Below, piece after piece: positions 1-64,000 of a stretch of 64,000 nucleotides of DNA (position 1 is the stretch's first letter; every line of letters starts with the position of its first letter). Position numbers and translations under genes: made by a program. The DNA is taken from contig NZ_LMIK01000005.1 in assembly GCF_001428685.1 (NCBI RefSeq), positions 577,224-641,223 of the forward strand. Direction: 5' to 3'. Below the pieces are notes generated by a model that saw nothing but the letters and a program-made list of their open reading frames with translations, was not told the origin of the DNA and did no database searches. The DNA is from Lysobacter sp. Root76. Lineage in GTDB: Bacteria; Pseudomonadota; Gammaproteobacteria; Xanthomonadales; Xanthomonadaceae.

Positions 1-1
1 A

Positions 2-556
2 ACGGCGGTGGCACGCGCGCGGGCGGGCGACGAGCGCGCGTTCCGCGACCTGGTCCAGGCTCATGCGCGGCCCCTGTTGCAACTGTGTTTCCGCATCACC
101 CGCGACGCCGCCCTGGCCGAGGACGCGGTGCAGGAGGCGTTCTACAAGGCCTGGCGCGGGCTGGATAGCTACGACGGCCGCGCCGCGTTCTCGACCTGGT
201 TGCACCGGATCGCGGTCAACGCCGCGCTGGAGCAACTGCGCCGCAACGCCCGCCACCGCCAGGACGCGACCGGGTCGGTGGCGGACGAGGACGAGGGCGC
301 GGACTTCCTGGCCTCGCTGCCGGACGACGCGCCCGATCCGGAGGCGCGCGCCTCCGGCGTGCAGATCGGCCAGCGCATCGACCGCCAGATGCAGCGCCTG
401 AGTCCGTCCGAGCGCGCGGCTTTCGTCCTGCGTCATTGGGAAGGCGAACCGCTGGAACGGATCGCCGAGACCCTGGGTTTGAACACTGGCCAGTGCAAGC
501 AGGCCATCTTCCGCGCCGTGCGCAAGTTGCGCGACGCGCTGGAACCGTTGAGGTAA
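2..556 (+). CDS. ECF-type RNA polymerase sigma factor (5' end probably cut by the window edge)
   Basis: The protein has the two-domain layout of a sigma70-family ECF factor. Region 2 lies at about residues 8-80 of the visible part and includes the helix DAVQEAFYKAW. Region 4 lies at about residues 130-178 (SPSERAAF through IAETLGL, a helix-turn-helix). It should direct RNA polymerase to a small regulon. The frame is open to the window edge and region 2 begins almost at once, so the true start is probably upstream. A GTG at position 8 is the only start visible here. The next gene, 3 nt downstream, encodes a membrane protein of anti-sigma type, so this factor is probably held inactive at the membrane until a signal arrives. 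The stimulus cannot be read from the sequence. Confidence 0.85.
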   Translation, partial: TAVARARAGDERAFRDLVQAHARPLLQLCFRITRDAALAEDAVQEAFYKAWRGLDSYDGRAAFSTWLHRIAVNAALEQLRRNARHRQDATGSVADEDEGADFLASLPDDAPDPEARASGVQIGQRIDRQMQRLSPSERAAFVLRHWEGEPLERIAETLGLNTGQCKQAIFRAVRKLRDALEPLR

Positions 557-559
557 GCC

Positions 560-1390
560 ATGTCCATCCGCGACGACGACCTGATCCTGTACCACTACCG
601 CGACGGCCTGGCGCCCGAGCGCCTGCGCGAGATCGAATCCGCGCTGGCCGCGTCGCCGGAGCTGGCCACGCGCTACCAGGCGCTGCGCCAGGTGCTGGCC
701 GCGGCCGACGCCGACGCGCTGCCGCCGTACGATCCCGATCTGGAAGCGCGGCTGTGGCAGCGCCTGCAGCCGCGACTGCACGAAACCGCCGCGCCGGCGA
801 CCGCCACGCTGCCGCTGTCGGCCGCACGCGCGCATGCGCGCCCGCGTCGCCGCCTGCGCGCCTGGGGGGCGGGCCTGGCTTCGGCCGCGGTGCTGGCCTT
901 GGCGGTGTACCTGCCGTTCGCGCGCCGCGACGTGGAGCCGCCGGCGACCGCGCCGGTCGCGGTGCAGGATCGTGCGCCCGAAGCGGCCCAGGACGGTGCC
1001 CAGGACATGGCCGCCGACCGCGTGCTCGACGCCTACGTCGCCACTCATCTGCGCAGCACCGAAGGCCTGCTGCTGAGCGTGGTCAACAACGACGGCGGCG
1101 CGCTGGCCCCGGTCGACGGGGACTACGTCCGCGAACTGGTCGACGACAACCGCCTGTACGCGGCGGCCGCGAGCGAACGCGGCGACCGCGCGCTGGCCGG
1201 CTTCCTGCGCTCGCTGGAGCCGACTCTGATCGAACTGGCTAACCGCACGCCCGCCGAGGGCATCGAAAATGAAAACGCACTGCGCGACTACGTCGACGGC
1301 AGCGATCTGGTGTTCCAGGTGCGCGCGGTCGAAGCGCGTCTGCAACAGCGCAGCGGCGAGCCCGCGCAGCAGGAAGGAGTGACGACATGA
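560..1390 (+). CDS. Putative membrane-anchored anti-sigma factor
   Basis: The 276-residue protein has a soluble N-terminal segment of about 95 residues, rich in charged residues. One membrane helix follows at about residues 99-118 (AGLASAAVLALAVYLPF), then a periplasmic C-terminal part of about 155 residues. This topology, and its place immediately after a sigma factor gene, fit an anti-sigma factor that binds the sigma factor with its cytoplasmic N-terminus. No CxxC zinc motif of the zf-HC2 class is visible, so it would be a non-zinc type. Its last 4 nt overlap the next gene (ATGA), which indicates translational coupling. The function is inferred from context and topology, not from a recognised family signature. 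Confidence 0.6.
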   Translation: MSIRDDDLILYHYRDGLAPERLREIESALAASPELATRYQALRQVLAAADADALPPYDPDLEARLWQRLQPRLHETAAPATATLPLSAARAHARPRRRLRAWGAGLASAAVLALAVYLPFARRDVEPPATAPVAVQDRAPEAAQDGAQDMAADRVLDAYVATHLRSTEGLLLSVVNNDGGALAPVDGDYVRELVDDNRLYAAAASERGDRALAGFLRSLEPTLIELANRTPAEGIENENALRDYVDGSDLVFQVRAVEARLQQRSGEPAQQEGVTT

Positions 1391-2460
1391 TGCGATTCAA
1401 GACCCTGCGGCCGCGGCTGACGGCGCTGGCGCTGGCGACGCTGCTGTTCGCCGGCCCCTTGGCGGCGGCGCCGGCCGATCCCGGCGGCGAGTTGAACGCT
1501 TTGTACTGGCAGGGCCACGGTGCGCTCGGCGCGGGCGACTGGAAGCTCGCCCAGCAGCGTTTCGCCGACCTCGAACGCCGGCTGCGCCAGAGCGAACCCA
1601 CCGCGGTCGATGCCGCGATCTATTGGCAGGCCTACGCGCTCAAGCGCGCCGGCCGCGACGACGAGGCGACCGTGCTGGTCAGGCGTTTGCGCGCCGAATA
1701 CCCGCGCAGCCGCTGGAACCGCGACGCGGCGCTGTTGCTGCGCAGCGGCGAGGGCGGCACTGCGAGCGCCCGCGACGACTCGCTGGAATCCCTGCTGCGG
1801 CAGCCGCCGGCGCAGGCGATCCCGAAACTGGTGGCGATGCTCAATGGCGGCGGCGCGCCGCGGCTCAAGCAGCGCGCGCTGTTCCTGCTCAGCCAGATGG
1901 ACGACGCCGGCGCGATGGCGCAGGTCGCGGTGGTAGCGCGCGGCAGGGATCCGCTGCTGGCCGAGCGTGCGGTGCGCATGCTCGCGGTGGCCAACGCCGG
2001 CGACGAGCTGGGCAACGTCTATGCCGCGGTGTCCGATCCTAAGCGCAAGCTGCTGGTGCTCAAGGCCATGGGCGTGGCCGGCAGCTACGACACTCTGGCC
2101 GAGGTCGCGCGCCATGGTCCCGACCCGGCCCTGCGCCAGGGCGCGCTGCAGGCGCTGGGCGTGGCTGGACAGAGCGAGGTGCTGGCGGAAGTGGCGCGCA
2201 GTTCGGTCGATGCGCCGACCCGGATCGAGGCGATCAAGGCCCTGGGCACGGCCAACGCCACCCGCGATCTGCTGGCCCTGTACCCGAACGTGCGCGCTGC
2301 GCCGGCGCTGCGCGACGAAGTGCTCAAGAGCCTGTTGATCGCCTCCAACGAAGGCGTGGTGATCAACCTTTACCACAAGGCCACCAGCCCCGATGAGCAG
2401 CGCGCGGTGCAGCGCGTGCTACTCGACGCCGGTTACGACCCCAACGGCCCGCGCCGCTGA
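1387..2460 (+). CDS. Secreted HEAT-repeat domain protein
   Basis: The 357-residue protein starts with a signal peptide (a Leu/Ala-rich stretch ending near AAAPADP, residue about 30). An N-terminal helical section at about 35-120 resembles a tetratricopeptide hairpin. From about residue 145 to 340 there are repeated amphipathic helix pairs of about 30 residues, with recurring patterns such as EVARHG, ALQALGVAG and AIKALGTA, which are HEAT-like. Such proteins are scaffolds; no catalytic motif is visible. It overlaps the anti-sigma gene by 4 nt and is followed 26 nt later by an ankyrin-repeat gene. The operon therefore pairs a sigma/anti-sigma switch with two periplasmic repeat scaffolds that may sense or assemble an envelope component. 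That role is inference. Confidence 0.75.
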   Translation: MMRFKTLRPRLTALALATLLFAGPLAAAPADPGGELNALYWQGHGALGAGDWKLAQQRFADLERRLRQSEPTAVDAAIYWQAYALKRAGRDDEATVLVRRLRAEYPRSRWNRDAALLLRSGEGGTASARDDSLESLLRQPPAQAIPKLVAMLNGGGAPRLKQRALFLLSQMDDAGAMAQVAVVARGRDPLLAERAVRMLAVANAGDELGNVYAAVSDPKRKLLVLKAMGVAGSYDTLAEVARHGPDPALRQGALQALGVAGQSEVLAEVARSSVDAPTRIEAIKALGTANATRDLLALYPNVRAAPALRDEVLKSLLIASNEGVVINLYHKATSPDEQRAVQRVLLDAGYDPNGPRR

Positions 2461-2486
2461 GCGCGCGCCGCAACACGGAGATCGCG

Positions 2487-3083
2487 ATGAAGCTTCAGTA
2501 CCCGATCCGCACCGGCCTGTGCGCGGCGCTGGCCGCCGCCCTGCTGCTGCCGCTGCTGGCGCCGGCGAGCGCCGCATCCGACGACGGCACCGCGCTGATC
2601 GCGGCGGTCAAGGCGCACCGCATCGATCGCCTGCGCAATCTGGTCGGCCGCGGTGCCGACATCGACGCGGTCGTGCCCGGCGACGGCACCGCGCTGATCC
2701 AGGCCGCGCGCGAGCGCGATGCACTGCTGGTCGACGAGTTGCTGCGGCTGGGAGCGGACGTCGACCTCGCCGTGCCCGGCGACGGCAATCCGCTGATCGC
2801 CGCCTCGGCGCAACCAGGCAATCTGCCGGTGCTGCGGCGTCTGGTCGAGGCCGGCGCCGAGGTCGACGCGATCGTCGAGGACGACGAAACGCCGCTGATC
2901 AACGCCGCGCGCAGCGGCGACCTCGGCGCGGTCGCTTACTTGGTCGAGCGCGGCGCCGACGTCAACCTGGGCGTGTCGGTACGCCTGCACGCGGGCGGCG
3001 GGCCGGTGTGGCGCTCGCCCTTGAACCAGGCGCGCACCGACGCGTTGCGGCGGTACCTGGTCGAGCGCGGCGCACGCCGCTGA
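2487..3083 (+). CDS. Secreted ankyrin-repeat protein
   Basis: The 198-residue protein has an N-terminal signal peptide (hydrophobic residues about 8-28, cleavage near ASAA). It is followed by about five ankyrin repeats. Recurring units contain GTALI..A...R, L..LG.R.ADID and AVVPGDG, spaced about 33 residues. Ankyrin repeats mediate protein-protein contacts, and the signal peptide places them in the periplasm. It is the last gene of the sigma/anti-sigma/HEAT operon. Its stop codon directly abuts the stop of the convergent LysR gene, with no intergenic base between them. No enzymatic domain is present. Confidence 0.8.
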   Translation: MKLQYPIRTGLCAALAAALLLPLLAPASAASDDGTALIAAVKAHRIDRLRNLVGRGADIDAVVPGDGTALIQAARERDALLVDELLRLGADVDLAVPGDGNPLIAASAQPGNLPVLRRLVEAGAEVDAIVEDDETPLINAARSGDLGAVAYLVERGADVNLGVSVRLHAGGGPVWRSPLNQARTDALRRYLVERGARR

Positions 3084-3998
3084 TCAAGCGACGCCTTCAC
3101 CGGCTTGTTGGGTTTCGCCCAGGCAGTCGGCGAGGAACTCGACCGTCGCGCGCACGCCCGGCAGCAGGCCGCGGCGGTGCGGCATCACCAGGGTCGTGGT
3201 CACGCGGCCAGCGTTCCAGTCGGGTAATACCCGCTGCAATTCGCCGGCGCGCAGCGCTCGGGCGCAGAACGCTTCCGGCAGGCAGGCGATGCCGAGGCCG
3301 GCGCAGGCCGCGCGCAGCAAGGCGGTGGATTCGTTCGCGCTCATGCGTGCGCGCGGCGTCGCCTGCGCGCGTTCGCCGTCGCGGTGTTGCAGGTTCCAGG
3401 CCGTGGCCGCGGCGCTGGTGAGCAGGCCGTCGTGCATGGACAACTGCGACGGCGTGGCCGGCATGCCCTGCGCGTCGAGATAGGCGGGCGCGGCGACCAG
3501 GACGATGGTTTCCACCACCAGAGAGCGCTGCACCAGCCCGGAATCCGGCAGCGGCGCGAAGTGGCTGCGCAGGGCGATGTCGTAACCCTCCTGGACGAGG
3601 TCGACGAAACGATCGGTCACGTCCAACTGCAGTTGCAGTTTCGGATGACGTTGCGCGAGTCGCGGCAGGTGCTCGGCCAGGTACAACTGCGCGGTCGGCA
3701 CCGAGGCGGTGATGCGCACGCTGCCGCTGGGTTCGGCGACGCGTTGGCGCACGCTGGCTTCGGCGGCCTCGGTTTCGATCAGGGCGGCACGTGCGTGTTC
3801 GTAGAAGTCGCGGCCGACCTCGGTCAGGGTGAAGCTGCGCGAGGTGCGGTGAATCAGCCGCGCCTGCAGGCCGGCTTCGAGCTCGGCCACGCGCTTGCTG
3901 ACGGTGGATTTAGGCACCCCCAGGCGACGCCCGGCGGCGGCGAAGCCGCCTTCCTCGACCGCGGCGGCGAACAGGACCAGGTCATTGAGGTTGAGCAT
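3084..3998 (-). CDS. LysR-family transcriptional regulator
   Basis: The 304-residue protein has an N-terminal winged helix-turn-helix at about residues 3-60 (FAAAGRRLGVPKSTVSKRV) and a LysR substrate-binding domain at about 90-290. The 304 residues are the family's normal length. It is transcribed divergently from a glutathione S-transferase-like gene. The 114-bp gap holds three direct GTCCAC repeats and an inverted TGTAGAC/GTCTACA pair, which are likely operator sites. LysR proteins usually autorepress and activate the divergent gene with a small-molecule co-inducer. The GST is therefore the probable target. The ligand is unknown. Confidence 0.92.
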   Translation of the reverse strand: MLNLNDLVLFAAAVEEGGFAAAGRRLGVPKSTVSKRVAELEAGLQARLIHRTSRSFTLTEVGRDFYEHARAALIETEAAEASVRQRVAEPSGSVRITASVPTAQLYLAEHLPRLAQRHPKLQLQLDVTDRFVDLVQEGYDIALRSHFAPLPDSGLVQRSLVVETIVLVAAPAYLDAQGMPATPSQLSMHDGLLTSAAATAWNLQHRDGERAQATPRARMSANESTALLRAACAGLGIACLPEAFCARALRAGELQRVLPDWNAGRVTTTLVMPHRRGLLPGVRATVEFLADCLGETQQAGEGVA

Positions 3999-4003
3999 GG
4001 AAA

Positions 4004-4059
4004 GTCCACATATGTAGACGATAGGTCCACGAATTGCAGTCTACACAGCCTAAGTCCAC
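4004..4059. promoter_or_regulatory. Probable LysR operator region between divergent regulator and GST genes
   Basis: GTCCAC occurs at 4004-4009, 4025-4030 and 4054-4059. The first two are 21 nt apart, two helical turns. An inverted pair TGTAGAC (4013-4019) and GTCTACA (4039-4045) is interleaved with them. LysR tetramers typically bind a dyad plus an activation site in exactly such a divergent spacer. The motifs are seen in the sequence; their use by the adjacent LysR protein is inferred from position. Confidence 0.5.
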
Positions 4060-4112
4060 GTCAATAGGCTTTCTCCAGGGCCGAACCGGTCCCCATCCAA
4101 CTGGAGAACCTC

Positions 4113-4826
4113 ATGAATTCGCACCCCATCCTCTATTACGGCGTGCCCTCGGGCTGTTCGTTCGGTTCCATCGTCGCCCTGGAATGGCTGGGCCAGCCCT
4201 ATGCCTTGAGCCGGATCGAGATGCCGGAAATGGTGACCAGCGACGCGTTCCGCCGCATCAACCCGGCCGCCGAGACCCCGGCGCTGATGGACGCGCAGGG
4301 CCATACGCTCAGCGAGAGCATGGCGATCCTCAATCACATCGCCGCGCGCGGCATCGATCGCGGCCTGGGTTACCTGCAAGGTAGTCGCGATTTCGACCGC
4401 CTCAACCGCATGCTGGCCTTCCTCAACACGAGCTTCTTCAATGCCTTCGCATCGCTGTGGTACGTGCTCGAACACGAGGTGCCCGCCGCGGAGAAGGACG
4501 CGCTGGCGAAGTACGGCCGGGCCAAGGTCGAGAAAGCCCATGCCGAACTCGAGGCGATGATCGGCGACGGCCCCTGGCTGCTGGGCGAGCAGCGCACCGT
4601 GGCCGACGCCTACTTCATCGGCATCGCCCGCTGGACCCAGTACCACGACGTCGTCGACCGCCGCGACTACCCCAAGCTGCAGCGCCTGTACGACGCGCTG
4701 GAAGCCGACCCGGCGGTGGTGTTCGCGCATGCGATCGAGCGGCAGACGGCGGCGACCAGCGCCGGCGGCTTCCGCGGCGAGATCGCCCTGGCCGACACGC
4801 TGCCGCGCCAGGCCCACGCGGCCTGA
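4113..4826 (+). CDS. Glutathione S-transferase family protein
   Basis: The 237-residue protein has a thioredoxin-like N-terminal domain (about residues 5-80). It contains the expected cis-Pro segment (AAETPALMD) and the glutathione-site ESMAILNHIA. An all-helical C-terminal domain follows at about 90-210. GSTs conjugate glutathione to electrophiles or act as peroxidases or isomerases; the substrate cannot be told from sequence. The N-terminal YYGVPSGCSFGS places Ser/Cys residues where beta- and phi-type GSTs carry their catalytic residue. The divergent LysR gene is likely its regulator. The start ATG is preceded by a GGAG ribosome-binding site. Confidence 0.85.
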   Translation: MNSHPILYYGVPSGCSFGSIVALEWLGQPYALSRIEMPEMVTSDAFRRINPAAETPALMDAQGHTLSESMAILNHIAARGIDRGLGYLQGSRDFDRLNRMLAFLNTSFFNAFASLWYVLEHEVPAAEKDALAKYGRAKVEKAHAELEAMIGDGPWLLGEQRTVADAYFIGIARWTQYHDVVDRRDYPKLQRLYDALEADPAVVFAHAIERQTAATSAGGFRGEIALADTLPRQAHAA

Positions 4827-4984
4827 TGCGCAGGGGGCGCCGTCGGCTGCGGCCGGCGGCGCTTCGCGATGTCATGCGTTTTTCGATGCGCAGCAGATGA
4901 CATTCGTCAATTCCGCGCCCGCGGGTGCGCTGCCAAGGTACGCATCAAGCCGCGTCGTGGCCGGCGTGGGCAACGGAGGACCGC

Positions 4985-6049
4985 ATGAACTCGAACAGAC
5001 GCGCATTGGTGTTGGGCGCCAGCGGCGGCATCGGCGGCGAAGTCGCGGTGCGGCTGGTCCAGCGCGGCTGGGAAGTGCATGCGCTGCAGCACCGCACGCG
5101 CATGGCCGGGCGCCGCGGCAATGGCATCTACTGGTGGCGCGGCGACGCCATGAACCGCGACGACGTGATGCAGGCGGCCAAGGGCGCGGCGCTGATCGTG
5201 CACGCGGTCAATCCGTCGGTCTACCAAGACGGCGACGCGCAGTCGTTGCCGATGCTGCAGCACAGCCTGGACGCCGCGGTTGCCGGCGGCGCGCGTCTGT
5301 TGCTGCCGGGAGCGGCCTGCAACTACGGTCCTTCGGCGGCGGTCGCCGAAGACGCGGCGCAGCGGCCGCTCACCCGCCGCGGCCTGCTCCGGGTCGAGAT
5401 GGAGCGGCGCCTGCGCGATGCGGTCGCGCGCGGTGCGCGCGCGCTGATCGTGCGCAGTGGCGATCACTTCGGGCCTTACGCGGGCAACAACTGGTTCTCG
5501 CAGGCCATGGTCGAGCCCGGCCGTGCGCCGGCGAGCCTGCGCTACCCCGGCCGCGCCGGCATCGGCCACCAGTGGTGCTATCTGCCCGACCTGGCCGAAA
5601 CCATGCTGCGCCTGCTCGACGACGAGCGCCTCGGCGCGTTCGAGAGTTTCCACGTCGGCGGGCACTGGGACGCCGATGGCACCGCCATGACCGCGGCGAT
5701 CGCGCGCGCGATCGGGCGCCAGGACCTGCGCGTCAAACGTTTCCCATGGGCGCTGCTGCGCATGAGTTCGCCGCTGCTGCCGATGTTCCGCGAGATCGCC
5801 GAACTGCGCCGGCTGTGGCAGGAGCCGGTGCGCCTGGACAATCGCCGCCTGCTCGATTTCCTCGGCGAGGAGCCGCGCACCGATCTGGATACCGCGGTGC
5901 GCGAGACCCTGATCGGCATGGGATGCCTGGAGCCTGTCGCGCTGGAGCCTGCTGTGCAGGCGCGCGCCCGCGTCGCCGCGCCCGCGCCGGTCGCGACACC
6001 GATTCGCCCGCCCTCGGAACTGCCGCTGGAGTTGCCGATCGCGGCGTGA
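4985..6049 (+). CDS. NAD-dependent epimerase/dehydratase family protein
   Basis: This is a 354-residue extended-SDR-type protein. The Rossmann nucleotide-binding motif is at the N-terminus ([15 protein letters not shown], residues about 9-23), and the NAD-binding fold continues to about residue 230. The family acts on NDP-sugars or related carbonyl compounds, but the substrate is unknown here. The ATG at 4985 was chosen because a GGAGGA ribosome-binding site lies just upstream and the Rossmann motif begins directly after it. The frame is open further upstream without conserved features. The C-terminal 50 residues are Ala/Pro-rich. It appears to be a single-gene unit. Confidence 0.8.
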
Positions 6050-6178
6050 TCGGCCTGGGATCGCATCGTTCCATCCGGCGCAGGCCGGAGGCGGCGCCGG
6101 TCGGTTAGAGTGGCCACGCGCGGCCCGTGCCGCCGTGTTGCGCGGCCCGCTCGGGCGCGCGATCTTGATGGAGTTGCC

Positions 6179-7152
<974 letters not shown>

Positions 7153-7156
<4 letters not shown>

Positions 7157-7914
7157 ACGTGCATGCGGTCCGCGCCATCTATTTCTTCGAGATGCACCGC
7201 ACCTGGCGCACGCTGATGCAGAGCATCGCCTCGCCGGTGCTGTCCACCTCGCTGTACTTCATCGTGTTCGGCTCCGCCATCGGCTCGCGCATGGTCGCGA
7301 TCGACGGCATCAGCTACGGCGCCTACATCGTGCCGGGCCTGGTCATGCTGGCGTTGCTGACCGAGAGCATCTCCAACGCGTCCTTCGGCATCTACATGCC
7401 CAAGTTCACCGGCACGATCTTCGAGATCCTGTCGGCGCCGATTTCCTTCGTCGAGGTGGTGCTGGGCTACGTCGGCGCGGCTGCGACCAAGTCGGTGGTG
7501 CTGGGCCTGATCATGCTGGCGACGGCGCGGCTGTTCGTGCCGTTCGAGATCGCCCATCCGTTCTGGATGCTGGGTTTCCTGATGCTGACCGCGGTCAGCT
7601 TCAGCCTGTTCGGCTTCATCATCGGGGTCTGGGCCGACGGCTTCGAGAAACTGCAGGTGGTGCCGATGATGGTGGTCACGCCGCTGGCCTTCCTGGGCGG
7701 CAGCTTCTATTCGATAAACATGCTGCCGCCGCTGTGGCAGAAGATCTCGCTGTTCAACCCGGTGGTCTACCTGGTCAGTGGCTTCCGCTGGAGCTTCTAC
7801 GGCGTGTCCGACGTCAGCATCGCGATCAGCGTCTCGATGACGGCGGCTTTCCTGGTGCTGTGCCTGGGCGCGATCTGGTTGATCTTCCGCACCGGCTACA
7901 AGCTCAAGACCTGA
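7153..7914 (+). CDS. ABC-2 type transporter permease
   Basis: The 253-residue integral membrane protein has six predicted membrane segments and the conserved ABC-2 features near the last helices ([20 protein letters not shown]). It pairs with the ATPase encoded immediately upstream, overlapping by 4 nt, to form a YadGH/DrrAB-like exporter in the inner membrane. Its length matches the family (about 250-260). The start ATG at 7153 gives a normal amphipathic N-terminus ahead of the first helix. Confidence 0.9.
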
Positions 7915-7920
7915 AAGCGT

Positions 7921-8205
7921 TCAAGGGCGCTCGCCGCGGCCTTGGGCTTTGGCGTTGGCGATTACCGCATGCACCAGTTCGCGATCGCGGTGGCGCGAGA
8001 TCGCGACCGCGCCCAAGGCGATCGCGCGCTCGCGCAGGGCCACGTTGACGTCGTAGTGGGCGCCGCTGGTCTTGTTCTGGAACGCGCGCCGCGGGATGCC
8101 CAGTCGCTGCGCGAATACGTGCAGCTCGTCCAGGGTGTCGGCCATCAGGTGGGCCCAGCGTTCGCCGCGCCAGGGCCAGACGGCGTCGTCGACGTAGACG
8201 GTCAT
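7921..8205 (-). CDS. DUF4031 domain-containing protein
   Basis: The 94-residue small protein begins TVYVDDAVWPWRGERWAHL, the conserved opening of DUF4031 proteins. It also keeps the His residues in HYDVNV and the R/H-rich C-terminal region of that family. The biochemical function is not established. The ATG at 8205 was chosen because the domain begins immediately; the upstream open frame shows no conserved sequence. It converges on the ABC permease gene with a 6-bp gap. Confidence 0.8.
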   Translation of the reverse strand: MTVYVDDAVWPWRGERWAHLMADTLDELHVFAQRLGIPRRAFQNKTSGAHYDVNVALRERAIALGAVAISRHRDRELVHAVIANAKAQGRGERP

Positions 8206-8386
8206 GGGGAATCCGGTGGGGTAGGGCGACGGTTTCCGACTATGCACGCGAGCGCCATGGTTCGGCCAGGCCAGTTCGACGCGATCCCGGCCGACGGCCT
8301 TGGCCGATCGTGGCAGCAAGACGCGGTTCACCGAACGCGCCGCGGCCTCGCTCTAGAATGAGCGCAGTCCGAATGCGGTCGCCGCC

Positions 8387-8782
8387 ATGCAGATTTCCGC
8401 GCTTCATCACGTCGCTCTGATCTGCTCCGACTACCCGCGCTCGAAACATTTCTATACCCAGGTGCTGGGCCTGCGCGTGATCGGCGAGGCCTACCGCGAG
8501 GCGCGCGACTCCTACAAGCTCGACCTGGCCCTGCCCGACGGCAGCCAGCTCGAACTGTTCTCATTTCCCGATCCGCCGCCGCGGCCCTCGTACCCCGAGG
8601 CCTGCGGACTGCGCCATCTGGCCTTCGAAGTCGCCGACGTGGACGCCGCGGCGGTCGCGCTGCGCGGCCATGGCGTAGCCGTGGAGCCGGTGCGCGTGGA
8701 CGAGTACACCGGGCGCCGTTACACCTTCTTCGCCGATCCCGACGGGCTGCCGCTGGAACTGTACGAACGCGCGGCGGACTGA
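8387..8782 (+). CDS. VOC-family protein, YaeR/GloA2-like
   Basis: The 131-residue glyoxalase-fold protein matches the E. coli YaeR type closely. It has HHVALICSDYPRSKHFY near the N-terminus, EAYREARDSYKLDLAL in the middle, and PEACGLRHLAFEV and FFADPDGLPLELYE at the end. Metal ligands expected for the fold are visible as His in the first strand, Glu in QLELFSF, His in LRHLAFEV and Glu in LELYE. YaeR-type proteins are metal-binding lyase-like proteins whose natural substrate is not firmly known. It stands alone between DUF4031 and a convergent DedA-type gene. Confidence 0.88.
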   Translation: MQISALHHVALICSDYPRSKHFYTQVLGLRVIGEAYREARDSYKLDLALPDGSQLELFSFPDPPPRPSYPEACGLRHLAFEVADVDAAAVALRGHGVAVEPVRVDEYTGRRYTFFADPDGLPLELYERAAD

Positions 8783-8798
8783 TGATGCCGCGGCGCGC

Positions 8799-9716
8799 TC
8801 AGTCGCGCGCGACCGCATGGCCTTCCGCCGCCCAGGCCGCGAAACCGCCGGCGAGCGGGCGCACGCGCTTGTAGCCGCGACGCTTGAGTTCCTGTGCCAG
8901 CACCGCGGCCGAGGCTTCGTTGGGACAGTCGCAGTAGACGATCACTTCATCGGCCGGCACCAGCGGCGCGTCGGACAGGGTCGCGACCAGGATCGCGCCG
9001 GGAATCCAGCCCGATTCGGCGCGCGCTTCGGCGCGGCGGATGTCGAGGATGGTCGGACCGCTGCCGTCCTCGATCATGCGGTAGAGCTCGCCGACGCTGA
9101 TCCGCGCCATCCGCAACTGGCGCAGGAACCACTGCCGGCGCACCCATTTGTAGGCGACGAAGGCCGCGATCAGGGTCAGCAGCACCGGCAGCGCGTAGTG
9201 TCCTAGCGATTCCAGCCGCTCCAGCACTTCGTTGACCGCCTTGTGGAACACCGCGCCCACCGCCACCGCGACCGAGGCCCACAGCAGCGCGCCGAGCGCG
9301 TCGAACAGCAGGAAGCGGCGTGTGCTGGTGCCGGTATCGCCGGCCAGGGTGGTCGCGACCGCGGCGAAGCCGGGCACGAACTTGGCCACGATCAGCGACG
9401 GCGCGCCCCAGCGCGCGTATACGCCGCGGGTCATCAGGACGCAGGAATCCGGCGACAGCGACAGACGGCACATCAGCCGCAGCAGTGCATTGCCGAAACG
9501 GCGGCCGCCGATGAACCACAGCCAGTCGGCGGCCACCGCGGCCAGGGAAGCGACCAGCACGATCGCGAGCAGGCTCTCGCCGCGATCGACCGCGACCGCG
9601 GCGGTGACGATGATCGGCGGATACGCCGGCACCGGCACGCCGCCCTGATCGAGCAGCACGGCGACCAGGACCACGAGCAGGCCGTAGCTTTCGATCAGGT
9701 GCAGCAACAGCTCCAT
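8799..9716 (-). CDS. DedA-family membrane protein fused to a rhodanese domain
   Basis: The 305-residue protein has an N-terminal DedA (SNARE-associated/VTT) domain with about five membrane segments at residues 5-195. It includes the conserved GGRRFG and FVPGFAAVATTLAG motifs of undecaprenyl-phosphate/phospholipid flippase-like proteins. A cytosolic rhodanese domain follows at about 205-305 and contains the active-site-like loop YCDCPNEAS, with a Cys at the rhodanese catalytic position. Such fusions are known in proteobacteria. The rhodanese part may sense or move sulfane sulfur near the membrane. The ATG at 9716 directly precedes the first helix. Confidence 0.87.
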   Translation of the reverse strand: MELLLHLIESYGLLVVLVAVLLDQGGVPVPAYPPIIVTAAVAVDRGESLLAIVLVASLAAVAADWLWFIGGRRFGNALLRLMCRLSLSPDSCVLMTRGVYARWGAPSLIVAKFVPGFAAVATTLAGDTGTSTRRFLLFDALGALLWASVAVAVGAVFHKAVNEVLERLESLGHYALPVLLTLIAAFVAYKWVRRQWFLRQLRMARISVGELYRMIEDGSGPTILDIRRAEARAESGWIPGAILVATLSDAPLVPADEVIVYCDCPNEASAAVLAQELKRRGYKRVRPLAGGFAAWAAEGHAVARD

Positions 9717-10043
9717 CGTCGGATCCCGGGCGGTGCGCCGCGCGGTCGCGCGGGCCAGAGCGGCAGTCTCGGCGCTGCCTGAGCGCCGCGCAATCGGCGC
9801 CGGAAAGAAGCGCTGTTGCGCAGCTGGGGCCTTGGCGCCGGCGGCACGGACCGCGGTACCGCCGCCATTCGTGATGAACCGCCGCACACGCGGACAGCCC
9901 CGGGCCGGGCCGGGCCGGGCCGGTCCGGACCGGGCCCGTCTACGCCTGACCCTCACATGCGCAGTCGCAAGATCGTCCATAAGGTCGGGGTCGGCGTGCA
10001 CGGGCGCGCGATCGCGGCCTCGCGGCGCGGCCGGAGAAACGAC
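9717..10043. other. 327-bp intergenic region with GGGCC tandem repeat
   Basis: The gap lies between the start of the minus-strand DedA gene and the plus-strand methyltransferase gene. It contains a 5-bp tandem repeat at 9902-9936: four perfect GGGCC, then GGTCC, GGACC and GGGCC. Reading frames run through the region but show no conserved protein sequence. Both flanking promoters must lie here; I could not pick a convincing -35/-10 pair. Confidence 0.6.
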
Positions 10044-10850
10044 GTGGAACTGCAAGGCAGCCAGCTGACGCTGTTGATCACTCTGTACGCCAAGGCCTTG
10101 GACAACCGAACGGCGAAGCCTTTGCTGCGCGACGAACTGGCCGACGAGGTCGTGCGCCGGATCGACTACGACTTCAGCCGTTTCCAACTCAACGCCGGGC
10201 AGATCAGCGGCCTGGCGCTGCGCGCGAAGGTGCTGGACGACTGGGCGCGCGAATGGCTGGCCCAGCATCCCGACACCATCGTGCTGCACCTGGGCTGCGG
10301 CCTGGACACGCGCGTGTTCCGGATCAATCCGCGTTCGGACCTGGACTGGATCGACATCGACTACCCCGATGTGATCCAGCTGCGCCGCGAGCTGCTGCCC
10401 GAGCGCTATGGCAGCTACCGCATGCTGGCGATGGACGTGTCCGATCCGGATTGGCTGGCGCCGATCGCGGGCGGGCGTCCGGCGCTGATCATCAGCGAAG
10501 GCCTGTTCCCCTACCTGAGCGAATCCGCCGCGCGCGCGCTGGTGCAGCGCGTGATCGATCGTTTTCCGCGCGGGCAATGGCTGTGCGACATCTACAGCCG
10601 GCTCGCGTTGCGGCTGCTGCAGCGCTCCTGGGTCGCGCGCAGCACCGGTGCGCGCTTCGGCGACTGGGGCTTCGACGATCCGCGCGAAATGGAGGAATGG
10701 CATCCGCGGCTGGCCTTCGTCGACGAGCCGCGTTTGCACGAGCGCGCCGGACTGGCGGGGCTCCCTGCGGGCCAGCGTTGGCTGTACAGCGTCTACGACC
10801 GCTGGGCCTGGCTGCGCCGGCTGGGGCGGCTGGCGCGCTATCGCTTCTGA
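10044..10850 (+). CDS. Class I SAM-dependent methyltransferase, leucine carboxyl methyltransferase (LCMT) family
   Basis: The 268-residue protein carries the SAM-binding glycine loop HLGCGLDTRVFR (about residue 82), an acidic motif DWIDIDYPDV and the segment ALIISEGLFPYL. This set is characteristic of the LCMT/PPM1-like O-methyltransferase family, whose bacterial members often modify carboxylates in secondary metabolism. The GTG at 10044 was chosen for a GGAG ribosome-binding site 7 nt upstream and because homology-like sequence (LTLLITLYAKALDNR) begins there. The longer upstream frame is low-complexity Gly/Pro/Arg sequence. The substrate is unknown. Confidence 0.82.
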   Translation: MELQGSQLTLLITLYAKALDNRTAKPLLRDELADEVVRRIDYDFSRFQLNAGQISGLALRAKVLDDWAREWLAQHPDTIVLHLGCGLDTRVFRINPRSDLDWIDIDYPDVIQLRRELLPERYGSYRMLAMDVSDPDWLAPIAGGRPALIISEGLFPYLSESAARALVQRVIDRFPRGQWLCDIYSRLALRLLQRSWVARSTGARFGDWGFDDPREMEEWHPRLAFVDEPRLHERAGLAGLPAGQRWLYSVYDRWAWLRRLGRLARYRF

Positions 10851-10891
10851 CGAAACCGGCTAAGACGGCATCGGTGCCGACGCGAGGGGGT

Positions 10892-11353
10892 TCATGCCGC
10901 CGCGTGCGCGCCGTGCGCCGCCGGCGGCGCCTTGCGGAACGGAATCGCGAGCCGGTTCCAGGCGTTGATCGCGATCACCGCATAGTTGAGCGCACCCAGG
11001 TCGCGTTCGCCGAACGCGGCCAGGGCGCGTTCGTAGACCGCGTCCGGCACTGGCGCGTCGGCGACGCGGGTGACCGCTTCGGTCCAGGCCAGGGCGGCGC
11101 GCTCGCGTTCGCTGAAGGGACCTTCCTCCGGCACCCGCAGCAGTTGCAGGCGCTCGGGAGTTTCGCCGTGGGCGAGGGCTTCGCGGGTGTGCAGCCACAG
11201 GCAGTAGCCGCAGCCGTTGATCTGCGAGGCGCGCAGGTTGATCAGGTCGATCAGCGAGGCTTCCAGGCCGCTGTCGTGGACCGCGGCGTGCAGGGCGCCC
11301 AGGGCTTTGAGACCGGCGGGCAGCAGGGTGTTGGTATCGAGGCGTTGCGACAT
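10892..11353 (-). CDS. Carboxymuconolactone decarboxylase / AhpD-like protein
   Basis: The 153-residue all-helical protein has the AhpD-type redox motif CGYCLWLH (about residues 48-55): Cys-x-x-Cys followed by His. It also has the conserved NAWNR segment. Members reduce peroxides through the CxxC pair or act as alkylhydroperoxidase-like decarboxylases. It is divergent from a LysR gene, with 108 bp between the starts, so that regulator is the probable controller. The last 10 residues are His/Ala-rich and not conserved. Confidence 0.87.
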   Translation of the reverse strand: MSQRLDTNTLLPAGLKALGALHAAVHDSGLEASLIDLINLRASQINGCGYCLWLHTREALAHGETPERLQLLRVPEEGPFSERERAALAWTEAVTRVADAPVPDAVYERALAAFGERDLGALNYAVIAINAWNRLAIPFRKAPPAAHGAHAAA

Positions 11354-11461
11354 GAGCGTGCTCCGGGGAGAGGGGCGGCGGCGCCGTGCGGGGCGTCCGG
11401 CGGGCAGAGTAGGATGTTCATCGGTGAAATACATTCCGACACAAGTGCAAGCGGTGATTGC

Positions 11462-12373
11462 ATGAATGAACAATCCATGTCCTGGGACGATTACCGCTTC
11501 ATCCTCGCCATCGGCCGCGCCGGCTCGCTCAACGGCGCCGCCAAGCGCCTGGGCGTGAGCCACCCCACCGTGTTCCGCCGCGTCAACGAGATCGAGCGCA
11601 AGCTCGGCGCGCGTTTGTTCGAACGCGCGCGCGACGGCTACGCGCCGACCGCGACCGGCGAGGAGGTGGTGCGGGTCGCGGCCGAGGTCGAGGAACGCAT
11701 CGAGGCGACCGAGCGCCGGCTCTCCGGCCTGGACGCGCGGCCGGCCGGCAGTTTGCGGGTGACCACGGTCGAGCCGCTGCTGTACGACCTCCTGCCGCCG
11801 CTGCTGGCGAAGTTCCGCCAGGCGTATCCGCGCATCGTGCTGGAGCTGACCGCCGACAACGCCACCCGCGACCTCAGCCGACGCGAGGCCGATGTCGCCC
11901 TGCGCCCGGGCGGGCAACCGTCGGAGACGCTGGTCGGGCGCAAGGTCGGGGCGATCGCCGCGGCGGTGTATCGGCCACGCCGGATGCAGCTGGCTACCGG
12001 CGCCGACCTGGGCGACTGCGACTGGGTGGTGCCGGACGACAGCCTGTCGCATATCTCGATGGCGCAATGGGTGCGCAAGCGCGGCTATCACGAGCGTGCC
12101 GCGCTGCGCAGCAACAGCCTGCTCGCGTTGCGCGATTCGGTCGCGGTCGGGATCGGCCTGGCGGTGCTGCCTTGTTACCTCTGCGACGGCGATACGCGCC
12201 TGGTGCGGGTCGGCGACCCGATCCCCGAGCTGCGCACCGATCTGTGGCTGTTGACCCATCCGGACCTGCGCCGCACCGAGCGCGTACGGGTGTTCCTGGA
12301 CGCCATGCGCGAGGGCCTGGCGGAGTTGCAGCCGCGCCTGGACGGACAGGCGCCCGCCGGGCTAGCCGTGTAG
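11462..12373 (+). CDS. LysR-family transcriptional regulator
   Basis: The 303-residue protein has an N-terminal HTH at about 8-65 (GSLNGAAKRLGVSHPTVFRRV) and a substrate-binding domain at about 95-290. It belongs to the short-effector-domain LysR type, in which the recognition helix binds half-sites in the divergent spacer. The adjacent divergent AhpD-like gene is its likely target. The ATG at 11462 precedes the HTH by a normal distance. The stop is followed by a small unknown gene on the same strand. Confidence 0.9.
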   Translation: MNEQSMSWDDYRFILAIGRAGSLNGAAKRLGVSHPTVFRRVNEIERKLGARLFERARDGYAPTATGEEVVRVAAEVEERIEATERRLSGLDARPAGSLRVTTVEPLLYDLLPPLLAKFRQAYPRIVLELTADNATRDLSRREADVALRPGGQPSETLVGRKVGAIAAAVYRPRRMQLATGADLGDCDWVVPDDSLSHISMAQWVRKRGYHERAALRSNSLLALRDSVAVGIGLAVLPCYLCDGDTRLVRVGDPIPELRTDLWLLTHPDLRRTERVRVFLDAMREGLAELQPRLDGQAPAGLAV

Positions 12374-12558
12374 GAAAAGTCCTACAAGCGGTCGGGTAGT
12401 CCGATGACGTTATTTGCGTCACGAAAAGTGCACATTGATCGCGTCCCCGACAGCACGGCCTCAGGCAACGGCAGGATGCCGCCGCCATGGAGATGGACGC
12501 CGAGACAGGAATGTCGAAGCTGGGCCGGGGGCGCCTCATCACAGAGCAAGGAAGCGCC

Positions 12559-12774
12559 ATGTTCCGCGTCGAACTGAAGCTGCGGGAAGGCAACGACGGC
12601 AAGGCCCTGACCACTTCCATCGCGGAACTGGCGCAGGTCTACCTCAGCCCCGAGGCCGCACTGGAAGCGGTGCTGCCGCTGGCGCAGCGCTACGCGCAAC
12701 AAACACGCAACGGACTGTGGCTGCGCATCTACGACGCGCGTTCGCAGGCAGTGTTCGGCACGCTGGTCCCCTAG
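12559..12774 (+). CDS. Small conserved-looking hypothetical protein
   Basis: This is a 71-residue mixed alpha/beta protein with no recognised domain. The pattern (MFRVELKLREG, then a helix with SPEAALEAVLPLAQRYA, then LWLRIYDA) suggests a compact strand-helix-strand fold. The ATG at 12559 has an AAGGAAG ribosome-binding site 5 nt upstream and was preferred. A longer in-frame start exists at 12487 with a weaker site, giving 95 residues. A strong terminator-like palindrome follows 12 nt after the stop. Confidence 0.55.
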   Translation: MFRVELKLREGNDGKALTTSIAELAQVYLSPEAALEAVLPLAQRYAQQTRNGLWLRIYDARSQAVFGTLVP

Positions 12775-12785
12775 GCCCGCGTGAA

Positions 12786-12832
12786 GCCCATGCCGCCCGG
12801 AACGGAGGACGACCGCGCCGGGCGGCATGGGC
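12786..12832. terminator. Bidirectional terminator palindrome
   Basis: A perfect 15-bp inverted repeat (GCCCATGCCGCCCGG and its complement) spans 12786-12800 and 12818-12832 with a 17-nt loop. It lies between the ends of two convergent genes (12774 plus, 12838 minus). There is no clear U-tract, as is common in very GC-rich genomes. Confidence 0.7.
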
Positions 12833-12837
12833 GCCTC

Positions 12838-13452
12838 TCAAGCGCCCGCGCTGCGATCCAGCAGGCCCAGGGCCACGGCACGGGCGACGTCGGCTTCCAC
12901 GTCGACGTCCAGATGCAGGGCGGGGTCGTCGAGCCAGCCCAGTTCCTGCGCCGGCCGGCGCGCCAGCAAGCGGCCGAAGCCGCGGTCGCCGTACAGGCTG
13001 CCCGCCTGCGCCATCAATTCGCTTGAGATCGCCGCCGGTATCCCCGGCGCGTCGCCGTGCCGGGTGACCGCGCAGCCCGAGGCCGCGGTCGCCGCGGCGG
13101 CGATCAGCTGCTGCAGATGCGTGGCCTCCAAGGCCGGTTGATCGCAACCGAGTATCAGCACCGGCCCGGCATGCGCGGCCAGCGCCGAGGCGGCCAATTG
13201 CAGGCTGCCGGCCAGGCCCTGTTCCCAATCGCGATTGAACAACCGCTCGCCCGGCAGATCCGCGATCGCCGCCAGCAGCGCATCGGCGTCGGCGCCGAGC
13301 ACGACCAACAGGCGTCGCGGCCCGGTCTGCGCGGCCAGGCGCACGGCGCGGTGGATCAGGGTTTCGCCGTCGCGGCTCAGGTTCTGTTTGGCGCGGCCGA
13401 GCCGGCGGCTGCCGCCGGCGGCCAGCACCACCGCCGCGTGCGCCGCGCTCAT
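12838..13452 (-). CDS. MobA-like/MocA-type molybdenum cofactor nucleotidyltransferase
   Basis: The 204-residue protein has the NTP-transferase opening AAVVLAAGGSRRLGRAKQ (residues about 6-23). It also has LILGCDQPAL, the acidic motif of the MobA/MocA superfamily. In MocA the enzyme attaches CMP to molybdopterin to make the cytosine dinucleotide cofactor. That fits the neighbouring iorAB-type hydroxylase, which uses this cofactor. Its start overlaps the stop of the upstream XdhC gene by 4 nt, so the two are co-translated. The substrate (CTP versus GTP) is inferred from context. Confidence 0.85.
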   Translation of the reverse strand: MSAAHAAVVLAAGGSRRLGRAKQNLSRDGETLIHRAVRLAAQTGPRRLLVVLGADADALLAAIADLPGERLFNRDWEQGLAGSLQLAASALAAHAGPVLILGCDQPALEATHLQQLIAAAATAASGCAVTRHGDAPGIPAAISSELMAQAGSLYGDRGFGRLLARRPAQELGWLDDPALHLDVDVEADVARAVALGLLDRSAGA

Positions 13453-14450
13453 GCCGGGGTGTGGCGCAGCGCCTGCAACTGCGCCGCGATGCTGAGCGCG
13501 ATCGCCTCCGGCCCGTCGCCGCCGAGCTTGAGTCCGATCGGCGCGTGCAGACGCGGCGTCAGCGCCGCGCGCGCGGTTTCGGGCAGCACCTTGAACAGGT
13601 CGTCGCGGCGCTGGCCCGGGCCGAGCAGGCCGACGAAACCGATGTCGCTGGCGGCGAGCGCTTCCAGGGCCTCGCGGTCGAGTTCGAAATGGTGGTGCAT
13701 GACCAGCGCGGCGTCGTGCGGGCGCGTGGTCGATAGCGCCTGCGCCGGCGCGCGCGCGATCACGCTGTCGGCGAGCGCGGCTTGCGCCGACCAGCGCGGG
13801 CGGCGCTCCACGACGCTGGTGACCCAGCCCAGGGTGCGCAACAGCGGCAGCAGCGCCGGTGATTCCGGTCCCGCGCCGAACACCAGCACCGACGGCGGCC
13901 GCGCGATCTCCAGCCGCCACGCGGTGGCGCCGCGGCCCAGCCACGGCGGCGTCGCCACCGGCAGGGTCCAGGGCCGGCGCAGGTCGCCGACGTTGGCGCG
14001 CATCGCGCCGTTGATGTCGATCTCCAGGCGCAGGTCGCCGTGGCCGCGCCGCCATTCGTCGACCAGCGCCGGCAATTCACGCAGCGCGGCCAGCGGCAGC
14101 AGCGCCAGGCGCAGGCGGCCGCGGCAGCCGATCGCCGACCCGTCGAACAGGTCCTCGTCGCTGCGGGTGTCGATGTCCATCCATTCGACCCGGCCGTAAC
14201 GCGCCGCGTCCGCAGCCAGGGTTTCGATCTCCGGTTCGATGCAGCCGCCGCTGAGCCAGCCGGCCTGGCCGTCGCGGGCGCCGAACAGGGCCAGCGCGCC
14301 GGGGTGCACGTAGGTCGAACCGTCGGTCTCCAGCACCAGCGCCAGGGTCGCGCCGTCGCCGCGTTCCTGCGCGCGCACCGCGGCTTCCAGGATGCCGCGC
14401 ACGCCGCCGGCGGCGGGCAGGGCGGGAGTAACGGGCGGAGCGTCTGGCAC
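13449..14450 (-). CDS. XdhC/CoxI-family molybdenum cofactor chaperone
   Basis: The protein is 333 residues from a GTG start. An N-terminal XdhC_CoxI domain (about 12-80) contains GSTYVHPGALALF and WLSGGCIEPEI, with the conserved Cys. A C-terminal XdhC Rossmann domain (about 165-310) contains LVFGAGPES and IGFVGLLGPGQRR. XdhC binds the molybdenum cofactor, promotes its sulfuration and delivers it to xanthine-dehydrogenase-family enzymes, here presumably the divergent IorB. The GTG at 14450 has an AGGGA site 6 nt upstream. An ATG at 14498 is an alternative giving 16 more residues. Confidence 0.88.
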   Translation of the reverse strand: MPDAPPVTPALPAAGGVRGILEAAVRAQERGDGATLALVLETDGSTYVHPGALALFGARDGQAGWLSGGCIEPEIETLAADAARYGRVEWMDIDTRSDEDLFDGSAIGCRGRLRLALLPLAALRELPALVDEWRRGHGDLRLEIDINGAMRANVGDLRRPWTLPVATPPWLGRGATAWRLEIARPPSVLVFGAGPESPALLPLLRTLGWVTSVVERRPRWSAQAALADSVIARAPAQALSTTRPHDAALVMHHHFELDREALEALAASDIGFVGLLGPGQRRDDLFKVLPETARAALTPRLHAPIGLKLGGDGPEAIALSIAAQLQALRHTPA

Positions 14451-14647
14451 GGTGGTTCCCTGGGCGCGGACGACGCCCCGATCATGCGGTCTGGGCATGA
14501 CGCCTGCAAACGCATTGACGCGGTATTTGCCGGGCGCCGTTCCGCCGGGGCGCCGTACTGCGGGGGACGCGGAGGTCGCCGGACCCGGTTGGCACAACGC
14601 GCGTGCCAGGCGTATGTTGTCGTTTCCCCAGCCGCCGCGAGGGATGC

Positions 14648-15103
14648 ATGAAACTGCACGTCAACGGCAACGAGCACGAGGTGGACGCCCCACCCGACAT
14701 GCCTTTGCTCTGGGTCCTGCGCGACCTGATGCAACTCACCGGCACCAAGTTCGGCTGCGGCATCGCCCAATGCGGCGCCTGCACCGTGCACGTCGACGGC
14801 GCCCCGCGCCGCTCCTGCGTGACGCCGGTATCGACCGTCGAAGGCAAGCAGATCCTGACCATCGAAGGCCTGTCGCCCGACGGCAGCCATCCGGTGCAGC
14901 GCGCCTGGGCCGAGCTCGATGTGGTCCAGTGCGGCTACTGCCAGTCCGGCCAGATCATGTCCGCGGCCGCGCTGCTGGCCAAGGTGCCTGCGCCTACCGA
15001 CACCGATATCGATCAGGCCCTGTCCGGCAACATCTGCCGTTGCGGCACCTACCCGCGGATCCGCGCGGCGGTGAAGCGCGCGGCCGGCTCGGGACAAGTC
15101 TGA
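14648..15103 (+). CDS. iorA: (2Fe-2S) subunit of an isoquinoline 1-oxidoreductase-type hydroxylase
   Basis: The 151-residue protein carries both iron-sulfur motifs of molybdenum hydroxylase small subunits. The plant-type ferredoxin cluster [14 protein letters not shown] is at about residues 36-49. The second cluster is CGYCQSGQ (about 98-105) together with [12 protein letters not shown] (about 133-144). It relays electrons from the molybdenum centre of the large subunit. The ATG at 14648 has a GAGGGA site just upstream and matches the usual N-terminus of IorA-like proteins. It is followed 105 nt later by the large subunit. Confidence 0.9.
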
Positions 15104-15208
15104 TCAGGGCAGGTCTGTCAGAGCAGGTCTGACCACGCCAGCAACCGGACCTCGCGCGGCTTCGCTGCCGCCCGCGCCGTCCGTCACGCGACTCAACGGA
15201 GGTTAGCC

Positions 15209-17374
15209 GTGAACGCCGTGCCCCAGCCGTCCCGACGTCAGTTCCTCAAAGCCGGCGCCCTGCTCGGTGGCGGGCTGGTGATCGGTTTCGTGATACCCGG
15301 CGCGCGCCGTTTCGCGCTCGCCGCGCCCGCCGAAGCCGCCGCCGCGGCCGGCTTCGCCCCCAACGCCTTCCTGCGCATCGGCAACGACGACAGCGTGACC
15401 GTGCTGATCGCGCACTCCGAAATGGGGCAGGGCATCTGGACCGGCCTGTCGATGCTGGTCGCCGAAGAACTGGACGCGGACTGGTCGAAGATCCGGGTCG
15501 AGCACGCGCCCGCGGCGCCGGCGTACGCGCACACCGCGTTCGGCATGCAGATGACCGGCGGTTCCACCAGCACCTGGTCCGAGTTCGACCGCTATCGCCA
15601 GGCCGGCGCGACCGCGCGCCAGCTGCTGGTCGCCGCCGCGGCGCAGCGCTTCGGCGTGGCCGAGTCGGAGGTGCGCACCGAGAACGGCGTGGCCATCGCC
15701 GGCAACCAGCGCGCGCGCTACGGCGAACTCGCCGACGCGGCGGCGAAATTGCCGGTATCCAAGACCGCGCCGGTGCTCAAGCAGGCCAAGGACTGGAAGC
15801 TGATCGGCAAGCCGACCAAGCGCCTGGACTCGCCCGAAAAAATCACCGGCCGGGCGAAGTTCGGCATGGACGTGCAGTTCGAGGGCCTGCTGACCGCGGT
15901 GGTCGCGCGGCCGCCGGTGTTCGGCGGCAAGGTCAAATCCTTCGACGCGGCCAAGGCCAAGGCCGTGCCCGGCGTGCGCGACGTGGTCCAGGTGCCGACC
16001 GGCGTGGCGGTGGTCGCCGATCACTACTGGGCCGCCAAGCAGGGCCGCGACGCATTGCAGATCGAGTGGGACCTGGGACCGAACGCGGCGCTGGACACCG
16101 CGGCGCTGCGCGAGCAATTCCGCAAGCTCGCGGCGACCCCGGGCACCGTCGCCGCGCAGGCCGGCGATGCCGCCGCCGCGCTGGCCAAGGCCGGCAAGAC
16201 CTTCGACGCCGAATACAACGTGCCCTATCTCGCGCATGCGCCGATGGAGCCCTTGAACTGCACGGTGAAGATCGACGGCGACGGTTGCGAAATCTGGACC
16301 GGCACCCAGTTCCAGACCCTGGACCAGCAGGTCGCGGCCGGCATTCTCGGGCTCAAGCCCGAGCAGGTCATGATCCACACCATGTTCCTGGGCGGTGGCT
16401 TCGGCCGGCGCGCCACCCCGACCTCGGATTTCGTTTCCGAAGCGGTGCAGGTGGCCAAGGCCGCGGGCAAGCCGGTGAAGACGGTGTGGTCGCGCGAGGA
16501 CGACGTGCGCGGCGGCTACTACCGGCCCATGTACCTGCAGCAGGCGAAAATCGCCGTCGACGCGCAGGGCTATCCGGTGGCCTGGCAGCACCGCCTGGTC
16601 GGGCAGTCCATCCTCGGCGGCACGCCGTTCGAAGCGGCGCTGGTCAAGAACGGCATCGATTCGACCTCGGTCGAAGGCGTCGCCGATTCGCCCTACCTCA
16701 AGGACATCGCCCACCATCGCGTCGAGCTGCATTCGCCCAAGACCGGGATACCGGTGCTGTGGTGGCGATCGGTCGGCCACAGTTACAACGCCTTCGTGAT
16801 GGAGAGCCTGATCGACGAGCTCGCGCACGCCGCCGGCAAGGATCCGGTCGAATACCGGCGCGCGCTGCTCAAGGCGCATCCGCGCCATCTCGGGGCGCTG
16901 AACCTGGCCGCCGAGAAAGCCGGCTGGAGCGTGGCGCCGGCCAAGGGCCGCGGCCGCGGCGTCGCCGTGCACGAATCCTTCGGCAGCTATCTGGCGCAGA
17001 TCGCCGAGGTCTCGGTCGAGAACGGCGCGATCCGCGTGCACCGGGTGGTGTGCGCCATCGACTGCGGCGTGGCGGTCAATCCGGAAGGCGTGCGCGCGCA
17101 GATGGAATCGGGCATCGCCTTCGGCCTGGGCGCGGCGCTGCACAGCGCACTGAACTTCAAGGGCGGCCGCGTGCAGGAATCGAACTACCACGACTACCAG
17201 GTGCTGCGCCTGCACGAGATGCCGCAGGTCGAGGTCCACATCGTGCCCAGCACCGAACGCATGGGCGGCGCCGGCGAGCCCGGTACCGCGCCGATCGCGC
17301 CCGCCGTCGCCAACGCGGTGTTCGCGTTGACCGGCCAGCGCCTGCGCGAACTGCCGCTGCGGCTGAAGGCCTGA
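15209..17374 (+). CDS. iorB: Molybdopterin-binding large subunit of an isoquinoline 1-oxidoreductase-type hydroxylase
   Basis: The 721-residue protein begins with a twin-arginine signal (SRRQFLKAG, residues about 9-17), so the folded heterodimer should be exported to the periplasm. Xanthine-dehydrogenase-family motifs follow, including [21 protein letters not shown] near residue 395, and the C-terminal Glu motif [10 protein letters not shown] (about 691-700), which carries the catalytic Glu. Isoquinoline oxidoreductases hydroxylate N-heteroaromatics; related enzymes oxidise aldehydes. The actual substrate is not predictable. Electrons likely pass to the c-type cytochrome encoded 10 nt downstream. 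Confidence 0.9.
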
Positions 17375-17384
17375 GGACGACGAC

Positions 17385-17954
17385 ATGCGCATACCGTTAT
17401 CGATCGCCCTGATCTGCGCGCTCGCCGCCTGCGGCCCGCGGCCCAGCCCCGAGCAGCGCGAAAAAGCCGTCGCGGCCTTCGCCACCGTGCAGAAGGTGTT
17501 CCAGCACCCGCGCTGCCAGAACTGCCACATCCCCGGCGACCAGCCGCTGCAGTTCGACGCCGGCCTGCCGCACGCCATGGGCGTGGTGCGCGGCCCCGAC
17601 GGCAAGGGCGCCGCGGGCCTGCCCTGCGCGACCTGCCATGGCGAGAAGAACCTGCCGGCCAGCTACGGCCCGAACGCGCCGCCGGGCGCGCCGCATTGGC
17701 AGTTGCCGCCGCCGGAGCACAAGATGGCCTGGATCGGTCTGCCGCCGAAGCAGTTGTGCGAAATGATCCAGGACAAACGCAGCAACGGCGACCGCGACTT
17801 CGCCGCGCTGCTCAAGCACGTCAGCGAGGACAAGCTGGTGCTGTGGGGCTGGGAGCCCGGCGGCAACCGTCTGCCGGTGCCGGTGCCGCACGACGAATTC
17901 GTCGCCCAGTTCAAACTCTGGGCCGACGCCGGCGGTCCTTGCCCGGCCTCGTAA
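17385..17954 (+). CDS. Dihaem c-type cytochrome-like lipoprotein, electron acceptor of the IorAB-type enzyme
   Basis: The 189-residue protein has a lipoprotein-type signal peptide (LICALAACG, Cys at about 16). It has two c-type haem motifs, CQNCH (about 45-49) and CATCH (about 84-88). This type of protein is often annotated as an isoquinoline 1-oxidoreductase subunit. It sits directly after iorB, so it probably accepts electrons from the hydroxylase in the periplasm. A repeat-rich spacer and a terminator palindrome follow. Confidence 0.82.
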
Positions 17955-17962
17955 CCCCGCCT

Positions 17963-18067
17963 GGGGAGTGGCGCGAGCCGCGATCGCGTCCTCGCGGTTG
18001 CGACGCAACTGCGGTATCGCGATCGCGGCTCACGCCGCTCCCACAGCGGCTCACGCCGCTCCCACAG
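17963..18067. repeat. REP-like palindromic repeat cluster (three copies)
   Basis: One diverged copy of the window's extragenic palindrome lies at about 17963-17987 (GGGAGTGGCGCGAGCCGCG). It faces an inverted copy at 18019-18046 (GCGGCTCACGCCGCTCCCACAG core), with a second inverted partial copy directly abutting at 18047-18067. The same family recurs at 29.1, 38.9-39.1 and 46.8 kb, always outside genes. Confidence 0.85.
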
Positions 18068-18092
18068 TCGCTGGCGTGTTGGCGCATGGACT

Positions 18093-18121
18093 GAAGCCCG
18101 CGGCGTCGCGCCGCGGGCTTC
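18093..18121. terminator. Bidirectional terminator between convergent genes
   Basis: A perfect 13-bp stem (GAAGCCCGCGGCG and its complement) with a 3-nt loop TCG lies between the ends of the cytochrome gene (17954, plus) and czcA (18128, minus). It is followed by TCGTTTC on the plus strand. The position and symmetry fit a shared terminator. Confidence 0.8.
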
Positions 18122-18127
18122 GTCGTT

Positions 18128-22318
<4,191 letters not shown>

Positions 22319-22322
<4 letters not shown>

Positions 22323-23623
22323 GGGGCGGCTCCGGTGGGGGTGGCGTCGGCGACGACGAAGGACTCGCCGGTGAGGCGCTGGATTTCGATCAGGGCGAGC
22401 TGCGCTTCCAGTGCAGCGTCCAGGCGCTGCTTGCGCGCGGCCACGCTTTCGGCCTGCAGCAGGGCCAGTTCGAGATAGCCGATCGCGCCGGCGCGGTAGG
22501 CGTACTCGGCCGCGTCCTCGGCGCGCTTCAGGCGCGGCAGCACGTCCTCCTGCAATCGCCCGACTTCGAGCGCGGCGACGCGATAGCGGCCGTGCGCTTC
22601 GACCAGGGTCGAGTACAGCGCCAGACCCTGGATTTCGCGTTCGGTCTCCACGCTCGCCAGTTCGGCGCGCGCGCCGCGGATCTCCGGTTCGGCGCGGCCG
22701 CGCGCGCCCAGCGCGAACGACACCCCGCCGAGCAGCGCCAGATCGCCGCCGTCCTGCAGGCGGCGCACGCCGGCCTGCCAGTCCAGATCGGCGCTGGCCT
22801 GGCTCTGGGCCAGGCGCAGGCGCGCCTCGCCGATGCGTCGCGCGTCGACGAAGCGGGTCAGTTCCGGCGTGCGTTCGAGCAAAGCGGCGAGCGCATCGGC
22901 GTCGGCGATCTTCGGCAAGGCATACGGATCGCCGGCGACCTGGGCGAAGCCGGGGTCGCGTTCGCCCCACAGCGCGGCCAGGTGCTGACGTGCGGCGAGC
23001 AGGGCCTGCTCGCTGCGGCCGCGGTCGAGTTCGGCGCGCGCCTGCGCGGCCTGCGCGGTCAGCAGGCCCGATTCCGGCGAGGCGCCGGCGATCAGGCGCT
23101 GACGCGCGGCGGCGACGCTGCGTTTGCGCTGGGCGATATCAAGTTGGGCGAGTTCGATCCGGCGCTGGGCGACGGCGATGGCGAGATAACGCCGCGCAGC
23201 TTCGGCCAACAGATCGAGGCGACGGCTCTCGCGTTCGAGCGCGAGCGCGTCGATCCGGCCCTGCGCCAACGCACGGCGTGCGTCGAGCTTGCCGCCGCGT
23301 TCGAATACCGAGGCCAGGGTCAGGGACAGTTCGGCGCCGCGCAGCATGCGCAGGTCGCCGCTGCCGAACGCGTTCTCCAGGCTAGCGCCGGCGACCAGCG
23401 CCGGGCGCTGGCCGGCGCGGTCGAGTTCGGCCGCGAGCGCGTCGCGGCGCTGGCCGAACAGGCGCAGGTCGGGATGCGAGGCGTCGATGCGCGCGAGCGC
23501 GTCGTCGAGAGTGAACACCGCCGGGCGCGGGGCCGCGGCGGAAACAGCAGGGGGCAACTGCGCGCGTGCAGGAAAGCACAACGCAGCCGCCAGGACGGCC
23601 GAAGCCGCTGGACGCAACCACAT
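22319..23623 (-). CDS. czcC: TolC-family outer-membrane channel (CzcC type)
   Basis: The 434-residue protein has a signal peptide (ending FPARAQ) and two long repeated helical segments typical of TolC-family outer-membrane efflux proteins (for example LAEAARRYLAIAVAQRRIELAQ). It forms the outer-membrane exit duct for the CzcAB pump. It is the second gene of the minus-strand czc operon and is coupled to czcB by a 4-nt overlap. Its length is in the normal range (about 420). Confidence 0.9.
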
Positions 23624-23680
23624 GAGGGAATACTCCGAATCGGGACAGGAACGATCGGCCGGCTCAGGCCGGCGGCGACG

Positions 23681-24052
23681 TCAGTCCGCGATCGGGGGGC
23701 GGAACGGCGCCGGCAACGGCGCCGGCACGAACGCGAACGCGCGCGGCGGAATCGCCTCGCGGGTGGCGGGCGCGGTCACGCCCAACTCGTAACGCGGCAG
23801 TACCGCGGCCTGCTGGCCGCAGCAGTGGCTCAGGTGCCAGCGGTTGTCGCTGTCGCCGTCGCTGCCGGGCTGGCCCGGCGGATGGTCATGGCCGTGCTCG
23901 CCCAGGGCCGATTCGCTCTGCGCGCCGCCGATCGATGCGATCTCGCGCGCCTCCTCGGCGAACGCCAGCGCCGGCCGGACCACGGCCATGGCGATCAGCA
24001 GGCCGAAGACCAGGCAGCGCAGGATCGAGGACAGGGGCGGCAGACCGGACAT
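23681..24052 (-). CDS. His-rich periplasmic protein, CzcI-like
   Basis: The 123-residue protein has a signal peptide (hydrophobic residues about 9-30, ALAFAEEA) and clustered metal-ligand residues. These are HGHDHPPG at about 54-61 and HLSHCC at about 74-79. The C-terminal 45 residues are Pro/Ala-rich. It is the first gene of the czcCBA operon, 57 nt upstream of czcC, the place held by czcI in other metal-resistance operons. A role in binding metal or modulating induction is likely, but the sequence similarity to CzcI itself is weak. Confidence 0.6.
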   Translation of the reverse strand: MSGLPPLSSILRCLVFGLLIAMAVVRPALAFAEEAREIASIGGAQSESALGEHGHDHPPGQPGSDGDSDNRWHLSHCCGQQAAVLPRYELGVTAPATREAIPPRAFAFVPAPLPAPFRPPIAD

Positions 24053-24172
24053 GGCCGCTAGGGTACGGGCCGGGTGCGGCGATACACAATTGCGCCGATA
24101 CGGCACAGTGCGTGCCGCACGGGCGTCACATGCGCTGGCCAGACTGCGCGCCTCGTCTACAGGGGGCGTGTC

Positions 24173-25129
24173 ATGAAGTGGGTTCGGACCTGCGCGGCCT
24201 TCGCCGCGCTGTCGTGCCTGGTCGCTTGCGGCGCCGAGCCGGCGCCGCAAGCGCAGGCCCCGTCGTCGCCGGAGGCGATACCGGCGCGACCGGCCCTGGC
24301 CAGTCTCGACATCGAGCGCCTGCGCACGCTCGCCGCCGAGGCCCTGCGCGGCCAACGCACCTACGCACCGGCCGGCGACAACGCGGTCGAGTACTACCTC
24401 GCCTTGCGCGACAAGGCGCCGGGCGAGGCCACGGTCGCCAATGCGCTGCAGGAACTGCAGCCTTACGTGCTGATCGCCGCCGAACAGGCGATGGCCGGCG
24501 GCGAACTGAGCGAGGCCCAGCGTCTGCTGGACCTGCTCGCGCGCGTGGACGCGCAGGCGCCGGCGCTGCCGCGTCTGCGCGCGGGCCTGGACGCGGCGCG
24601 TGCCGCGCAGAGCCAGCGTTTAGCCGAGTTGCAGGCCGAAGATCAGCGCCTGGCCCAGCAACGCGCCACGGCGCTCGCGAATGCGGCCAACAAGCCGGCC
24701 GCGCCGGCATCGGTCGCGCCTGTATCGAGCGCGCCTGCCTCCGCTGCGCCAGCCGCATCGGCCGCGCCCGCGCCGCCGCCGGTTGCCACGGTGCCCGCGC
24801 CGGCGCCGGTCGAACCGATCGCGATCGCCGCAGCGCCGCCGGCGCCGCGCCGCGACGAGGCCGCCGCGCGTCCCTTGCCGCGCCTGATCAGCGATTCCGC
24901 GCCGCGTTACCCGCTCAGCGCCCTCAATCGCCGCATCGAGGGCAGCGTGCAGATCGCGTTCGTGATTCAGCCCGACGGCAGCGTGACCGCCGTGCGGCTG
25001 CTGTCGTCGACGCCGCCGGGCGTGTTCGACGAGGCCGCGCTGGCCGCGGTCTCGCGCTGGCGCTTCGAGGCCGGCGGTCAGCGCGTGCCGACCAGCCGGA
25101 CCCTGAGTTTCCGCCTGCCCAAGGGCTGA
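24173..25129 (+). CDS. Lipoprotein with C-terminal TonB domain
   Basis: The 318-residue protein starts with a lipoprotein signal (ALSCLVACG, Cys at about 20) instead of the single membrane anchor of classical TonB. Residues about 40-170 are helical and TPR-like. About 180-240 is an Ala/Pro-rich linker. A TonB C-terminal domain at about 245-315 carries SAPRYPLSALNRRIEGSV and FDEAALAAVSRWRFE. TonB domains transmit force to outer-membrane receptors or interact with periplasmic partners. The lipid anchor makes classical energy transduction doubtful. It has no ExbBD neighbour. Confidence 0.8.
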   Translation: MKWVRTCAAFAALSCLVACGAEPAPQAQAPSSPEAIPARPALASLDIERLRTLAAEALRGQRTYAPAGDNAVEYYLALRDKAPGEATVANALQELQPYVLIAAEQAMAGGELSEAQRLLDLLARVDAQAPALPRLRAGLDAARAAQSQRLAELQAEDQRLAQQRATALANAANKPAAPASVAPVSSAPASAAPAASAAPAPPPVATVPAPAPVEPIAIAAAPPAPRRDEAAARPLPRLISDSAPRYPLSALNRRIEGSVQIAFVIQPDGSVTAVRLLSSTPPGVFDEAALAAVSRWRFEAGGQRVPTSRTLSFRLPKG

Positions 25130-25187
25130 GCCGCAGGCGTGACGCCGGTGCTGGCGGCTCGCGGGGGCCTGCGCGCACAATGCGGCG

Positions 25188-25874
25188 ATGACTACTGCCA
25201 CCGCCCCCCTGCTGGATACCGTCGAACACGAAACCGGCCCGTCGCCGGCCTGGTCCGTGCTGTGGCTGCACGGCCTGGGCGCCGACGGCAACGATTTCGC
25301 GCCCATCGTGCCCGAGCTGCTGCGCCCGGACTGGCCGGCGCTGCGCTTCGTGTTCCCGCATGCGCCGGTGCGCGCGGTGACCATCAACAACGGCGTGCGT
25401 ATGCGCGCCTGGTACGACATCCGCGACTTCAGCGATTTCAACCATCGCGCCGACGAAGCCGGCGTGGATGAATCGGTGGCTCAGATCGAAGCCCTGATCG
25501 AGCGCGAAGCCGAGCGCGGCGTGCCGGCCTCGCGGGTGCTGCTGGCCGGCTTCTCGCAGGGCGGCGCGGTGGCCCTGGCCGCGGGCCTGCGTCGCGAACA
25601 GCCGCTGGCGGGCCTGATCGCGCTCTCGACCTACCTGCCGATGCCGGAACGGCTGGCCCGCGAAACCCGCGAGGGCGCGCGCTCGCAGCCCGTGTTCATG
25701 GCCCACGGCCGCCACGACCCGGTGGTGCCCTATGCCGCCGGCGAGACCAGCGCGGCGCGGCTGCGCGCGCTCGGCCTGAACCCGGACTGGCACGCCTATC
25801 CGATGGCGCACCAGGTCTGCCTGGAGCAGATCCAGGACCTGGGCGACTGGATGTCGCGGCGCTTCGCCGCCTGA
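25188..25874 (+). CDS. Alpha/beta hydrolase, phospholipase/carboxylesterase family
   Basis: The 228-residue enzyme has the family's catalytic triad. The Ser is in GFSQGG (about residue 121), the Asp in GRHDPVVP (about 174) and the His in PMAHQVC (about 206). The oxyanion segment LHGLGADGNDF is near the N-terminus. These esterases cleave short-chain esters or lysophospholipids in the cytoplasm. The stop is 2 nt before the algZ-like gene, so the three genes to algR are probably one transcript. Confidence 0.9.
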   Translation: MTTATAPLLDTVEHETGPSPAWSVLWLHGLGADGNDFAPIVPELLRPDWPALRFVFPHAPVRAVTINNGVRMRAWYDIRDFSDFNHRADEAGVDESVAQIEALIEREAERGVPASRVLLAGFSQGGAVALAAGLRREQPLAGLIALSTYLPMPERLARETREGARSQPVFMAHGRHDPVVPYAAGETSAARLRALGLNPDWHAYPMAHQVCLEQIQDLGDWMSRRFAA

Positions 25875-25876
25875 GC

Positions 25877-26938
25877 ATGAGCGCCCCCGGCAGCGAGCGC
25901 GAACCCTGGCTGCCCGACCTGTGCCGCCTGCCGCGGCTGGTGGTGATGCTGAGCATGGCCGAGCTGATCGTGGTCGTGCTGGCGCTGGCGCCCGACGGCG
26001 GCGCGCCCTGGGACTGGCAGCGCTTCGTGTCCGGCAGCACTTTCGCGCTGTGGCTGGCGCTGACCGTGTCGGTGCTGCTGTGCGTCTCGCGCGAACGCCT
26101 GCTGCGGCTGCCGGCCAGCCTCGGCGGCGTGATCGCGACCGCGGCCGCGGCCCTGCTCGGCGCGACCTTCGCCGCGATCACCCATTCGATCGACCACGCC
26201 GTCGGCGCCAGCCTGGTGCCGCCGGGCGTCTCGTTCGCGCGTTTCAGCCTGGGCACCGCGGCGGTGACCATGCTCGCGGTCGGCGTGGTGCTGCGTTACC
26301 TCTATATCAACGACGGCTGGAAGGCGCAGGTGCGCGCCAGTGCGCGCGCCGAGGTCGATGCGCTGCAGGCGCGGATCAAGCCGCACTTCCTCTTCAACAG
26401 CATGAACACCATCGCCGGCCTGGTGCGCAGCGACCCGGTGGTGGCCGAGCGCGCGGTGCTGGACCTGTCGGACCTGTTCCGCGCCGCGCTCGGCGCCGGC
26501 GAGTCCGACTCCAGCCTGGCCGAGGAGGTCGAGCTGTCCGAGCGCTACCTGGCGATCGAGCAGCTGCGCCTGGGCGACCGCCTGCAGGTGGAATGGCGCA
26601 AGCACGAGCCGCTGCCCTGGACCCTGCCGATGCCGCGCCTGGTCCTGCAGCCCCTGGTCGAGAACGCGGTGCTGCACGGCATTTCGCGCCTGCAGGGCGG
26701 CGGGACCCTGGAAATCGAGCTGCTGGTGAGCGGCCAGATGCTGGTGCTGCGGGTGCGCAATCCGGCCCCGCCGCCGCCGGAAGGCCCCGGCAGCGGTACC
26801 CGCCACGCCCAGCGCAGCATCGGCCAGCGCCTGCGCTACGCCTACGGCCCGCAGGCCCGGATGACCGCGGGCTGGGCGCAGGACTACTATCTGTGCGAAC
26901 TGCACGTGCCGACCGGGGTGGAGGCGCTGTACCGATGA
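25877..26938 (+). CDS. algZ: Sensor histidine kinase, LytS/AlgZ type
   Basis: The 353-residue protein has four predicted N-terminal membrane helices (about residues 15-145). A His_kinase domain follows with the phosphoacceptor-type motif KPHFLFNSMNTI (about 170-181). The HATPase domain has LVENAVLHGIS (about 258-268) but a short glycine box. AlgZ-type kinases partner a LytTR regulator, which follows with a 4-nt overlap. In Pseudomonas and Xanthomonas the pair sits beside hemC, as here. The signal is unknown. Confidence 0.88.
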   Translation: MSAPGSEREPWLPDLCRLPRLVVMLSMAELIVVVLALAPDGGAPWDWQRFVSGSTFALWLALTVSVLLCVSRERLLRLPASLGGVIATAAAALLGATFAAITHSIDHAVGASLVPPGVSFARFSLGTAAVTMLAVGVVLRYLYINDGWKAQVRASARAEVDALQARIKPHFLFNSMNTIAGLVRSDPVVAERAVLDLSDLFRAALGAGESDSSLAEEVELSERYLAIEQLRLGDRLQVEWRKHEPLPWTLPMPRLVLQPLVENAVLHGISRLQGGGTLEIELLVSGQMLVLRVRNPAPPPPEGPGSGTRHAQRSIGQRLRYAYGPQARMTAGWAQDYYLCELHVPTGVEALYR

Positions 26939-27675
26939 GGGCCGCAATGAGGATAGTCATTGCCGACGACGAGCCGCTGGCGCGCGAGCGCCTGCGCGCT
27001 CTGCTGGCCGAGCTGCACGACGTCGAGGTGGTGGCCGAGGCCGCCGACGGCCAGCACGCCCTGCACGCCTGCGCCGAGCACCAGCCCGACCTGGTGCTGC
27101 TGGACATCGCCATGCCCGGCATCGACGGCCTGGAGGCCGCGCGCCATCTGGCCGCGTTCGAACCGCGCCCGGCGGTGGTGTTCTGCACCGCCTACGACGC
27201 CCACGCGCTGTCGGCGTTCGAGGCCGAGGCGATCGACTACCTGGTCAAGCCGGTCCGTGCCGAACGCCTGAGCGCCGCGCTGGAACGCGTGCGCACCTTC
27301 GCCGCCGGGCGCGAGCGCGGCGGCGAGGTCGCGCCGGGCCAGCGCCGCACCCACCTGTGCGCGCGCCTGCGCGGCAGCCTGCGCCTGATCCCGATCGAGG
27401 ACGTGCATTACCTGCACGCCGAAGAGAAGTACGTGATAGTCCACCACGCGCGCGGCGAGGACCTGATCGAGGAATCGCTGAAGTCGCTGGAAGACGAGTT
27501 CGGCGAGCGCTTCGTGCGCATCCACCGCAACTGCCTGGTCGCCCGCCACGAGATCGTCGAGCTCAAGCGCTGCCCGGACGGCCACGTCCAGGCGGTGCTG
27601 CGCCACGGCAAGCAGCCGCTGGAAGTCAGCCGGCGCTGCGTGTCGGCGCTGCGGGAGACGTTGAAGCATCTGTAG
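26935..27675 (+). CDS. algR: LytTR-family response regulator, AlgR-like
   Basis: This is a 246-residue regulator. The receiver domain is at about 5-120, with acidic residues IADDEP, phospho-Asp in LLDIAMPG (about 57) and Lys in YLVKPV. The LytTR DNA-binding domain is at about 145-245 (VHYLHAEEKYVIVHH, FVRIHRNCLV). It should control genes in response to the upstream kinase. The ATG at 26935 overlaps the kinase stop. A second in-frame ATG at 26947 gives the more typical RIVIADDEP N-terminus and cannot be excluded. Confidence 0.9.
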   Translation: MRAAMRIVIADDEPLARERLRALLAELHDVEVVAEAADGQHALHACAEHQPDLVLLDIAMPGIDGLEAARHLAAFEPRPAVVFCTAYDAHALSAFEAEAIDYLVKPVRAERLSAALERVRTFAAGRERGGEVAPGQRRTHLCARLRGSLRLIPIEDVHYLHAEEKYVIVHHARGEDLIEESLKSLEDEFGERFVRIHRNCLVARHEIVELKRCPDGHVQAVLRHGKQPLEVSRRCVSALRETLKHL

Positions 27676-27750
27676 CGGGCGGAGCAAATCCCCCCAGCCC
27701 CCCTTCTCAAAGGCGGAAACAGCCAGAGCGGGGGCGAGCTGGCAACCGTT

Positions 27751-28062
27751 CACGAATGCGGCTTCCCCCTTTGAAGAGGGGTACCGCGGAGCAGGGGAGT
27801 GGCGGCTACACCAGAACCGCACAAATGCGCCCCCTTTGACGGGCGAACAGCGAAAGCAGCGGTTACACCCAGAACCCACGAATGCGGCCCCTTTTTGACG
27901 AGGGGGAGTAGCGAGGGCAGGGGAGTGACTGTTACGCCCACGAATGCAGCTTCCCCTTAGAAGAGGGGAAAGCGAAGCACGGAGCGGCAGTGGCACCCAG
28001 AACCCCACAATGCAGCTTCCCCCTTTGGAAAAGGGGGATCGAGGGGGATTTGCTTCTAAAAT
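27751..28062. repeat. Five imperfect tandem units of about 57-69 bp upstream of hemC
   Basis: The motif CACRAATGCRGCTTCCCC (degenerate) starts units at 27751, 27820, 27877, 27939 and 28006. Each unit continues with a hairpin-forming stretch such as CCCCCTTTGAAGAGGGG and a G-rich tail (GAGCAGGGGAGTGGCGG), then CCAGAACC. A partial related sequence is visible from about 27690. This fills the 393-bp gap between algR and hemC, which otherwise shows no gene. The function is unknown; the stem-loops could act on RNA processing or termination after algR. Confidence 0.8.
28057..28062 (+). promoter_or_regulatory. Possible -10 element for a leaderless hemC transcript
   Basis: TAAAAT lies 6 nt before the hemC ATG at 28069, so transcription from it would begin at or within 1 nt of the start codon. 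There is no Shine-Dalgarno sequence before the ATG (ATTCCCCC precedes it). No good -35 is visible at 16-18 nt upstream, so this remains tentative. Confidence 0.3.
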
Positions 28063-28068
28063 TCCCCC

Positions 28069-28983
28069 ATGACCCGTCTCCGCATCGCTACCCGCAAAAG
28101 CCCGCTCGCCCTGTGGCAGACCGAGCACGTCGCCGCGCGCCTGCGCGCCGCCCATCCCGGTCTGGAGGTGCTGCTGGTGCCGATGAGCACCCGCGGCGAC
28201 GAGGTGCTGGACCGCTCCCTGGCCGCGATCGGCGGCAAGGGCCTGTTCCTGAAGGAGCTGGAAGTGGCGATGCAGCGCGGCGAAGCCGACTGCGCCGTGC
28301 ATTCGCTCAAGGACGTGCCGATGGAGCTGGAACCCGGCTTCGCCCTGCCGGCGATCCTGGAACGCGCCGACTACGCCGACGCCTTCGTCAGCCCGCACTA
28401 CGCCCGCATCGACGCGCTGCCGCAGGGCGCGCGCGTAGGCACCTCTTCGCTGCGTCGCCAGACCCAGCTGCGCGCGCTGCGTCCGGACCTGCAGTTGCTG
28501 GACCTGCGCGGCAACGTCAACACCCGCCTGGCCAAGCTAGACGCCGGCGAATACGACGCGATCGTGCTCGCGGTCGCCGGCCTGGAGCGCCTCGGCCTGG
28601 GCGAACGCGTGCGCGAGCGCCTGCAGGCCCCGCAATGGCTGCCGGCGCCGGCGCAGGGCGCGATCGCGATCGAATGCCGCAGCGACCACCTGGCCACGCG
28701 CGCGCTGTGCGCCGCGCTCGACCACAGCGACACCCGCACCTGCGTCGAGGCCGAGCGCGCGATGAACCGCGCCCTGCACGGCAGCTGCCACGTGCCGGTC
28801 GCCGCGCACGCGCGCCTGGACGGCGAACACCTGCGCCTGGACGGCCTGGTCGGCGCCGCCGACGGCCGCCAGGTGCGCGCCCACGGCGAGGGCCGCGGCG
28901 ACGCGCCCGAATGCCTGGGCCTGGAAGTCGCGCAGGCGCTGCTGGCACAGGGCGCGGGCGAGTTCATCGCTGCCGCGCTCTGA
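28069..28983 (+). CDS. hemC: Porphobilinogen deaminase (hydroxymethylbilane synthase)
   Basis: The 304-residue enzyme polymerises four porphobilinogen molecules into hydroxymethylbilane in haem biosynthesis. Diagnostic motifs include [13 protein letters not shown] at the N-terminus, the family signature ending [12 protein letters not shown] with the dipyrromethane-cofactor Cys (about residue 240), KDVPMEL and TSSLRRQ. Length is normal (about 305-313). It follows algZR as in Pseudomonas, but hemD does not follow here. The start lacks a ribosome-binding site. Confidence 0.96.
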
Positions 28984-29070
28984 GCCGCGCCCGCTGGATG
29001 CGATACCTAGCGTCGGCGCAGGAGCGAAAGAGATAGCCGACGCCGGCATGCGATGAGCACGAGCGGCGCT

Positions 29071-29181
29071 GTGGGAGCGGCGTAAGCCGCGATCGCGAAG
29101 TTACCAGCGGCGGCGCGGTCGCGACTCACGCCGCTCCCGCCGACAGCCGCCCTGGGGTAGGAGCGGCGTAAGCCGCGACCG
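29071..29181. repeat. REP-like palindrome cluster (three copies)
   Basis: Copies lie at 29071-29096 (GTGGGAGCGGCGTAAGCCGC core, plus), 29115-29140 (inverted) and 29158-29181 (plus). The first two form an inverted pair that could fold into one long hairpin, as in bacterial interspersed mosaic elements. They occupy the 259-bp gap between hemC and the convergent minus-strand gene; nothing else is visible there. Confidence 0.85.
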
Positions 29182-29242
29182 AGCCCACCCGATCACCCGC
29201 GAACCACACGATTCCCCGTTCCCCCCGCACCCACCGCCGCAA

Positions 29243-29932
29243 CTAGAACCGCCGCCGCAACTCGATGGAGCTCTCCGCCGTCTCGCTGCCGCCGCCGCTC
29301 TCGGAGTCGTGGCGGATCGCGAAGTCGGTTTCCAGGGTCCAGTCCGGCCACAAGGCCACGTCCAGCCGCACCGACTGTTTGACGAAGGTATTGCCGTGGC
29401 CGCTTTCGACGAACACGCGCTGGGTCCAGCGCGCGCGGTCGCCGATCTTCTGCCCGAAGTTGAGTTCGCCGCGCATCACCGCGCCGGGCCGGTTGATGCC
29501 GTCGTCGTACAGCGGCGCCAGCCGGTAGCCGGCGCCGAACTGCAGGCCCAGCTGGGTCGGCCCGTCGCGCAGCACCTGCACGCCGTAGCGGGTGCCGATG
29601 CGGAAATCGTTGGAGTAGGCGCCGCGGCTTTCGCGCGTCGCGGCCGGCGCGCTCAGGCCGATGTAGCGCTGCGAGCCCGGCAGGCGCAGCGGCCGGCGCG
29701 GCGCGGCCTGCGGCTCGTCCAGGCTGCGTACCCGGACCGGCGGTGCCAGCGCCAGGCGCCATTCCTCATCCCCGCAGCGCGTGGAAAAACAGTACAGCCG
29801 CATCTGCGCCGGATCGCTGGCGAGCGCCATCAGCGTGGGGTCGCCGGAGACCGGCATCGTCGGCAATGTGAGGAAGGGGCCGCCCAACAGGGCGAGCCCG
29901 AGCAAGCCGGACATCGTCGTGAACAGGGCCAA
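29243..29932 (-). CDS. Putative outer-membrane beta-barrel protein (DUF481-like)
   Basis: The 229-residue protein has a hydrophobic N-terminus (about residues 5-30, signal or anchor). The C-terminal half is built of alternating amphipathic strands (YGVQVLRDGPTQLGLQFGAGY, GELNFGQKIG, VRLDVALWPDWTLETDFAI) and ends in Phe (ELRRRF), typical of outer-membrane barrels. The pattern resembles DUF481-type proteins but is too divergent for certainty. It stands alone between hemC and the sulfite-dehydrogenase locus; no operon partner is evident. Confidence 0.6.
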   Translation of the reverse strand: MALFTTMSGLLGLALLGGPFLTLPTMPVSGDPTLMALASDPAQMRLYCFSTRCGDEEWRLALAPPVRVRSLDEPQAAPRRPLRLPGSQRYIGLSAPAATRESRGAYSNDFRIGTRYGVQVLRDGPTQLGLQFGAGYRLAPLYDDGINRPGAVMRGELNFGQKIGDRARWTQRVFVESGHGNTFVKQSVRLDVALWPDWTLETDFAIRHDSESGGGSETAESSIELRRRF

Positions 29933-30022
29933 GAAAGTAGCTGGATGATGCCATGAAAACGATTACAGTCCCAAGACCTGGGCTGAACCGCCGTCCAGAC
30001 CGCGCGACGGCGCGGCTAACGA

Positions 30023-31009
30023 CTAGTAATACAACGTGACCAGATGCCGGGCCTGGGCGAAGAACAGCCAGCGTTCGACCAGGGCGCCGGTCAGAGCGGA
30101 CAGCGCGGCCAAGGGGAACGCCAACCAGGCCGCGCCCGGCAGCAGCCACGTCAGCGCCGCCAGCAGCACCGGGATCGCGCCGAACAACGCCAGGGCGATG
30201 AGGCGCAGCTTGCGCGCGTGCTTGCGTGCGAGCACATAGCCCATCTCGCGGGTCAGGTAGTTGTCTTCGGTATGCGGGCGCTCGAACACGCTCAGTTCGC
30301 GACCGGGCAGGCCGACCGCGTCGGCGCGGGTGACGGTGAGCGGGGTGGTGTCGATGGCGCGCCAATAGCGCAGCTTCATCGCGGCCGCGGCCAGGGCCAG
30401 CACGCCCAGCGCGAGCGCGAGGTAGCGCAGCGTCGGTGCCGGCAGACCGTTCCCGGCGAATGCCACGGCCAGCGTCGCCAGCAGCGCCCAACCGGTGAGC
30501 AGGGCGAAGCCGAGATACGCCGGCACCACCAGCCGATGGCGCCAGGCCGGGATCGGCGGCAGCGAGGCGTAGATCATCGCGGTGCAGACCACCGTCAGCA
30601 GCGACAGTACGGTCAGCGCGGCGCCGAGTGCGCGGCCCCAGCCGGCCGCCAGCGCGCCCGCGTCGCCCGCGCCCCACAGCATCGCGGCCAGGGCCAGCGC
30701 CGGCACGAAGGTCGCCAGCGACAGCACGCCCTCGCGCGACAGCCAGGATGTGCGCCATTGCGAGAACGCGCGCCAGGCGCGCAGCGGTTTGCCCAGATGG
30801 AAAGTCGAAGCGAGCAGGCCGACCACGCTCAGCAGCAGACCCAGGCCGAGCGCGAGCAGGCCCAGCAGCGGCGCCGAGACGATATCGGCGCCGGGGTAGC
30901 TCAGCGCTTGCAGCCGCGAGGTCGCGAGCAAGGCGCCCAGCCACGCCAGCAGGCCATAGCCCGCGCCGGACAGAGTGGTGAACAGGATGACGGAGAAGGC
31001 GGGATGCAT
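30023..31009 (-). CDS. soeC: Membrane anchor subunit of a SoeABC-type molybdoenzyme (DmsC-like)
   Basis: The 328-residue protein has eight or more predicted membrane helices and the DmsC/NrfD-type pattern (FHLGKPLRAWRAFSQWRTSWLSREG near residue 70). It anchors the catalytic and iron-sulfur subunits to the inner membrane and passes electrons to quinone. It lies last in the soeA-small protein-soeB-soeC gene order. The ATG at 31009 was chosen at the start of the first helix. The 175-bp gap to soeB is longer than usual for the operon. Confidence 0.82.
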   Translation of the reverse strand: MHPAFSVILFTTLSGAGYGLLAWLGALLATSRLQALSYPGADIVSAPLLGLLALGLGLLLSVVGLLASTFHLGKPLRAWRAFSQWRTSWLSREGVLSLATFVPALALAAMLWGAGDAGALAAGWGRALGAALTVLSLLTVVCTAMIYASLPPIPAWRHRLVVPAYLGFALLTGWALLATLAVAFAGNGLPAPTLRYLALALGVLALAAAAMKLRYWRAIDTTPLTVTRADAVGLPGRELSVFERPHTEDNYLTREMGYVLARKHARKLRLIALALFGAIPVLLAALTWLLPGAAWLAFPLAALSALTGALVERWLFFAQARHLVTLYY

Positions 31010-31184
31010 CAGCGGTCCGGCGTCGGGGCCACGCCCGGCAGCAGCGCGCGCATACGCGCGTCGGGCGGAAGCGGAATGCAGGGCCGCGCCGGCCCGCACG
31101 CGCGTCGCATCCGGTATGGGATCGCATCGACGCACGATGCTGCGGCCGACGAATCGGCCGCGATGGCGCCCACGAACATCCGCC

Positions 31185-31976
31185 TCATCGCGACAGCACC
31201 CGATCCAGCCAACGCAACACCGGCGGCAGCGCCGCGGTGTCCAGGGCTTCGGCGGGCGGCGTCGGCGGTGCCGCCGTTTCGCCAGCGCGGCGCGGCCGCG
31301 GCGGCAGGTACTTGTTGGTCGGTTTGTAGCCCAGCTCCGGCATCAGGTCGACGCCGCCGCGCGCGGCGACCAGCTTCGACACCTTGGATTCCGGATCGCC
31401 GAGATCGCCGAAGTGGCGCGCGCGGGTCGGGCAGGCCTGTACGCAGGCAGGCTGGCGCTCGGACTCTTCGAGCTTCTCGTTGTAGATGCGATCGATGCAC
31501 AGCGTGCATTTCTTCATCACGCCTTCGACCGGGCTGTACTCGCGCGCACCATAGGGGCAGGCCCAGGAGCACAGCTTGCAGCCGATGCATTTGTCCTCGT
31601 CGACCAGGACGATGCCGTCCTCGGCGCGTTTGTAGCTGGCGCCGGTCGGGCATACGGTCACGCAGGCCGGGGTTTCGCAATGCAGGCAGGAGCGCGGGAA
31701 GTGCAGGGTCATCGCCGGTTGCGGCGCGACCGTTTGCGCCCCGCTACCGCAGCCTGTTGTGGTCGCCGGCTCGGCCGCGATCTCGTAGCTGTGTACCCGG
31801 TTGAACCAGACTCCGGTCGGGTCCTTGCCGTACGGGCTTTCGTCGGTCAGCGGCGCGGCGAAACCGCCCGCATTCCATTCCTTGCAGCTCACCGCGCAGG
31901 CATGGCAACCCACGCAGGTGTCGAGGTCGATCACCAGGCCCATCTTCTTCGTGCTCGGCGGCGGCAGAGCGGTCAT
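31185..31976 (-). CDS. soeB: Iron-sulfur subunit (four 4Fe-4S clusters) of the SoeABC-type molybdoenzyme
   Basis: The 263-residue protein contains four ferredoxin-type cysteine groups, including CVGCHACAVSCKEWN (about residues 22-36), CLHCETPACVTVCPTGA, CIGCKLCSWACPYGA and CTLCIDRI with CVQACPTRA. It carries electrons from the molybdopterin subunit to the membrane anchor. No signal sequence is present, matching a cytoplasmic Soe complex rather than Tat-exported PsrB/DmsB assemblies. The ATG at 31976 overlaps the stop of the upstream small membrane gene by 4 nt. Confidence 0.88.
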   Translation of the reverse strand: MTALPPPSTKKMGLVIDLDTCVGCHACAVSCKEWNAGGFAAPLTDESPYGKDPTGVWFNRVHSYEIAAEPATTTGCGSGAQTVAPQPAMTLHFPRSCLHCETPACVTVCPTGASYKRAEDGIVLVDEDKCIGCKLCSWACPYGAREYSPVEGVMKKCTLCIDRIYNEKLEESERQPACVQACPTRARHFGDLGDPESKVSKLVAARGGVDLMPELGYKPTNKYLPPRPRRAGETAAPPTPPAEALDTAALPPVLRWLDRVLSR

Positions 31977-32191
31977 CGTTTGCGGCTCGTACTGATCAAC
32001 CACACGCCCAGGGCGAACATGGCGATGCCGAAACTCACGCTGGGCAGCAGGCCGATCAGCACCGGCGTCAGCGAACCGCGACCGGCGACGCTGCCGATCG
32101 GGTCGAACACGCCCAGGCCGATCAGGATCACCAGCGCGAAGCTCAGCGCGACGCAGCACCAGCCCACCAGCATGCGGAACGATCGTTTCAT
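31973..32191 (-). CDS. Small two-helix membrane protein in the soe operon
   Basis: The 72-residue protein has two predicted membrane segments (about 8-28 and 45-66) and a positively charged C-terminus (STSRKR). It is not a recognised family. It is wedged between soeA and soeB with 4-nt overlaps on both sides, which strongly suggests co-translation and a role in assembly or anchoring of the complex. That role is inference from position only. Confidence 0.7.
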   Translation of the reverse strand: MKRSFRMLVGWCCVALSFALVILIGLGVFDPIGSVAGRGSLTPVLIGLLPSVSFGIAMFALGVWLISTSRKR

Positions 32192-35100
32192 CGGGACGCC
32201 TTGTTGCGGAAAGCCGCGCCGTAGCGCAGCGGTCGATTGTCGGCCTCGCCCAGCTCCAGCGCCGGGAACTGCGGCTGGCTCTGCTCGACCGGCTCGACGC
32301 GGCTGATGCGCACGCGCAGGTCGAACCAGGCCGCCTGGCCGGTGACCGGATCGGCGTTGGCGTAGTCGCCGCGTGGGGTGATGTCGGAAATCAGATGGTT
32401 GAGCAGGAAGCCCTTGCGGCCTTCCGGCGCGTCCTTGCCCAGGCGCCAGGCGCCCTTGCGCTTGCCGATCGCGTTCCAGGTCCAGACCGTGTCCGGCTGC
32501 ACGTTACCGGCGAACTTCGCCTGCACGGTAATGCGGCCGTGGTGCGATTCCACCGCGATCCAATCCTCGTCGGCGATGCCGTGACGGGCGCCGGTGTCGG
32601 GATGCAGGTACAGATAGTTGCGCGCGGTGATCTGGCGCAGCCAGGCGTTCTGCGATCCCCAGGCGTGGTACATGAACATCGGCCGCTGGGTCACCGCGCT
32701 GAGCGGGTAGCGGGTGTCGGAATCGGCGACCTGCGCGCCTTCGAAGGGCTCGTACCAGATCGGCAGCGGATCGAAGTAGGTGGCCACGCGCTCGCGGTGC
32801 TGCTCCGGCGGCCGGTGTTCGCCGTGGCCCTGCGCCGCGAGCCGGAACTTCTGCAGCGTCTCCGAATACAGCTGCAGCACGATCGGGTCGGCATGGCCGA
32901 TGAAGCCCATCTTCTGCGCCCAGTCGAGATAGCCGCGGTTGGCCATCTTGAAATAGCGCGCGTGCTCGGGGATCGGGCTGCGCCAGAAACCGCCGTGTTC
33001 GATGTAGCGCTCCAGCTGCTGCGGATTAGGCGGGCCCTTGGCTTCGAGTTCGCCATGCTCGCCGCGCCAGCCGGCGAGCAGGCCGACGCCGGGCGCGCGT
33101 TCGTGGCGCACGATGTAGTCGGCGTAGTCGCGATAGCGCGGGCTGCCGTCCTCGTGCACCAGTCCCGGCAGGCCCAGGCGTGCGCCCAGATCGATCAGCA
33201 CCGACTGGAAGCCGCGCACGTCGCGACCTTCGCGCTGCTCCTTCGAGTCGACCACCGGGTGCCGGATCGCGTCGATCGCGCTCTCGGCGTCGGAGATCGG
33301 GCGATCGAGCATGCTGATCGCGTCGAAGCGCTCCAGGTAGGTCGTGTCCGGCAGCACCAGGTCGGCGTAGGCGACCATTTCCGAGGCGTAGGCGTCGGCG
33401 TAGATGATGCGCGGGATGCGGTACTCGCCCTGCTGATCCTTGTCGGTGAGCCAGCCGATGGTCTCGGCGGTGTTCATCGACGAGTTCCAGCTCATGTTGG
33501 CCATGAACATCATCAGGGTGTCGATCTTGTACGGGTCGCCGGCCCAGGCGTTGCGGATCACGCTGTGCATCATGCCGTGCGCGGACAGCGGGTAGGCCCA
33601 GGAGAAAGCGTGGTCGATGCGGCGCGGCCGGCCGTCGGCGTCGACCACCAGGTCCTCGGGCGCGTGCACGAAACCCAGCGGCGCGGCATCGAGCACGCCG
33701 TTGGCCTGGCGGTTCTTGCCGGGCCGGTTCGGCGGCGCGATCGGTTTCGGGAACGGCGGCTGATAGCGGAACGAGCCCGGCGTATCCACCGCGCCCAGCA
33801 GCAGTTGCAGCAGGTGCAGCGCGCGGCAGGTGTGGAAGCCGTTGCTGTGCGCGCTGATGCCGCGCATGGCGTGCATGCTGACCGGGCGCCCGACCATTTC
33901 GGCATGCTCGCGGCCGTGTGCGTCGGTCCAGGCGATCGGCAGGGTCAGCGGATGATCGAAGGCGGCCTCGGCCAGCTCGCGCGCGATCCGGCGGATGGTG
34001 TCCGCCGGAATGCCGCAGCGTTCGCTGACCGCGTCGGGCGAGTACTGCGGATCGAGGTAGCGCTCGGCGATCAGATGGAACACCGGCACCGCGCGGCGGC
34101 CGTCGGGCAGGGTGTATTCGCCGACGACGGCGGGCGAGATGCCGATGGCGTCGGCGCGCTGTGCGCTGCCCTCATCCTGGCCCTCTGCCGCAGACGGGAG
34201 AGGGAGCTCTTCCGCGGCATTCGTTTGCTTATGCAGAGAAGATGCTTCGGAAGCCTCCGCTTCGCTGTACAGCAGGGAGGCTTCGGTCGCGCGTGTCGCT
34301 ATCGGCCGCGTCGCGTCCGCTCCCTCTCCCGTCTGCGGCAGAGGGCCGGGGTGAGGGCCGCGCACCCAGCACAAGGGATGGCCCTCGCGGTCGCGCGCGA
34401 ACAGACCATCGTCGGCGCCGCCCGGATTGCGGATCACCAGCCAGTGCGCATTGGCGTAGCGCACCAGATAGTCCAGGTCGATCCGGTCGGCCTTGAGCAG
34501 TTCGTGGATCAGCGCGAACGCGAACAGGCCGTCGGTGCCGGGGCGGATGCCGATCCACTCGTCGGCGATCGCGCCGTAGCCGCTGCGCACCGGATTGACC
34601 GCGACGATCTTGGCCCCGTGCGCCTTCAGCTTGCCCAGGCCGAGCTTGATCGGGTTGGAGTCGTGGTCTTCGGCCACGCCCCACAGCATCAGGTAGCGCG
34701 AATGCTCCCAGTCGGGTTCGCCGAATTCCCAGAACGAGCCGCCTAGCGTGTACAAGCCGCCGGCGGCCATGTTGACCGAGCAGAAACCGCCGTGGGCGGC
34801 GTAGTTGACCGTGCCGAATTGCTGCGCCCACCAGCCGGTCAGCGCCTGCGACTGGTCGCGGCCGGTGAAGAAGGCCAGCTCGTCGGGATTGCGCTCGCGG
34901 ATCGGCGCCAGCCAGCCGGCGGCGATCGCCAGCGCCTCGTCCCACTCGATTTCCTTGAACTCGCCGCGACCGCGCTCGCCCACGCGCAGCAGCGGCTTGT
35001 CCAGCCGCGCCGGCGAGTAGTGCTGCATGATCCCGGCCGAGCCCTTGGCGCAGAGCACGCCCTGGTTGACCGGGTGCTCGGGGTTGCCCTGGATGTAGCG

Positions 35101-35247
35101 GATCTTGCCGTCGGCCAGCCACACCTTGATGCCGCAGCGGCAGGCGCACATGTAGCAGGTGGTCGTCTTGACCTCGTCGCCCGGCGAGGGCGACAGATCG
35201 ATCGCTGGCTCCGATGGAGCTGGCTTGGTGGGTGCGGGCCCTCGCAT
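32188..35247 (-). CDS. soeA: Molybdopterin catalytic subunit, SoeA-type sulfite dehydrogenase, with an in-frame repeat insertion
   Basis: The 1019-residue DMSO-reductase-family protein has a 4Fe-4S motif CYMCACRC with a downstream Cys in GVLCAKGS. Other motifs are FTGRDQSQALTGW and AAHGGFCSVNMAAG. The opening (KTTTCYMCACRCGIKV) and the lack of a Tat signal match SoeA, the cytoplasmic quinone-linked sulfite dehydrogenase. Other oxidoreductases of this family remain possible. About residues 296-362 are an atypical Ala/Glu/Ser-rich stretch (GPHPGPLPQTGEG to PSAAEGQDEGS) encoded by an inverted-repeat element at 34168-34358. The frame is kept, so the protein may still be active. Start ATG 35247 lies near the first conserved residues. 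Confidence 0.85.
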   Translation of the reverse strand: MRGPAPTKPAPSEPAIDLSPSPGDEVKTTTCYMCACRCGIKVWLADGKIRYIQGNPEHPVNQGVLCAKGSAGIMQHYSPARLDKPLLRVGERGRGEFKEIEWDEALAIAAGWLAPIRERNPDELAFFTGRDQSQALTGWWAQQFGTVNYAAHGGFCSVNMAAGGLYTLGGSFWEFGEPDWEHSRYLMLWGVAEDHDSNPIKLGLGKLKAHGAKIVAVNPVRSGYGAIADEWIGIRPGTDGLFAFALIHELLKADRIDLDYLVRYANAHWLVIRNPGGADDGLFARDREGHPLCWVRGPHPGPLPQTGEGADATRPIATRATEASLLYSEAEASEASSLHKQTNAAEELPLPSAAEGQDEGSAQRADAIGISPAVVGEYTLPDGRRAVPVFHLIAERYLDPQYSPDAVSERCGIPADTIRRIARELAEAAFDHPLTLPIAWTDAHGREHAEMVGRPVSMHAMRGISAHSNGFHTCRALHLLQLLLGAVDTPGSFRYQPPFPKPIAPPNRPGKNRQANGVLDAAPLGFVHAPEDLVVDADGRPRRIDHAFSWAYPLSAHGMMHSVIRNAWAGDPYKIDTLMMFMANMSWNSSMNTAETIGWLTDKDQQGEYRIPRIIYADAYASEMVAYADLVLPDTTYLERFDAISMLDRPISDAESAIDAIRHPVVDSKEQREGRDVRGFQSVLIDLGARLGLPGLVHEDGSPRYRDYADYIVRHERAPGVGLLAGWRGEHGELEAKGPPNPQQLERYIEHGGFWRSPIPEHARYFKMANRGYLDWAQKMGFIGHADPIVLQLYSETLQKFRLAAQGHGEHRPPEQHRERVATYFDPLPIWYEPFEGAQVADSDTRYPLSAVTQRPMFMYHAWGSQNAWLRQITARNYLYLHPDTGARHGIADEDWIAVESHHGRITVQAKFAGNVQPDTVWTWNAIGKRKGAWRLGKDAPEGRKGFLLNHLISDITPRGDYANADPVTGQAAWFDLRVRISRVEPVEQSQPQFPALELGEADNRPLRYGAAFRNKASR
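34168..34358. repeat. Palindromic repetitive element inserted in-frame within soeA
   Basis: Forty-nucleotide inverted repeats lie at 34168-34207 and 34319-34358, identical at 38 of 40 positions (core CTCTGCCGCAGACGGGAGAG). A nested 9-bp pair GAAGCCTCC/GGAGGCTTC lies inside. On the soeA strand one arm encodes PHPGPLPQTGEG, a peptide seen in many proteobacterial proteins where such GC-rich palindromes enter genes. The element interrupts an otherwise conserved enzyme without breaking the frame. Confidence 0.85.
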
Positions 35248-35379
35248 GCGGGCATTGTGCCTAGCCCGGCGGCCGAGGGCGAGCTTGCGCGCTGGCCGGG
35301 CTTGTGCGTGGCGGCGGCGACGCCCGCTCACCGCACTGCAACAAAATGCGGGCCCGGCGCAGGACCCTGCGCGTCGCGG

Positions 35380-35958
35380 TTATTGGGGCACGTCGACCCG
35401 CAGCGCCGGATCGTTGTAGCGCGAATAGACGATGGTGGTGACCATCGGCTTGCCCTGTATCTGGGTACTGCTCACGATCCGCAGCGGATAGCCGTTGCTG
35501 CCGACCCACAGGGTCATCGTGCTCGGCTGCGGCTGGCTGTGGTCGACGCGGTACTTGCGCGCCGGTGCGCCGCCGACGGCCTCGCTGCCCAGCGCGGTGA
35601 CGGTCATGGTCTTGGCGTTCTCGGCCAGCCTCGCCGGATCGCGCCATTGCGACAGGGTGCCCTTGGGCAGAGGCACCTTGGTGCTGCGGCCGCGCAGGTC
35701 GAGATACATGGTGTCGCCGACGATGATCTGCTCGCCCATGCCGGCCATGCGCATGCGGTAGCGGCCGGGCGCGACGTAGTCGACTTGATTGTTCATCGTG
35801 TGCGCGCCGGTCGCGGTCATGCTGGCGTGGTAGCTGCGCGCGGCCATGAATTTCTCCATCGACGCGTTCACTTCCTCGCGCGCGCCCGCCCAGGCCGGCA
35901 GCGCGACCAGGCTTGCCGCCAGGCACAGCACGCGGCCCGCGTATCCGATCGTCTTCAT
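35380..35958 (-). CDS. Secreted LolA/RseB-fold-like protein of unknown function
   Basis: The 192-residue protein has a signal peptide (ending LPAWAGA, residue about 26). It has a repeated strand pattern typical of LolA-like half-barrels (YHASMTATGAHTMNNQVDYV, RYRMRMAGMGEQIIVGDTMYLD, STMTLWVGSNGYPLRIVSST). Such proteins bind lipids or lipoproteins in the periplasm or act as envelope sensors. No catalytic motif is visible. It lies 132 bp upstream of soeA in the same orientation but is probably transcribed separately. Confidence 0.65.
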   Translation of the reverse strand: MKTIGYAGRVLCLAASLVALPAWAGAREEVNASMEKFMAARSYHASMTATGAHTMNNQVDYVAPGRYRMRMAGMGEQIIVGDTMYLDLRGRSTKVPLPKGTLSQWRDPARLAENAKTMTVTALGSEAVGGAPARKYRVDHSQPQPSTMTLWVGSNGYPLRIVSSTQIQGKPMVTTIVYSRYNDPALRVDVPQ

Positions 35959-36080
35959 GGCTCATCCGCTGGAGGACCGAGCATCGGCCGATGCCATGCC
36001 TAACGCGGGAATCGGCCGCGACCAGCCAGGCGCGCCTCCGGCATCGTCGCGGCCGGCGTCGGATGCCGGCGCAGCACGAC

Positions 36081-36704
36081 TCAGGGCCGGCAGTAGCGCC
36101 GCTCGTAGTCGACCGCGCGATCCAGGGCGGCACGATCGTCGCCGGTCGCCAGCGCGGCGATGTCCTTGCGGTTGTCCGGGCACGGCGAGCTGGGTCCGCC
36201 GAACAGGCTGCCGATCGCATCGACCACCTTGGCCGCGCTGATCGGTTCGCGCATGGCGACGCCCAAGGTCGCGCCGGCGCCGGGCAGGGTGGGCCTGCGT
36301 TTCGCGAACGGATCGGCGCGCTGCGTGTCCAGTCCCGGCGGCGGCCTTTCGCGCAGACCGCCGACCTATTGCATGTAGACAGCCGTCAGCGGTCGACCCG
36401 CCAAGGGCGCTGCCGCGTCGGCGACGACCGGGCTTGCGGCGGGTGGCGTCGCGGTGCGCGCCGGCACCGGTCGCAGCGTCTGCGACGCGCGCGGCGGATG
36501 CTGGGCGGGCGCAGCGACGGTGCTCGTCGCCGCCGGGCGCGGCGGCGGCAGGAACACCAGCAACAGCGGCTCCTCATCGTCCGCCGACGGGGTGGGGGGA
36601 TCGGAACGCAAGTAGCGGTTCAAGGTCATGACCATCAGCAGATGCGTCACGACCACGACCGCGACCGCCAGCGTCTGCTCGCTCCATCCTGACCTGGTCC
36701 GCAT
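36081..36704 (-). pseudogene. Proline-rich membrane-anchored protein gene interrupted by an in-frame TAG
   Basis: Reading from 36704, a 112-codon segment has one N-terminal membrane helix (LAVAVVVVTHLLMVMTL), then a Pro/Ala-rich region, and stops at TAG (36366-36368). The same frame then continues uninterrupted for 95 more codons with well-formed sequence (DPFAKRRPTLPGAGATLG, AAKVVDAIGSLFGGP) to a stop at 36081. The architecture resembles TonB-like or cell-envelope linker proteins. The single amber codon suggests a recent nonsense mutation, a sequencing error or readthrough. An internal ATG at 36266 could start a 61-residue C-terminal fragment. Confidence 0.6.
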
Positions 36705-36875
36705 GCTCGGCTTCCGTTCCGGGGCCGCGCATCTTGTGGCCCAGCCGGTTAAACGGTCGTTAGCCGTTCGGGCGGATAACCGCGTCGTGATCGGCTTCTC
36801 GCCCGCGGCAGTGGCGGCTGCGTAGTCGCGGGTGCGATGCTAGGCGTCGGATCACCGCTTCCTTCAGACCCCGCC

Positions 36876-37844
36876 ATGGAACGCATCGAACGCATCCACG
36901 CCCTGCACCGCATCCTGACCGCCGCGCGTTATCCGGTGACCGTGCAGCGTTTGCAGGAGGACCTGGAGTGCTCGCGCGCGACGGTCTACCGCGACCTGGC
37001 CTACCTGCGCGACTACCTGATGGCACCGGTGGTCGGCAACGGCGAGGCCGGCTTTCGCTACGACAGCAGCGAGGGCGACCGCTTCGAACTGCCCGGCCTG
37101 TGGCTGAGCTCGGAGGAACTGCATTCGCTGCTGGCCGCCCAGCAGCTGTTGCTGCGCAGCGGCGGCGGCGTGCTGTCGAACGCGCTGGCGCCGTTGCAGC
37201 ACCGGATCGAAAAGCTGCTGGACGAACACGCCGGCGGCCGCCGGGTGCCGGTCGAGCGCGTGCGGGTGATCCCGCACCGCACCCGCCGCCTGGACGAAAC
37301 CGCGTTCCGCGCGGTCGCCACCGCGGTGCTGGACCGCAAGCCGCTGAGCTTCGAATACCGTGCCCGTTCCACCGACGAGCGCACCCGCCGCAACGTCTCG
37401 CCGCAACGCCTGACCCACTACCGCGAAAACTGGTACCTGGACGCCTGGGACCACGAGCGCGACGCCCTGCGCAGCTTCTCGGTCGACCGTATCACGGCCG
37501 CGCGCATGCTCGAAGGCGAGGCCCGCGACGTGCCCGACGAGGAGCTCGACCGTCACCTCGCCTCCAGCTACGGCATCTTCTCCGGCACGCCCAAGGGTTG
37601 GGCCACGATCGTGTTCAGCGCAAAGGCCGCGCGCTGGGTCGCCGACGAACACTGGCATTCGCAGCAGCAGGGCCGCTTCCTGCCCGACGGCCGCTACGAA
37701 CTCAAGCTGCCCTACAGCGCCGGCCGCGAACTGCTGATGGACGTGATGCACTACGGCAGCGACGCCGAGATCGTCGAGCCGGCGGTGCTGCGCGAGCAGG
37801 CCAAGAGCATGCTGTCGCTGGCCCTGGGCAACTACGACCGCTGA
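36876..37844 (+). CDS. WYL-domain transcriptional regulator (DeoR-type HTH)
   Basis: The 322-residue protein has an N-terminal HTH_11 domain (about 3-60; RYPVTVQRLQEDLECSRATVYRDL). A WYL domain spans about 135-235 (FEYRARSTDERTRRNVSPQRL, NWYLDAWDHER), and a C-terminal WCX region follows at about 240-320. WYL regulators sense nucleic acid or nucleotide ligands and control DNA repair, defence or stress genes. No defence genes are adjacent. The stop overlaps the start of the patatin gene by 1 nt (TGATG), so the two are co-translated. Confidence 0.9.
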   Translation: MERIERIHALHRILTAARYPVTVQRLQEDLECSRATVYRDLAYLRDYLMAPVVGNGEAGFRYDSSEGDRFELPGLWLSSEELHSLLAAQQLLLRSGGGVLSNALAPLQHRIEKLLDEHAGGRRVPVERVRVIPHRTRRLDETAFRAVATAVLDRKPLSFEYRARSTDERTRRNVSPQRLTHYRENWYLDAWDHERDALRSFSVDRITAARMLEGEARDVPDEELDRHLASSYGIFSGTPKGWATIVFSAKAARWVADEHWHSQQQGRFLPDGRYELKLPYSAGRELLMDVMHYGSDAEIVEPAVLREQAKSMLSLALGNYDR

Positions 37845-38842
37845 TGGCCGCGGCCGACGCCCCGCATATCCGCAGCGACGAACCGGTCGCGCTGGTGCTG
37901 GGTGCGGGCGGCGCGCGCGGCCTGGCCCAGATCGGCGTGATCGAAGCGCTGCAGGCGCGCTCGCTCAACGTGGTCGCGGTCGCCGGCTCTTCCAGCGGCG
38001 CCCTGGTCGGCGGCCTGTATGCGGCCGGCAAGCTGGAGGTCTACCGCGACTGGCTGTACGGCCTCAGCCGCACCGACATGCTGCGCCTGCTCGATCCCGC
38101 GCTCGGCCGCGCCTCGCTGTTCCGCGGCGAGCGCCTGATGCACGCCCTGCGCGAACTCGCCGGCGAACCGCGCATCGAACAGCTGCCGATCGCGTTCACC
38201 GCGGTCGCGGTCGATCTGATGCGGCAGCGCGAGGTCTGGCTGCGCGAGGGCGACCTCTGGGATGCGGTGCGTGCCTCGATCGCGATCCCCGGCGTGTTCA
38301 CTCCCTACGAAGTGCACGGGCGCGAACTGGTAGACGGCGGCCTGCTGGCGCCGTTGCCGATCGCCGCGACGCGCCTGTCCGACGCCCATCGCTTGATTGC
38401 GGTCGATATGCATGGCTGGCCGCAGCGCCCGCCGGGTGCGCCGGCGCGACGCAACAACGGCACACCGGTGCGAGACGGCCGCGGCCCGGCCGGCGACGCA
38501 TCGGATGCGGCAGCGGGTGCCGGCGGCGGTGTCGTCGAAGGCGATTCCGATACGCGCGGCGCGGGCCTGCTGCGCTGGTTCGGCGAACGCTGGCGGCGCC
38601 AGAACGTCGCCGACGCAGAGGGCGAAAACGAACACGAGCTGGGTTTCAGCGAACTGATGGCGCGTTCGCTCGACACCATGCAGGCGCAGATCGCACGCGT
38701 GCATCTGGCCCTGGACCCGCCGGAACTGGTGATCCGCATCCCGCGCGACGCCTGCCAGTTCTACGAATTCTGGCGCGCCCGCGAACTCATCGCCCTGGGC
38801 CGCGAAGAAGCCGACAAAGCCCTGGACGCCGCCGGCTACTGA
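37844..38842 (+). CDS. Patatin-like phospholipase (RssA type)
   Basis: The 332-residue protein carries the patatin catalytic dyad. The nucleophile Ser is in GSSSG (about residue 50), with the oxyanion loop GAGGARGLAQIG before it. The Asp is in the DGG motif VDGGLLAPLP (about 165). It should hydrolyse acyl chains of phospholipids. Between about residues 190 and 245 there is a low-complexity Gly/Ala/Arg/Asp insert not usual in RssA-type proteins, so its C-terminal part is longer than normal. It is coupled to the WYL regulator upstream. Confidence 0.9.
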   Translation: MAAADAPHIRSDEPVALVLGAGGARGLAQIGVIEALQARSLNVVAVAGSSSGALVGGLYAAGKLEVYRDWLYGLSRTDMLRLLDPALGRASLFRGERLMHALRELAGEPRIEQLPIAFTAVAVDLMRQREVWLREGDLWDAVRASIAIPGVFTPYEVHGRELVDGGLLAPLPIAATRLSDAHRLIAVDMHGWPQRPPGAPARRNNGTPVRDGRGPAGDASDAAAGAGGGVVEGDSDTRGAGLLRWFGERWRRQNVADAEGENEHELGFSELMARSLDTMQAQIARVHLALDPPELVIRIPRDACQFYEFWRARELIALGREEADKALDAAGY

Positions 38843-38862
38843 TAACCAGCCTTCGCCTTGGG

Positions 38863-39066
38863 GTAGGAGCGGCGTAAGCCGCGACCCGGAGCTACGGCCG
38901 CGATCGGAATCTCAAGGCAGTCGCGAATACGCGGTCGCGGCTTACGCCGCTCCTACCCCAAAGCCCGCTTTTTGTGGGAGCGGCGTGAGCCGCGATTTCC
39001 TTCCGCAAGCCGCAGGATTACGGCCATATCGCATGGTCGGCATCGCGGCTTACGCCGCTCCCACAG
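38863..39066. repeat. Two inverted pairs of the REP-like palindrome
   Basis: Copies lie at 38863-38886 (plus) and 38931-38960 (inverted), then 38974-38997 (plus) and 39041-39066 (inverted). Each pair is separated by about 45 bp, so both could fold as cruciform or long RNA hairpins. Copies within a pair share GTAGGAGC or GTGGGAGC termini, indicating paired inheritance. They fill most of the 330-bp gap after the patatin gene; no gene is evident there. Confidence 0.88.
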
Positions 39067-39172
39067 GGGGCCGAAGCGCGGCTCAGGACAGGTCGCAGCC
39101 TTTGAGACGGAGGCGGGCCAAGGTGGATGCGTCGGGTCCTCGGACCCGTTGCCTACCTTCGGAGCCCTCGCC

Positions 39173-39502
39173 ATGCGCCAGTCCGTCGCCCACCCGATCC
39201 GCCCCTCCGCCGACCCCGCCATCGACCCGCGCGTCGAAGAGGTCCTGCGTTACGCCGTCGCCATCGGCGCCGCGCTGGTGCTGCTGTTGCCGGCCGCGCG
39301 TGCGTCCAGCGCCGAGATCGGCTGGCTGCCGCTGTGGTTGCTGGCGATGCCGCTGACCGCGTGGTGGGCGCTGCACCGCTTCCGGCTGCCGCGCCGCGCG
39401 GCCGACGCACTGCCGGCGCCGGTCCGCCGCCGTCGCGCGGGCGCCCAGGCGCGGCGCCGCGCTCGTCCGCTGGCGCGCGTCGCGGCTGCGCGCGCGGCCT
39501 GA
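39173..39502 (+). CDS. Small membrane protein of unknown function
   Basis: The 109-residue protein has two predicted membrane segments at about residues 27-44 and 50-66 (VAIGAALVLLLPAA, WLPLWLLAMPLTAWWAL). An Arg-rich cytosolic tail follows from about 70. No family is recognised. The ATG at 39173 was chosen because the preceding frame shows no conserved sequence and overlaps a repeat. Codon use is normal for the genome. It could be a spurious reading frame, but the membrane pattern with a basic tail argues for a real gene. Confidence 0.55.
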   Translation: MRQSVAHPIRPSADPAIDPRVEEVLRYAVAIGAALVLLLPAARASSAEIGWLPLWLLAMPLTAWWALHRFRLPRRAADALPAPVRRRRAGAQARRRARPLARVAAARAA

Positions 39503-39559
39503 GCAGGCCGAGTCGATCGGTGACGCGGCGCAACCGCCCGCCGCCCGCCGCCCGCCGCC

Positions 39560-39667
39560 AACCGCCAACCGCCAACCGCCAACCGCCAACCGCCAACCGC
39601 CAACCGCCAACCGCCAACCGCCAACCGCCAACCGCCAACCGCCGTCGCCGTCGCCGTCGCCGTCGCC
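39560..39667. repeat. Microsatellite: 12 x AACCGCC then 4 x GTCGCC
   Basis: Twelve perfect head-to-tail copies of the 7-mer AACCGCC run from 39560 to 39643, followed by four copies of the 6-mer GTCGCC (39644-39667). Degenerate CCGCCCG units precede them from about 39537. It lies in the 331-bp gap upstream of the S9 peptidase gene at 39834. Such arrays change length by slipped-strand mispairing. Apart from this array the gap shows no gene. Confidence 0.92.
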
Positions 39668-39833
39668 CAGCGCCTGCGGATAGCGGCTGCGGATAGCGCC
39701 ATCCAGCATACGAACCCGGTAATTTCCGCCATAACGCGGCCACGCCGCGTCCTCCCCACATGACTTCGGGCACGGCGGCCGCCGCCAGGGCCTGTGCTAG
39801 CGTTCGGCCTTTCCCTGTTTTCGCGGAGCGCCG

Positions 39834-41969
39834 ATGTCCACGCTGTCCAAGGCCTGCAAGCCGTTGCTCGTTTCGGTTGGAATGATCTCCATCGGCTTGG
39901 CCGGCCTGGCCGCTCCGGTCGCTGCCGCCCCTGCCGAGGAGGCCGCCAAAGTGACCGATGGGTCCGACCCTTACGCCTGGCTGGAAGACGTGCAAGGCGA
40001 GCGCTCGCTCGCCTGGGTGCGCCAGCGCAACGCCCAGTCCGAAGCCGAATTGGCCGCCGGGCCCGAGTTCAAGAAGCTTGAGGCCGACATCCGCGCCATC
40101 CTCGACTCCGACGCCAAGATCCCCGGCGTGATGAAGATCGGCGACCACTATTACAACTTCTGGAAGGACGCGAACCACCAGCGCGGCCTGTGGCGCCGCA
40201 CCAGCCTGGCTGAGTACCGCAAGGACAAGCCGGCCTGGGAAACCGTGATCGACCTCGATGCGCTCAACAAGGCCGAGGGCGAGAACTGGGTCTGGCACGG
40301 TGCCGACTGCCTCAAGCCGCAGTATCAGCGCTGCCTGATCGCGCTCTCGCGCGGCGGCGCCGACGCCGACGTGACCCGTGAGTTCGACCTGGAGAGCAAG
40401 TCCTGGGTCAAGGACGGTTACTTCCGTCCCGAAGCCAAGGGCGGGCTGCAGTGGATCGACCGCGACAACGTCTACGTGTTCACCGATTTCGGCGAGGGCA
40501 GCATGACCTCGTCGGGCTACCCGCGCATCGTCAAGCAGTGGAAGCGCGGCACGCCGCTCAGCGCCGCCACGGTCGTCTACGAAGGCACCGCGGAGGACAT
40601 GTACATCTCCGCCGGCCACGACCCGACCGAAGGCTTCGAGCGCGATTTCGTCTCGCGCACCATCGCCTTCTACAACAACGAGCTGTACCTGCGCGGCGCC
40701 GACGGCAAGCTGACCAAGATCGACGCGCCGAACTCGGCCGAAAAGTCCGTGCACCGCGAGTGGCTGACCCTGGAGCTGCGCGAGCCTTACACCGCCGGCG
40801 GCAAGACCTACAAGCCGGGCAGCCTGATCGTGACCCGCTTCGACGACTTCATGGCCGGCAAGCGCGATTTCACCGCGCTGTTCGAGCCGACCGAACGCAC
40901 CTCGCTGGCCGGCACCACCTGGACCCGCAACAAGCTCGTGCTCAACGTCATGGAAGACGTGAAGTACAAGCTCAGCGTGCTGACCCCGGGCAGCTGGCAG
41001 CGCAGCGAGTTCGTCGGCGCCCCCGCCTTCGGCAGCATCGGCGTGTCGGCGGTGGACGACGACGAGAACGACGACGTCTGGGTGACCGCCACCGACTACC
41101 TGACCCCGACCACCCTGTCGCTGGCCAAGCTCGGCCAGCGGCCGGAAACGCTCAAGACCATGCCCGTGTTCTTCGACGGGTCCGACAACGTGATCGAGCA
41201 GCACTTCGCGACCAGCAAGGACGGCACCAAGGTGCCTTACTTCATGGTCCGCCCGAAGGACCTCAAGCTCGACGGCAGCACCCCGACCCTGCTGTACGGC
41301 TACGGCGGCTTCGAGGTCTCGATGACCCCGGGCTATTCCGGCAGCGTCGGCAAGGGCTGGCTGGAGAAGGGCGGGGTGTACGTGGTCGCCAACATCCGCG
41401 GCGGCGGCGAGTACGGTCCGCGCTGGCACCAGGCCGCGCTCAAGGCCAACCGCCACAAGGCCTACGAGGACTTCGCCGCGGTCGCGCAGGACCTGGTCGC
41501 GCGCAAGGTCACCTCGTCCAGGCACCTGGGCGTGCAGGGCGGCAGCAACGGCGGCCTGCTCACCGGCAACATGCTGACCCAGTACCCCGAGCTGTTCGGC
41601 GCGGTGGTCGTGCAGGTGCCGCTGCTGGACATGAAGCGCTACAGCCACCTGCTGGCCGGCGCCTCGTGGATGGCCGAATACGGCGACCCGGACACGGCCG
41701 ACTGGGACTTCATCAAGACCTTCTCGCCCTACCACCTGTTCGACGCCAAGCGCGACTACCCGCCGACCCTGTTCACCACCTCGACCCGCGACGACCGCGT
41801 CCACCCGGGCCACGCGCGCAAGATGATGGCGAAGATGTCCGAGGCCGGTAAGGACGTGCGCTACTACGAAAACATCGAAGGCGGCCACGGCGGTTCGGCC
41901 AACAACGCCCAGGCCGCGCATATGAGCGCGCTGGCCTACACCTTCCTCTGGGACAAGCTGTCCAAGTGA
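39834..41969 (+). CDS. Prolyl oligopeptidase family serine peptidase (S9), exported
   Basis: The 711-residue enzyme has a signal peptide (ending APVAAAPAEE, residue about 35). It has an N-terminal beta-propeller domain (about 45-430) and a C-terminal alpha/beta-hydrolase domain. The catalytic Ser is in GGSNGGLL (about 566), the Asp in TRDDRVHPGHA (about 650) and the His in GGHGGSANN (about 684). It cleaves short peptides, classically after proline. It is followed 241 nt later by a second S9 peptidase, so the locus is a peptide-degradation pair in the periplasm. Confidence 0.92.
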   Translation: MSTLSKACKPLLVSVGMISIGLAGLAAPVAAAPAEEAAKVTDGSDPYAWLEDVQGERSLAWVRQRNAQSEAELAAGPEFKKLEADIRAILDSDAKIPGVMKIGDHYYNFWKDANHQRGLWRRTSLAEYRKDKPAWETVIDLDALNKAEGENWVWHGADCLKPQYQRCLIALSRGGADADVTREFDLESKSWVKDGYFRPEAKGGLQWIDRDNVYVFTDFGEGSMTSSGYPRIVKQWKRGTPLSAATVVYEGTAEDMYISAGHDPTEGFERDFVSRTIAFYNNELYLRGADGKLTKIDAPNSAEKSVHREWLTLELREPYTAGGKTYKPGSLIVTRFDDFMAGKRDFTALFEPTERTSLAGTTWTRNKLVLNVMEDVKYKLSVLTPGSWQRSEFVGAPAFGSIGVSAVDDDENDDVWVTATDYLTPTTLSLAKLGQRPETLKTMPVFFDGSDNVIEQHFATSKDGTKVPYFMVRPKDLKLDGSTPTLLYGYGGFEVSMTPGYSGSVGKGWLEKGGVYVVANIRGGGEYGPRWHQAALKANRHKAYEDFAAVAQDLVARKVTSSRHLGVQGGSNGGLLTGNMLTQYPELFGAVVVQVPLLDMKRYSHLLAGASWMAEYGDPDTADWDFIKTFSPYHLFDAKRDYPPTLFTTSTRDDRVHPGHARKMMAKMSEAGKDVRYYENIEGGHGGSANNAQAAHMSALAYTFLWDKLSK

Positions 41970-42210
41970 CGGCGGCGGGCGCCGATGCCCATGCCTCAGC
42001 GACCTCGGATTCTTCCTGGGGTTGCTGATCGAAGCCTTCGCGCTGGCCGCCTTGGCGGCATGGCCGTCGCGCGTCTTCACCCGGGGCCGGCTCGGGGCTT
42101 AGCCCGGGCCGGTCCTGAAGCACTTGAGTCGCTGGCCTTCCAGCCATGAATATCCCGGGGCGGCGGACTGAGAGCCTCCGCCATTGCGCTCCCCGCAATC
42201 GGACCCATCT

Positions 42211-44412
42211 ATGAAACCGACCTCCATCCTGCTGGCCGCGACGCTCCTGATGACCACGACCCCGCCCGTTCTCGCCGCCGATTCCGCCCTGCCGCCCGAT
42301 GCGGCCAAGAAGCCGCACGTGGTCAAGGCGCCGCATGGCGGCCAGCGCGACGATGAGTACTACTGGCTGCGCGACGACAAGCGCGAGAACAAGGAGATGC
42401 TGGCGTATCTCAACGCCGAGAACGCCTACGCCGATACCCAGATGGCGGCGCTGAAGCCGCTGGAAGACAAGCTTTACAACGAGATCGTCGGCCGCATCAA
42501 GCAGGATGACAGCTCGGTGCCGTACCGCGAACGCGGCTACTGGTACTACAGCCGCTTCGAGACCGGCCAGGACTACCCGATCCACGCCCGCCGCAAGGAC
42601 GCCCCCGGTGTCGATGCCGCGTCGATCCAGAAAGCCAACGCCGCGCGCGATTTCGCCGGCGAGAGCGTGCTGCTCGACGTCAACGCCATGGCCAAGGGCA
42701 AGGACTACTACCAGGTCGGCGACTACGCCGTGACCCAGGACAACGCGATCCTGGCCTACGCCGACGACACCAACGGCCGCCGCCAGTACACCGTGCGCTT
42801 CAAGAACCTGGGCACCGGCGAAACCTACGCCGACGAGATCAAGGGCGTGTCCGCCAACCTGGTCTGGGCCGACGACAACAAGACCCTGTTCTACGTCGAG
42901 AACGACCCCGAGACGCTGCTGAGCAAGCGCGTCAAGAAGCACGTGCTCGGCACTCCGGTCGCCCAGGACCCGGTGGTGTACGAGGAGAAGGACGACAGCT
43001 TCTACATGGGCATCGACCGCAGCCGCGACGACAAGTACCTGCTGATCGGCCTCAGCAGCACCGTGTCCGACGAATACCGCTACGCGCCCGCCGCCGACCC
43101 GAGCGCGTTCGCCGTGCTGGCGCCGCGCGCGCGCGACGTCGAATACAGCGCCGATCACTTCGACGGCCGCTGGGTGATCCGCACCAACGCCGACGGCGCC
43201 ACCAACTTCAAGGTCGTGACCGCGCCGACCGGGTCGACCTCGCGCAAGGACTGGAAGGACTGGATCGCGCACCGCGACGACGTCTACATCGAAGGCGTGG
43301 AGCTGTTCGACGGTTATACCGCCGTGGCCGAGCGTTCCGACGCGCTGGAGCGCGTGCGCATCCTCAAGGCCGACGGCCACGAGGAGTACGTCAAGGCCGA
43401 TGAGCCGGCGTATTCGATGGGCCTGGACGTCAACGCCGAGCCCGACACCCAGTGGCTGCGCTACAGCTACACCTCGCTGACGACCCCGGCGACCGTGTAC
43501 GAACTCAACGTCCAGACCGGCGAGCGCCGCCTGCTCAAGCGCCAGCCGGTGCTGGGCGGCTTCGACCAGTCGCAGTACGTGACCGAGCGCGTCTGGGTGC
43601 CGGCGCGCGACGGCGCCCGGATTCCGGTATCGCTGGTGTACAAGCGCGGCTTCGAGAAGAACGGCAAGGCCGCGCTGCTGCAGTACGGCTACGGCAGCTA
43701 CGGCGCCTCGATGGACCCGGGTTTCAGCGTCACCAACGTCAGCCTGCTCGACCGCGGCATGGTCTACGCGATCGCGCACATCCGCGGCGGCCAGGAGATG
43801 GGCCGCAAGTGGTACGACGACGGCAAGCTGCTCAAGAAGAAGAACACCTTCACCGACTTCATCGACGTCACCGACTACCTAGTCAAGGCTGGCTATGCCG
43901 CGCCGGACCGCGTCGCGGCCTACGGCGGCAGCGCCGGCGGCCTGCTGATGGGCGCCATCTCCAACATAGCGCCGGACAAGTACCGGGTGATCCTGTCGCA
44001 GGTGCCCTTCGTCGACGTGGTCACCACGATGCTGGACCCGAGCATCCCGCTGACCACCAACGAATACGACGAGTGGGGCAACCCCGAGCAGAAGAAGTAC
44101 TACGACTACATGCTGACGTACTCGCCCTACGACAACCTGTCCAGGCAGGCCTATCCGGCCATGTTCGTCGGCACCGGCCTGTGGGACTCGCAGGTGCAGT
44201 ATTTCGAACCGGCCAAGTACGTGGCGCGCCTGCGCGACCTGAACACCGGCGCCGGGCCGCTGCTGTTCCGCACCAACATGGAAGCCGGCCACGGCGGCAA
44301 GTCCGGCCGTTTCCGCCGCTACCGCGAATCCTCGGAAATGTTCGCCTTCATGCTCGGCCAGCTGGGTCTGGCCGGCGCCGGCGCCGCCGCCGCCGCCAGC
44401 GCAACGCACTGA
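42211..44412 (+). CDS. S9 family peptidase, oligopeptidase B type, exported
   Basis: The 733-residue enzyme has a signal peptide (ending PPVLAADSA). The propeller contains DEYYWLRDDKRENKEML. A catalytic hydrolase domain follows, with Ser in YGGSAGGLLMG (about 575), Asp in LWDSQVQYFEPAK (about 660) and His in EAGHGGKSGR (about 695). These features and the tail match oligopeptidase B (PtrB), which cuts after Arg/Lys in small peptides. The ATG at 42211 precedes the signal peptide. A hairpin terminator follows 11 nt after the stop. Confidence 0.92.
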   Translation: MKPTSILLAATLLMTTTPPVLAADSALPPDAAKKPHVVKAPHGGQRDDEYYWLRDDKRENKEMLAYLNAENAYADTQMAALKPLEDKLYNEIVGRIKQDDSSVPYRERGYWYYSRFETGQDYPIHARRKDAPGVDAASIQKANAARDFAGESVLLDVNAMAKGKDYYQVGDYAVTQDNAILAYADDTNGRRQYTVRFKNLGTGETYADEIKGVSANLVWADDNKTLFYVENDPETLLSKRVKKHVLGTPVAQDPVVYEEKDDSFYMGIDRSRDDKYLLIGLSSTVSDEYRYAPAADPSAFAVLAPRARDVEYSADHFDGRWVIRTNADGATNFKVVTAPTGSTSRKDWKDWIAHRDDVYIEGVELFDGYTAVAERSDALERVRILKADGHEEYVKADEPAYSMGLDVNAEPDTQWLRYSYTSLTTPATVYELNVQTGERRLLKRQPVLGGFDQSQYVTERVWVPARDGARIPVSLVYKRGFEKNGKAALLQYGYGSYGASMDPGFSVTNVSLLDRGMVYAIAHIRGGQEMGRKWYDDGKLLKKKNTFTDFIDVTDYLVKAGYAAPDRVAAYGGSAGGLLMGAISNIAPDKYRVILSQVPFVDVVTTMLDPSIPLTTNEYDEWGNPEQKKYYDYMLTYSPYDNLSRQAYPAMFVGTGLWDSQVQYFEPAKYVARLRDLNTGAGPLLFRTNMEAGHGGKSGRFRRYRESSEMFAFMLGQLGLAGAGAAAAASATH

Positions 44413-44422
44413 CGCATGGCCG

Positions 44423-44452
44423 ATGCGACCGCGGCGTCCGCCGCGGTCGCAT
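44423..44452. terminator. Terminator hairpin after the oligopeptidase B gene
   Basis: A 14-bp perfect inverted repeat (ATGCGACCGCGGCG and its complement) spans 44423-44452 with a very short loop, 11 nt past the stop codon. No U-tract follows. It lies just before the next gene's start, so it may act as an attenuating terminator. Confidence 0.65.
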
Positions 44453-44461
44453 ACTGCCGCC

Positions 44462-44875
44462 ATGTCGACCCCGCCACCGTCCGACGAGCCCGCACCGGTC
44501 CGTCCCAGCCGCTTCCGCTGGGCCTGGTGGCTGCTGGCCTATGCCAGCCTGGGCCTGGGCATCGTCGGCATCGTCGTGCCCGGGCTGCCGACCGTCCCGT
44601 TCGTGCTGCTGTCGGCGTTCGCCGCCGCACGCGGCTCGCAGCGGCTGCACGCCCGGTTGCTCGCCCACCGTCAGTTCGGCCCGATGATCCGCGACTGGCA
44701 GGCGCACGGCGCGGTCAGCCGCCGGGCCAAAAGGCTGGCGATCAGCATGATGTCGGTCTGCGCCGTGATCATGTTCCTGACCGCCCCGAAATGGTGGATG
44801 GCCGCCACCGGCACCGGCTTCATGACCGTGGTCGCAATCTGGCTCTGGGCGCGACCTGAACCGCCGCCGCGCTGA
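44462..44875 (+). CDS. YbaN-family (DUF454) inner-membrane protein
   Basis: The 137-residue protein carries the DUF454 pattern. It has YASLGLGIVGIVVPGLPTVP in the first helix pair, FAAARGSQRLHARL, FGPMIRDWQAHGAVSRRAKR, and a final hydrophobic region. There are three predicted membrane segments. The function is not established. The ATG at 44462 was chosen because an earlier in-frame start lies inside the terminator hairpin. It precedes the lptM-dapF group by 37 nt. Confidence 0.85.
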   Translation: MSTPPPSDEPAPVRPSRFRWAWWLLAYASLGLGIVGIVVPGLPTVPFVLLSAFAAARGSQRLHARLLAHRQFGPMIRDWQAHGAVSRRAKRLAISMMSVCAVIMFLTAPKWWMAATGTGFMTVVAIWLWARPEPPPR

Positions 44876-44912
44876 GCTTCGTTCGGCCACGCCCGCGGGC
44901 TACACTGCGGCC

Positions 44913-45179
44913 ATGAATGCACGCACCGTCCTGACTCTGATCGCGCTGTCGCTGGCCGTCTCGGCCTGCGGCAACAAGGGCCCCCTGGTCCTGCCCACCA
45001 AGCCGGTCCCGGTGACCGCGCCGAACCAGCCCGCGGGCGAAGTCCCGGTGCAGATGGCGCCGGAGGCGACCCCGCCGTCGCTGCCGCAGAAGCCGGCCAC
45101 GCCGCCGGCCGCCGACGACGGCACCGGCACCGAGACGCCGCCGCCCGAACCGACCCCGCCGGCCGACGGCGGCCGATGA
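44913..45179 (+). CDS. lptM: LptM-like lipoprotein (YifL family)
   Basis: The 88-residue lipoprotein has the lipobox [15 protein letters not shown]; the CGNKGPL(x)LP stretch is the hallmark of LptM/YifL. A Pro-rich tail follows. LptM assists maturation of the LptD/LptE lipopolysaccharide translocon at the outer membrane. As in other proteobacteria it lies directly upstream of dapF, with 20 nt between stop and the chosen dapF start. Confidence 0.87.
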
Positions 45180-45199
45180 GCCCTAACGCGGAGCGACCG

Positions 45200-46045
45200 A
45201 TGCAGCGTTTCAGCAAGATGCACGGCGCCGGCAACGACTTCGTCGTGCTCGACCTGCGCGGCGGTCTGACACCGCCCGACGCCGCGCGTTGTCGCCTGCT
45301 CGCCGACCGCCACTTCGGCGCCGGCTGCGACCAGATCCTGACCGTGGAAGACCCGCGCGAGCCCGGTTCGATCGCCAGCTACCGGATCTGGAATTCCGAC
45401 GGCACCTCCTCGCAGCAGTGCGGCAACGGCGCGCGCTGCATCGCCGCCTGGCTGGTGCGCGAAGGCGCGGCCGGCGAGGGCGCCGCCGTCGGCGGCAGTT
45501 TCGCCCTCGACAGCCCGCTCGACACCCATCAGGTCGAGCGCCTGTCCGACGAGGTCTATCGCATCGGCATGGGCGAGCCGCGCTTCGATCCCGACGCGAT
45601 CCCGCTGCACGGCTTTCCCGGCGCGCGCGACCAGTACGTGCTCGACATCCACGACACCGTGATCGGCTTCGGCGCGGTCTCGATGGGCAATCCGCACGCG
45701 GTGATCGAAGTCGACGACGTCGACGCCGCGCCGGTGGACAGCATCGCCTCGTTGCTGCAGTCGCACGAGGCGTTTCCGGAGTCGGTCAACGTCGGTTTCG
45801 CCCAGGTCGAATCGCGCGACCGCATCCGCCTGCGGGTGTACGAGCGCGGCGCCGGCGAAACCCTGGCCTGCGGCAGCGGCGCCTGCGCCGCGGCGGCGGT
45901 GCTGATGCGGCGCGGCCGCATCGACCGCGAGGTCGCCGTGGCCCTGCCCGGCGGCGAGCTGCGTATCGTCTGGCCGTCCGACGACGCTCCGCTGTCGATG
46001 TCGGGACCGGCCGCTTTCGTCTACGAAGGGGAATGGGCGCAATGA
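45200..46045 (+). CDS. dapF: Diaminopimelate epimerase
   Basis: The 281-residue enzyme interconverts LL- and meso-diaminopimelate for lysine and peptidoglycan synthesis. It starts [17 protein letters not shown]. Both catalytic cysteines are visible, in [11 protein letters not shown] (about 79) and [10 protein letters not shown] (about 220). The ATG at 45200 has a GGAG site 6 nt upstream and matches the normal N-terminus. An upstream ATG at 45176 overlapping lptM is possible. The end overlaps the DUF484 gene by 4 nt. Confidence 0.96.
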
Positions 46046-46716
46046 ACGAAACCCTGGACAAGCTGGGCGCGCACGAAGTCGCCGCATGGCTGCGTCGCCA
46101 CCCGCGTTTCCTGCAGCAGTTCCCGGACCTGGCCCTGAGCTTGGTGGTGCCGCGCGAGGAAGGCTCGGCCGCATCGCTGGCGAGCTATCAGCTGGAAGTG
46201 CTGCGCGACAAGAACCGCGAACTCTCGCGCCGCCTGCAGGAACTGTTCGGCAACGCCCAGGAGAACGAGCGCCTGTCGGTGCGCACGCACCAACTGACGC
46301 TGGCGCTGATGCGCCAGAACAGCGCCGCCGACACCCTGCGCGCGATGGCCGCGACCCTGGCCGAGGATTTCAACGGCGACCGCGTGCGCTTGGTGATGTT
46401 CCAGCCGGTCGACGGCCTGGACGGCGCCGAATGGCTGCAGACCATCGCCGCCGCCGACGCGCGCCTGCAGCCGTTCCGCGATTGCCTGGCCGACGGCGAA
46501 CCGCTGTGCGGCCGCCTGCAGCCGGAGAAGCACGCGCTGCTGTACGGCGCCCAGGCCGACGAGGTCCAGTCGACCGCACTGCTGCCGCTGCCTGGCGTGG
46601 GCATGGTCGCGGTCGGCAGCCGCGACCCCAACCGCTTCTTCCCCGGCATGGGCACGCTGTTCCTGCGCATGATGGGCGAGTCGCTGGCGGCGGCGCTGAA
46701 GCGCTTCGAGGGTTAA
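46042..46716 (+). CDS. DUF484 family (GAF-like) protein
   Basis: The 224-residue protein has an N-terminal helix-loop typical of DUF484 ([20 protein letters not shown]). A coiled coil follows at about 45-90, then a GAF-like domain at about 95-220. In proteobacteria the gene sits invariably between dapF and xerC, as here, and its function is not established. A start overlapping the dapF stop (ATGA) with an AGGGGA site upstream supports 46042. Confidence 0.9.
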
Positions 46717-46763
46717 GCCCGGCCGCGGCACCTGTCGCTGCCGCCCAAAGCCGTCTATCCCAT

Positions 46764-46788
46764 GTAGGAGCGACGTAAGTCGCGACCG
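46764..46788. repeat. Single REP-like palindrome copy
   Basis: GTAGGAGCGACGTAAGTCGC, with a short GACCG tail, at 46764-46788 is a solitary, slightly diverged copy of the window's extragenic repeat. Compensating changes (GACGTAAGTC) keep the stem. It lies in the 180-bp gap between the DUF484 gene and xerC. Confidence 0.8.
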
Positions 46789-46896
46789 TGAACCCCGCGC
46801 CATTGCGCGCGGGCTGCGCCCTCGACATCGCCCCTCCATGCTCGCAAGATGCGCTGGATTCCGGCGTTTTTTCGCAACCTTGGAGTCCACGCCGCC

Positions 46897-47793
46897 GTGT
46901 CCGTCGGACCGATCGAAGATTTCCTGGCCCATCTGCAGGTCGAGCGGCGCATGTCCGCGCATACGCTCGACGCCTACCGCCGCGATCTGCTCGCGCTGGC
47001 CGATTGGGCGCAGGCACAGGGCATCGAGCTGTTGGCCCTGCACACCGAGCAACTGCGCGGCTTCATCGCCGCCGAGCACCGGCGCGGGCTCACCCCGAAA
47101 AGCCTGCAACGCCGTCTCTCGGCCTGCCGCAGTTTCTACGGCTGGCTGCTCAAGCAGGGCCGTATCGACACCAATCCCGCCACCGCGATCCGCGCGCCCA
47201 AGGCGCCACGCAAACTGCCGCAGGTGCTCGATCCCGACGAGGCCAAGGCGCTGGTCGAAGTGCCGACCGACGTGCCGCTGGGCCTGCGCGACCGCGCCTT
47301 GCTGGAGTTGTTCTATTCCTCCGGCCTGCGCCTGAGCGAACTATGCGGATTGCGCTGGCGCGACCTCGATCTGTCCGACGGCCTGGTCAGCGTGCTCGGC
47401 AAGGGCAACAAGCAGCGCAGCGTGCCGCTGGGTTCGCATGCGCGCGCGGCCTTGGGCGAATGGCGCGCGTCGACCGGCGCCGGCAACGACGCGCCGGTGT
47501 TTCCGGGCCGCGGCGGCACGCCGATCACACCGCGCGCGGTGCAGCTGCGTTTGCGTCAGCTGGCCCAGCGCCAAGGCCTGTTCAAGCGCGTGCACCCGCA
47601 CTTGCTGCGGCATTCCTTCGCCAGCCACATCCTGGAGTCTTCCGGCGATCTGCGCGGTGTGCAGGAACTGCTGGGCCACGCCGATATCGCCACCACTCAG
47701 ATCTACACGCATCTGGACTTCCAGCACCTGGCCAAGGTCTATGACGCCGCGCATCCGCGTGCGAAGCGCAAGCCCGCCAAGAGCGACGCGTAA
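46897..47793 (+). CDS. xerC: Site-specific tyrosine recombinase XerC
   Basis: The 298-residue recombinase with XerD resolves chromosome dimers at dif. Its length equals E. coli XerC. Catalytic residues are visible: Arg in [10 protein letters not shown], His-x-x-Arg in [10 protein letters not shown], His in [11 protein letters not shown] and nucleophile Tyr in TQIYTHLD. The GTG at 46897 was preferred because the conserved SAM-like domain ([16 protein letters not shown]) starts there. An ATG at 46849 has no ribosome-binding site. In related genomes hslV tends to follow directly; here a biosynthetic cluster intervenes. Confidence 0.93.
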
Positions 47794-48176
47794 ACGCGGA
47801 CGCGGTTGCGTCGGAGTTGTTGTCGAAGTTCGTGCGGTCGCTACCGATTCGTTGATTGCTGGACGATTGCGCTCGCCGAAACCACTGCTTAATTCGACCG
47901 CGTCTTAGCCTGACCAGGCGAAGGTTTCTGTTGCGACGCAACCAAACCGTGCCGTATTGCTGCAGTGCGCATCCGAGCAGCATGAGTGGTTCGGCTCGCC
48001 GACTAGCGCTCGGGGTCGTCGCCACGGGCGTTTCGTTCGACACTCGAAATCGATGGCGCGACCGCGCATAGGCGAGCGAAAGCCAATCCCAGCAAGCGTG
48101 TAGACCTGCAGTCGCGCAGCGAATCGTCTGCCTTACGCGAACGCATGGTTGGGAAAAACGACGCCCGGAAATCCGC
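47794..48176. other. Gene-free spacer, less GC-rich than its surroundings, upstream of the peptide cluster
   Basis: The 383 bp between xerC and the cluster promoter hold no convincing open frame and no copy of the repeat families seen elsewhere. Base composition is visibly less GC-rich than the neighbouring coding DNA. It may mark the left edge of the inserted cluster or carry regulator sites; I see no clear palindrome. Confidence 0.5.
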
Positions 48177-48206
48177 TTGACGCTCTTCAAAAACGAAACC
48201 TATACT
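48177..48206 (+). promoter_or_regulatory. Strong sigma70-like promoter of the P450/M16 cluster
   Basis: TTGACG (48177-48182) and TATACT (48201-48206) are separated by 18 nt. Five of six positions match consensus in each hexamer. Transcription would begin near 48213, leaving about 100 nt of leader before the first P450 gene. This is the best promoter match I found in the window. Confidence 0.7.
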
Positions 48207-48312
48207 CGGTGTGGAGTGCAGGTGAAGGAACTCACCGTCGTTTGCAACTCCAGGCGACCCGGTCGCCATACAACTTAAGTATCAGCACCCGTGATTCAGG
48301 ATCGGAGGGCGT

Positions 48313-49452
48313 GTGTTGAAAGAAGAAGCCTGGTCCGGCTTTCAACGGGACCCGTTGGGGTTCCTGGACCGGGAGCTGTCTGGCGCAGGCGATATCGTCC
48401 AGACCGGGCGCAATGAATATTGCGTCGGAAATCCTGCCGATGCGCGCTCCGTGCTCGGCAACGCCGACGGCAGCTACGCCGAACACTCCGATTTCTTCCA
48501 CACCCGCTACGGCTATTTCGAGCCGAGATCCGCGCAACTGAAAATGCGCCGCGAGGCGCGCAGCCTGCTGCGGGATTTCCTGCAGGCGCGCGCACCCGAC
48601 GAACTGCGCGACTTCCTGCGCGAACAGCTGGCGCCGGTAAGCCAATGGCCGGACACCGGCAACCGGCTGACCTACCGATACCTGTTGCCGGTGCTGCTCG
48701 CGCCGGACCGTTCGCCGTCCCTGCGCCGCCTGCTGGATGAGATCGTCGAGCGTTCGGTGCTCGCCAATGCGCGCGCGCGCCAGCCGCGATGGCGGCGGAT
48801 GCTGCTGCAATTCAACACCACGCTGCGCCTGTCGCGTGCGATCGGCGACTGTCAGCGCGATCCGCGCACGCCGCCGAGGGACATCCTCGACATCGTCGCC
48901 CATTCCGCCGGGCCGGATCGCCGGCAGGACGAGCTGTCCGAAGTCTTTTTGTCCTTCCTGTTCGCCATTTCCGGCTCGGTGGGCTTCGTGCTGGCCTGGT
49001 CGCTGTATCTGTGGGGAACGCACCCGCGCCGCGACACGCCGGTCGAGTGGATCGTGCAGGAAGCGCTGCGCCTGTGGCCCGTCGCCTGGCAACTCGGGCG
49101 CCGCCCGACCCAGGCGCACGAACTGTCGGGCGTGAAGCTCGAGGCCTCCGACGAAGTCGTGGTCTGTCCCTACATGGTCCAGCGCAACGCCGCGCACTGG
49201 TCGGATCCGGCGCAATTCCAGCCGGAGCGCTGGGCGGATCCGCAGGCCTGGCGCAATCCGGCGTTCATTCCTTTCGGCCATGGCGCGCATCGCTGCGTGG
49301 CGGCCGACCTGGCGACGCAGTTGGTCGGCGACATGCTGCGCACGGTTCTCGAACTGGGCGAAGTCGGCATCGTCGCGCAGGGCGATCGTCCCACGGTGGC
49401 CGCGGCGATGGCGCCGCCGCCCTTCACCCTGACCCTGCGAAACAGGGCTTGA
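48313..49452 (+). CDS. Cytochrome P450, first cluster enzyme
   Basis: The 379-residue P450 has the haem loop PFGHGAHRCVA (Cys at about 328), the ExxR helix motif QEALRLW (about 250) and a PERW-type meander (FQPERWAD). The I-helix (FAISGSVGFVLAW) lacks the usual acidic-alcohol pair AGxDT. Peptide cross-linking P450s often deviate there, because they perform radical coupling rather than oxygen insertion. It probably joins aromatic side chains of the adjacent precursor. The GTG at 48313 lies 3 nt after GGAGGG; a TTG at 48316 is better spaced and may be the true start. No membrane anchor is present. Confidence 0.9.
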   Translation: MLKEEAWSGFQRDPLGFLDRELSGAGDIVQTGRNEYCVGNPADARSVLGNADGSYAEHSDFFHTRYGYFEPRSAQLKMRREARSLLRDFLQARAPDELRDFLREQLAPVSQWPDTGNRLTYRYLLPVLLAPDRSPSLRRLLDEIVERSVLANARARQPRWRRMLLQFNTTLRLSRAIGDCQRDPRTPPRDILDIVAHSAGPDRRQDELSEVFLSFLFAISGSVGFVLAWSLYLWGTHPRRDTPVEWIVQEALRLWPVAWQLGRRPTQAHELSGVKLEASDEVVVCPYMVQRNAAHWSDPAQFQPERWADPQAWRNPAFIPFGHGAHRCVAADLATQLVGDMLRTVLELGEVGIVAQGDRPTVAAAMAPPPFTLTLRNRA

Positions 49453-49582
49453 AGACAGGTAATTCCGATCGACCAAATTCGCGACGGCCGCGACGTGGCC
49501 GGCGCAGCAAGGGCACCACGGCGTGCGGAGCAGGAACCGCTCGGAGCGTCATGGCGTAAACGCAGTACTTCCACATATCTAC

Positions 49583-49588
49583 AAGGAG
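49583..49588 (+). promoter_or_regulatory. Ribosome-binding site of the precursor peptide
   Basis: AAGGAG lies 9 nt before the ATG at 49598. A near-perfect Shine-Dalgarno in front of a 33-codon frame is the main evidence that the small gene is translated. Confidence 0.8.
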
Positions 49589-49597
49589 TAGCTCGAT

Positions 49598-49699
49598 ATG
49601 AAGAACGTCATCTGTGCGATGCGCGCCGCTTTCGGCGTGCGCGGTGCTTCTGGCTGCGGCATTACCCTCTGGCGTTGGGTGATCTACCACAACATCTGA
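49598..49699 (+). CDS. RiPP precursor peptide with aromatic core
   Basis: The gene encodes 33 residues. The N-terminal about 21 residues are basic and Ala/Gly-rich with Cys at 6 and 20 (probable leader). The C-terminal part is ITLWRWVIYHNI, with Trp25, Trp27, Tyr30 and His31. The clustered Trp-x-Trp and Tyr-His are the side chains that P450s cross-link in biarylitides, cittilins and atropopeptides. The gene sits between two P450 genes, has a strong ribosome-binding site and is followed by a hairpin. It is too short for routine gene finders. The leader cleavage point is unknown; the Gly-rich segment before Ile22 is one candidate. Confidence 0.8.
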   Translation: MKNVICAMRAAFGVRGASGCGITLWRWVIYHNI

Positions 49700-49710
49700 G
49701 TGGTAGCGCT

Positions 49711-49733
49711 GGGGGCGGCGACATGCCGCCCCC
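49711..49733 (+). terminator. Hairpin directly after the precursor gene (possible attenuator)
   Basis: A perfect 9-bp stem GGGGGCGGC / GCCGCCCCC with a 5-nt loop starts 11 nt after the precursor stop. There is no U-run. Partial termination or 3'-end protection here would give more precursor mRNA than downstream enzyme mRNA, as in many bacteriocin operons. Confidence 0.65.
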
Positions 49734-49775
49734 GGCTTCGATCAGCGGTTCCCATCAGGCCCAAGGACGCGGACG

Positions 49776-51011
49776 ATGCAGGATTCGAAAGTGGTGGAAA
49801 TTCCGTCGGTGCAGGCGTTCCGTCGTCGCCTCCAGGAAGAGGGGCCGGTGTTCTGGGTAAAGGAAGACCGGGCCATGGCGATCTTCGATCCGGACGTCGC
49901 CGAGCGCGTGGAAGCGGCGAACTACGCCGATCTGACGATGCTGGACGGCTTCTCCGATATCGTGCGCGGGCGCAAGAGCGAGCCGGTGTCCTGGCATCAG
50001 GTGCGCGGGGCCTGGCTCGGGAAAATGCGCGTGCTGACCAGCGTCGAAGGCTTCAAGCAACTGGCGCTGCGCATTCAGAACCTGCTCGATGCGGAAATCG
50101 GGCGCGATCAGGACCTGGTCTGGCTGGCCGAACGGGCGATGCTCGAACCGCTGGTGTCGGCCATCATCGCCGGCCTGACGCCGCGCGCGCATCGGCGCGT
50201 GGTCGATGAAGTGATGTCGAAGGTGGCGCTGGTGCTGTCGGATATCGACGAGCACCGCTGTCCGCCGCTGCACAAACCCAAGATGTGGGTCTATCAGTTC
50301 CTGGTCGGCGTGGAGGTCAGGCGCGAGTTGAAGGGCCGGGCCAGCGGCAAGCGCCCGCGCCAGGAGGATCTGACCGATCCGATGGTGGACATGCTGCCGG
50401 AGCTGGGCCTGGATCGCGCCGCCGACGCGGTCACCGCGCTGCTGACCGCGATCACCAGTTCCCCCGGCGCCGGCGCGGCCTGTCTGTTGTTCGAATGGCA
50501 GCGCCAGCACGAATGGCGCGAGCGCATGATCGCTGAGCTGTCCGCGATTCCGCTGGACGCCCTGTGCGAATCGCCCGCGCGCCTGGCGCCGAACACCACG
50601 CGCTTCGTCAAGGAAGTGCTGCGGATCTGGAGTTCTCCGCCGATCGTGACGCGCAGCGTGCGAACCGACATCTGCGAAGGCGAAACCCAGCTCAAGACCG
50701 GGCAGGTGTACGCGCTGAGTTCCTTCTTCACCCATCACGACGCGAGCACCTGGTCGGATCCGGACGTGTTCAATCCCGACCGCTGGCTGGCCGAGAGCCG
50801 CGAGCAGTGCCCGCATGGCAGCTACGTGCCGTTCGGCTGGGCGCCCAAGTCCTGCATCGGCGCGAATCTCGGCCTGGGTCAGCTGATCCTGATGGCGCAT
50901 CTGTTCAGCACCCGCTATCGGCTGCGCATCGCCGACCCGGAGCGCGCGAAGATGGTCGTCGCCTCGGTGGTCAGGCCGATGGATTTCGTCGGCGCGGTGG
51001 TGCGTGCCTAG
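49776..51011 (+). CDS. Cytochrome P450, second cluster enzyme
   Basis: The 411-residue P450 has the haem loop VPFGWAPKSCIGA (Cys at about 360), the ExxR motif KEVLRIW (about 289) and a meander FNPDRWLAE. Its I-helix segment (TAITSSPGAGAACLL) again lacks the AGxDT acid-alcohol pair. It is clearly different in sequence from the first P450, so the two probably catalyse distinct cross-links on the same peptide. It lies 76 nt after the precursor gene, across the hairpin. No membrane anchor is seen, so it is cytoplasmic and needs host ferredoxin partners, none of which is encoded here. Confidence 0.9.
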   Translation: MQDSKVVEIPSVQAFRRRLQEEGPVFWVKEDRAMAIFDPDVAERVEAANYADLTMLDGFSDIVRGRKSEPVSWHQVRGAWLGKMRVLTSVEGFKQLALRIQNLLDAEIGRDQDLVWLAERAMLEPLVSAIIAGLTPRAHRRVVDEVMSKVALVLSDIDEHRCPPLHKPKMWVYQFLVGVEVRRELKGRASGKRPRQEDLTDPMVDMLPELGLDRAADAVTALLTAITSSPGAGAACLLFEWQRQHEWRERMIAELSAIPLDALCESPARLAPNTTRFVKEVLRIWSSPPIVTRSVRTDICEGETQLKTGQVYALSSFFTHHDASTWSDPDVFNPDRWLAESREQCPHGSYVPFGWAPKSCIGANLGLGQLILMAHLFSTRYRLRIADPERAKMVVASVVRPMDFVGAVVRA

Positions 51012-51032
51012 TCCGGCGCCTCGGAGGGCCTC

Positions 51033-52409
51033 ATGCGCGATCTGACCGAGGGTCCGATCGCCGCGCATCTGTTGCGGATGTCCGGCGTGCTGCTGCTGAA
51101 CTCGCTGGCCGGGACGGTGTTCTCGCTGGTGAACATCTACTGGTTGGGAAAGCTGGGACCGACCGCGCAGGCCGCGGTCACGCTGGCGGCGATGCCGATC
51201 ATGCTGGTGCTGATCCTGCTGCCGGTGCTCAGCATGGGCGCGGGCGTGCTGATTTCGCATGCGGTCGGCGCCAAGGACCGCGTGCGCGTCGACCGGATCT
51301 TCAACGAGGCCTTCGGCGCATCCTCCATCGTCTCGGCCCTGGTGGCGCTGCTGGCCTGGGCGAATCGCGAGGCCTTCAGCGGCCTGATGACGGCCGATGC
51401 GGCCACCGCCGCGGTGATCGCTTCCTTCTACAGCTGGTTCATCCCTTCGATCGCGATCCAGATCCCGATGCTGGTGCTGGCCTCGATGCTGGAATTCACC
51501 GGCAACGTCAAAGCCGGCGCCATCGCCCAGGTCGGCACCGTGGCCCTGGGCGCCATGCTCACGCCTGCGTTGATGTTCGGCTGGTCGGGCTTGCCGGCGA
51601 TGGGCGCCGCGGGCGCTGGACTGGCCTCGCTGCTGTCGTGCGCGGCGGTGATGCTGGTGTTGCTGGCTTACTTCACGCGCAAGGACGCCTATCTGCGCAT
51701 GCGGCCTGCGATCTGGTTCGCCCGGCCCAGGGAACTGTGGACCGCGCTGAAGATCGGCGTGCCCGCCGGCATCGGCAGTGGCGTGGTCAGCGTGTCGTTG
51801 CTGACGATCGGCTTGATGCTGCGGCCGTTCGGACCTATCGAACAGGCCGGTTTCGGCATAGGCCAGCGCGCGTTCCAGGCTGGCCTGATGCCCTTGACCG
51901 CACTGGCGGGCGCGATCTGCATCGTCGCCGGCCAGAACTACGGCGCCGGGCTGCGCGAGCGCGTGAGCCGGACGCTGCGGATCGGGCTGCTGTTCGCTGG
52001 GGTGCTGGTGCCCGTGCTGCTGATCGTGTCCGAGGGCTTCGCGCCCTGGATCGGCAGCCGCTTCTCCAGCGACCCGCAGGTGATCGCCGCGAGCGCTTCG
52101 TTCCTGCGCATCGCCGCCCTGGACCTGATTCCGCTGGGCATGGCTTCGGTCGTGTTCGCGGTGCTTTCCGGCATGGGCAATACCCGCGCCGGACTGATGG
52201 CGCAGTTGCTGCACATGACCCTGCTGGTCTCGCTGGCGTGCGGCCTGTCGCTGCTGGCGGGCTTCCGTCCGACCTGGATCTGGTGGGCGATGGTCGCCGC
52301 CGGTTCGAGCCAGGCGATGATGGCTTGGTGGTTCCTGCGCCGCGAATTCGGCAAGCCGGCCGAGGCGCCGCTGGCCGCCTCTCCCGACAGCGTTGCTGTC
52401 GCGCCGTAG
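51033..52409 (+). CDS. MATE-family exporter
   Basis: The 458-residue membrane protein has twelve predicted helices in two halves and opens as MATE proteins do (EGPIAAHLLRMSGVLLLNSLAG). The second half contains PAGIGSGVVSVS and FGIGQRAFQAG. MATE transporters are proton- or sodium-driven antiporters for amphipathic small molecules. It lies 21 nt after P450-2 and 14 nt before the M16 gene, so it is the most likely exporter of the finished cyclic peptide and may give self-protection. An ABC peptidase-exporter is absent. Confidence 0.88.
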   Translation: MRDLTEGPIAAHLLRMSGVLLLNSLAGTVFSLVNIYWLGKLGPTAQAAVTLAAMPIMLVLILLPVLSMGAGVLISHAVGAKDRVRVDRIFNEAFGASSIVSALVALLAWANREAFSGLMTADAATAAVIASFYSWFIPSIAIQIPMLVLASMLEFTGNVKAGAIAQVGTVALGAMLTPALMFGWSGLPAMGAAGAGLASLLSCAAVMLVLLAYFTRKDAYLRMRPAIWFARPRELWTALKIGVPAGIGSGVVSVSLLTIGLMLRPFGPIEQAGFGIGQRAFQAGLMPLTALAGAICIVAGQNYGAGLRERVSRTLRIGLLFAGVLVPVLLIVSEGFAPWIGSRFSSDPQVIAASASFLRIAALDLIPLGMASVVFAVLSGMGNTRAGLMAQLLHMTLLVSLACGLSLLAGFRPTWIWWAMVAAGSSQAMMAWWFLRREFGKPAEAPLAASPDSVAVAP

Positions 52410-52423
52410 CGGAGGCATGGGCG

Positions 52424-53764
52424 ATGGAAGCGACGGAACTGCAAGCGCGAGCGACGATCGCCGGCGATGAGGGGGCGACAGAACCGTCGTCGAGCCGCGA
52501 CGGGGGCATCGAGGAGCGCCGCCTCGCGGCGAACGGCCTGAAGATCCTGCACTTGCCGATGCGGACCGCGCCGGTGGTCTTGCTGATGGTCACCTACGAG
52601 GTCGGCAGTCGCCACGAGCGCGCGGGTGCGCGCGGCGCGAGCCATATGCTCGAACACATGATGTTCAAGGGCAGCGCTAATTTTCACAAAGGTCAGGGCA
52701 ATTCCATACACCAACTGCTGCTGCCGCTAGGCGCGCAGGTCAACGCCACCACCTGGTACGACCGTACCCACTACTTCGCCCTCGCACCGCGCGACAGCCT
52801 GGACCTGATCGCGCAGATCGAGGCGGATCGGATGAGTAACCTCAGCCTCGATGCCGCGGAGCTCGCGACCGAGAAGACGGTCGTGCTGAATGAATTCGAC
52901 CGCCTCATCGGCGACCCACTGGAACAACTGCTGCAAGCGGTCTGGGGTGCCGCCTTCGCCAGCCATCCCTACGGTATGCCTGTGATAGGCCGGCGCGAGG
53001 ACATCGAAGGCTTCGGGCGCGAACATCTGCTGGCGCACTATCGGGCGCACTACCGGCCCGACAACGCCACCATCACCCTCATCGGCGACGTCGAGCGCGA
53101 CGCGGCGCTGGAGACCGTCAGGCACCGCTTCGAAGGCATCGCCGCGCGGCCCGGGCCGGAGGCGGCGCAACTGCCCGAGCCGGAGCAGGACGACGAGCGT
53201 CGGGCCACGGTGGAATGCCCAGGGGCGCCGGGGATCGTCATGCTCGCCTACAAGTCGCCTTGCGGCCTCGATCCCGACGTGGACGCGCTGGAGGTACTGG
53301 GGCGGGTGCTGGCGGGCGGGCGATCGTCGCGGCTGTACCGTCGCCTGGTCGCGGCAGGTCTGGCGACGGAGGTATGGGCCGACGTGTCGCGCTTGCGGCA
53401 CCCCGGCATGTTTCAGTTGAGCGCGGTCGTGCATCCCGATGCCGACCATCGGCGTGTCGAGTACGCGATGCGCGCTGCGGTCGAGGAAGTTCGTGCCGGA
53501 ATCGCCGACGAGGAGCTGGCCCGCGCCCAGTCGCAGATCTGCGGCAGATTGCTGACCTCGCGCGACGGGCCGCTGGCGATCGCCATGCAGTTGAATGAAG
53601 CCATAGCTGCCGGCGATTGGCGCAGCTACGCCACTGCGGCCGAGCGCGTCGGTGCGTTGACCGCGGGCGACGTGGCGCGTGTCGCGGCGCGTTACCTGGG
53701 CGAGCAGCGGCTCACCGTGGGCTGGCTCGTGGACGCAGCGGATCGCACGGCGCTTTCGTCATGA
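52424..53764 (+). CDS. M16 family zinc metallopeptidase, catalytic subunit
   Basis: The 446-residue protein has the inverted zinc motif HMLEH (His74, Glu77, His78) and a candidate distal Glu in EKTVVLNEF (about 150-157). Two M16 half-domains follow. No signal peptide is present, so it works in the cytoplasm, where the unexported precursor is. It is a good candidate for leader removal. The ATG at 52424 has GGAGG 8 nt upstream. It overlaps the next gene by 4 nt (ATGA), implying a 1:1 complex with the partner subunit. Confidence 0.9.
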   Translation: MEATELQARATIAGDEGATEPSSSRDGGIEERRLAANGLKILHLPMRTAPVVLLMVTYEVGSRHERAGARGASHMLEHMMFKGSANFHKGQGNSIHQLLLPLGAQVNATTWYDRTHYFALAPRDSLDLIAQIEADRMSNLSLDAAELATEKTVVLNEFDRLIGDPLEQLLQAVWGAAFASHPYGMPVIGRREDIEGFGREHLLAHYRAHYRPDNATITLIGDVERDAALETVRHRFEGIAARPGPEAAQLPEPEQDDERRATVECPGAPGIVMLAYKSPCGLDPDVDALEVLGRVLAGGRSSRLYRRLVAAGLATEVWADVSRLRHPGMFQLSAVVHPDADHRRVEYAMRAAVEEVRAGIADEELARAQSQICGRLLTSRDGPLAIAMQLNEAIAAGDWRSYATAAERVGALTAGDVARVAARYLGEQRLTVGWLVDAADRTALSS

Positions 53765-55038
53765 GCACAGACCAGAAGTCGCACGGGCTGCAGTCTGTCG
53801 CGACGGTGCCGCTCGCGCATGGACATTTCTACGGACTGCGCGCGGCGGTGCCGTCGATCGTTGCGCTGACCGGCACGTTCCGCACGGGGACGGCGCTCGC
53901 GCCGGGAGGCACGGTGCTGCAGAGCTTGGTCGCCGCCTTGGTGGGCTGCGCCAATCGCCGGCGCGGCCCGGTCGAGATCGCGGAATTGCTGGAAGCGCGT
54001 GGCGCTTCGTTCACGGTCGAGGCCGATGCGGACGGAGTTCGCTTCTCCGCGCGCGCCCGCACGGTCGATCTGCCGCAGCTCGTGGACTGGACGTTGGAGT
54101 GCCTGCGCGAACCCGAGTTCGACCAGACCCTGCTCGACGTCGAGCGCGCCCGCCTGATCGCGGAACTGCAGTATCGCGCGATGGATTCCGCGTACATCGC
54201 GACCGGCGCGTTGACGCGCATGCTCTATCCGCAGGCGCATCCGGCTTACGAGCCCGATCCCGCCGAACAGGTCGCCTTGCTCGAAGGGTTCACCGTCGCC
54301 GACGTACGCAGGTTTCACAGCGAACGCTACGGCGCCAACGATCTGCGCATCGCGGTCGTGGGCGACGTGGACCCGCAGGCGGCGGCGCGTCTGGTCGAGC
54401 GCGGCGTGCAAGGATGGGCGCCGCGTGCCGTGCCGGAGGCGACGCAATGGGGCGAGCCTGCCGCCGGGCCGGACAGCCAGCGACTGCTATTGCCGGGGCA
54501 GGAAAGCTACGGCGTCGCAATGGGTCAGCGCTTGGCGCAGGAGCGCACGCATCCGGATTACCCGGCCCTGCGCTTGGCCAACCGCATCCTGGGCGGCGCG
54601 TTCTCCTCGCGCCTGGTCTCCAGCGTTCGCGAACGGCAGGGGCTCTGCTATGTCATGCGCTCCGAACTCGGCGAATCCCGGCGTGGCGGCGGCCATTGGC
54701 AGGTCGTGCTGTCGGCCAGCCCCGACAAGCTGGAGGCTGCGCTGGCGGCGACGCGTACGGTGGTCGAGCAGCTGGCGAAGACCGGCGTGGAGACGCGGGA
54801 GTTCGAGAATGCGCAGCGCGCCGCCATCGGCGCGTTCCACATCGGCTTGGCGACCCTGGACGGGCTGAGCGATGCGATCCTGTCGGCCGCCGACCTGGGT
54901 TGGGAGCCGGACGATCTGCTCGGCTTCGAACGGCGGACCGCGGCGGTCACGCTCGCGCAGATCGATCGCGTCATCGGCTATTGCCTGCGTCCGCAGGAAT
55001 GGCGGACCTGCATCGCAGGGCCGGCTGCCGCCGATTGA
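53761..55038 (+). CDS. M16-like protein without zinc motif, partner subunit
   Basis: The 425-residue protein has the M16 fold but lacks HXXEH. The conserved Arg/Tyr substrate-binding features of non-catalytic subunits are present (SSVRERQGLCYVM, residues about 285-297; FSSRLVSSV). Such proteins pair with a catalytic M16 subunit, as in AlbE/AlbF of subtilosin biosynthesis or mitochondrial processing peptidase. It is translationally coupled to the upstream catalytic gene. It ends the cluster, 138 bp before hslV. Confidence 0.88.
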   Translation: MSTDQKSHGLQSVATVPLAHGHFYGLRAAVPSIVALTGTFRTGTALAPGGTVLQSLVAALVGCANRRRGPVEIAELLEARGASFTVEADADGVRFSARARTVDLPQLVDWTLECLREPEFDQTLLDVERARLIAELQYRAMDSAYIATGALTRMLYPQAHPAYEPDPAEQVALLEGFTVADVRRFHSERYGANDLRIAVVGDVDPQAAARLVERGVQGWAPRAVPEATQWGEPAAGPDSQRLLLPGQESYGVAMGQRLAQERTHPDYPALRLANRILGGAFSSRLVSSVRERQGLCYVMRSELGESRRGGGHWQVVLSASPDKLEAALAATRTVVEQLAKTGVETREFENAQRAAIGAFHIGLATLDGLSDAILSAADLGWEPDDLLGFERRTAAVTLAQIDRVIGYCLRPQEWRTCIAGPAAAD

Positions 55039-55123
55039 GGCTGCGGGGCACTCGCACCCGGCATGCGGAGCAGCGCGCGGCCTAGCGGCAGCTGAGTGCC
55101 GGGCCCCGCCGTTCCTTGCCGAC

Positions 55124-55149
55124 CTTGAACCCACCGGCCACGGCCCCAC
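55124..55149 (+). promoter_or_regulatory. Sigma32-type heat-shock promoter of hslVU
   Basis: CTTGAA (55124-55129) and CCCCAC (55144-55149) are separated by 14 nt. This closely matches the sigma32 consensus CTTGAAA-N11-16-CCCCATNT. Transcription would begin near 55156, about 20 nt before the hslV ATG. HslVU is a classical heat-shock operon, so the match is credible. Confidence 0.7.
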
Positions 55150-55176
55150 GTTCGAAGGGTCAGCAACGGAGGCCGC

Positions 55177-55728
55177 ATGGACCCCAGTCAAAACCCGACC
55201 ACTTTCCACGCCACCACGATCGTCTCGGTGCGCCGCAACGGCCGCGTCGCGGTCGCCGGCGACGGGCAGGTGACGTTGGGACATACCGTGATGAAATCCA
55301 ACGCGCGCAAGGTGCGCCGTCTCGGCCGCGACGGCCTGGTGCTGGCCGGTTTCGCCGGCGCCGCCGCCGATGCCTTCACTTTGTTCGAATTGTTCGAAGC
55401 CAAGCTGGAAAAGCACGGCCAGCTCACCCGTGCCGCGGTCGAACTGGCCAAGGATTGGCGCACCGAGCGTCGCCTGGGCAAGCTCGAAGCGCTGCTCGCG
55501 GTCGCCGACAAGGAAACCTCGCTGATCATCAGCGGCACCGGCGACGTGATCGAGCCCGAAGACGGCATCATCGCCATCGGTTCCGGCGGCATGTACGCGC
55601 TGTCGGCGGCGCGTGCGCTGATGGCGCACACCGAGCTCGAGGCCCGCACCATCGCCACCGAGGCGATCGGCATCGCCGGCGATGTCTGCATCTATACCAA
55701 TCGCAACGTCGTCGTCGAAGAGCTTTGA
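55177..55728 (+). CDS. hslV: ATP-dependent protease peptidase subunit HslV
   Basis: The 183-residue threonine peptidase forms the HslV double hexamer. The N-terminal sequence is processed so that Thr in [11 protein letters not shown] becomes the catalytic N-terminus. [12 protein letters not shown] and [19 protein letters not shown] are diagnostic. A GGAGG site precedes the ATG. It is transcribed with hslU 34 nt downstream, from a sigma32-like promoter, and degrades misfolded proteins after heat shock. Confidence 0.97.
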
Positions 55729-55762
55729 GCTCCGGCCCGTCCACGCCCCGCATCCCATCCCG

Positions 55763-57139
55763 ATGAATATGAAACCCGACAACAGCCACGCCACCATGAC
55801 TCCGCGCGAGATCGTGCAGGAGCTAGACCGCCACATCGTCGGCCAGCAAGCGGCCAAGCGCGCGGTCGCGATCGCCCTGCGCAACCGCTGGCGGCGCATG
55901 CAGCTCGAGCCCGATCTGCGCAACGAAGTGATGCCCAAGAACATCCTGATGATCGGCCCGACCGGTGTCGGCAAGACCGAGATCGCGCGGCGCCTGGCGA
56001 CGCTGGCCAACGCGCCCTTCGTCAAGGTCGAAGCGACCCGCTTCACCGAGGTCGGCTACGTCGGCAAGGACGTGGAGCAGATCGTGCGCGACCTGGCCGA
56101 CACCGCGGTCAAGCTGTACCGCGAGCAGGCCAAGCACCGCGTGCGTGCGCAGGCCGAGGACCGCGCCGAAGACCGCATCCTCGATGCGCTGCTGCCCAAG
56201 CGCATCCCCGGCGGCTTCGGCTTCGGCGCAGACACGCCGGCACAGGATCACCAGGCACCCGACAACGACACCCGCGCCAAGCTGCGCAAGCAGCTGCGCG
56301 CCGGCGAACTGGACGACCGCGAGATCGAGATCGAAACCGCGCTCAACCTGGGCGTCGACATCATGGCGCCTCCGGGCATGGAAGAGATGGGCCAGCAGCT
56401 GCGCCAGATGTTCTCGCAGGTGTCCGGAGGCAAGACCCACAAACGCCAGCTCACGATCAAGGCCGCGCGTCCGCAGCTGATCGAGGAGGAGGCCGGCAAA
56501 CTGGTCAACGAGGACGAAGTGCGCGAGGCCGCGATCGAAGCCTGCGAGCAGCACGGCATCGTCTTCATCGACGAGATCGACAAGGTCGCCAAGCGTTCCG
56601 AGAACGTCGGCGGCGGCGACGTCAGCCGCGAGGGCGTGCAGCGCGACCTGCTGCCGCTGGTCGAAGGCTCGACCGTGAGCACCAAGTACGGCGCGGTCAA
56701 GACCGACCACATCCTGTTCATCGCCTCCGGTGCGTTCCATCTGGCCAAGCCCAGCGACCTGATTCCGGAGCTGCAGGGCCGTTTCCCGATCCGGGTCGAG
56801 CTGGGCGCGCTGAACAAGGACGACTTCGTGCGCATCCTGACCGAGCCCAAGGCCGCGCTCACCACCCAGTACGTAGAGCTGCTGCGCACCGAGGGCGTGG
56901 ACCTGCAATTCACGGCCGACGCGGTCGAGCGCCTGGCCGAGATCGCGGCCCAGGTCAACGAGCGCCAGGAGAACATCGGTGCGCGTCGCCTGCACACCGT
57001 GCTCGAACGCCTGCTCGACACCCTGAGCTACGAGGCGCCCGACCGCGGCGGCCAGGCCGTGAGCATCGACCGCGCCTACGTCGACGCCCACCTGGGCGAG
57101 CTGGTCCAGGACCCGGACTTGAGCCGCTACATCCTCTGA
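55763..57139 (+). CDS. hslU: ATP-dependent protease ATPase subunit HslU
   Basis: The 458-residue AAA+ unfoldase has Walker [10 protein letters not shown], Walker [11 protein letters not shown] and the I-domain (residues about 110-240). The C-terminus, ending LSRYIL, inserts into HslV to activate it. It unfolds substrates and feeds them to HslV. Start choice is uncertain: ATGs occur at 55763, 55769 and 55796 without a clear ribosome-binding site. The last is nearest to the conserved [12 protein letters not shown] hairpin follows the stop. Confidence 0.96.
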
Positions 57140-57149
57140 GCCGGCCCGC

Positions 57150-57172
57150 GGCGGCCGCGATGTGCGGCCGCC
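57150..57172 (+). terminator. Terminator hairpin after hslU
   Basis: A perfect 9-bp stem GGCGGCCGC / GCGGCCGCC with the 5-nt loop GATGT lies 11 nt after the hslU stop. It has the same geometry as the hairpin after the peptide precursor gene. No U-tract follows. Confidence 0.6.
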
Positions 57173-57230
57173 GTGTCAGGTTTTCCGCGCCCCGGCAGAC
57201 TATGCAGGCAGGGGACCCAGGAAGACCGGT

Positions 57231-57794
57231 ATGGACAACGCCGCGGAAGCGGTTTCGACGCAGGCCGACGACGCAGCTGCGCACGCAGCGCGGCGCAGGG
57301 GCGAAGCCGTAGCGCCGGATTTCGACGCGGTGCTGCGCGAGCACGGGCCGATGCTCGGCCGTATCGCCGGCAGCTATCAATCCGAGCCGGGCCGCCGCGA
57401 GGACCTGCTGCAAGAAATCAGCCTGGCGCTGTGGCGCGCGCTGCCGGCCTGGCGCGGCGAAGCCTCGTTGCGCACGTTCGTGGCCCGGATCGCGCACAAC
57501 CGCGCCATCGACTATCTCGCCCGGCATCGCCGGGTCGAGGACGAACTCGACGACGCCCACCCCGATCCCGGCCCCGATCCGCTCGGTCACGCCGAAGCCC
57601 AGCAACGCCGCCGCAATCTGCTGGAGGCGGTGCGGCTGCTGCCGTTGGGCCAGCGCCAGGTCGTGGTGCTGGCGCTGGAAGGCTTTTCGCTGCGCGAGAT
57701 CGGCGACTCGCTGGGTCTGGAAGAGAACACCGTCGCGCAGCGCCTGAGCCGCGCGCGCCGGCAATTGCGCGACGGCCTGGGAGAATCGGCATGA
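57231..57794 (+). CDS. ECF-type RNA polymerase sigma factor
   Basis: The 187-residue sigma factor has region 2 at about 35-95 (REDLLQEISLALWRALPAW) and region 4 at about 130-180 (LPLGQRQVVVLALEGFSLREIG then NTVAQRLSRARRQL). The ATG at 57231 has an AGGAAGA site 5 nt upstream. It overlaps by 4 nt a membrane protein gene that is a candidate anti-sigma factor. The regulon is unknown. Confidence 0.9.
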   Translation: MDNAAEAVSTQADDAAAHAARRRGEAVAPDFDAVLREHGPMLGRIAGSYQSEPGRREDLLQEISLALWRALPAWRGEASLRTFVARIAHNRAIDYLARHRRVEDELDDAHPDPGPDPLGHAEAQQRRRNLLEAVRLLPLGQRQVVVLALEGFSLREIGDSLGLEENTVAQRLSRARRQLRDGLGESA

Positions 57795-58381
57795 ACGACG
57801 CAGAATTCGACTGGACTTCGCTGGGCGACGAGTGGCGCGCGCAAGCCGCGAGCCCGATCGACGTCGATCGCCTGCGCGAAGAGGTGCGCAAGCGCGGCCG
57901 CAGCCTGCGCCGGGCCTTGCTCGGCGAAATGGCGCTTACGCTGCTGTCGATCGCCATGCTGATCGCGCTGATCGTCAAGGCCGATCCCTCGGACCCGATG
58001 CTGCCGATCTTGGTACTGCTGATTCCGGTCTCGATCGGATTCCAGGGCTGGTCGCTGTGGCTGCGGCGCCGGCAATGGCGCGACCAGGGCCTCGACACCG
58101 CGGCGATGCTGCAGCTCGATATCGACCGGGTCCAGGCCAGCATGCGTTATTGGCGCCAGGGCACCTGGATCGGCCTGTTGCTGTGGCTGGGGATCTGCGC
58201 GCTCACCGTCATCGGGATTCCGGACAGCGACCCGCGCCAACTCAGCGGCATGGCCGGCGGCGTGATCGGCGGCGCCATCGGTCTGCTGGTCTCGGTGGTG
58301 ATGGCCTGGCGCAAGTCGCGCAGCGGCAAGCGCAGGCTGGCGCGCTTGCGCGAATTGCAGCGGCAGTTGAGCGACGGCTGA
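57791..58381 (+). CDS. Membrane protein, candidate anti-sigma partner
   Basis: The 196-residue protein has a cytosolic N-terminus of about 45 residues and membrane helices at about 47-65, 70-88, 125-143 and 150-170. The tail is basic. It is coupled to the upstream sigma factor gene by a 4-nt overlap, the usual place of an anti-sigma factor. No zinc-finger anti-sigma motif is seen and the four-helix topology is not typical, so the role is tentative. Confidence 0.6.
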   Translation: MNDAEFDWTSLGDEWRAQAASPIDVDRLREEVRKRGRSLRRALLGEMALTLLSIAMLIALIVKADPSDPMLPILVLLIPVSIGFQGWSLWLRRRQWRDQGLDTAAMLQLDIDRVQASMRYWRQGTWIGLLLWLGICALTVIGIPDSDPRQLSGMAGGVIGGAIGLLVSVVMAWRKSRSGKRRLARLRELQRQLSDG

Positions 58382-58470
58382 GCGCAAGCGGCTACCGGCT
58401 CACCGGCGTCGGACGCGATCCGCCGCGGGGCTTGCGCGCGTTCGCGCGCGAGCTCGGTTAGCCTGCGCGG

Positions 58471-59793
58471 ATGCCGTCGTCGAACCCGTCCTCACCGATC
58501 CAGTCCACCGCGAGCGCCCGCACCGTCCTGGTGATCGGCGCCGACGGTTTTCTCGCCGGCTACATCCTGGCGGCCTTGCGCGGTTCGGGCTGGCGCGTGC
58601 TGCGCGGCGTGCGTCGCGCCGGGGCCCTGCGCGAGGACGAGCGCCGTTGCGATCTGACCCGCCTGACCCGGCCGGAGGATTGGTTGCCCGTGCTCGCCGG
58701 CGTGGATGCGGTGGTCAACGCCTCGGGCATCCTGCGCGAGGCCGGCGCCCAGCGCTTCGCCACCATCCATGTCGATGCGCCGCTCGCGCTTGCGCGCGCC
58801 TGCGTGAGCGCCGGGGTGTCGCGCTATGTGCAGGTGTCGGCGCTGGGCCGGCCCGAAGACGGCGAGTTCGTCGCCTCCAAGCACCGTTTCGATGAAGCGC
58901 TGCTGGCGCTGCCGCTGGAGGCGGTGGTGCTGCGGCCGTCGGTGGTCTATGCGACCTCGGGTTCCTACGGCGGCACCTCGCTGCTGCGCGCGCTGGCCGC
59001 GTTTCCCGGCATGCAGCTGTTGCCGGGCGATGCGCGCTGGCCGATCCAGCCCGTCGCGGCCGAGGACCTGGGCGCTCTCGTCGCGCGTGCCCTGGACACC
59101 GGTGCGCGTGGCATCTACGACGTCGGCGGTCCCGAGCCGCTGAGCCTGCGCGCCTATCAGAACGCGTGGCGGCGCTGGCTGCGCATCGACGGCACGCGCG
59201 CCTGGCAGGTGCCCGAAGCGCTGGTCTCCTTGCAGGTGCGGATCGGCGAATGGCTGGGCCGCGGTCCGGTCGGCACGACCATGTGGCGCATGCTCCGGCG
59301 CGGCAACACGACCGCGCCGCAGGCCGGCGCGCGCTTGCGCGAGAGCTTCGGCATCGCGCCGCGCGGTCTGGACGAGGTGCTGGCCGCGCATCCCAGCCAG
59401 GTCCAGGACCGCTGGCAGGCGCAGTTGTATTTCCTCGCACCGAGCCTGCGCGTGGCCGTGGTGGCCCTGTGGCTGCTGTCGGCCTGGGCCGGTTGGGCGA
59501 CGCCCGTGGCCGAGATCGAGCGCCTGGCAGCGGATACGGGCTTGGCGCAGTGGGCGCCGGTGGCCTTGGCGCGCGCGACCGCAACGCTGGATCTGGTGCT
59601 GGCGGTGTGGCTGGCCAGCGCCTGGCGGCCGCGTTGGGCGCTGGCGCTGATGGGGCTCAGCGTCGCGGCCTACACCCTCGTGTTCGGCGCACTCCTGCCC
59701 GGGCTGTGGCTGGATCCGCTCGGCGGCCTGGCCAAGAATCTGGTGCTGCTGCCGGCGCTGGCGGTGGCCTGGGTGCTGGCGGAGCGGAGATAA
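58471..59793 (+). CDS. SDR/NAD(P)-binding protein fused to a DoxX-like membrane domain
   Basis: The 440-residue protein has an N-terminal atypical SDR domain (about 17-240; VLVIGADGFLAGYILAAL, YVQVSALG, VLRPSVVY). A C-terminal DoxX-like region (about 320-440) has four membrane helices. Such fusions are found in proteobacteria and are thought to act on membrane-associated substrates, but the reaction is not known. It is followed 2 nt later by a DUF2269 membrane gene, so the two probably form one transcription unit. Confidence 0.82.
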   Translation: MPSSNPSSPIQSTASARTVLVIGADGFLAGYILAALRGSGWRVLRGVRRAGALREDERRCDLTRLTRPEDWLPVLAGVDAVVNASGILREAGAQRFATIHVDAPLALARACVSAGVSRYVQVSALGRPEDGEFVASKHRFDEALLALPLEAVVLRPSVVYATSGSYGGTSLLRALAAFPGMQLLPGDARWPIQPVAAEDLGALVARALDTGARGIYDVGGPEPLSLRAYQNAWRRWLRIDGTRAWQVPEALVSLQVRIGEWLGRGPVGTTMWRMLRRGNTTAPQAGARLRESFGIAPRGLDEVLAAHPSQVQDRWQAQLYFLAPSLRVAVVALWLLSAWAGWATPVAEIERLAADTGLAQWAPVALARATATLDLVLAVWLASAWRPRWALALMGLSVAAYTLVFGALLPGLWLDPLGGLAKNLVLLPALAVAWVLAERR

Positions 59794-59795
59794 GC

Positions 59796-60260
59796 ATGAT
59801 GTATCTATGGGTGAAGTGGCTGCACATCCTGTCCTCGACGCTGCTGTTCGGCACCGGGCTGGGCATCGCATTCTTTTTCTGGCTCGCGCACCGGCGCGGC
59901 GATGCGCGTGTGATCGCCGAGACCGCGCGCACGGTGGTGATCGCCGATGCCTGCTTCACCGCGCCGGCGGTGGTCGTGCAGTTCTTCAGCGGCTTGTGGC
60001 TGGCGCATACCCTGGGCCTGCCGTTCGAAGTGTTCTGGGTGAAGACGGCGCTGGTGCTGTTCTTCGTGATCGGCGCCTGCTGGCTGCCGGTGCTGTGGCT
60101 GCAGCTGCGCGCGCGCAACCTGGCGCAGGCGGCCGCGCGCGAGGGCGAGCCGCTGCCGCCGGCGTACTACCGCGTCATGCGCTGGTGGTTTTGGCTGGGC
60201 TGGCCGGCCTTCCTGAGCGTGCTCGCGATCTTCTGGCTGATGGTGCTCAAGCCGGTCTAG
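59796..60260 (+). CDS. DUF2269 family integral membrane protein
   Basis: The 154-residue protein has four predicted membrane helices and the DUF2269 pattern (WVKWLHILSSTLLFGTGLG, FWVKTALVLFFVIG, RWWFWLGWPAFLSVLAIFWLM). The function is unknown. Spacing of 2 nt to the SDR-DoxX gene suggests the pair works together at the inner membrane. Confidence 0.85.
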   Translation: MMYLWVKWLHILSSTLLFGTGLGIAFFFWLAHRRGDARVIAETARTVVIADACFTAPAVVVQFFSGLWLAHTLGLPFEVFWVKTALVLFFVIGACWLPVLWLQLRARNLAQAAAREGEPLPPAYYRVMRWWFWLGWPAFLSVLAIFWLMVLKPV

Positions 60261-60267
60261 GCGGGTA

Positions 60268-60297
60268 GCGGCACGCGGGCGATCGCCCACGTGCCGC
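60268..60297. terminator. Bidirectional terminator palindrome
   Basis: The imperfect palindrome GCGGCACG (60268-60275), GGGCGATCGCCC (60277-60288), CGTGCCGC (60290-60297) has one C/A mismatch at 60276/60289. It lies between the convergent ends at 60260 and 60307. Confidence 0.7.
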
Positions 60298-60306
60298 AAT
60301 GGCGAC

Positions 60307-61554
60307 TCAGTCTTCGATCCGCGTCCAACCGCGCGGCGTCGCCAACGTGGGCTGCAGCTTCAGGCCCGTATCCAGGCGCAGATCGCGGACCACGATCGAA
60401 TACGCCTGCTTGCCCTGGCGGTCGTTGCCGATCAGCTTGAGCAGGACGCCGGTGTCGCTGTCGACCCACATCCGGAAGCTGTCGGCGCCGAGCTTGCTGC
60501 CCAGGTAGTCGCCATGCTTGCCGACGACGACGGTCGCGTTTCGGCCGAGCAGGCGCTGGCGGCCGGCGATACGCACGTCCTCGGTGGACAGCCAGAAGGC
60601 GTAGTTCTGCGGCGACAGCACGGCATCCGCACCGACCGCGCCGGATGGATCCGGGCGATGCACGAACACCGGCTCGCAGCGGGCGTTGCGGTACTGGCGC
60701 GTGCCGGCCGGCGGGGATGCGTCGGCGTTGCGGGTGCTGCGATAGGAGGTGCTCTGCGGATACAGGCTGAGGGTGCTGCCGTCGCGGCTGACGTGCTCTT
60801 CGACGCGATCGCCGCCGCGGGCGATACGCACGAAGCTGCTGCGCGCGGACTGCGATACCTCGAAATCGATCGCCTCGTCCTGGCCGTTGTTGCCGAAATG
60901 CACGTCCACCGAGCCGGCCGCGTCGAGGTAACGGTCCACGGCATCGAGCATGCGCTGCTGCAGCGCCGCGATGCGCGCGTCCTGCGGGGCCATCGACGCG
61001 CAGCGGCCGGCGCTGTCGCGGTCGGCCTCGACGATGCCGGGCTTGGCGTCGGCCGCGGCCAGCGAGGAGAAGTACAGCTGCACGATGTCGGCGCCGTTAC
61101 GGCCGTTGCCGCTGGGCTGGACCATGAACAGGTAACCGTAGCCGTAGCCGACGTAGTTCCAGCCGCCGGGCGCGGTGTTCTGGTTGATGATCGCGGTCTG
61201 GTGCGAGGCGTTGCTGGTGTCGAGCACGCTGTAGCGCGCGTAGGCATCGGTGAAGGCCGGATTGCTGAGCCAGGCGTAGAAGCTGTAGGAGCGTTCGTAG
61301 CCGGGGAAGAACCAGCCGTACCAGCCGCTGTTGGTCGAGTTCAGGCGGTCGTCGCCGTTCCAGTCGCCGCCCTGGCCGCTGCGGTAGACGTAGTTGAGGC
61401 CGCCCATGTTGCTGCAATTGGGATACTGGCTGGCGGAGCGGTCGTTGTCGCACTGATAGCTGCCGGCCCAGGTCGGGGCGGCGATCGAGCCCGCAACCAG
61501 GCCCACTGCGACGATGGCGCCGAACATCGGCGCCCGCTTACGCATTACGTTCAT
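60307..61554 (-). CDS. Secreted protein with golvesin-like and RseB/LolA-like regions
   Basis: The 415-residue protein has a signal peptide (ending APTWAGS). Residues about 45-190 contain the strand pattern SYSFYAWLSNPAFTDAYARY and WNYVGYGYGYLFMV, resembling golvesin C-terminal domains of secreted enzymes. Residues about 230-415 contain FRMWVDSDTGVLLKL and NATVVVG, resembling the RseB/MucB fold that binds lipids. The combination is unusual. The ATG at 61554 has an AAGGAG site 5-6 nt upstream. Both domain assignments are by eye and tentative. It appears to be transcribed alone. Confidence 0.6.
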   Translation of the reverse strand: MNVMRKRAPMFGAIVAVGLVAGSIAAPTWAGSYQCDNDRSASQYPNCSNMGGLNYVYRSGQGGDWNGDDRLNSTNSGWYGWFFPGYERSYSFYAWLSNPAFTDAYARYSVLDTSNASHQTAIINQNTAPGGWNYVGYGYGYLFMVQPSGNGRNGADIVQLYFSSLAAADAKPGIVEADRDSAGRCASMAPQDARIAALQQRMLDAVDRYLDAAGSVDVHFGNNGQDEAIDFEVSQSARSSFVRIARGGDRVEEHVSRDGSTLSLYPQSTSYRSTRNADASPPAGTRQYRNARCEPVFVHRPDPSGAVGADAVLSPQNYAFWLSTEDVRIAGRQRLLGRNATVVVGKHGDYLGSKLGADSFRMWVDSDTGVLLKLIGNDRQGKQAYSIVVRDLRLDTGLKLQPTLATPRGWTRIED

Positions 61555-61672
61555 TCGATCTCCTTGAGTACCGCTGCATGGATGGACGCACCATTCCATT
61601 GATCACCCCTGCGCGGGCAAGGGTAGCACCGTCGCATGACGGTCGATCGCGGTCTCAAGCGCCATCGATATC

Positions 61673-61704
61673 GCAGCCGCGGCGCGCGTCGGCGCCGCGG
61701 CTGC
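61673..61704 (-). terminator. Terminator hairpin after the deaminase gene
   Basis: A perfect 13-bp inverted repeat (GCAGCCGCGGCGC and its complement) with a 6-nt loop lies 10 nt past the stop of the minus-strand gene ending at 61715. No U-tract follows. Confidence 0.65.
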
Positions 61705-61714
61705 GCATCGTCGT

Positions 61715-62170
61715 TTAGTCTTCGCCGATGTCTTCGTTCCAGACCTCGGGATGCGCGGCGATGTAGTCGCCGAGCATGTCGATGCATTCGCCGTCGTTGA
61801 GGTCGATCACTTCGACGCCGCTTTCGCGCAGCCAGTCGATGCCGCCGCTGAAGTTGACCGATTCGCCGACCACCACGGTGCCGATGTTGAACTGGCGCAC
61901 CAGGCCGCTGCAGTACCAGCACGGCGCCAGGGTGGTGACCATGATGGTGTCGCGGTAGCGGCGCTGACGCCCGGCCTTGCGGAACGCGTCGGTCTCGCCG
62001 TGCACGGACGGGTCGCCTTCCTGGATGCGGCGGTTGTGGCCGCAGCCGAGCAGGCGGCCGTCGTTGTGGTACAGCGCGGCGCCGATCGGGATGCCGCCTT
62101 CGGCCAGGCCCTGGCGGGCTTCGGCGACGGCGGTGGCGAGCAGGGCGTGGTAGTCGGGGGTGGCGATCAT
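61715..62170 (-). CDS. Zinc nucleoside/cytosine deaminase, Fcy1-like
   Basis: The 151-residue deaminase has the zinc motif HGETDAF (His about 57, Glu about 59) and PCWYCSG (Cys about 84 and 87). Similarity to fungal cytosine deaminase extends beyond the motif, with EGGIPIGAAL, GRGHN-like GCGHNRRIQEG, GESVNFSGG and the C-terminal NEDIGED. It likely deaminates cytosine or a related base in the cytoplasm. The usual bacterial cytosine deaminase CodA is an unrelated amidohydrolase. It is divergent from the AraC-type regulator gene at 62282. Confidence 0.82.
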   Translation of the reverse strand: MIATPDYHALLATAVAEARQGLAEGGIPIGAALYHNDGRLLGCGHNRRIQEGDPSVHGETDAFRKAGRQRRYRDTIMVTTLAPCWYCSGLVRQFNIGTVVVGESVNFSGGIDWLRESGVEVIDLNDGECIDMLGDYIAAHPEVWNEDIGED

Positions 62171-62281
62171 GCGGAACTCCTGGTGTCAGGTGCGCAGTCT
62201 GGCGCGCGGACCGGGCGCGGTCGAGGGTCGTGGCGCAGGCATAATCGCCGCGTCCGCCGCCACGTCGCCGATCCGCGCCGC

Positions 62282-63400
62282 ATGATTTCCTGGAGTCTCG
62301 TATTCGCGATCGGTGCCGGCCAGGCCGCGCTGCTGGCGCTGGCCCTGTGGCGGCGGCCGATCAATCCGCAGGCCAACCGGATGCTGGCGGGCTGGGTCGC
62401 GCTGATCGGCGCCGATCTGGCGGTCAAGGCGGTGTACTTCCATGGGCCGGCGCCGGAACTACTCAAGGCCTACCGGCTGGTCAGTCTGCTGCCGTTCCTC
62501 TACGGCAGCCTGTTCTATCTGTATGCGCGCGCGCTGACCGAGGCGCGCGGCCTGGATCGCCGCGACCTGGTGCATCTGTCCGGCTTCGTGGTGGCTTTGC
62601 TGGCCAACACCGGCCTGTTCCTGCAGGACGCGGCGCAGGACCGTGCGTTCTTCGAGGCGCTGCGCCACGGCGCTCACTGGCCGGGCCGGCCGTGGCTGGA
62701 CATCCTGCTGTTCGGCTACAGCCTGAGCTATGTGATCGCCGGATTGGTGCGCGTGCGCCGTTACCGCCGCGGCCTGCTGCAGCGGCGCTCGGACGCCGAC
62801 CGCATGTCCCTGCACTGGATCGATGCGATGGCGGTCTCGCAGATCGTGATCTGGTGCATCGCGCTGGTGCAGTGGCTGGCGCGCATCCCCTGGATCGACT
62901 ACCCGCTGATCTACGGCGCGGTGGTGGGCTGGGTGTTCGTGGTCGGTTACCTGAGCCTACATCAGGTCGCGGTGGCGGCCGAGCCCACGCCTGCGGCCGA
63001 TGCGAAGCTCGAACCGGCAGGCGCCGACGATCCGCGTTTCCCTGCGGTCGAGGCGCGCCTGTCGCAGCTGATGGCGCAGGAGCAGCTGTACCGCGAGCCC
63101 GCGCTGACCATCGGCCAGCTCGCCAAGCGCAGCGGCTACCCGGAATACCTGGTGTCGGACGTGATCAACCGCCGCTTCGAAGGCCACTTCTGGGATTACA
63201 TCAATCGCCAGCGGGTCGAGGCTGCGCGCGTCTGTCTGGCCGACGCCGGCGACACCCGCACCATCCTCGACATCGCCTACGCCTGCGGCTACACCTCCAA
63301 GTCGACCTTCAACGCCGCGTTCAAGCGCCAGTTGGCGCAGACACCCAGCGCCTACCGCCAGCGCCATGCCGGCGCGGCCTCAACGCGCGACGTCGACTGA
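62282..63400 (+). CDS. AraC-type regulator with N-terminal membrane domain
   Basis: The 372-residue protein has about seven N-terminal membrane helices (residues 1-225). An AraC HTH domain follows at about 270-365 (LTIGQLAKRSGYPEYLVSDVIN, ILDIAYACGYTSKSTFNAAFKR). Membrane-bound AraC-family regulators couple an envelope signal to transcription; the ligand is not known. It is divergent from the deaminase, with 111 bp between. The 3' end overlaps the end of the convergent DUF2306 gene by 21 bp. Confidence 0.88.
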   Translation: MISWSLVFAIGAGQAALLALALWRRPINPQANRMLAGWVALIGADLAVKAVYFHGPAPELLKAYRLVSLLPFLYGSLFYLYARALTEARGLDRRDLVHLSGFVVALLANTGLFLQDAAQDRAFFEALRHGAHWPGRPWLDILLFGYSLSYVIAGLVRVRRYRRGLLQRRSDADRMSLHWIDAMAVSQIVIWCIALVQWLARIPWIDYPLIYGAVVGWVFVVGYLSLHQVAVAAEPTPAADAKLEPAGADDPRFPAVEARLSQLMAQEQLYREPALTIGQLAKRSGYPEYLVSDVINRRFEGHFWDYINRQRVEAARVCLADAGDTRTILDIAYACGYTSKSTFNAAFKRQLAQTPSAYRQRHAGAASTRDVD

Positions 63401-64000
63401 GGTCCTGCGCTGCGCGGCAAGGCGCGTGCGGATCGCCGGCCAGCGCAGTATCAGTTCGCACAGCGCCAGGTTCAGGGTCCAGCAGGACCAGGCCGCCGTG
63501 ATGTAGACCGGCAGGAACGGCCACTGCATCGCCGCCGCGCCGACCCCGAGCATGATCCGCAGCGTCACCGCGGAGGCGGTCAGGGCGACGCTGCGGAACA
63601 TCCAGCGGCGGTGGTTCACGAAATCGCGGCGGATCGCATAGCCGATGCCTATGGCGGTGCAACCGACCCAGATCACCGCCAGCAGCGCGAACGCCGAACC
63701 GCTGGCGACGCCGCCCTGGGCGTGACGCGACAGCGACAGTGCCGAGATCGCGGCGATCAGGATCGCGCCCGCATACACGCCGCCGCCGAGCCGGTGCAGG
63801 CGCGGCCAGCGCCGGCGCACGCCGCCCAGCAGCTGCAGCGGCGCCAGCAGCAGGGCCAGGCCGGCGCCGAAGATGTGCCCGGGCACGTCCCAGCCGGACA
63901 CCACGAAGCGGGCGTCGAAGGGATTGCCCAGGCTGGTGTCGCGGGAGAAGAACGTGAAGGCGTAGGCCGCCACCGCCAGGCAGCCCAGGCCGAATACCAG
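63380..64000 (-). CDS. DUF2306 membrane protein, 5' part beyond the window
   Basis: At least 206 residues are visible on the minus strand and the frame is open to the window edge, so the gene is truncated. Multiple membrane helices and the DUF2306 pattern (HIFGAGLALLLAPLQLLGGVRRRWPRLHRLGG, DFVNHRRWMFRSVALTASAVTLRI) are present. The family is a four- to six-helix membrane protein of unknown function. A GTG at 63973 is not a likely start because the open frame continues upstream into a hydrophobic segment. Confidence 0.8.
   Translation of the reverse strand: MVFGLGCLAVAAYAFTFFSRDTSLGNPFDARFVVSGWDVPGHIFGAGLALLLAPLQLLGGVRRRWPRLHRLGGGVYAGAILIAAISALSLSRHAQGGVASGSAFALLAVIWVGCTAIGIGYAIRRDFVNHRRWMFRSVALTASAVTLRIMLGVGAAAMQWPFLPVYITAAWSCWTLNLALCELILRWPAIRTRLAAQRRTSVDVAR

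Follow-up and report, generated by a model that had tools for sequence, protein, structure and literature searches.

RiPPs made by cytochrome P450 enzymes are known, and peptides cross-linked by P450s attract interest as scaffolds that are rigid and resist proteases. Several described systems resemble, in part, the cluster reported here. The atropopeptides and bitryptides (tryptorubin, the ScaB products) likewise combine a short precursor beside a P450 with W-x-x-W or W-x-x-Y links, in the account given by passages of PMC11450843 and PMC12352619. According to the latter passages, an atropopeptide P450 is reported to close the W-x-x-Y spacing, and Pseudomonadota had yielded no reported atropopeptide; the authors of the former call a KSLK-type leader motif characteristic of atropopeptides and mention some clusters with additional P450s, laurentirubin B being formed by joint two-P450 action. 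Biarylitides and cittilins share a P450 link confined to three or four residues, myxarylin having one between Tyr and His (passages of PMC13192836 and PMC12951456), and the biarylitide precursor has five residues (passages of PMC13417212). Aminopyruvatide (ApyA/ApyO, Burkholderia) is, like the product proposed here, a Gram-negative RiPP with a cross-linking P450. Two P450s in tandem are a feature shared with hyalucidin A, a bacterial tandem-P450 RiPP by the title from which the likeness is known (Angew. Chem. 2026, doi 10.1002/anie.202522698; cited in PMC13417212). M16 heteromers, finally, are known leader proteases, PttP1/PttP2 processing class III lanthipeptide precursors, according to passages of a review in whose main text P450 has 0 occurrences (PMC10885120).

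The window, the whole 64,000-nucleotide stretch of Lysobacter sp. Root76 DNA that was analysed, carries at 48177-55038 a promoter and six co-directional genes, flanked by xerC and hslVU, in the order P450a, 33-aa peptide, P450b, MATE exporter, catalytic M16 and non-catalytic M16. A check of ORFs and sequence placed all of them where an earlier note on this DNA had put them. Its description of six same-strand genes behind one promoter is confirmed by coordinates, strand and Pfam matches, and its distinction between a catalytic and a non-catalytic M16 gene by an HMLEH motif in one and the absence of HxxEH from the other. The features are as follows.

48177..48206, plus strand: sigma-70-like promoter TTGACG-18-TATACT (shuffle-tested site search)
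48313..49452, plus strand: P450a, GTG start, heme loop FGHGAHRCVA, ExxR = EALR (Pfam p450 80.3 bits, cut-off 22.8)
49583..49588, plus strand: Shine-Dalgarno-like AAGGAG of the precursor gene, from the sequence
49598-49699, plus strand: precursor ORF, MKNVICAMRAAFGVRGASGCGITLWRWVIYHNI, 33 aa
49598..49645, plus strand: precursor leader MKNVICAMRAAFGVRG; A7, G13 and R15 in 24/24 type A precursors
49646..49669, plus strand: variable spacer ASGCGITL, differing in length and sequence across 24 precursors
49670..49699, plus strand: presumed core, the conserved C-terminal WRWVIYHNI with its stop; W-[RHF]-W-x-x-Y-H in 24/24
49708..49736, plus strand: G+C-rich hairpin without a long T run, directly 3' of the precursor stop
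49776..51011, plus strand: P450b, heme loop FGWAPKSCIG (Pfam p450 72.5 bits, cut-off 22.8)
51033..52409, plus strand: MATE exporter (Pfam MatE 127.5 bits, cut-off 24.9; TIGR00797 154.9, cut-off 147.4)
52424..53764, plus strand: catalytic M16 subunit, HMLEH ... ExxxxxxE (Pfam Peptidase_M16 69.8 bits, cut-off 22.3)
53761..55038, plus strand: non-catalytic M16 subunit, without HxxEH (Pfam Peptidase_M16 25.3 bits, cut-off 22.3)

Transcription of the operon would start from the promoter ahead of P450a, which is the sole sigma-70-like site found in 47790-49800 (shuffles average 0.3); in the other four clusters adjoining hslV (L015, L016, L017 and L045), the -35 and the greater part of the -10 have aligned counterparts ahead of P450a. 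The neighbours of the cluster in the window are DAP epimerase, DUF484, xerC (whose product scores over the XerC family cut-off), hslV and hslU. An Rfam search of 47700-50000, with E up to 1, returned 0 RNA element matches. Reading the locus as a defence system was dropped, the five cluster proteins matching no defence family in PADLOC.

Judged by its sequence, the short ORF is a real peptide gene and not a chance one. Across 11 clusters, 24 precursors of 30-38 aa share a leader M-x5-A-x5-G-x-R, a variable spacer and an end W-[RHF]-W-x-x-Y-H-[NHT]-[IM]; these lists were gathered with the pattern W.W..YH, so that this part of the core is present by construction, and W-x-W-x-x-Y-H ORFs were also listed near the P450s without the pattern filter. 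When the DNA of 395 sampled family genomes was searched for W[RH]WxxYH[NT]I-stop, all 19 matches fell within the 9 cluster-bearing genomes, while the reversed control pattern gave 0 among the matches listed. It was this confinement, together with the common leader and core of the 24 precursors and the precursor ahead of each full-length P450b-family gene examined, that led us to drop the chance-ORF reading. Codon differences (counted without L084 and same-genome pairs) were 120 synonymous versus 41 non-synonymous where the core is fixed (212 cross-genome pairs, not independent of one another), 173 versus 333 in the core including its two x positions, and 982 versus 798 in the leader. The 24 natural variants mark the positions that change. 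The hairpin behind the precursor gene has a z of -3.6 in the window, and its z is at most -2.5 in 18 of the 24 precursor copies, relative to mononucleotide shuffles. Upstream of the precursors, conserved sequence is visible among the Lysobacter copies and is ragged beyond them. A remnant in G012 is alike at 67 of 74 nt, and empty sites stand at 15 of 20.

The whole set, five protein genes and one to four precursors, occurs in 10 genomes of two families, its frequency being 9 in the 395 sampled family genomes. An eleventh genome (L084, from another order and a third lineage, its cluster being the most distant one found) has the peptides and the two P450s next to an ABC exporter; neither a MATE nor an M16 match adjoins its P450s, so that MATE and M16 are not essential to the cluster kernel. 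The wider searches sampled genomes of the family, order, class and phylum and scored the few best first-look candidates, and absence of the cluster from them is accordingly not complete.

P450a has orthologues of 54-85% identity in eight family clusters, 59% in L083 and 40% in L084; the corresponding figures for P450b are 52-82%, 61% and 32%. In a tree, P450a and P450b form two separate supported clades, apart from the 9 other P450s included (12 outside loci were tried, and three that yielded no ORF, or one not within the length limits, were dropped; those kept include L063 and L087, partial matches from G801 and G1149). Both of these matches are weak, and the G1149 one was entered in the tree only. 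Two P450 genes were found in the genome of the window, both in the cluster, and ordinary small-molecule P450s are not favoured, given the separate clades and the lack of a third P450 among those found. The best NCBIfam model for both proteins is the RiPP P450 ApyO (NF050147), at 74.1 and 55.1 bits, below its cut-off of 525. An AlphaFold2 model of P450b (pLDDT 84.6, but below 50 for residues 340-359 in and ahead of the heme loop) matches P450 folds, and the model of P450a (pLDDT 62.5) supports nothing finer than 'P450 fold'. In 72,556 plasmid records, tblastn of P450b matched 292, all below 60% identity (23-25% for the best ten of the 292), and plasmid-borne relatives were dropped for this reason.

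A precursor with leader and core is co-conserved with P450s, as in a P450-modified RiPP. The RiPP-type cluster that had been claimed for this DNA is supported by the co-conserved precursor family and the P450 clades: homologous clusters keep the short ORF in 11 of 11 cases, and the P450s, which were expected to stand apart from ordinary small-molecule enzymes, have clades of their own relative to the 9 others. Within the P450b clade, every one of the 24 full-length members examined has a leader-type precursor within 1.3 kb upstream; P450b matches at E-values of 1e-17 and above, which are partial and cover the heme domain, were left out of the family. A leader-pattern scan around P450b-family genes covered 899 kb of strand sequence and found no further match, the pattern being derived from the same peptides and the empty background being its independent part. 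No such peptide was found near the approximate place of the partial P450b relative in G801. It is very improbable that the peptide acts as a signal or as a structural small protein, with the P450s working on an unrelated small molecule. The peptide product is predicted from genes, but the precursors are multiplied and their variation lies mostly in the spacer, the aromatic C-terminus being kept, such an ORF precedes all 24 of those P450b-family genes, and the window neighbours are not secondary-pathway biosynthetic genes.

A weightier, though still unlikely, alternative is that just one of the P450s cross-links, with hydroxylation or some other tailoring of the peptide left to its partner, and that the product is monocyclic. 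RiPP-pathway P450s also hydroxylate or epoxidise (passages of PMC13192836), the two P450s here share about 22% identity across 231 aligned residues and fall in separate clades, and the P450b clade includes two single-P450 types with a precursor; 13 P450b-type genes have a precursor and no P450a within the 19-20 kb examined. The aromatic set W, W, Y and H nevertheless accompanies both P450s in 11/11 clusters. The single-P450 sister types allow a study of how pathways of this kind acquire or lose a second P450.

Adjacent catalytic (HxxEH) and non-catalytic M16 subunits are a feature of paired M16 RiPP proteases, and AlbE/AlbF, an M16 pair with a division of labour, processes the subtilosin precursor. 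In the aligned segments, HxxEH is present in the catalytic M16 of 10/10 clusters and absent from the adjacent second M16 in 10/10, which is the architecture expected of such a protease. The PttP1/PttP2 and AlbE/AlbF pathways differ from this one in that they belong to class III lanthipeptides and subtilosin. The MATE exporter is 47-80% identical in the 9 other clusters that have one.

We consider it probable that the cluster makes a ribosomal, P450-cross-linked peptide with two side-chain cross-links, removal of the leader by the M16 pair, and export. The short leader, probably a helix, would guide the precursor to the P450s, and P450b is the likeliest target, since stand-alone P450b-type enzymes keep a similar leader. 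Each P450 would install one oxidative side-chain link in WRWVIYHNI, the simplest pair being W1-x-W3 and W3-x-x-Y6, which would share the second Trp, with the His beside Tyr as an alternative partner. A W-x-W bridge fits the C-terminus, where an overlapping W-x-x-Y pattern is also found; an adjacent Y-H bridge, as proposed in the earlier note, is not singled out by the sequence evidence. The M16 pair would then cleave within or close to the spacer to release the leader, and export of the product, taken to be an antagonistic or signalling peptide, would fall to MATE.

That the locus is a divergent atropopeptide cluster with no family of its own is rather improbable. The xWxxWx/xWxxYx core feature of atropopeptides has its counterpart here, W-x-x-Y occurring in 24/24 precursors, and passages of PMC11450843 describe predicted Xanthomonas atropopeptides with xWxxYx cores and nearby proteases. 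However, the W-x-x-Y follows another conserved Trp, two residues upstream, and a YH[NHT][IM] end, two conserved P450s, MATE and the M16 pair set the window cluster further apart; KSLK-type precursors were not found in the loci examined, the motif being absent from 24/24 type A and 9/9 distinct type B/C precursors. Unlike the five-residue precursor of biarylitides, those described here have 30-38 aa and a long leader. Unlike aminopyruvatide, the cluster has no MNIO among its six genes and no YLYD end, and its P450s fall far short of the ApyO cut-off. The chances seem about even that the cluster represents a bicyclic-peptide family of Gram-negative bacteria, in which two dedicated P450s fuse W-x-W to W-x-x-Y at a shared Trp, perhaps involving His, an M16 heterodimer removes the leader and the several precursors of a cluster yield product sets, and that this family belongs to a wider superfamily, marked by the leader and P450b, whose cores are of three or more types (WxWxxYH, WxxWxxW[VI]EF and YxYWxxF).

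What appears to be new, as far as genes can tell, is the two-P450 set with an M16 pair, MATE and a WxWxxYH precursor family, a compact testable system of a 33-residue substrate, two P450s and their own protease pair. The earlier view that this gene set is uncharacterised in a Gram-negative host holds for the literature searched and is qualified by PDB 9ULW ('Cytochrome P450'), which is 39.6% identical to P450a of the window and, over 367 residues, 99.7% identical to P450a of L084. The literature search found no publication for this entry, and its near-identity to the L084 enzyme indicates that work on a relative is already under way. The one residue that differs in the compared stretch perhaps marks an engineered mutant.

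The interval between xerC and hslV is filled by six plus-strand genes, laid out as follows.

46897-47793: xerC (TIGR02224, 363 bits against a cut-off of 335)
48177-48206: sigma-70-like site TTGACG-18-TATACT, the single such site upstream of the six genes
48313-49452, plus strand: P450a
49598-49699, plus strand: gene for a 33-residue peptide
49776-51011, plus strand: P450b
51033-52409, plus strand: MATE protein
52424-53764, plus strand: first M16 protein, HxxEH with E-x6-E downstream
53761-55038, plus strand: second M16 protein, without HxxEH
55177 onwards: hslV

These coordinates and the single site bear out the earlier note, which had described six co-directional genes behind one promoter. 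In four related loci (L015, L016, L017 and L045), the promoter's aligned counterpart ahead of P450a reads CTTGACG...ATACTC. Both P450s keep the heme Cys loop in all 10 clusters, and their ExxR pair does not vary across the 11 P450a and 22 P450b-family proteins aligned; a Pfam search of the window's own genome at E up to 0.001 returned zero P450s beyond these two. The reading of the M16 pair as a catalytic and a non-catalytic subunit also holds: within the aligned segments, HxxEH and the downstream E-x6-E are found in the first protein in 10 of 10 clusters, and HxxEH is missing from the second in 10 of 10.

The peptide gene is real. Of 395 sampled genomes of the family, nine, the window counted, have a close P450b (at least 52% identity), and in all nine it is adjoined by P450a, MATE and both M16 genes, the MATE-M16-M16 part being inverted relative to the rest in L049. 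The gap between the two P450 genes holds one peptide gene in the window, four in L015, three each in L016 and L017, and 1, 3, 1, 2 and 1 in L045 to L049, or 19 altogether; the DNA pattern W[RH]WxxYH[NT]I-stop occurs at exactly those 19 places and nowhere else in the 395 genomes. A search of 299 genomes of the taxonomic order, with an alignment of 22 P450b proteins as query, returned eight genomes, seven already known and one of another family (G606) with the full gene set and three precursors. A phylum-wide search (398 genomes) gave two known genomes, a partial match (G801) and a genome of another order (G820), in which two precursors and both P450s accompany an ABC exporter, with no MATE or M16 match within the 17 kb fetched. 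With P450a as query, 369 genomes from the class added just a partial match in G1149. The short ORF that the earlier note had placed between the P450s thus recurs as precursors in all nine family clusters, G606 and G820. In this last cluster (L084), the most distant of the two-P450 clusters, the ABC exporter gene lies after the P450s (4874-6637).

All 24 precursors of these clusters (type A) have Ala at residue 7, Gly at 13 and Arg at 15, and all end in W-[RHF]-W-x-x-Y-H-[NHT]-[IM]; the intervening segment is variable, both in sequence and in length. Over 212 non-independent cross-genome pairs, with L084 and same-genome pairs excluded, the fixed core codons show 120 synonymous versus 41 non-synonymous differences, the core including its two x positions 173 versus 333, and the leader 982 versus 798. 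One Cys is present in the spacer of 16 of the 24 (window 49655-49657, for example).

AlbEF is a heteromeric M16 leader protease, and the M16 pair may act like such heteromeric enzymes, while the MATE protein would export the product. PttP1/PttP2 are likewise heteromeric M16 leader proteases (PMC10885120). Most likely, each P450 would join two aromatic side chains of the core WRWVIYHNI. The candidate spacings, W1-x-W3 and W3-x-x-Y6, are proposed from P450 links known at such distances, namely the three- and four-residue rings of biarylitides and cittilins (PMC13192836) and the W-x-x-Y rings formed in Pseudomonadota precursors by ScaB, an atropopeptide P450 (PMC12352619); a Tyr-His or Trp-His link is a possible alternative to these aromatic pairings. 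For the product we infer the bonds, step order, cut site and role.

Thirteen further P450b relatives are more distant (28-33% identity), and no P450a, MATE or M16 gene was found within the 19-20 kb fetched around them, P450a matches at these loci being to the P450b-type genes. All thirteen are preceded, at a distance of 146-213 nt, by a short ORF that has a ribosome site; these ORFs are of two types, whose leaders retain A7, [GN]13 and [RH]15.

Type B (eight genes, for example MARLLRAARVAMNIHPNETSSLWKTWPLWVEF): L018, L019, L020, L050, L052, L053, L054 and L055; 170-213 nt upstream of a single P450; end WxxWxxW[VI]EF
Type C (five genes, for example MTRLIRALQVSLNLRSDNSTQCIRSKYRYWNIF; GTG starts in two): L021, L022, L051, L052 and L053; 146-175 nt upstream of a single P450; end YxYWxxF

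Type B is apparently another P450 RiPP type, and the open PMC literature surveyed yielded no paper describing it. In L052 and L053 the type C and type B loci are about 3 kb apart, separated by a LuxR-type gene in L053 and its homologue in L052. When 899,042 bases (22 loci, both strands) were scanned for the leader with an aromatic end, 37 ORFs were obtained. All lie at most 1.3 kb upstream of a gene of the P450b family, and each of the 24 such genes has at least one; the pattern derives from the same peptides, so that these are hits by construction and the independent evidence is the background, which was empty. Since P450b stands without P450a in types B and C, we infer that P450b reads the precursor leader.

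In a tree of 44 P450s, P450a (11 rows, support 100/100) and the P450b family (24 rows, 100/99) form clades separate from each other and from nine other P450s, the partial matches of G801 and G1149 among them; the earlier note would have been refuted had both grouped with ordinary small-molecule P450s. L084 is the outermost cluster member in both clades, on long branches, and both its rows are among those concerned by the tree's long-branch warning. Its P450b branches outside all other members of the family, those of types B and C among them (90/84, below the level that the tool stars), a position that would favour an old P450a/P450b pair with later loss of P450a over a later gain.

Within the genus, hslV was located in all 20 genomes. 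In 15, xerC lies 118-947 nt from it, and the cluster therefore cannot fit there; four, the window counted, carry the cluster between the two genes. The remaining genome (G012) lacks it, yet in one stretch (L110, about 9500-9575) 67 of 74 nt are shared with the end of L016's second M16 gene. This stretch sits between xerC and an M23-peptidase gene, which is also found downstream of the cluster in L015 and L016, and is probably the remnant of a cluster since deleted. L045, from another genus, has the cluster at the same site; hslV is absent from the fetched stretch of the other clusters.

The claim that such a system was uncharacterised in a Gram-negative host stands in part. Among titles and abstract starts of the open PMC literature, which mostly excludes subscription journals, no work dealing with Lysobacter P450 RiPPs was found, while four papers mention P450, RiPP and Lysobacter in their text; five sequences of the core and one of type B, looked for as strings, matched no paper in that literature. 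However, PDB 9ULW is 99.7% identical to the L084 P450a (367 residues compared, one difference), and that branch is therefore already under study; no paper on the structure was found in the open PMC literature, and it was not among the 50 matches listed from a fold search (library to April 2026). Hyalucidin A, going by the title under which it is cited, is a RiPP produced through tandem P450 catalysis. For atropopeptides, PMC11450843 describes joint action of two P450s in the case of laurentirubin B and predicts members in Xanthomonas that have proteases nearby, whereas its KSLK-type leader motif is missing from the precursors here. Full novelty is weakened by these three points, because of which the cluster is read as a variant of an already known kind of P450 RiPP.

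Upstream of many Lysobacter precursor copies (window 49476-49597) there are recurring blocks such as GCAGCAAGG, GGCGTAAACGCAGT and CCACATATC; the stretch in the window had no Rfam match. Directly 3' of the precursor stop is a G+C-rich hairpin (window 49708-49736), also present after 17 of the 23 other copies, with a folding-energy z of -2.5 or lower against mononucleotide shuffles in 18 of 24. Because it has no long T run, it may be a partial terminator or a protector of the message.
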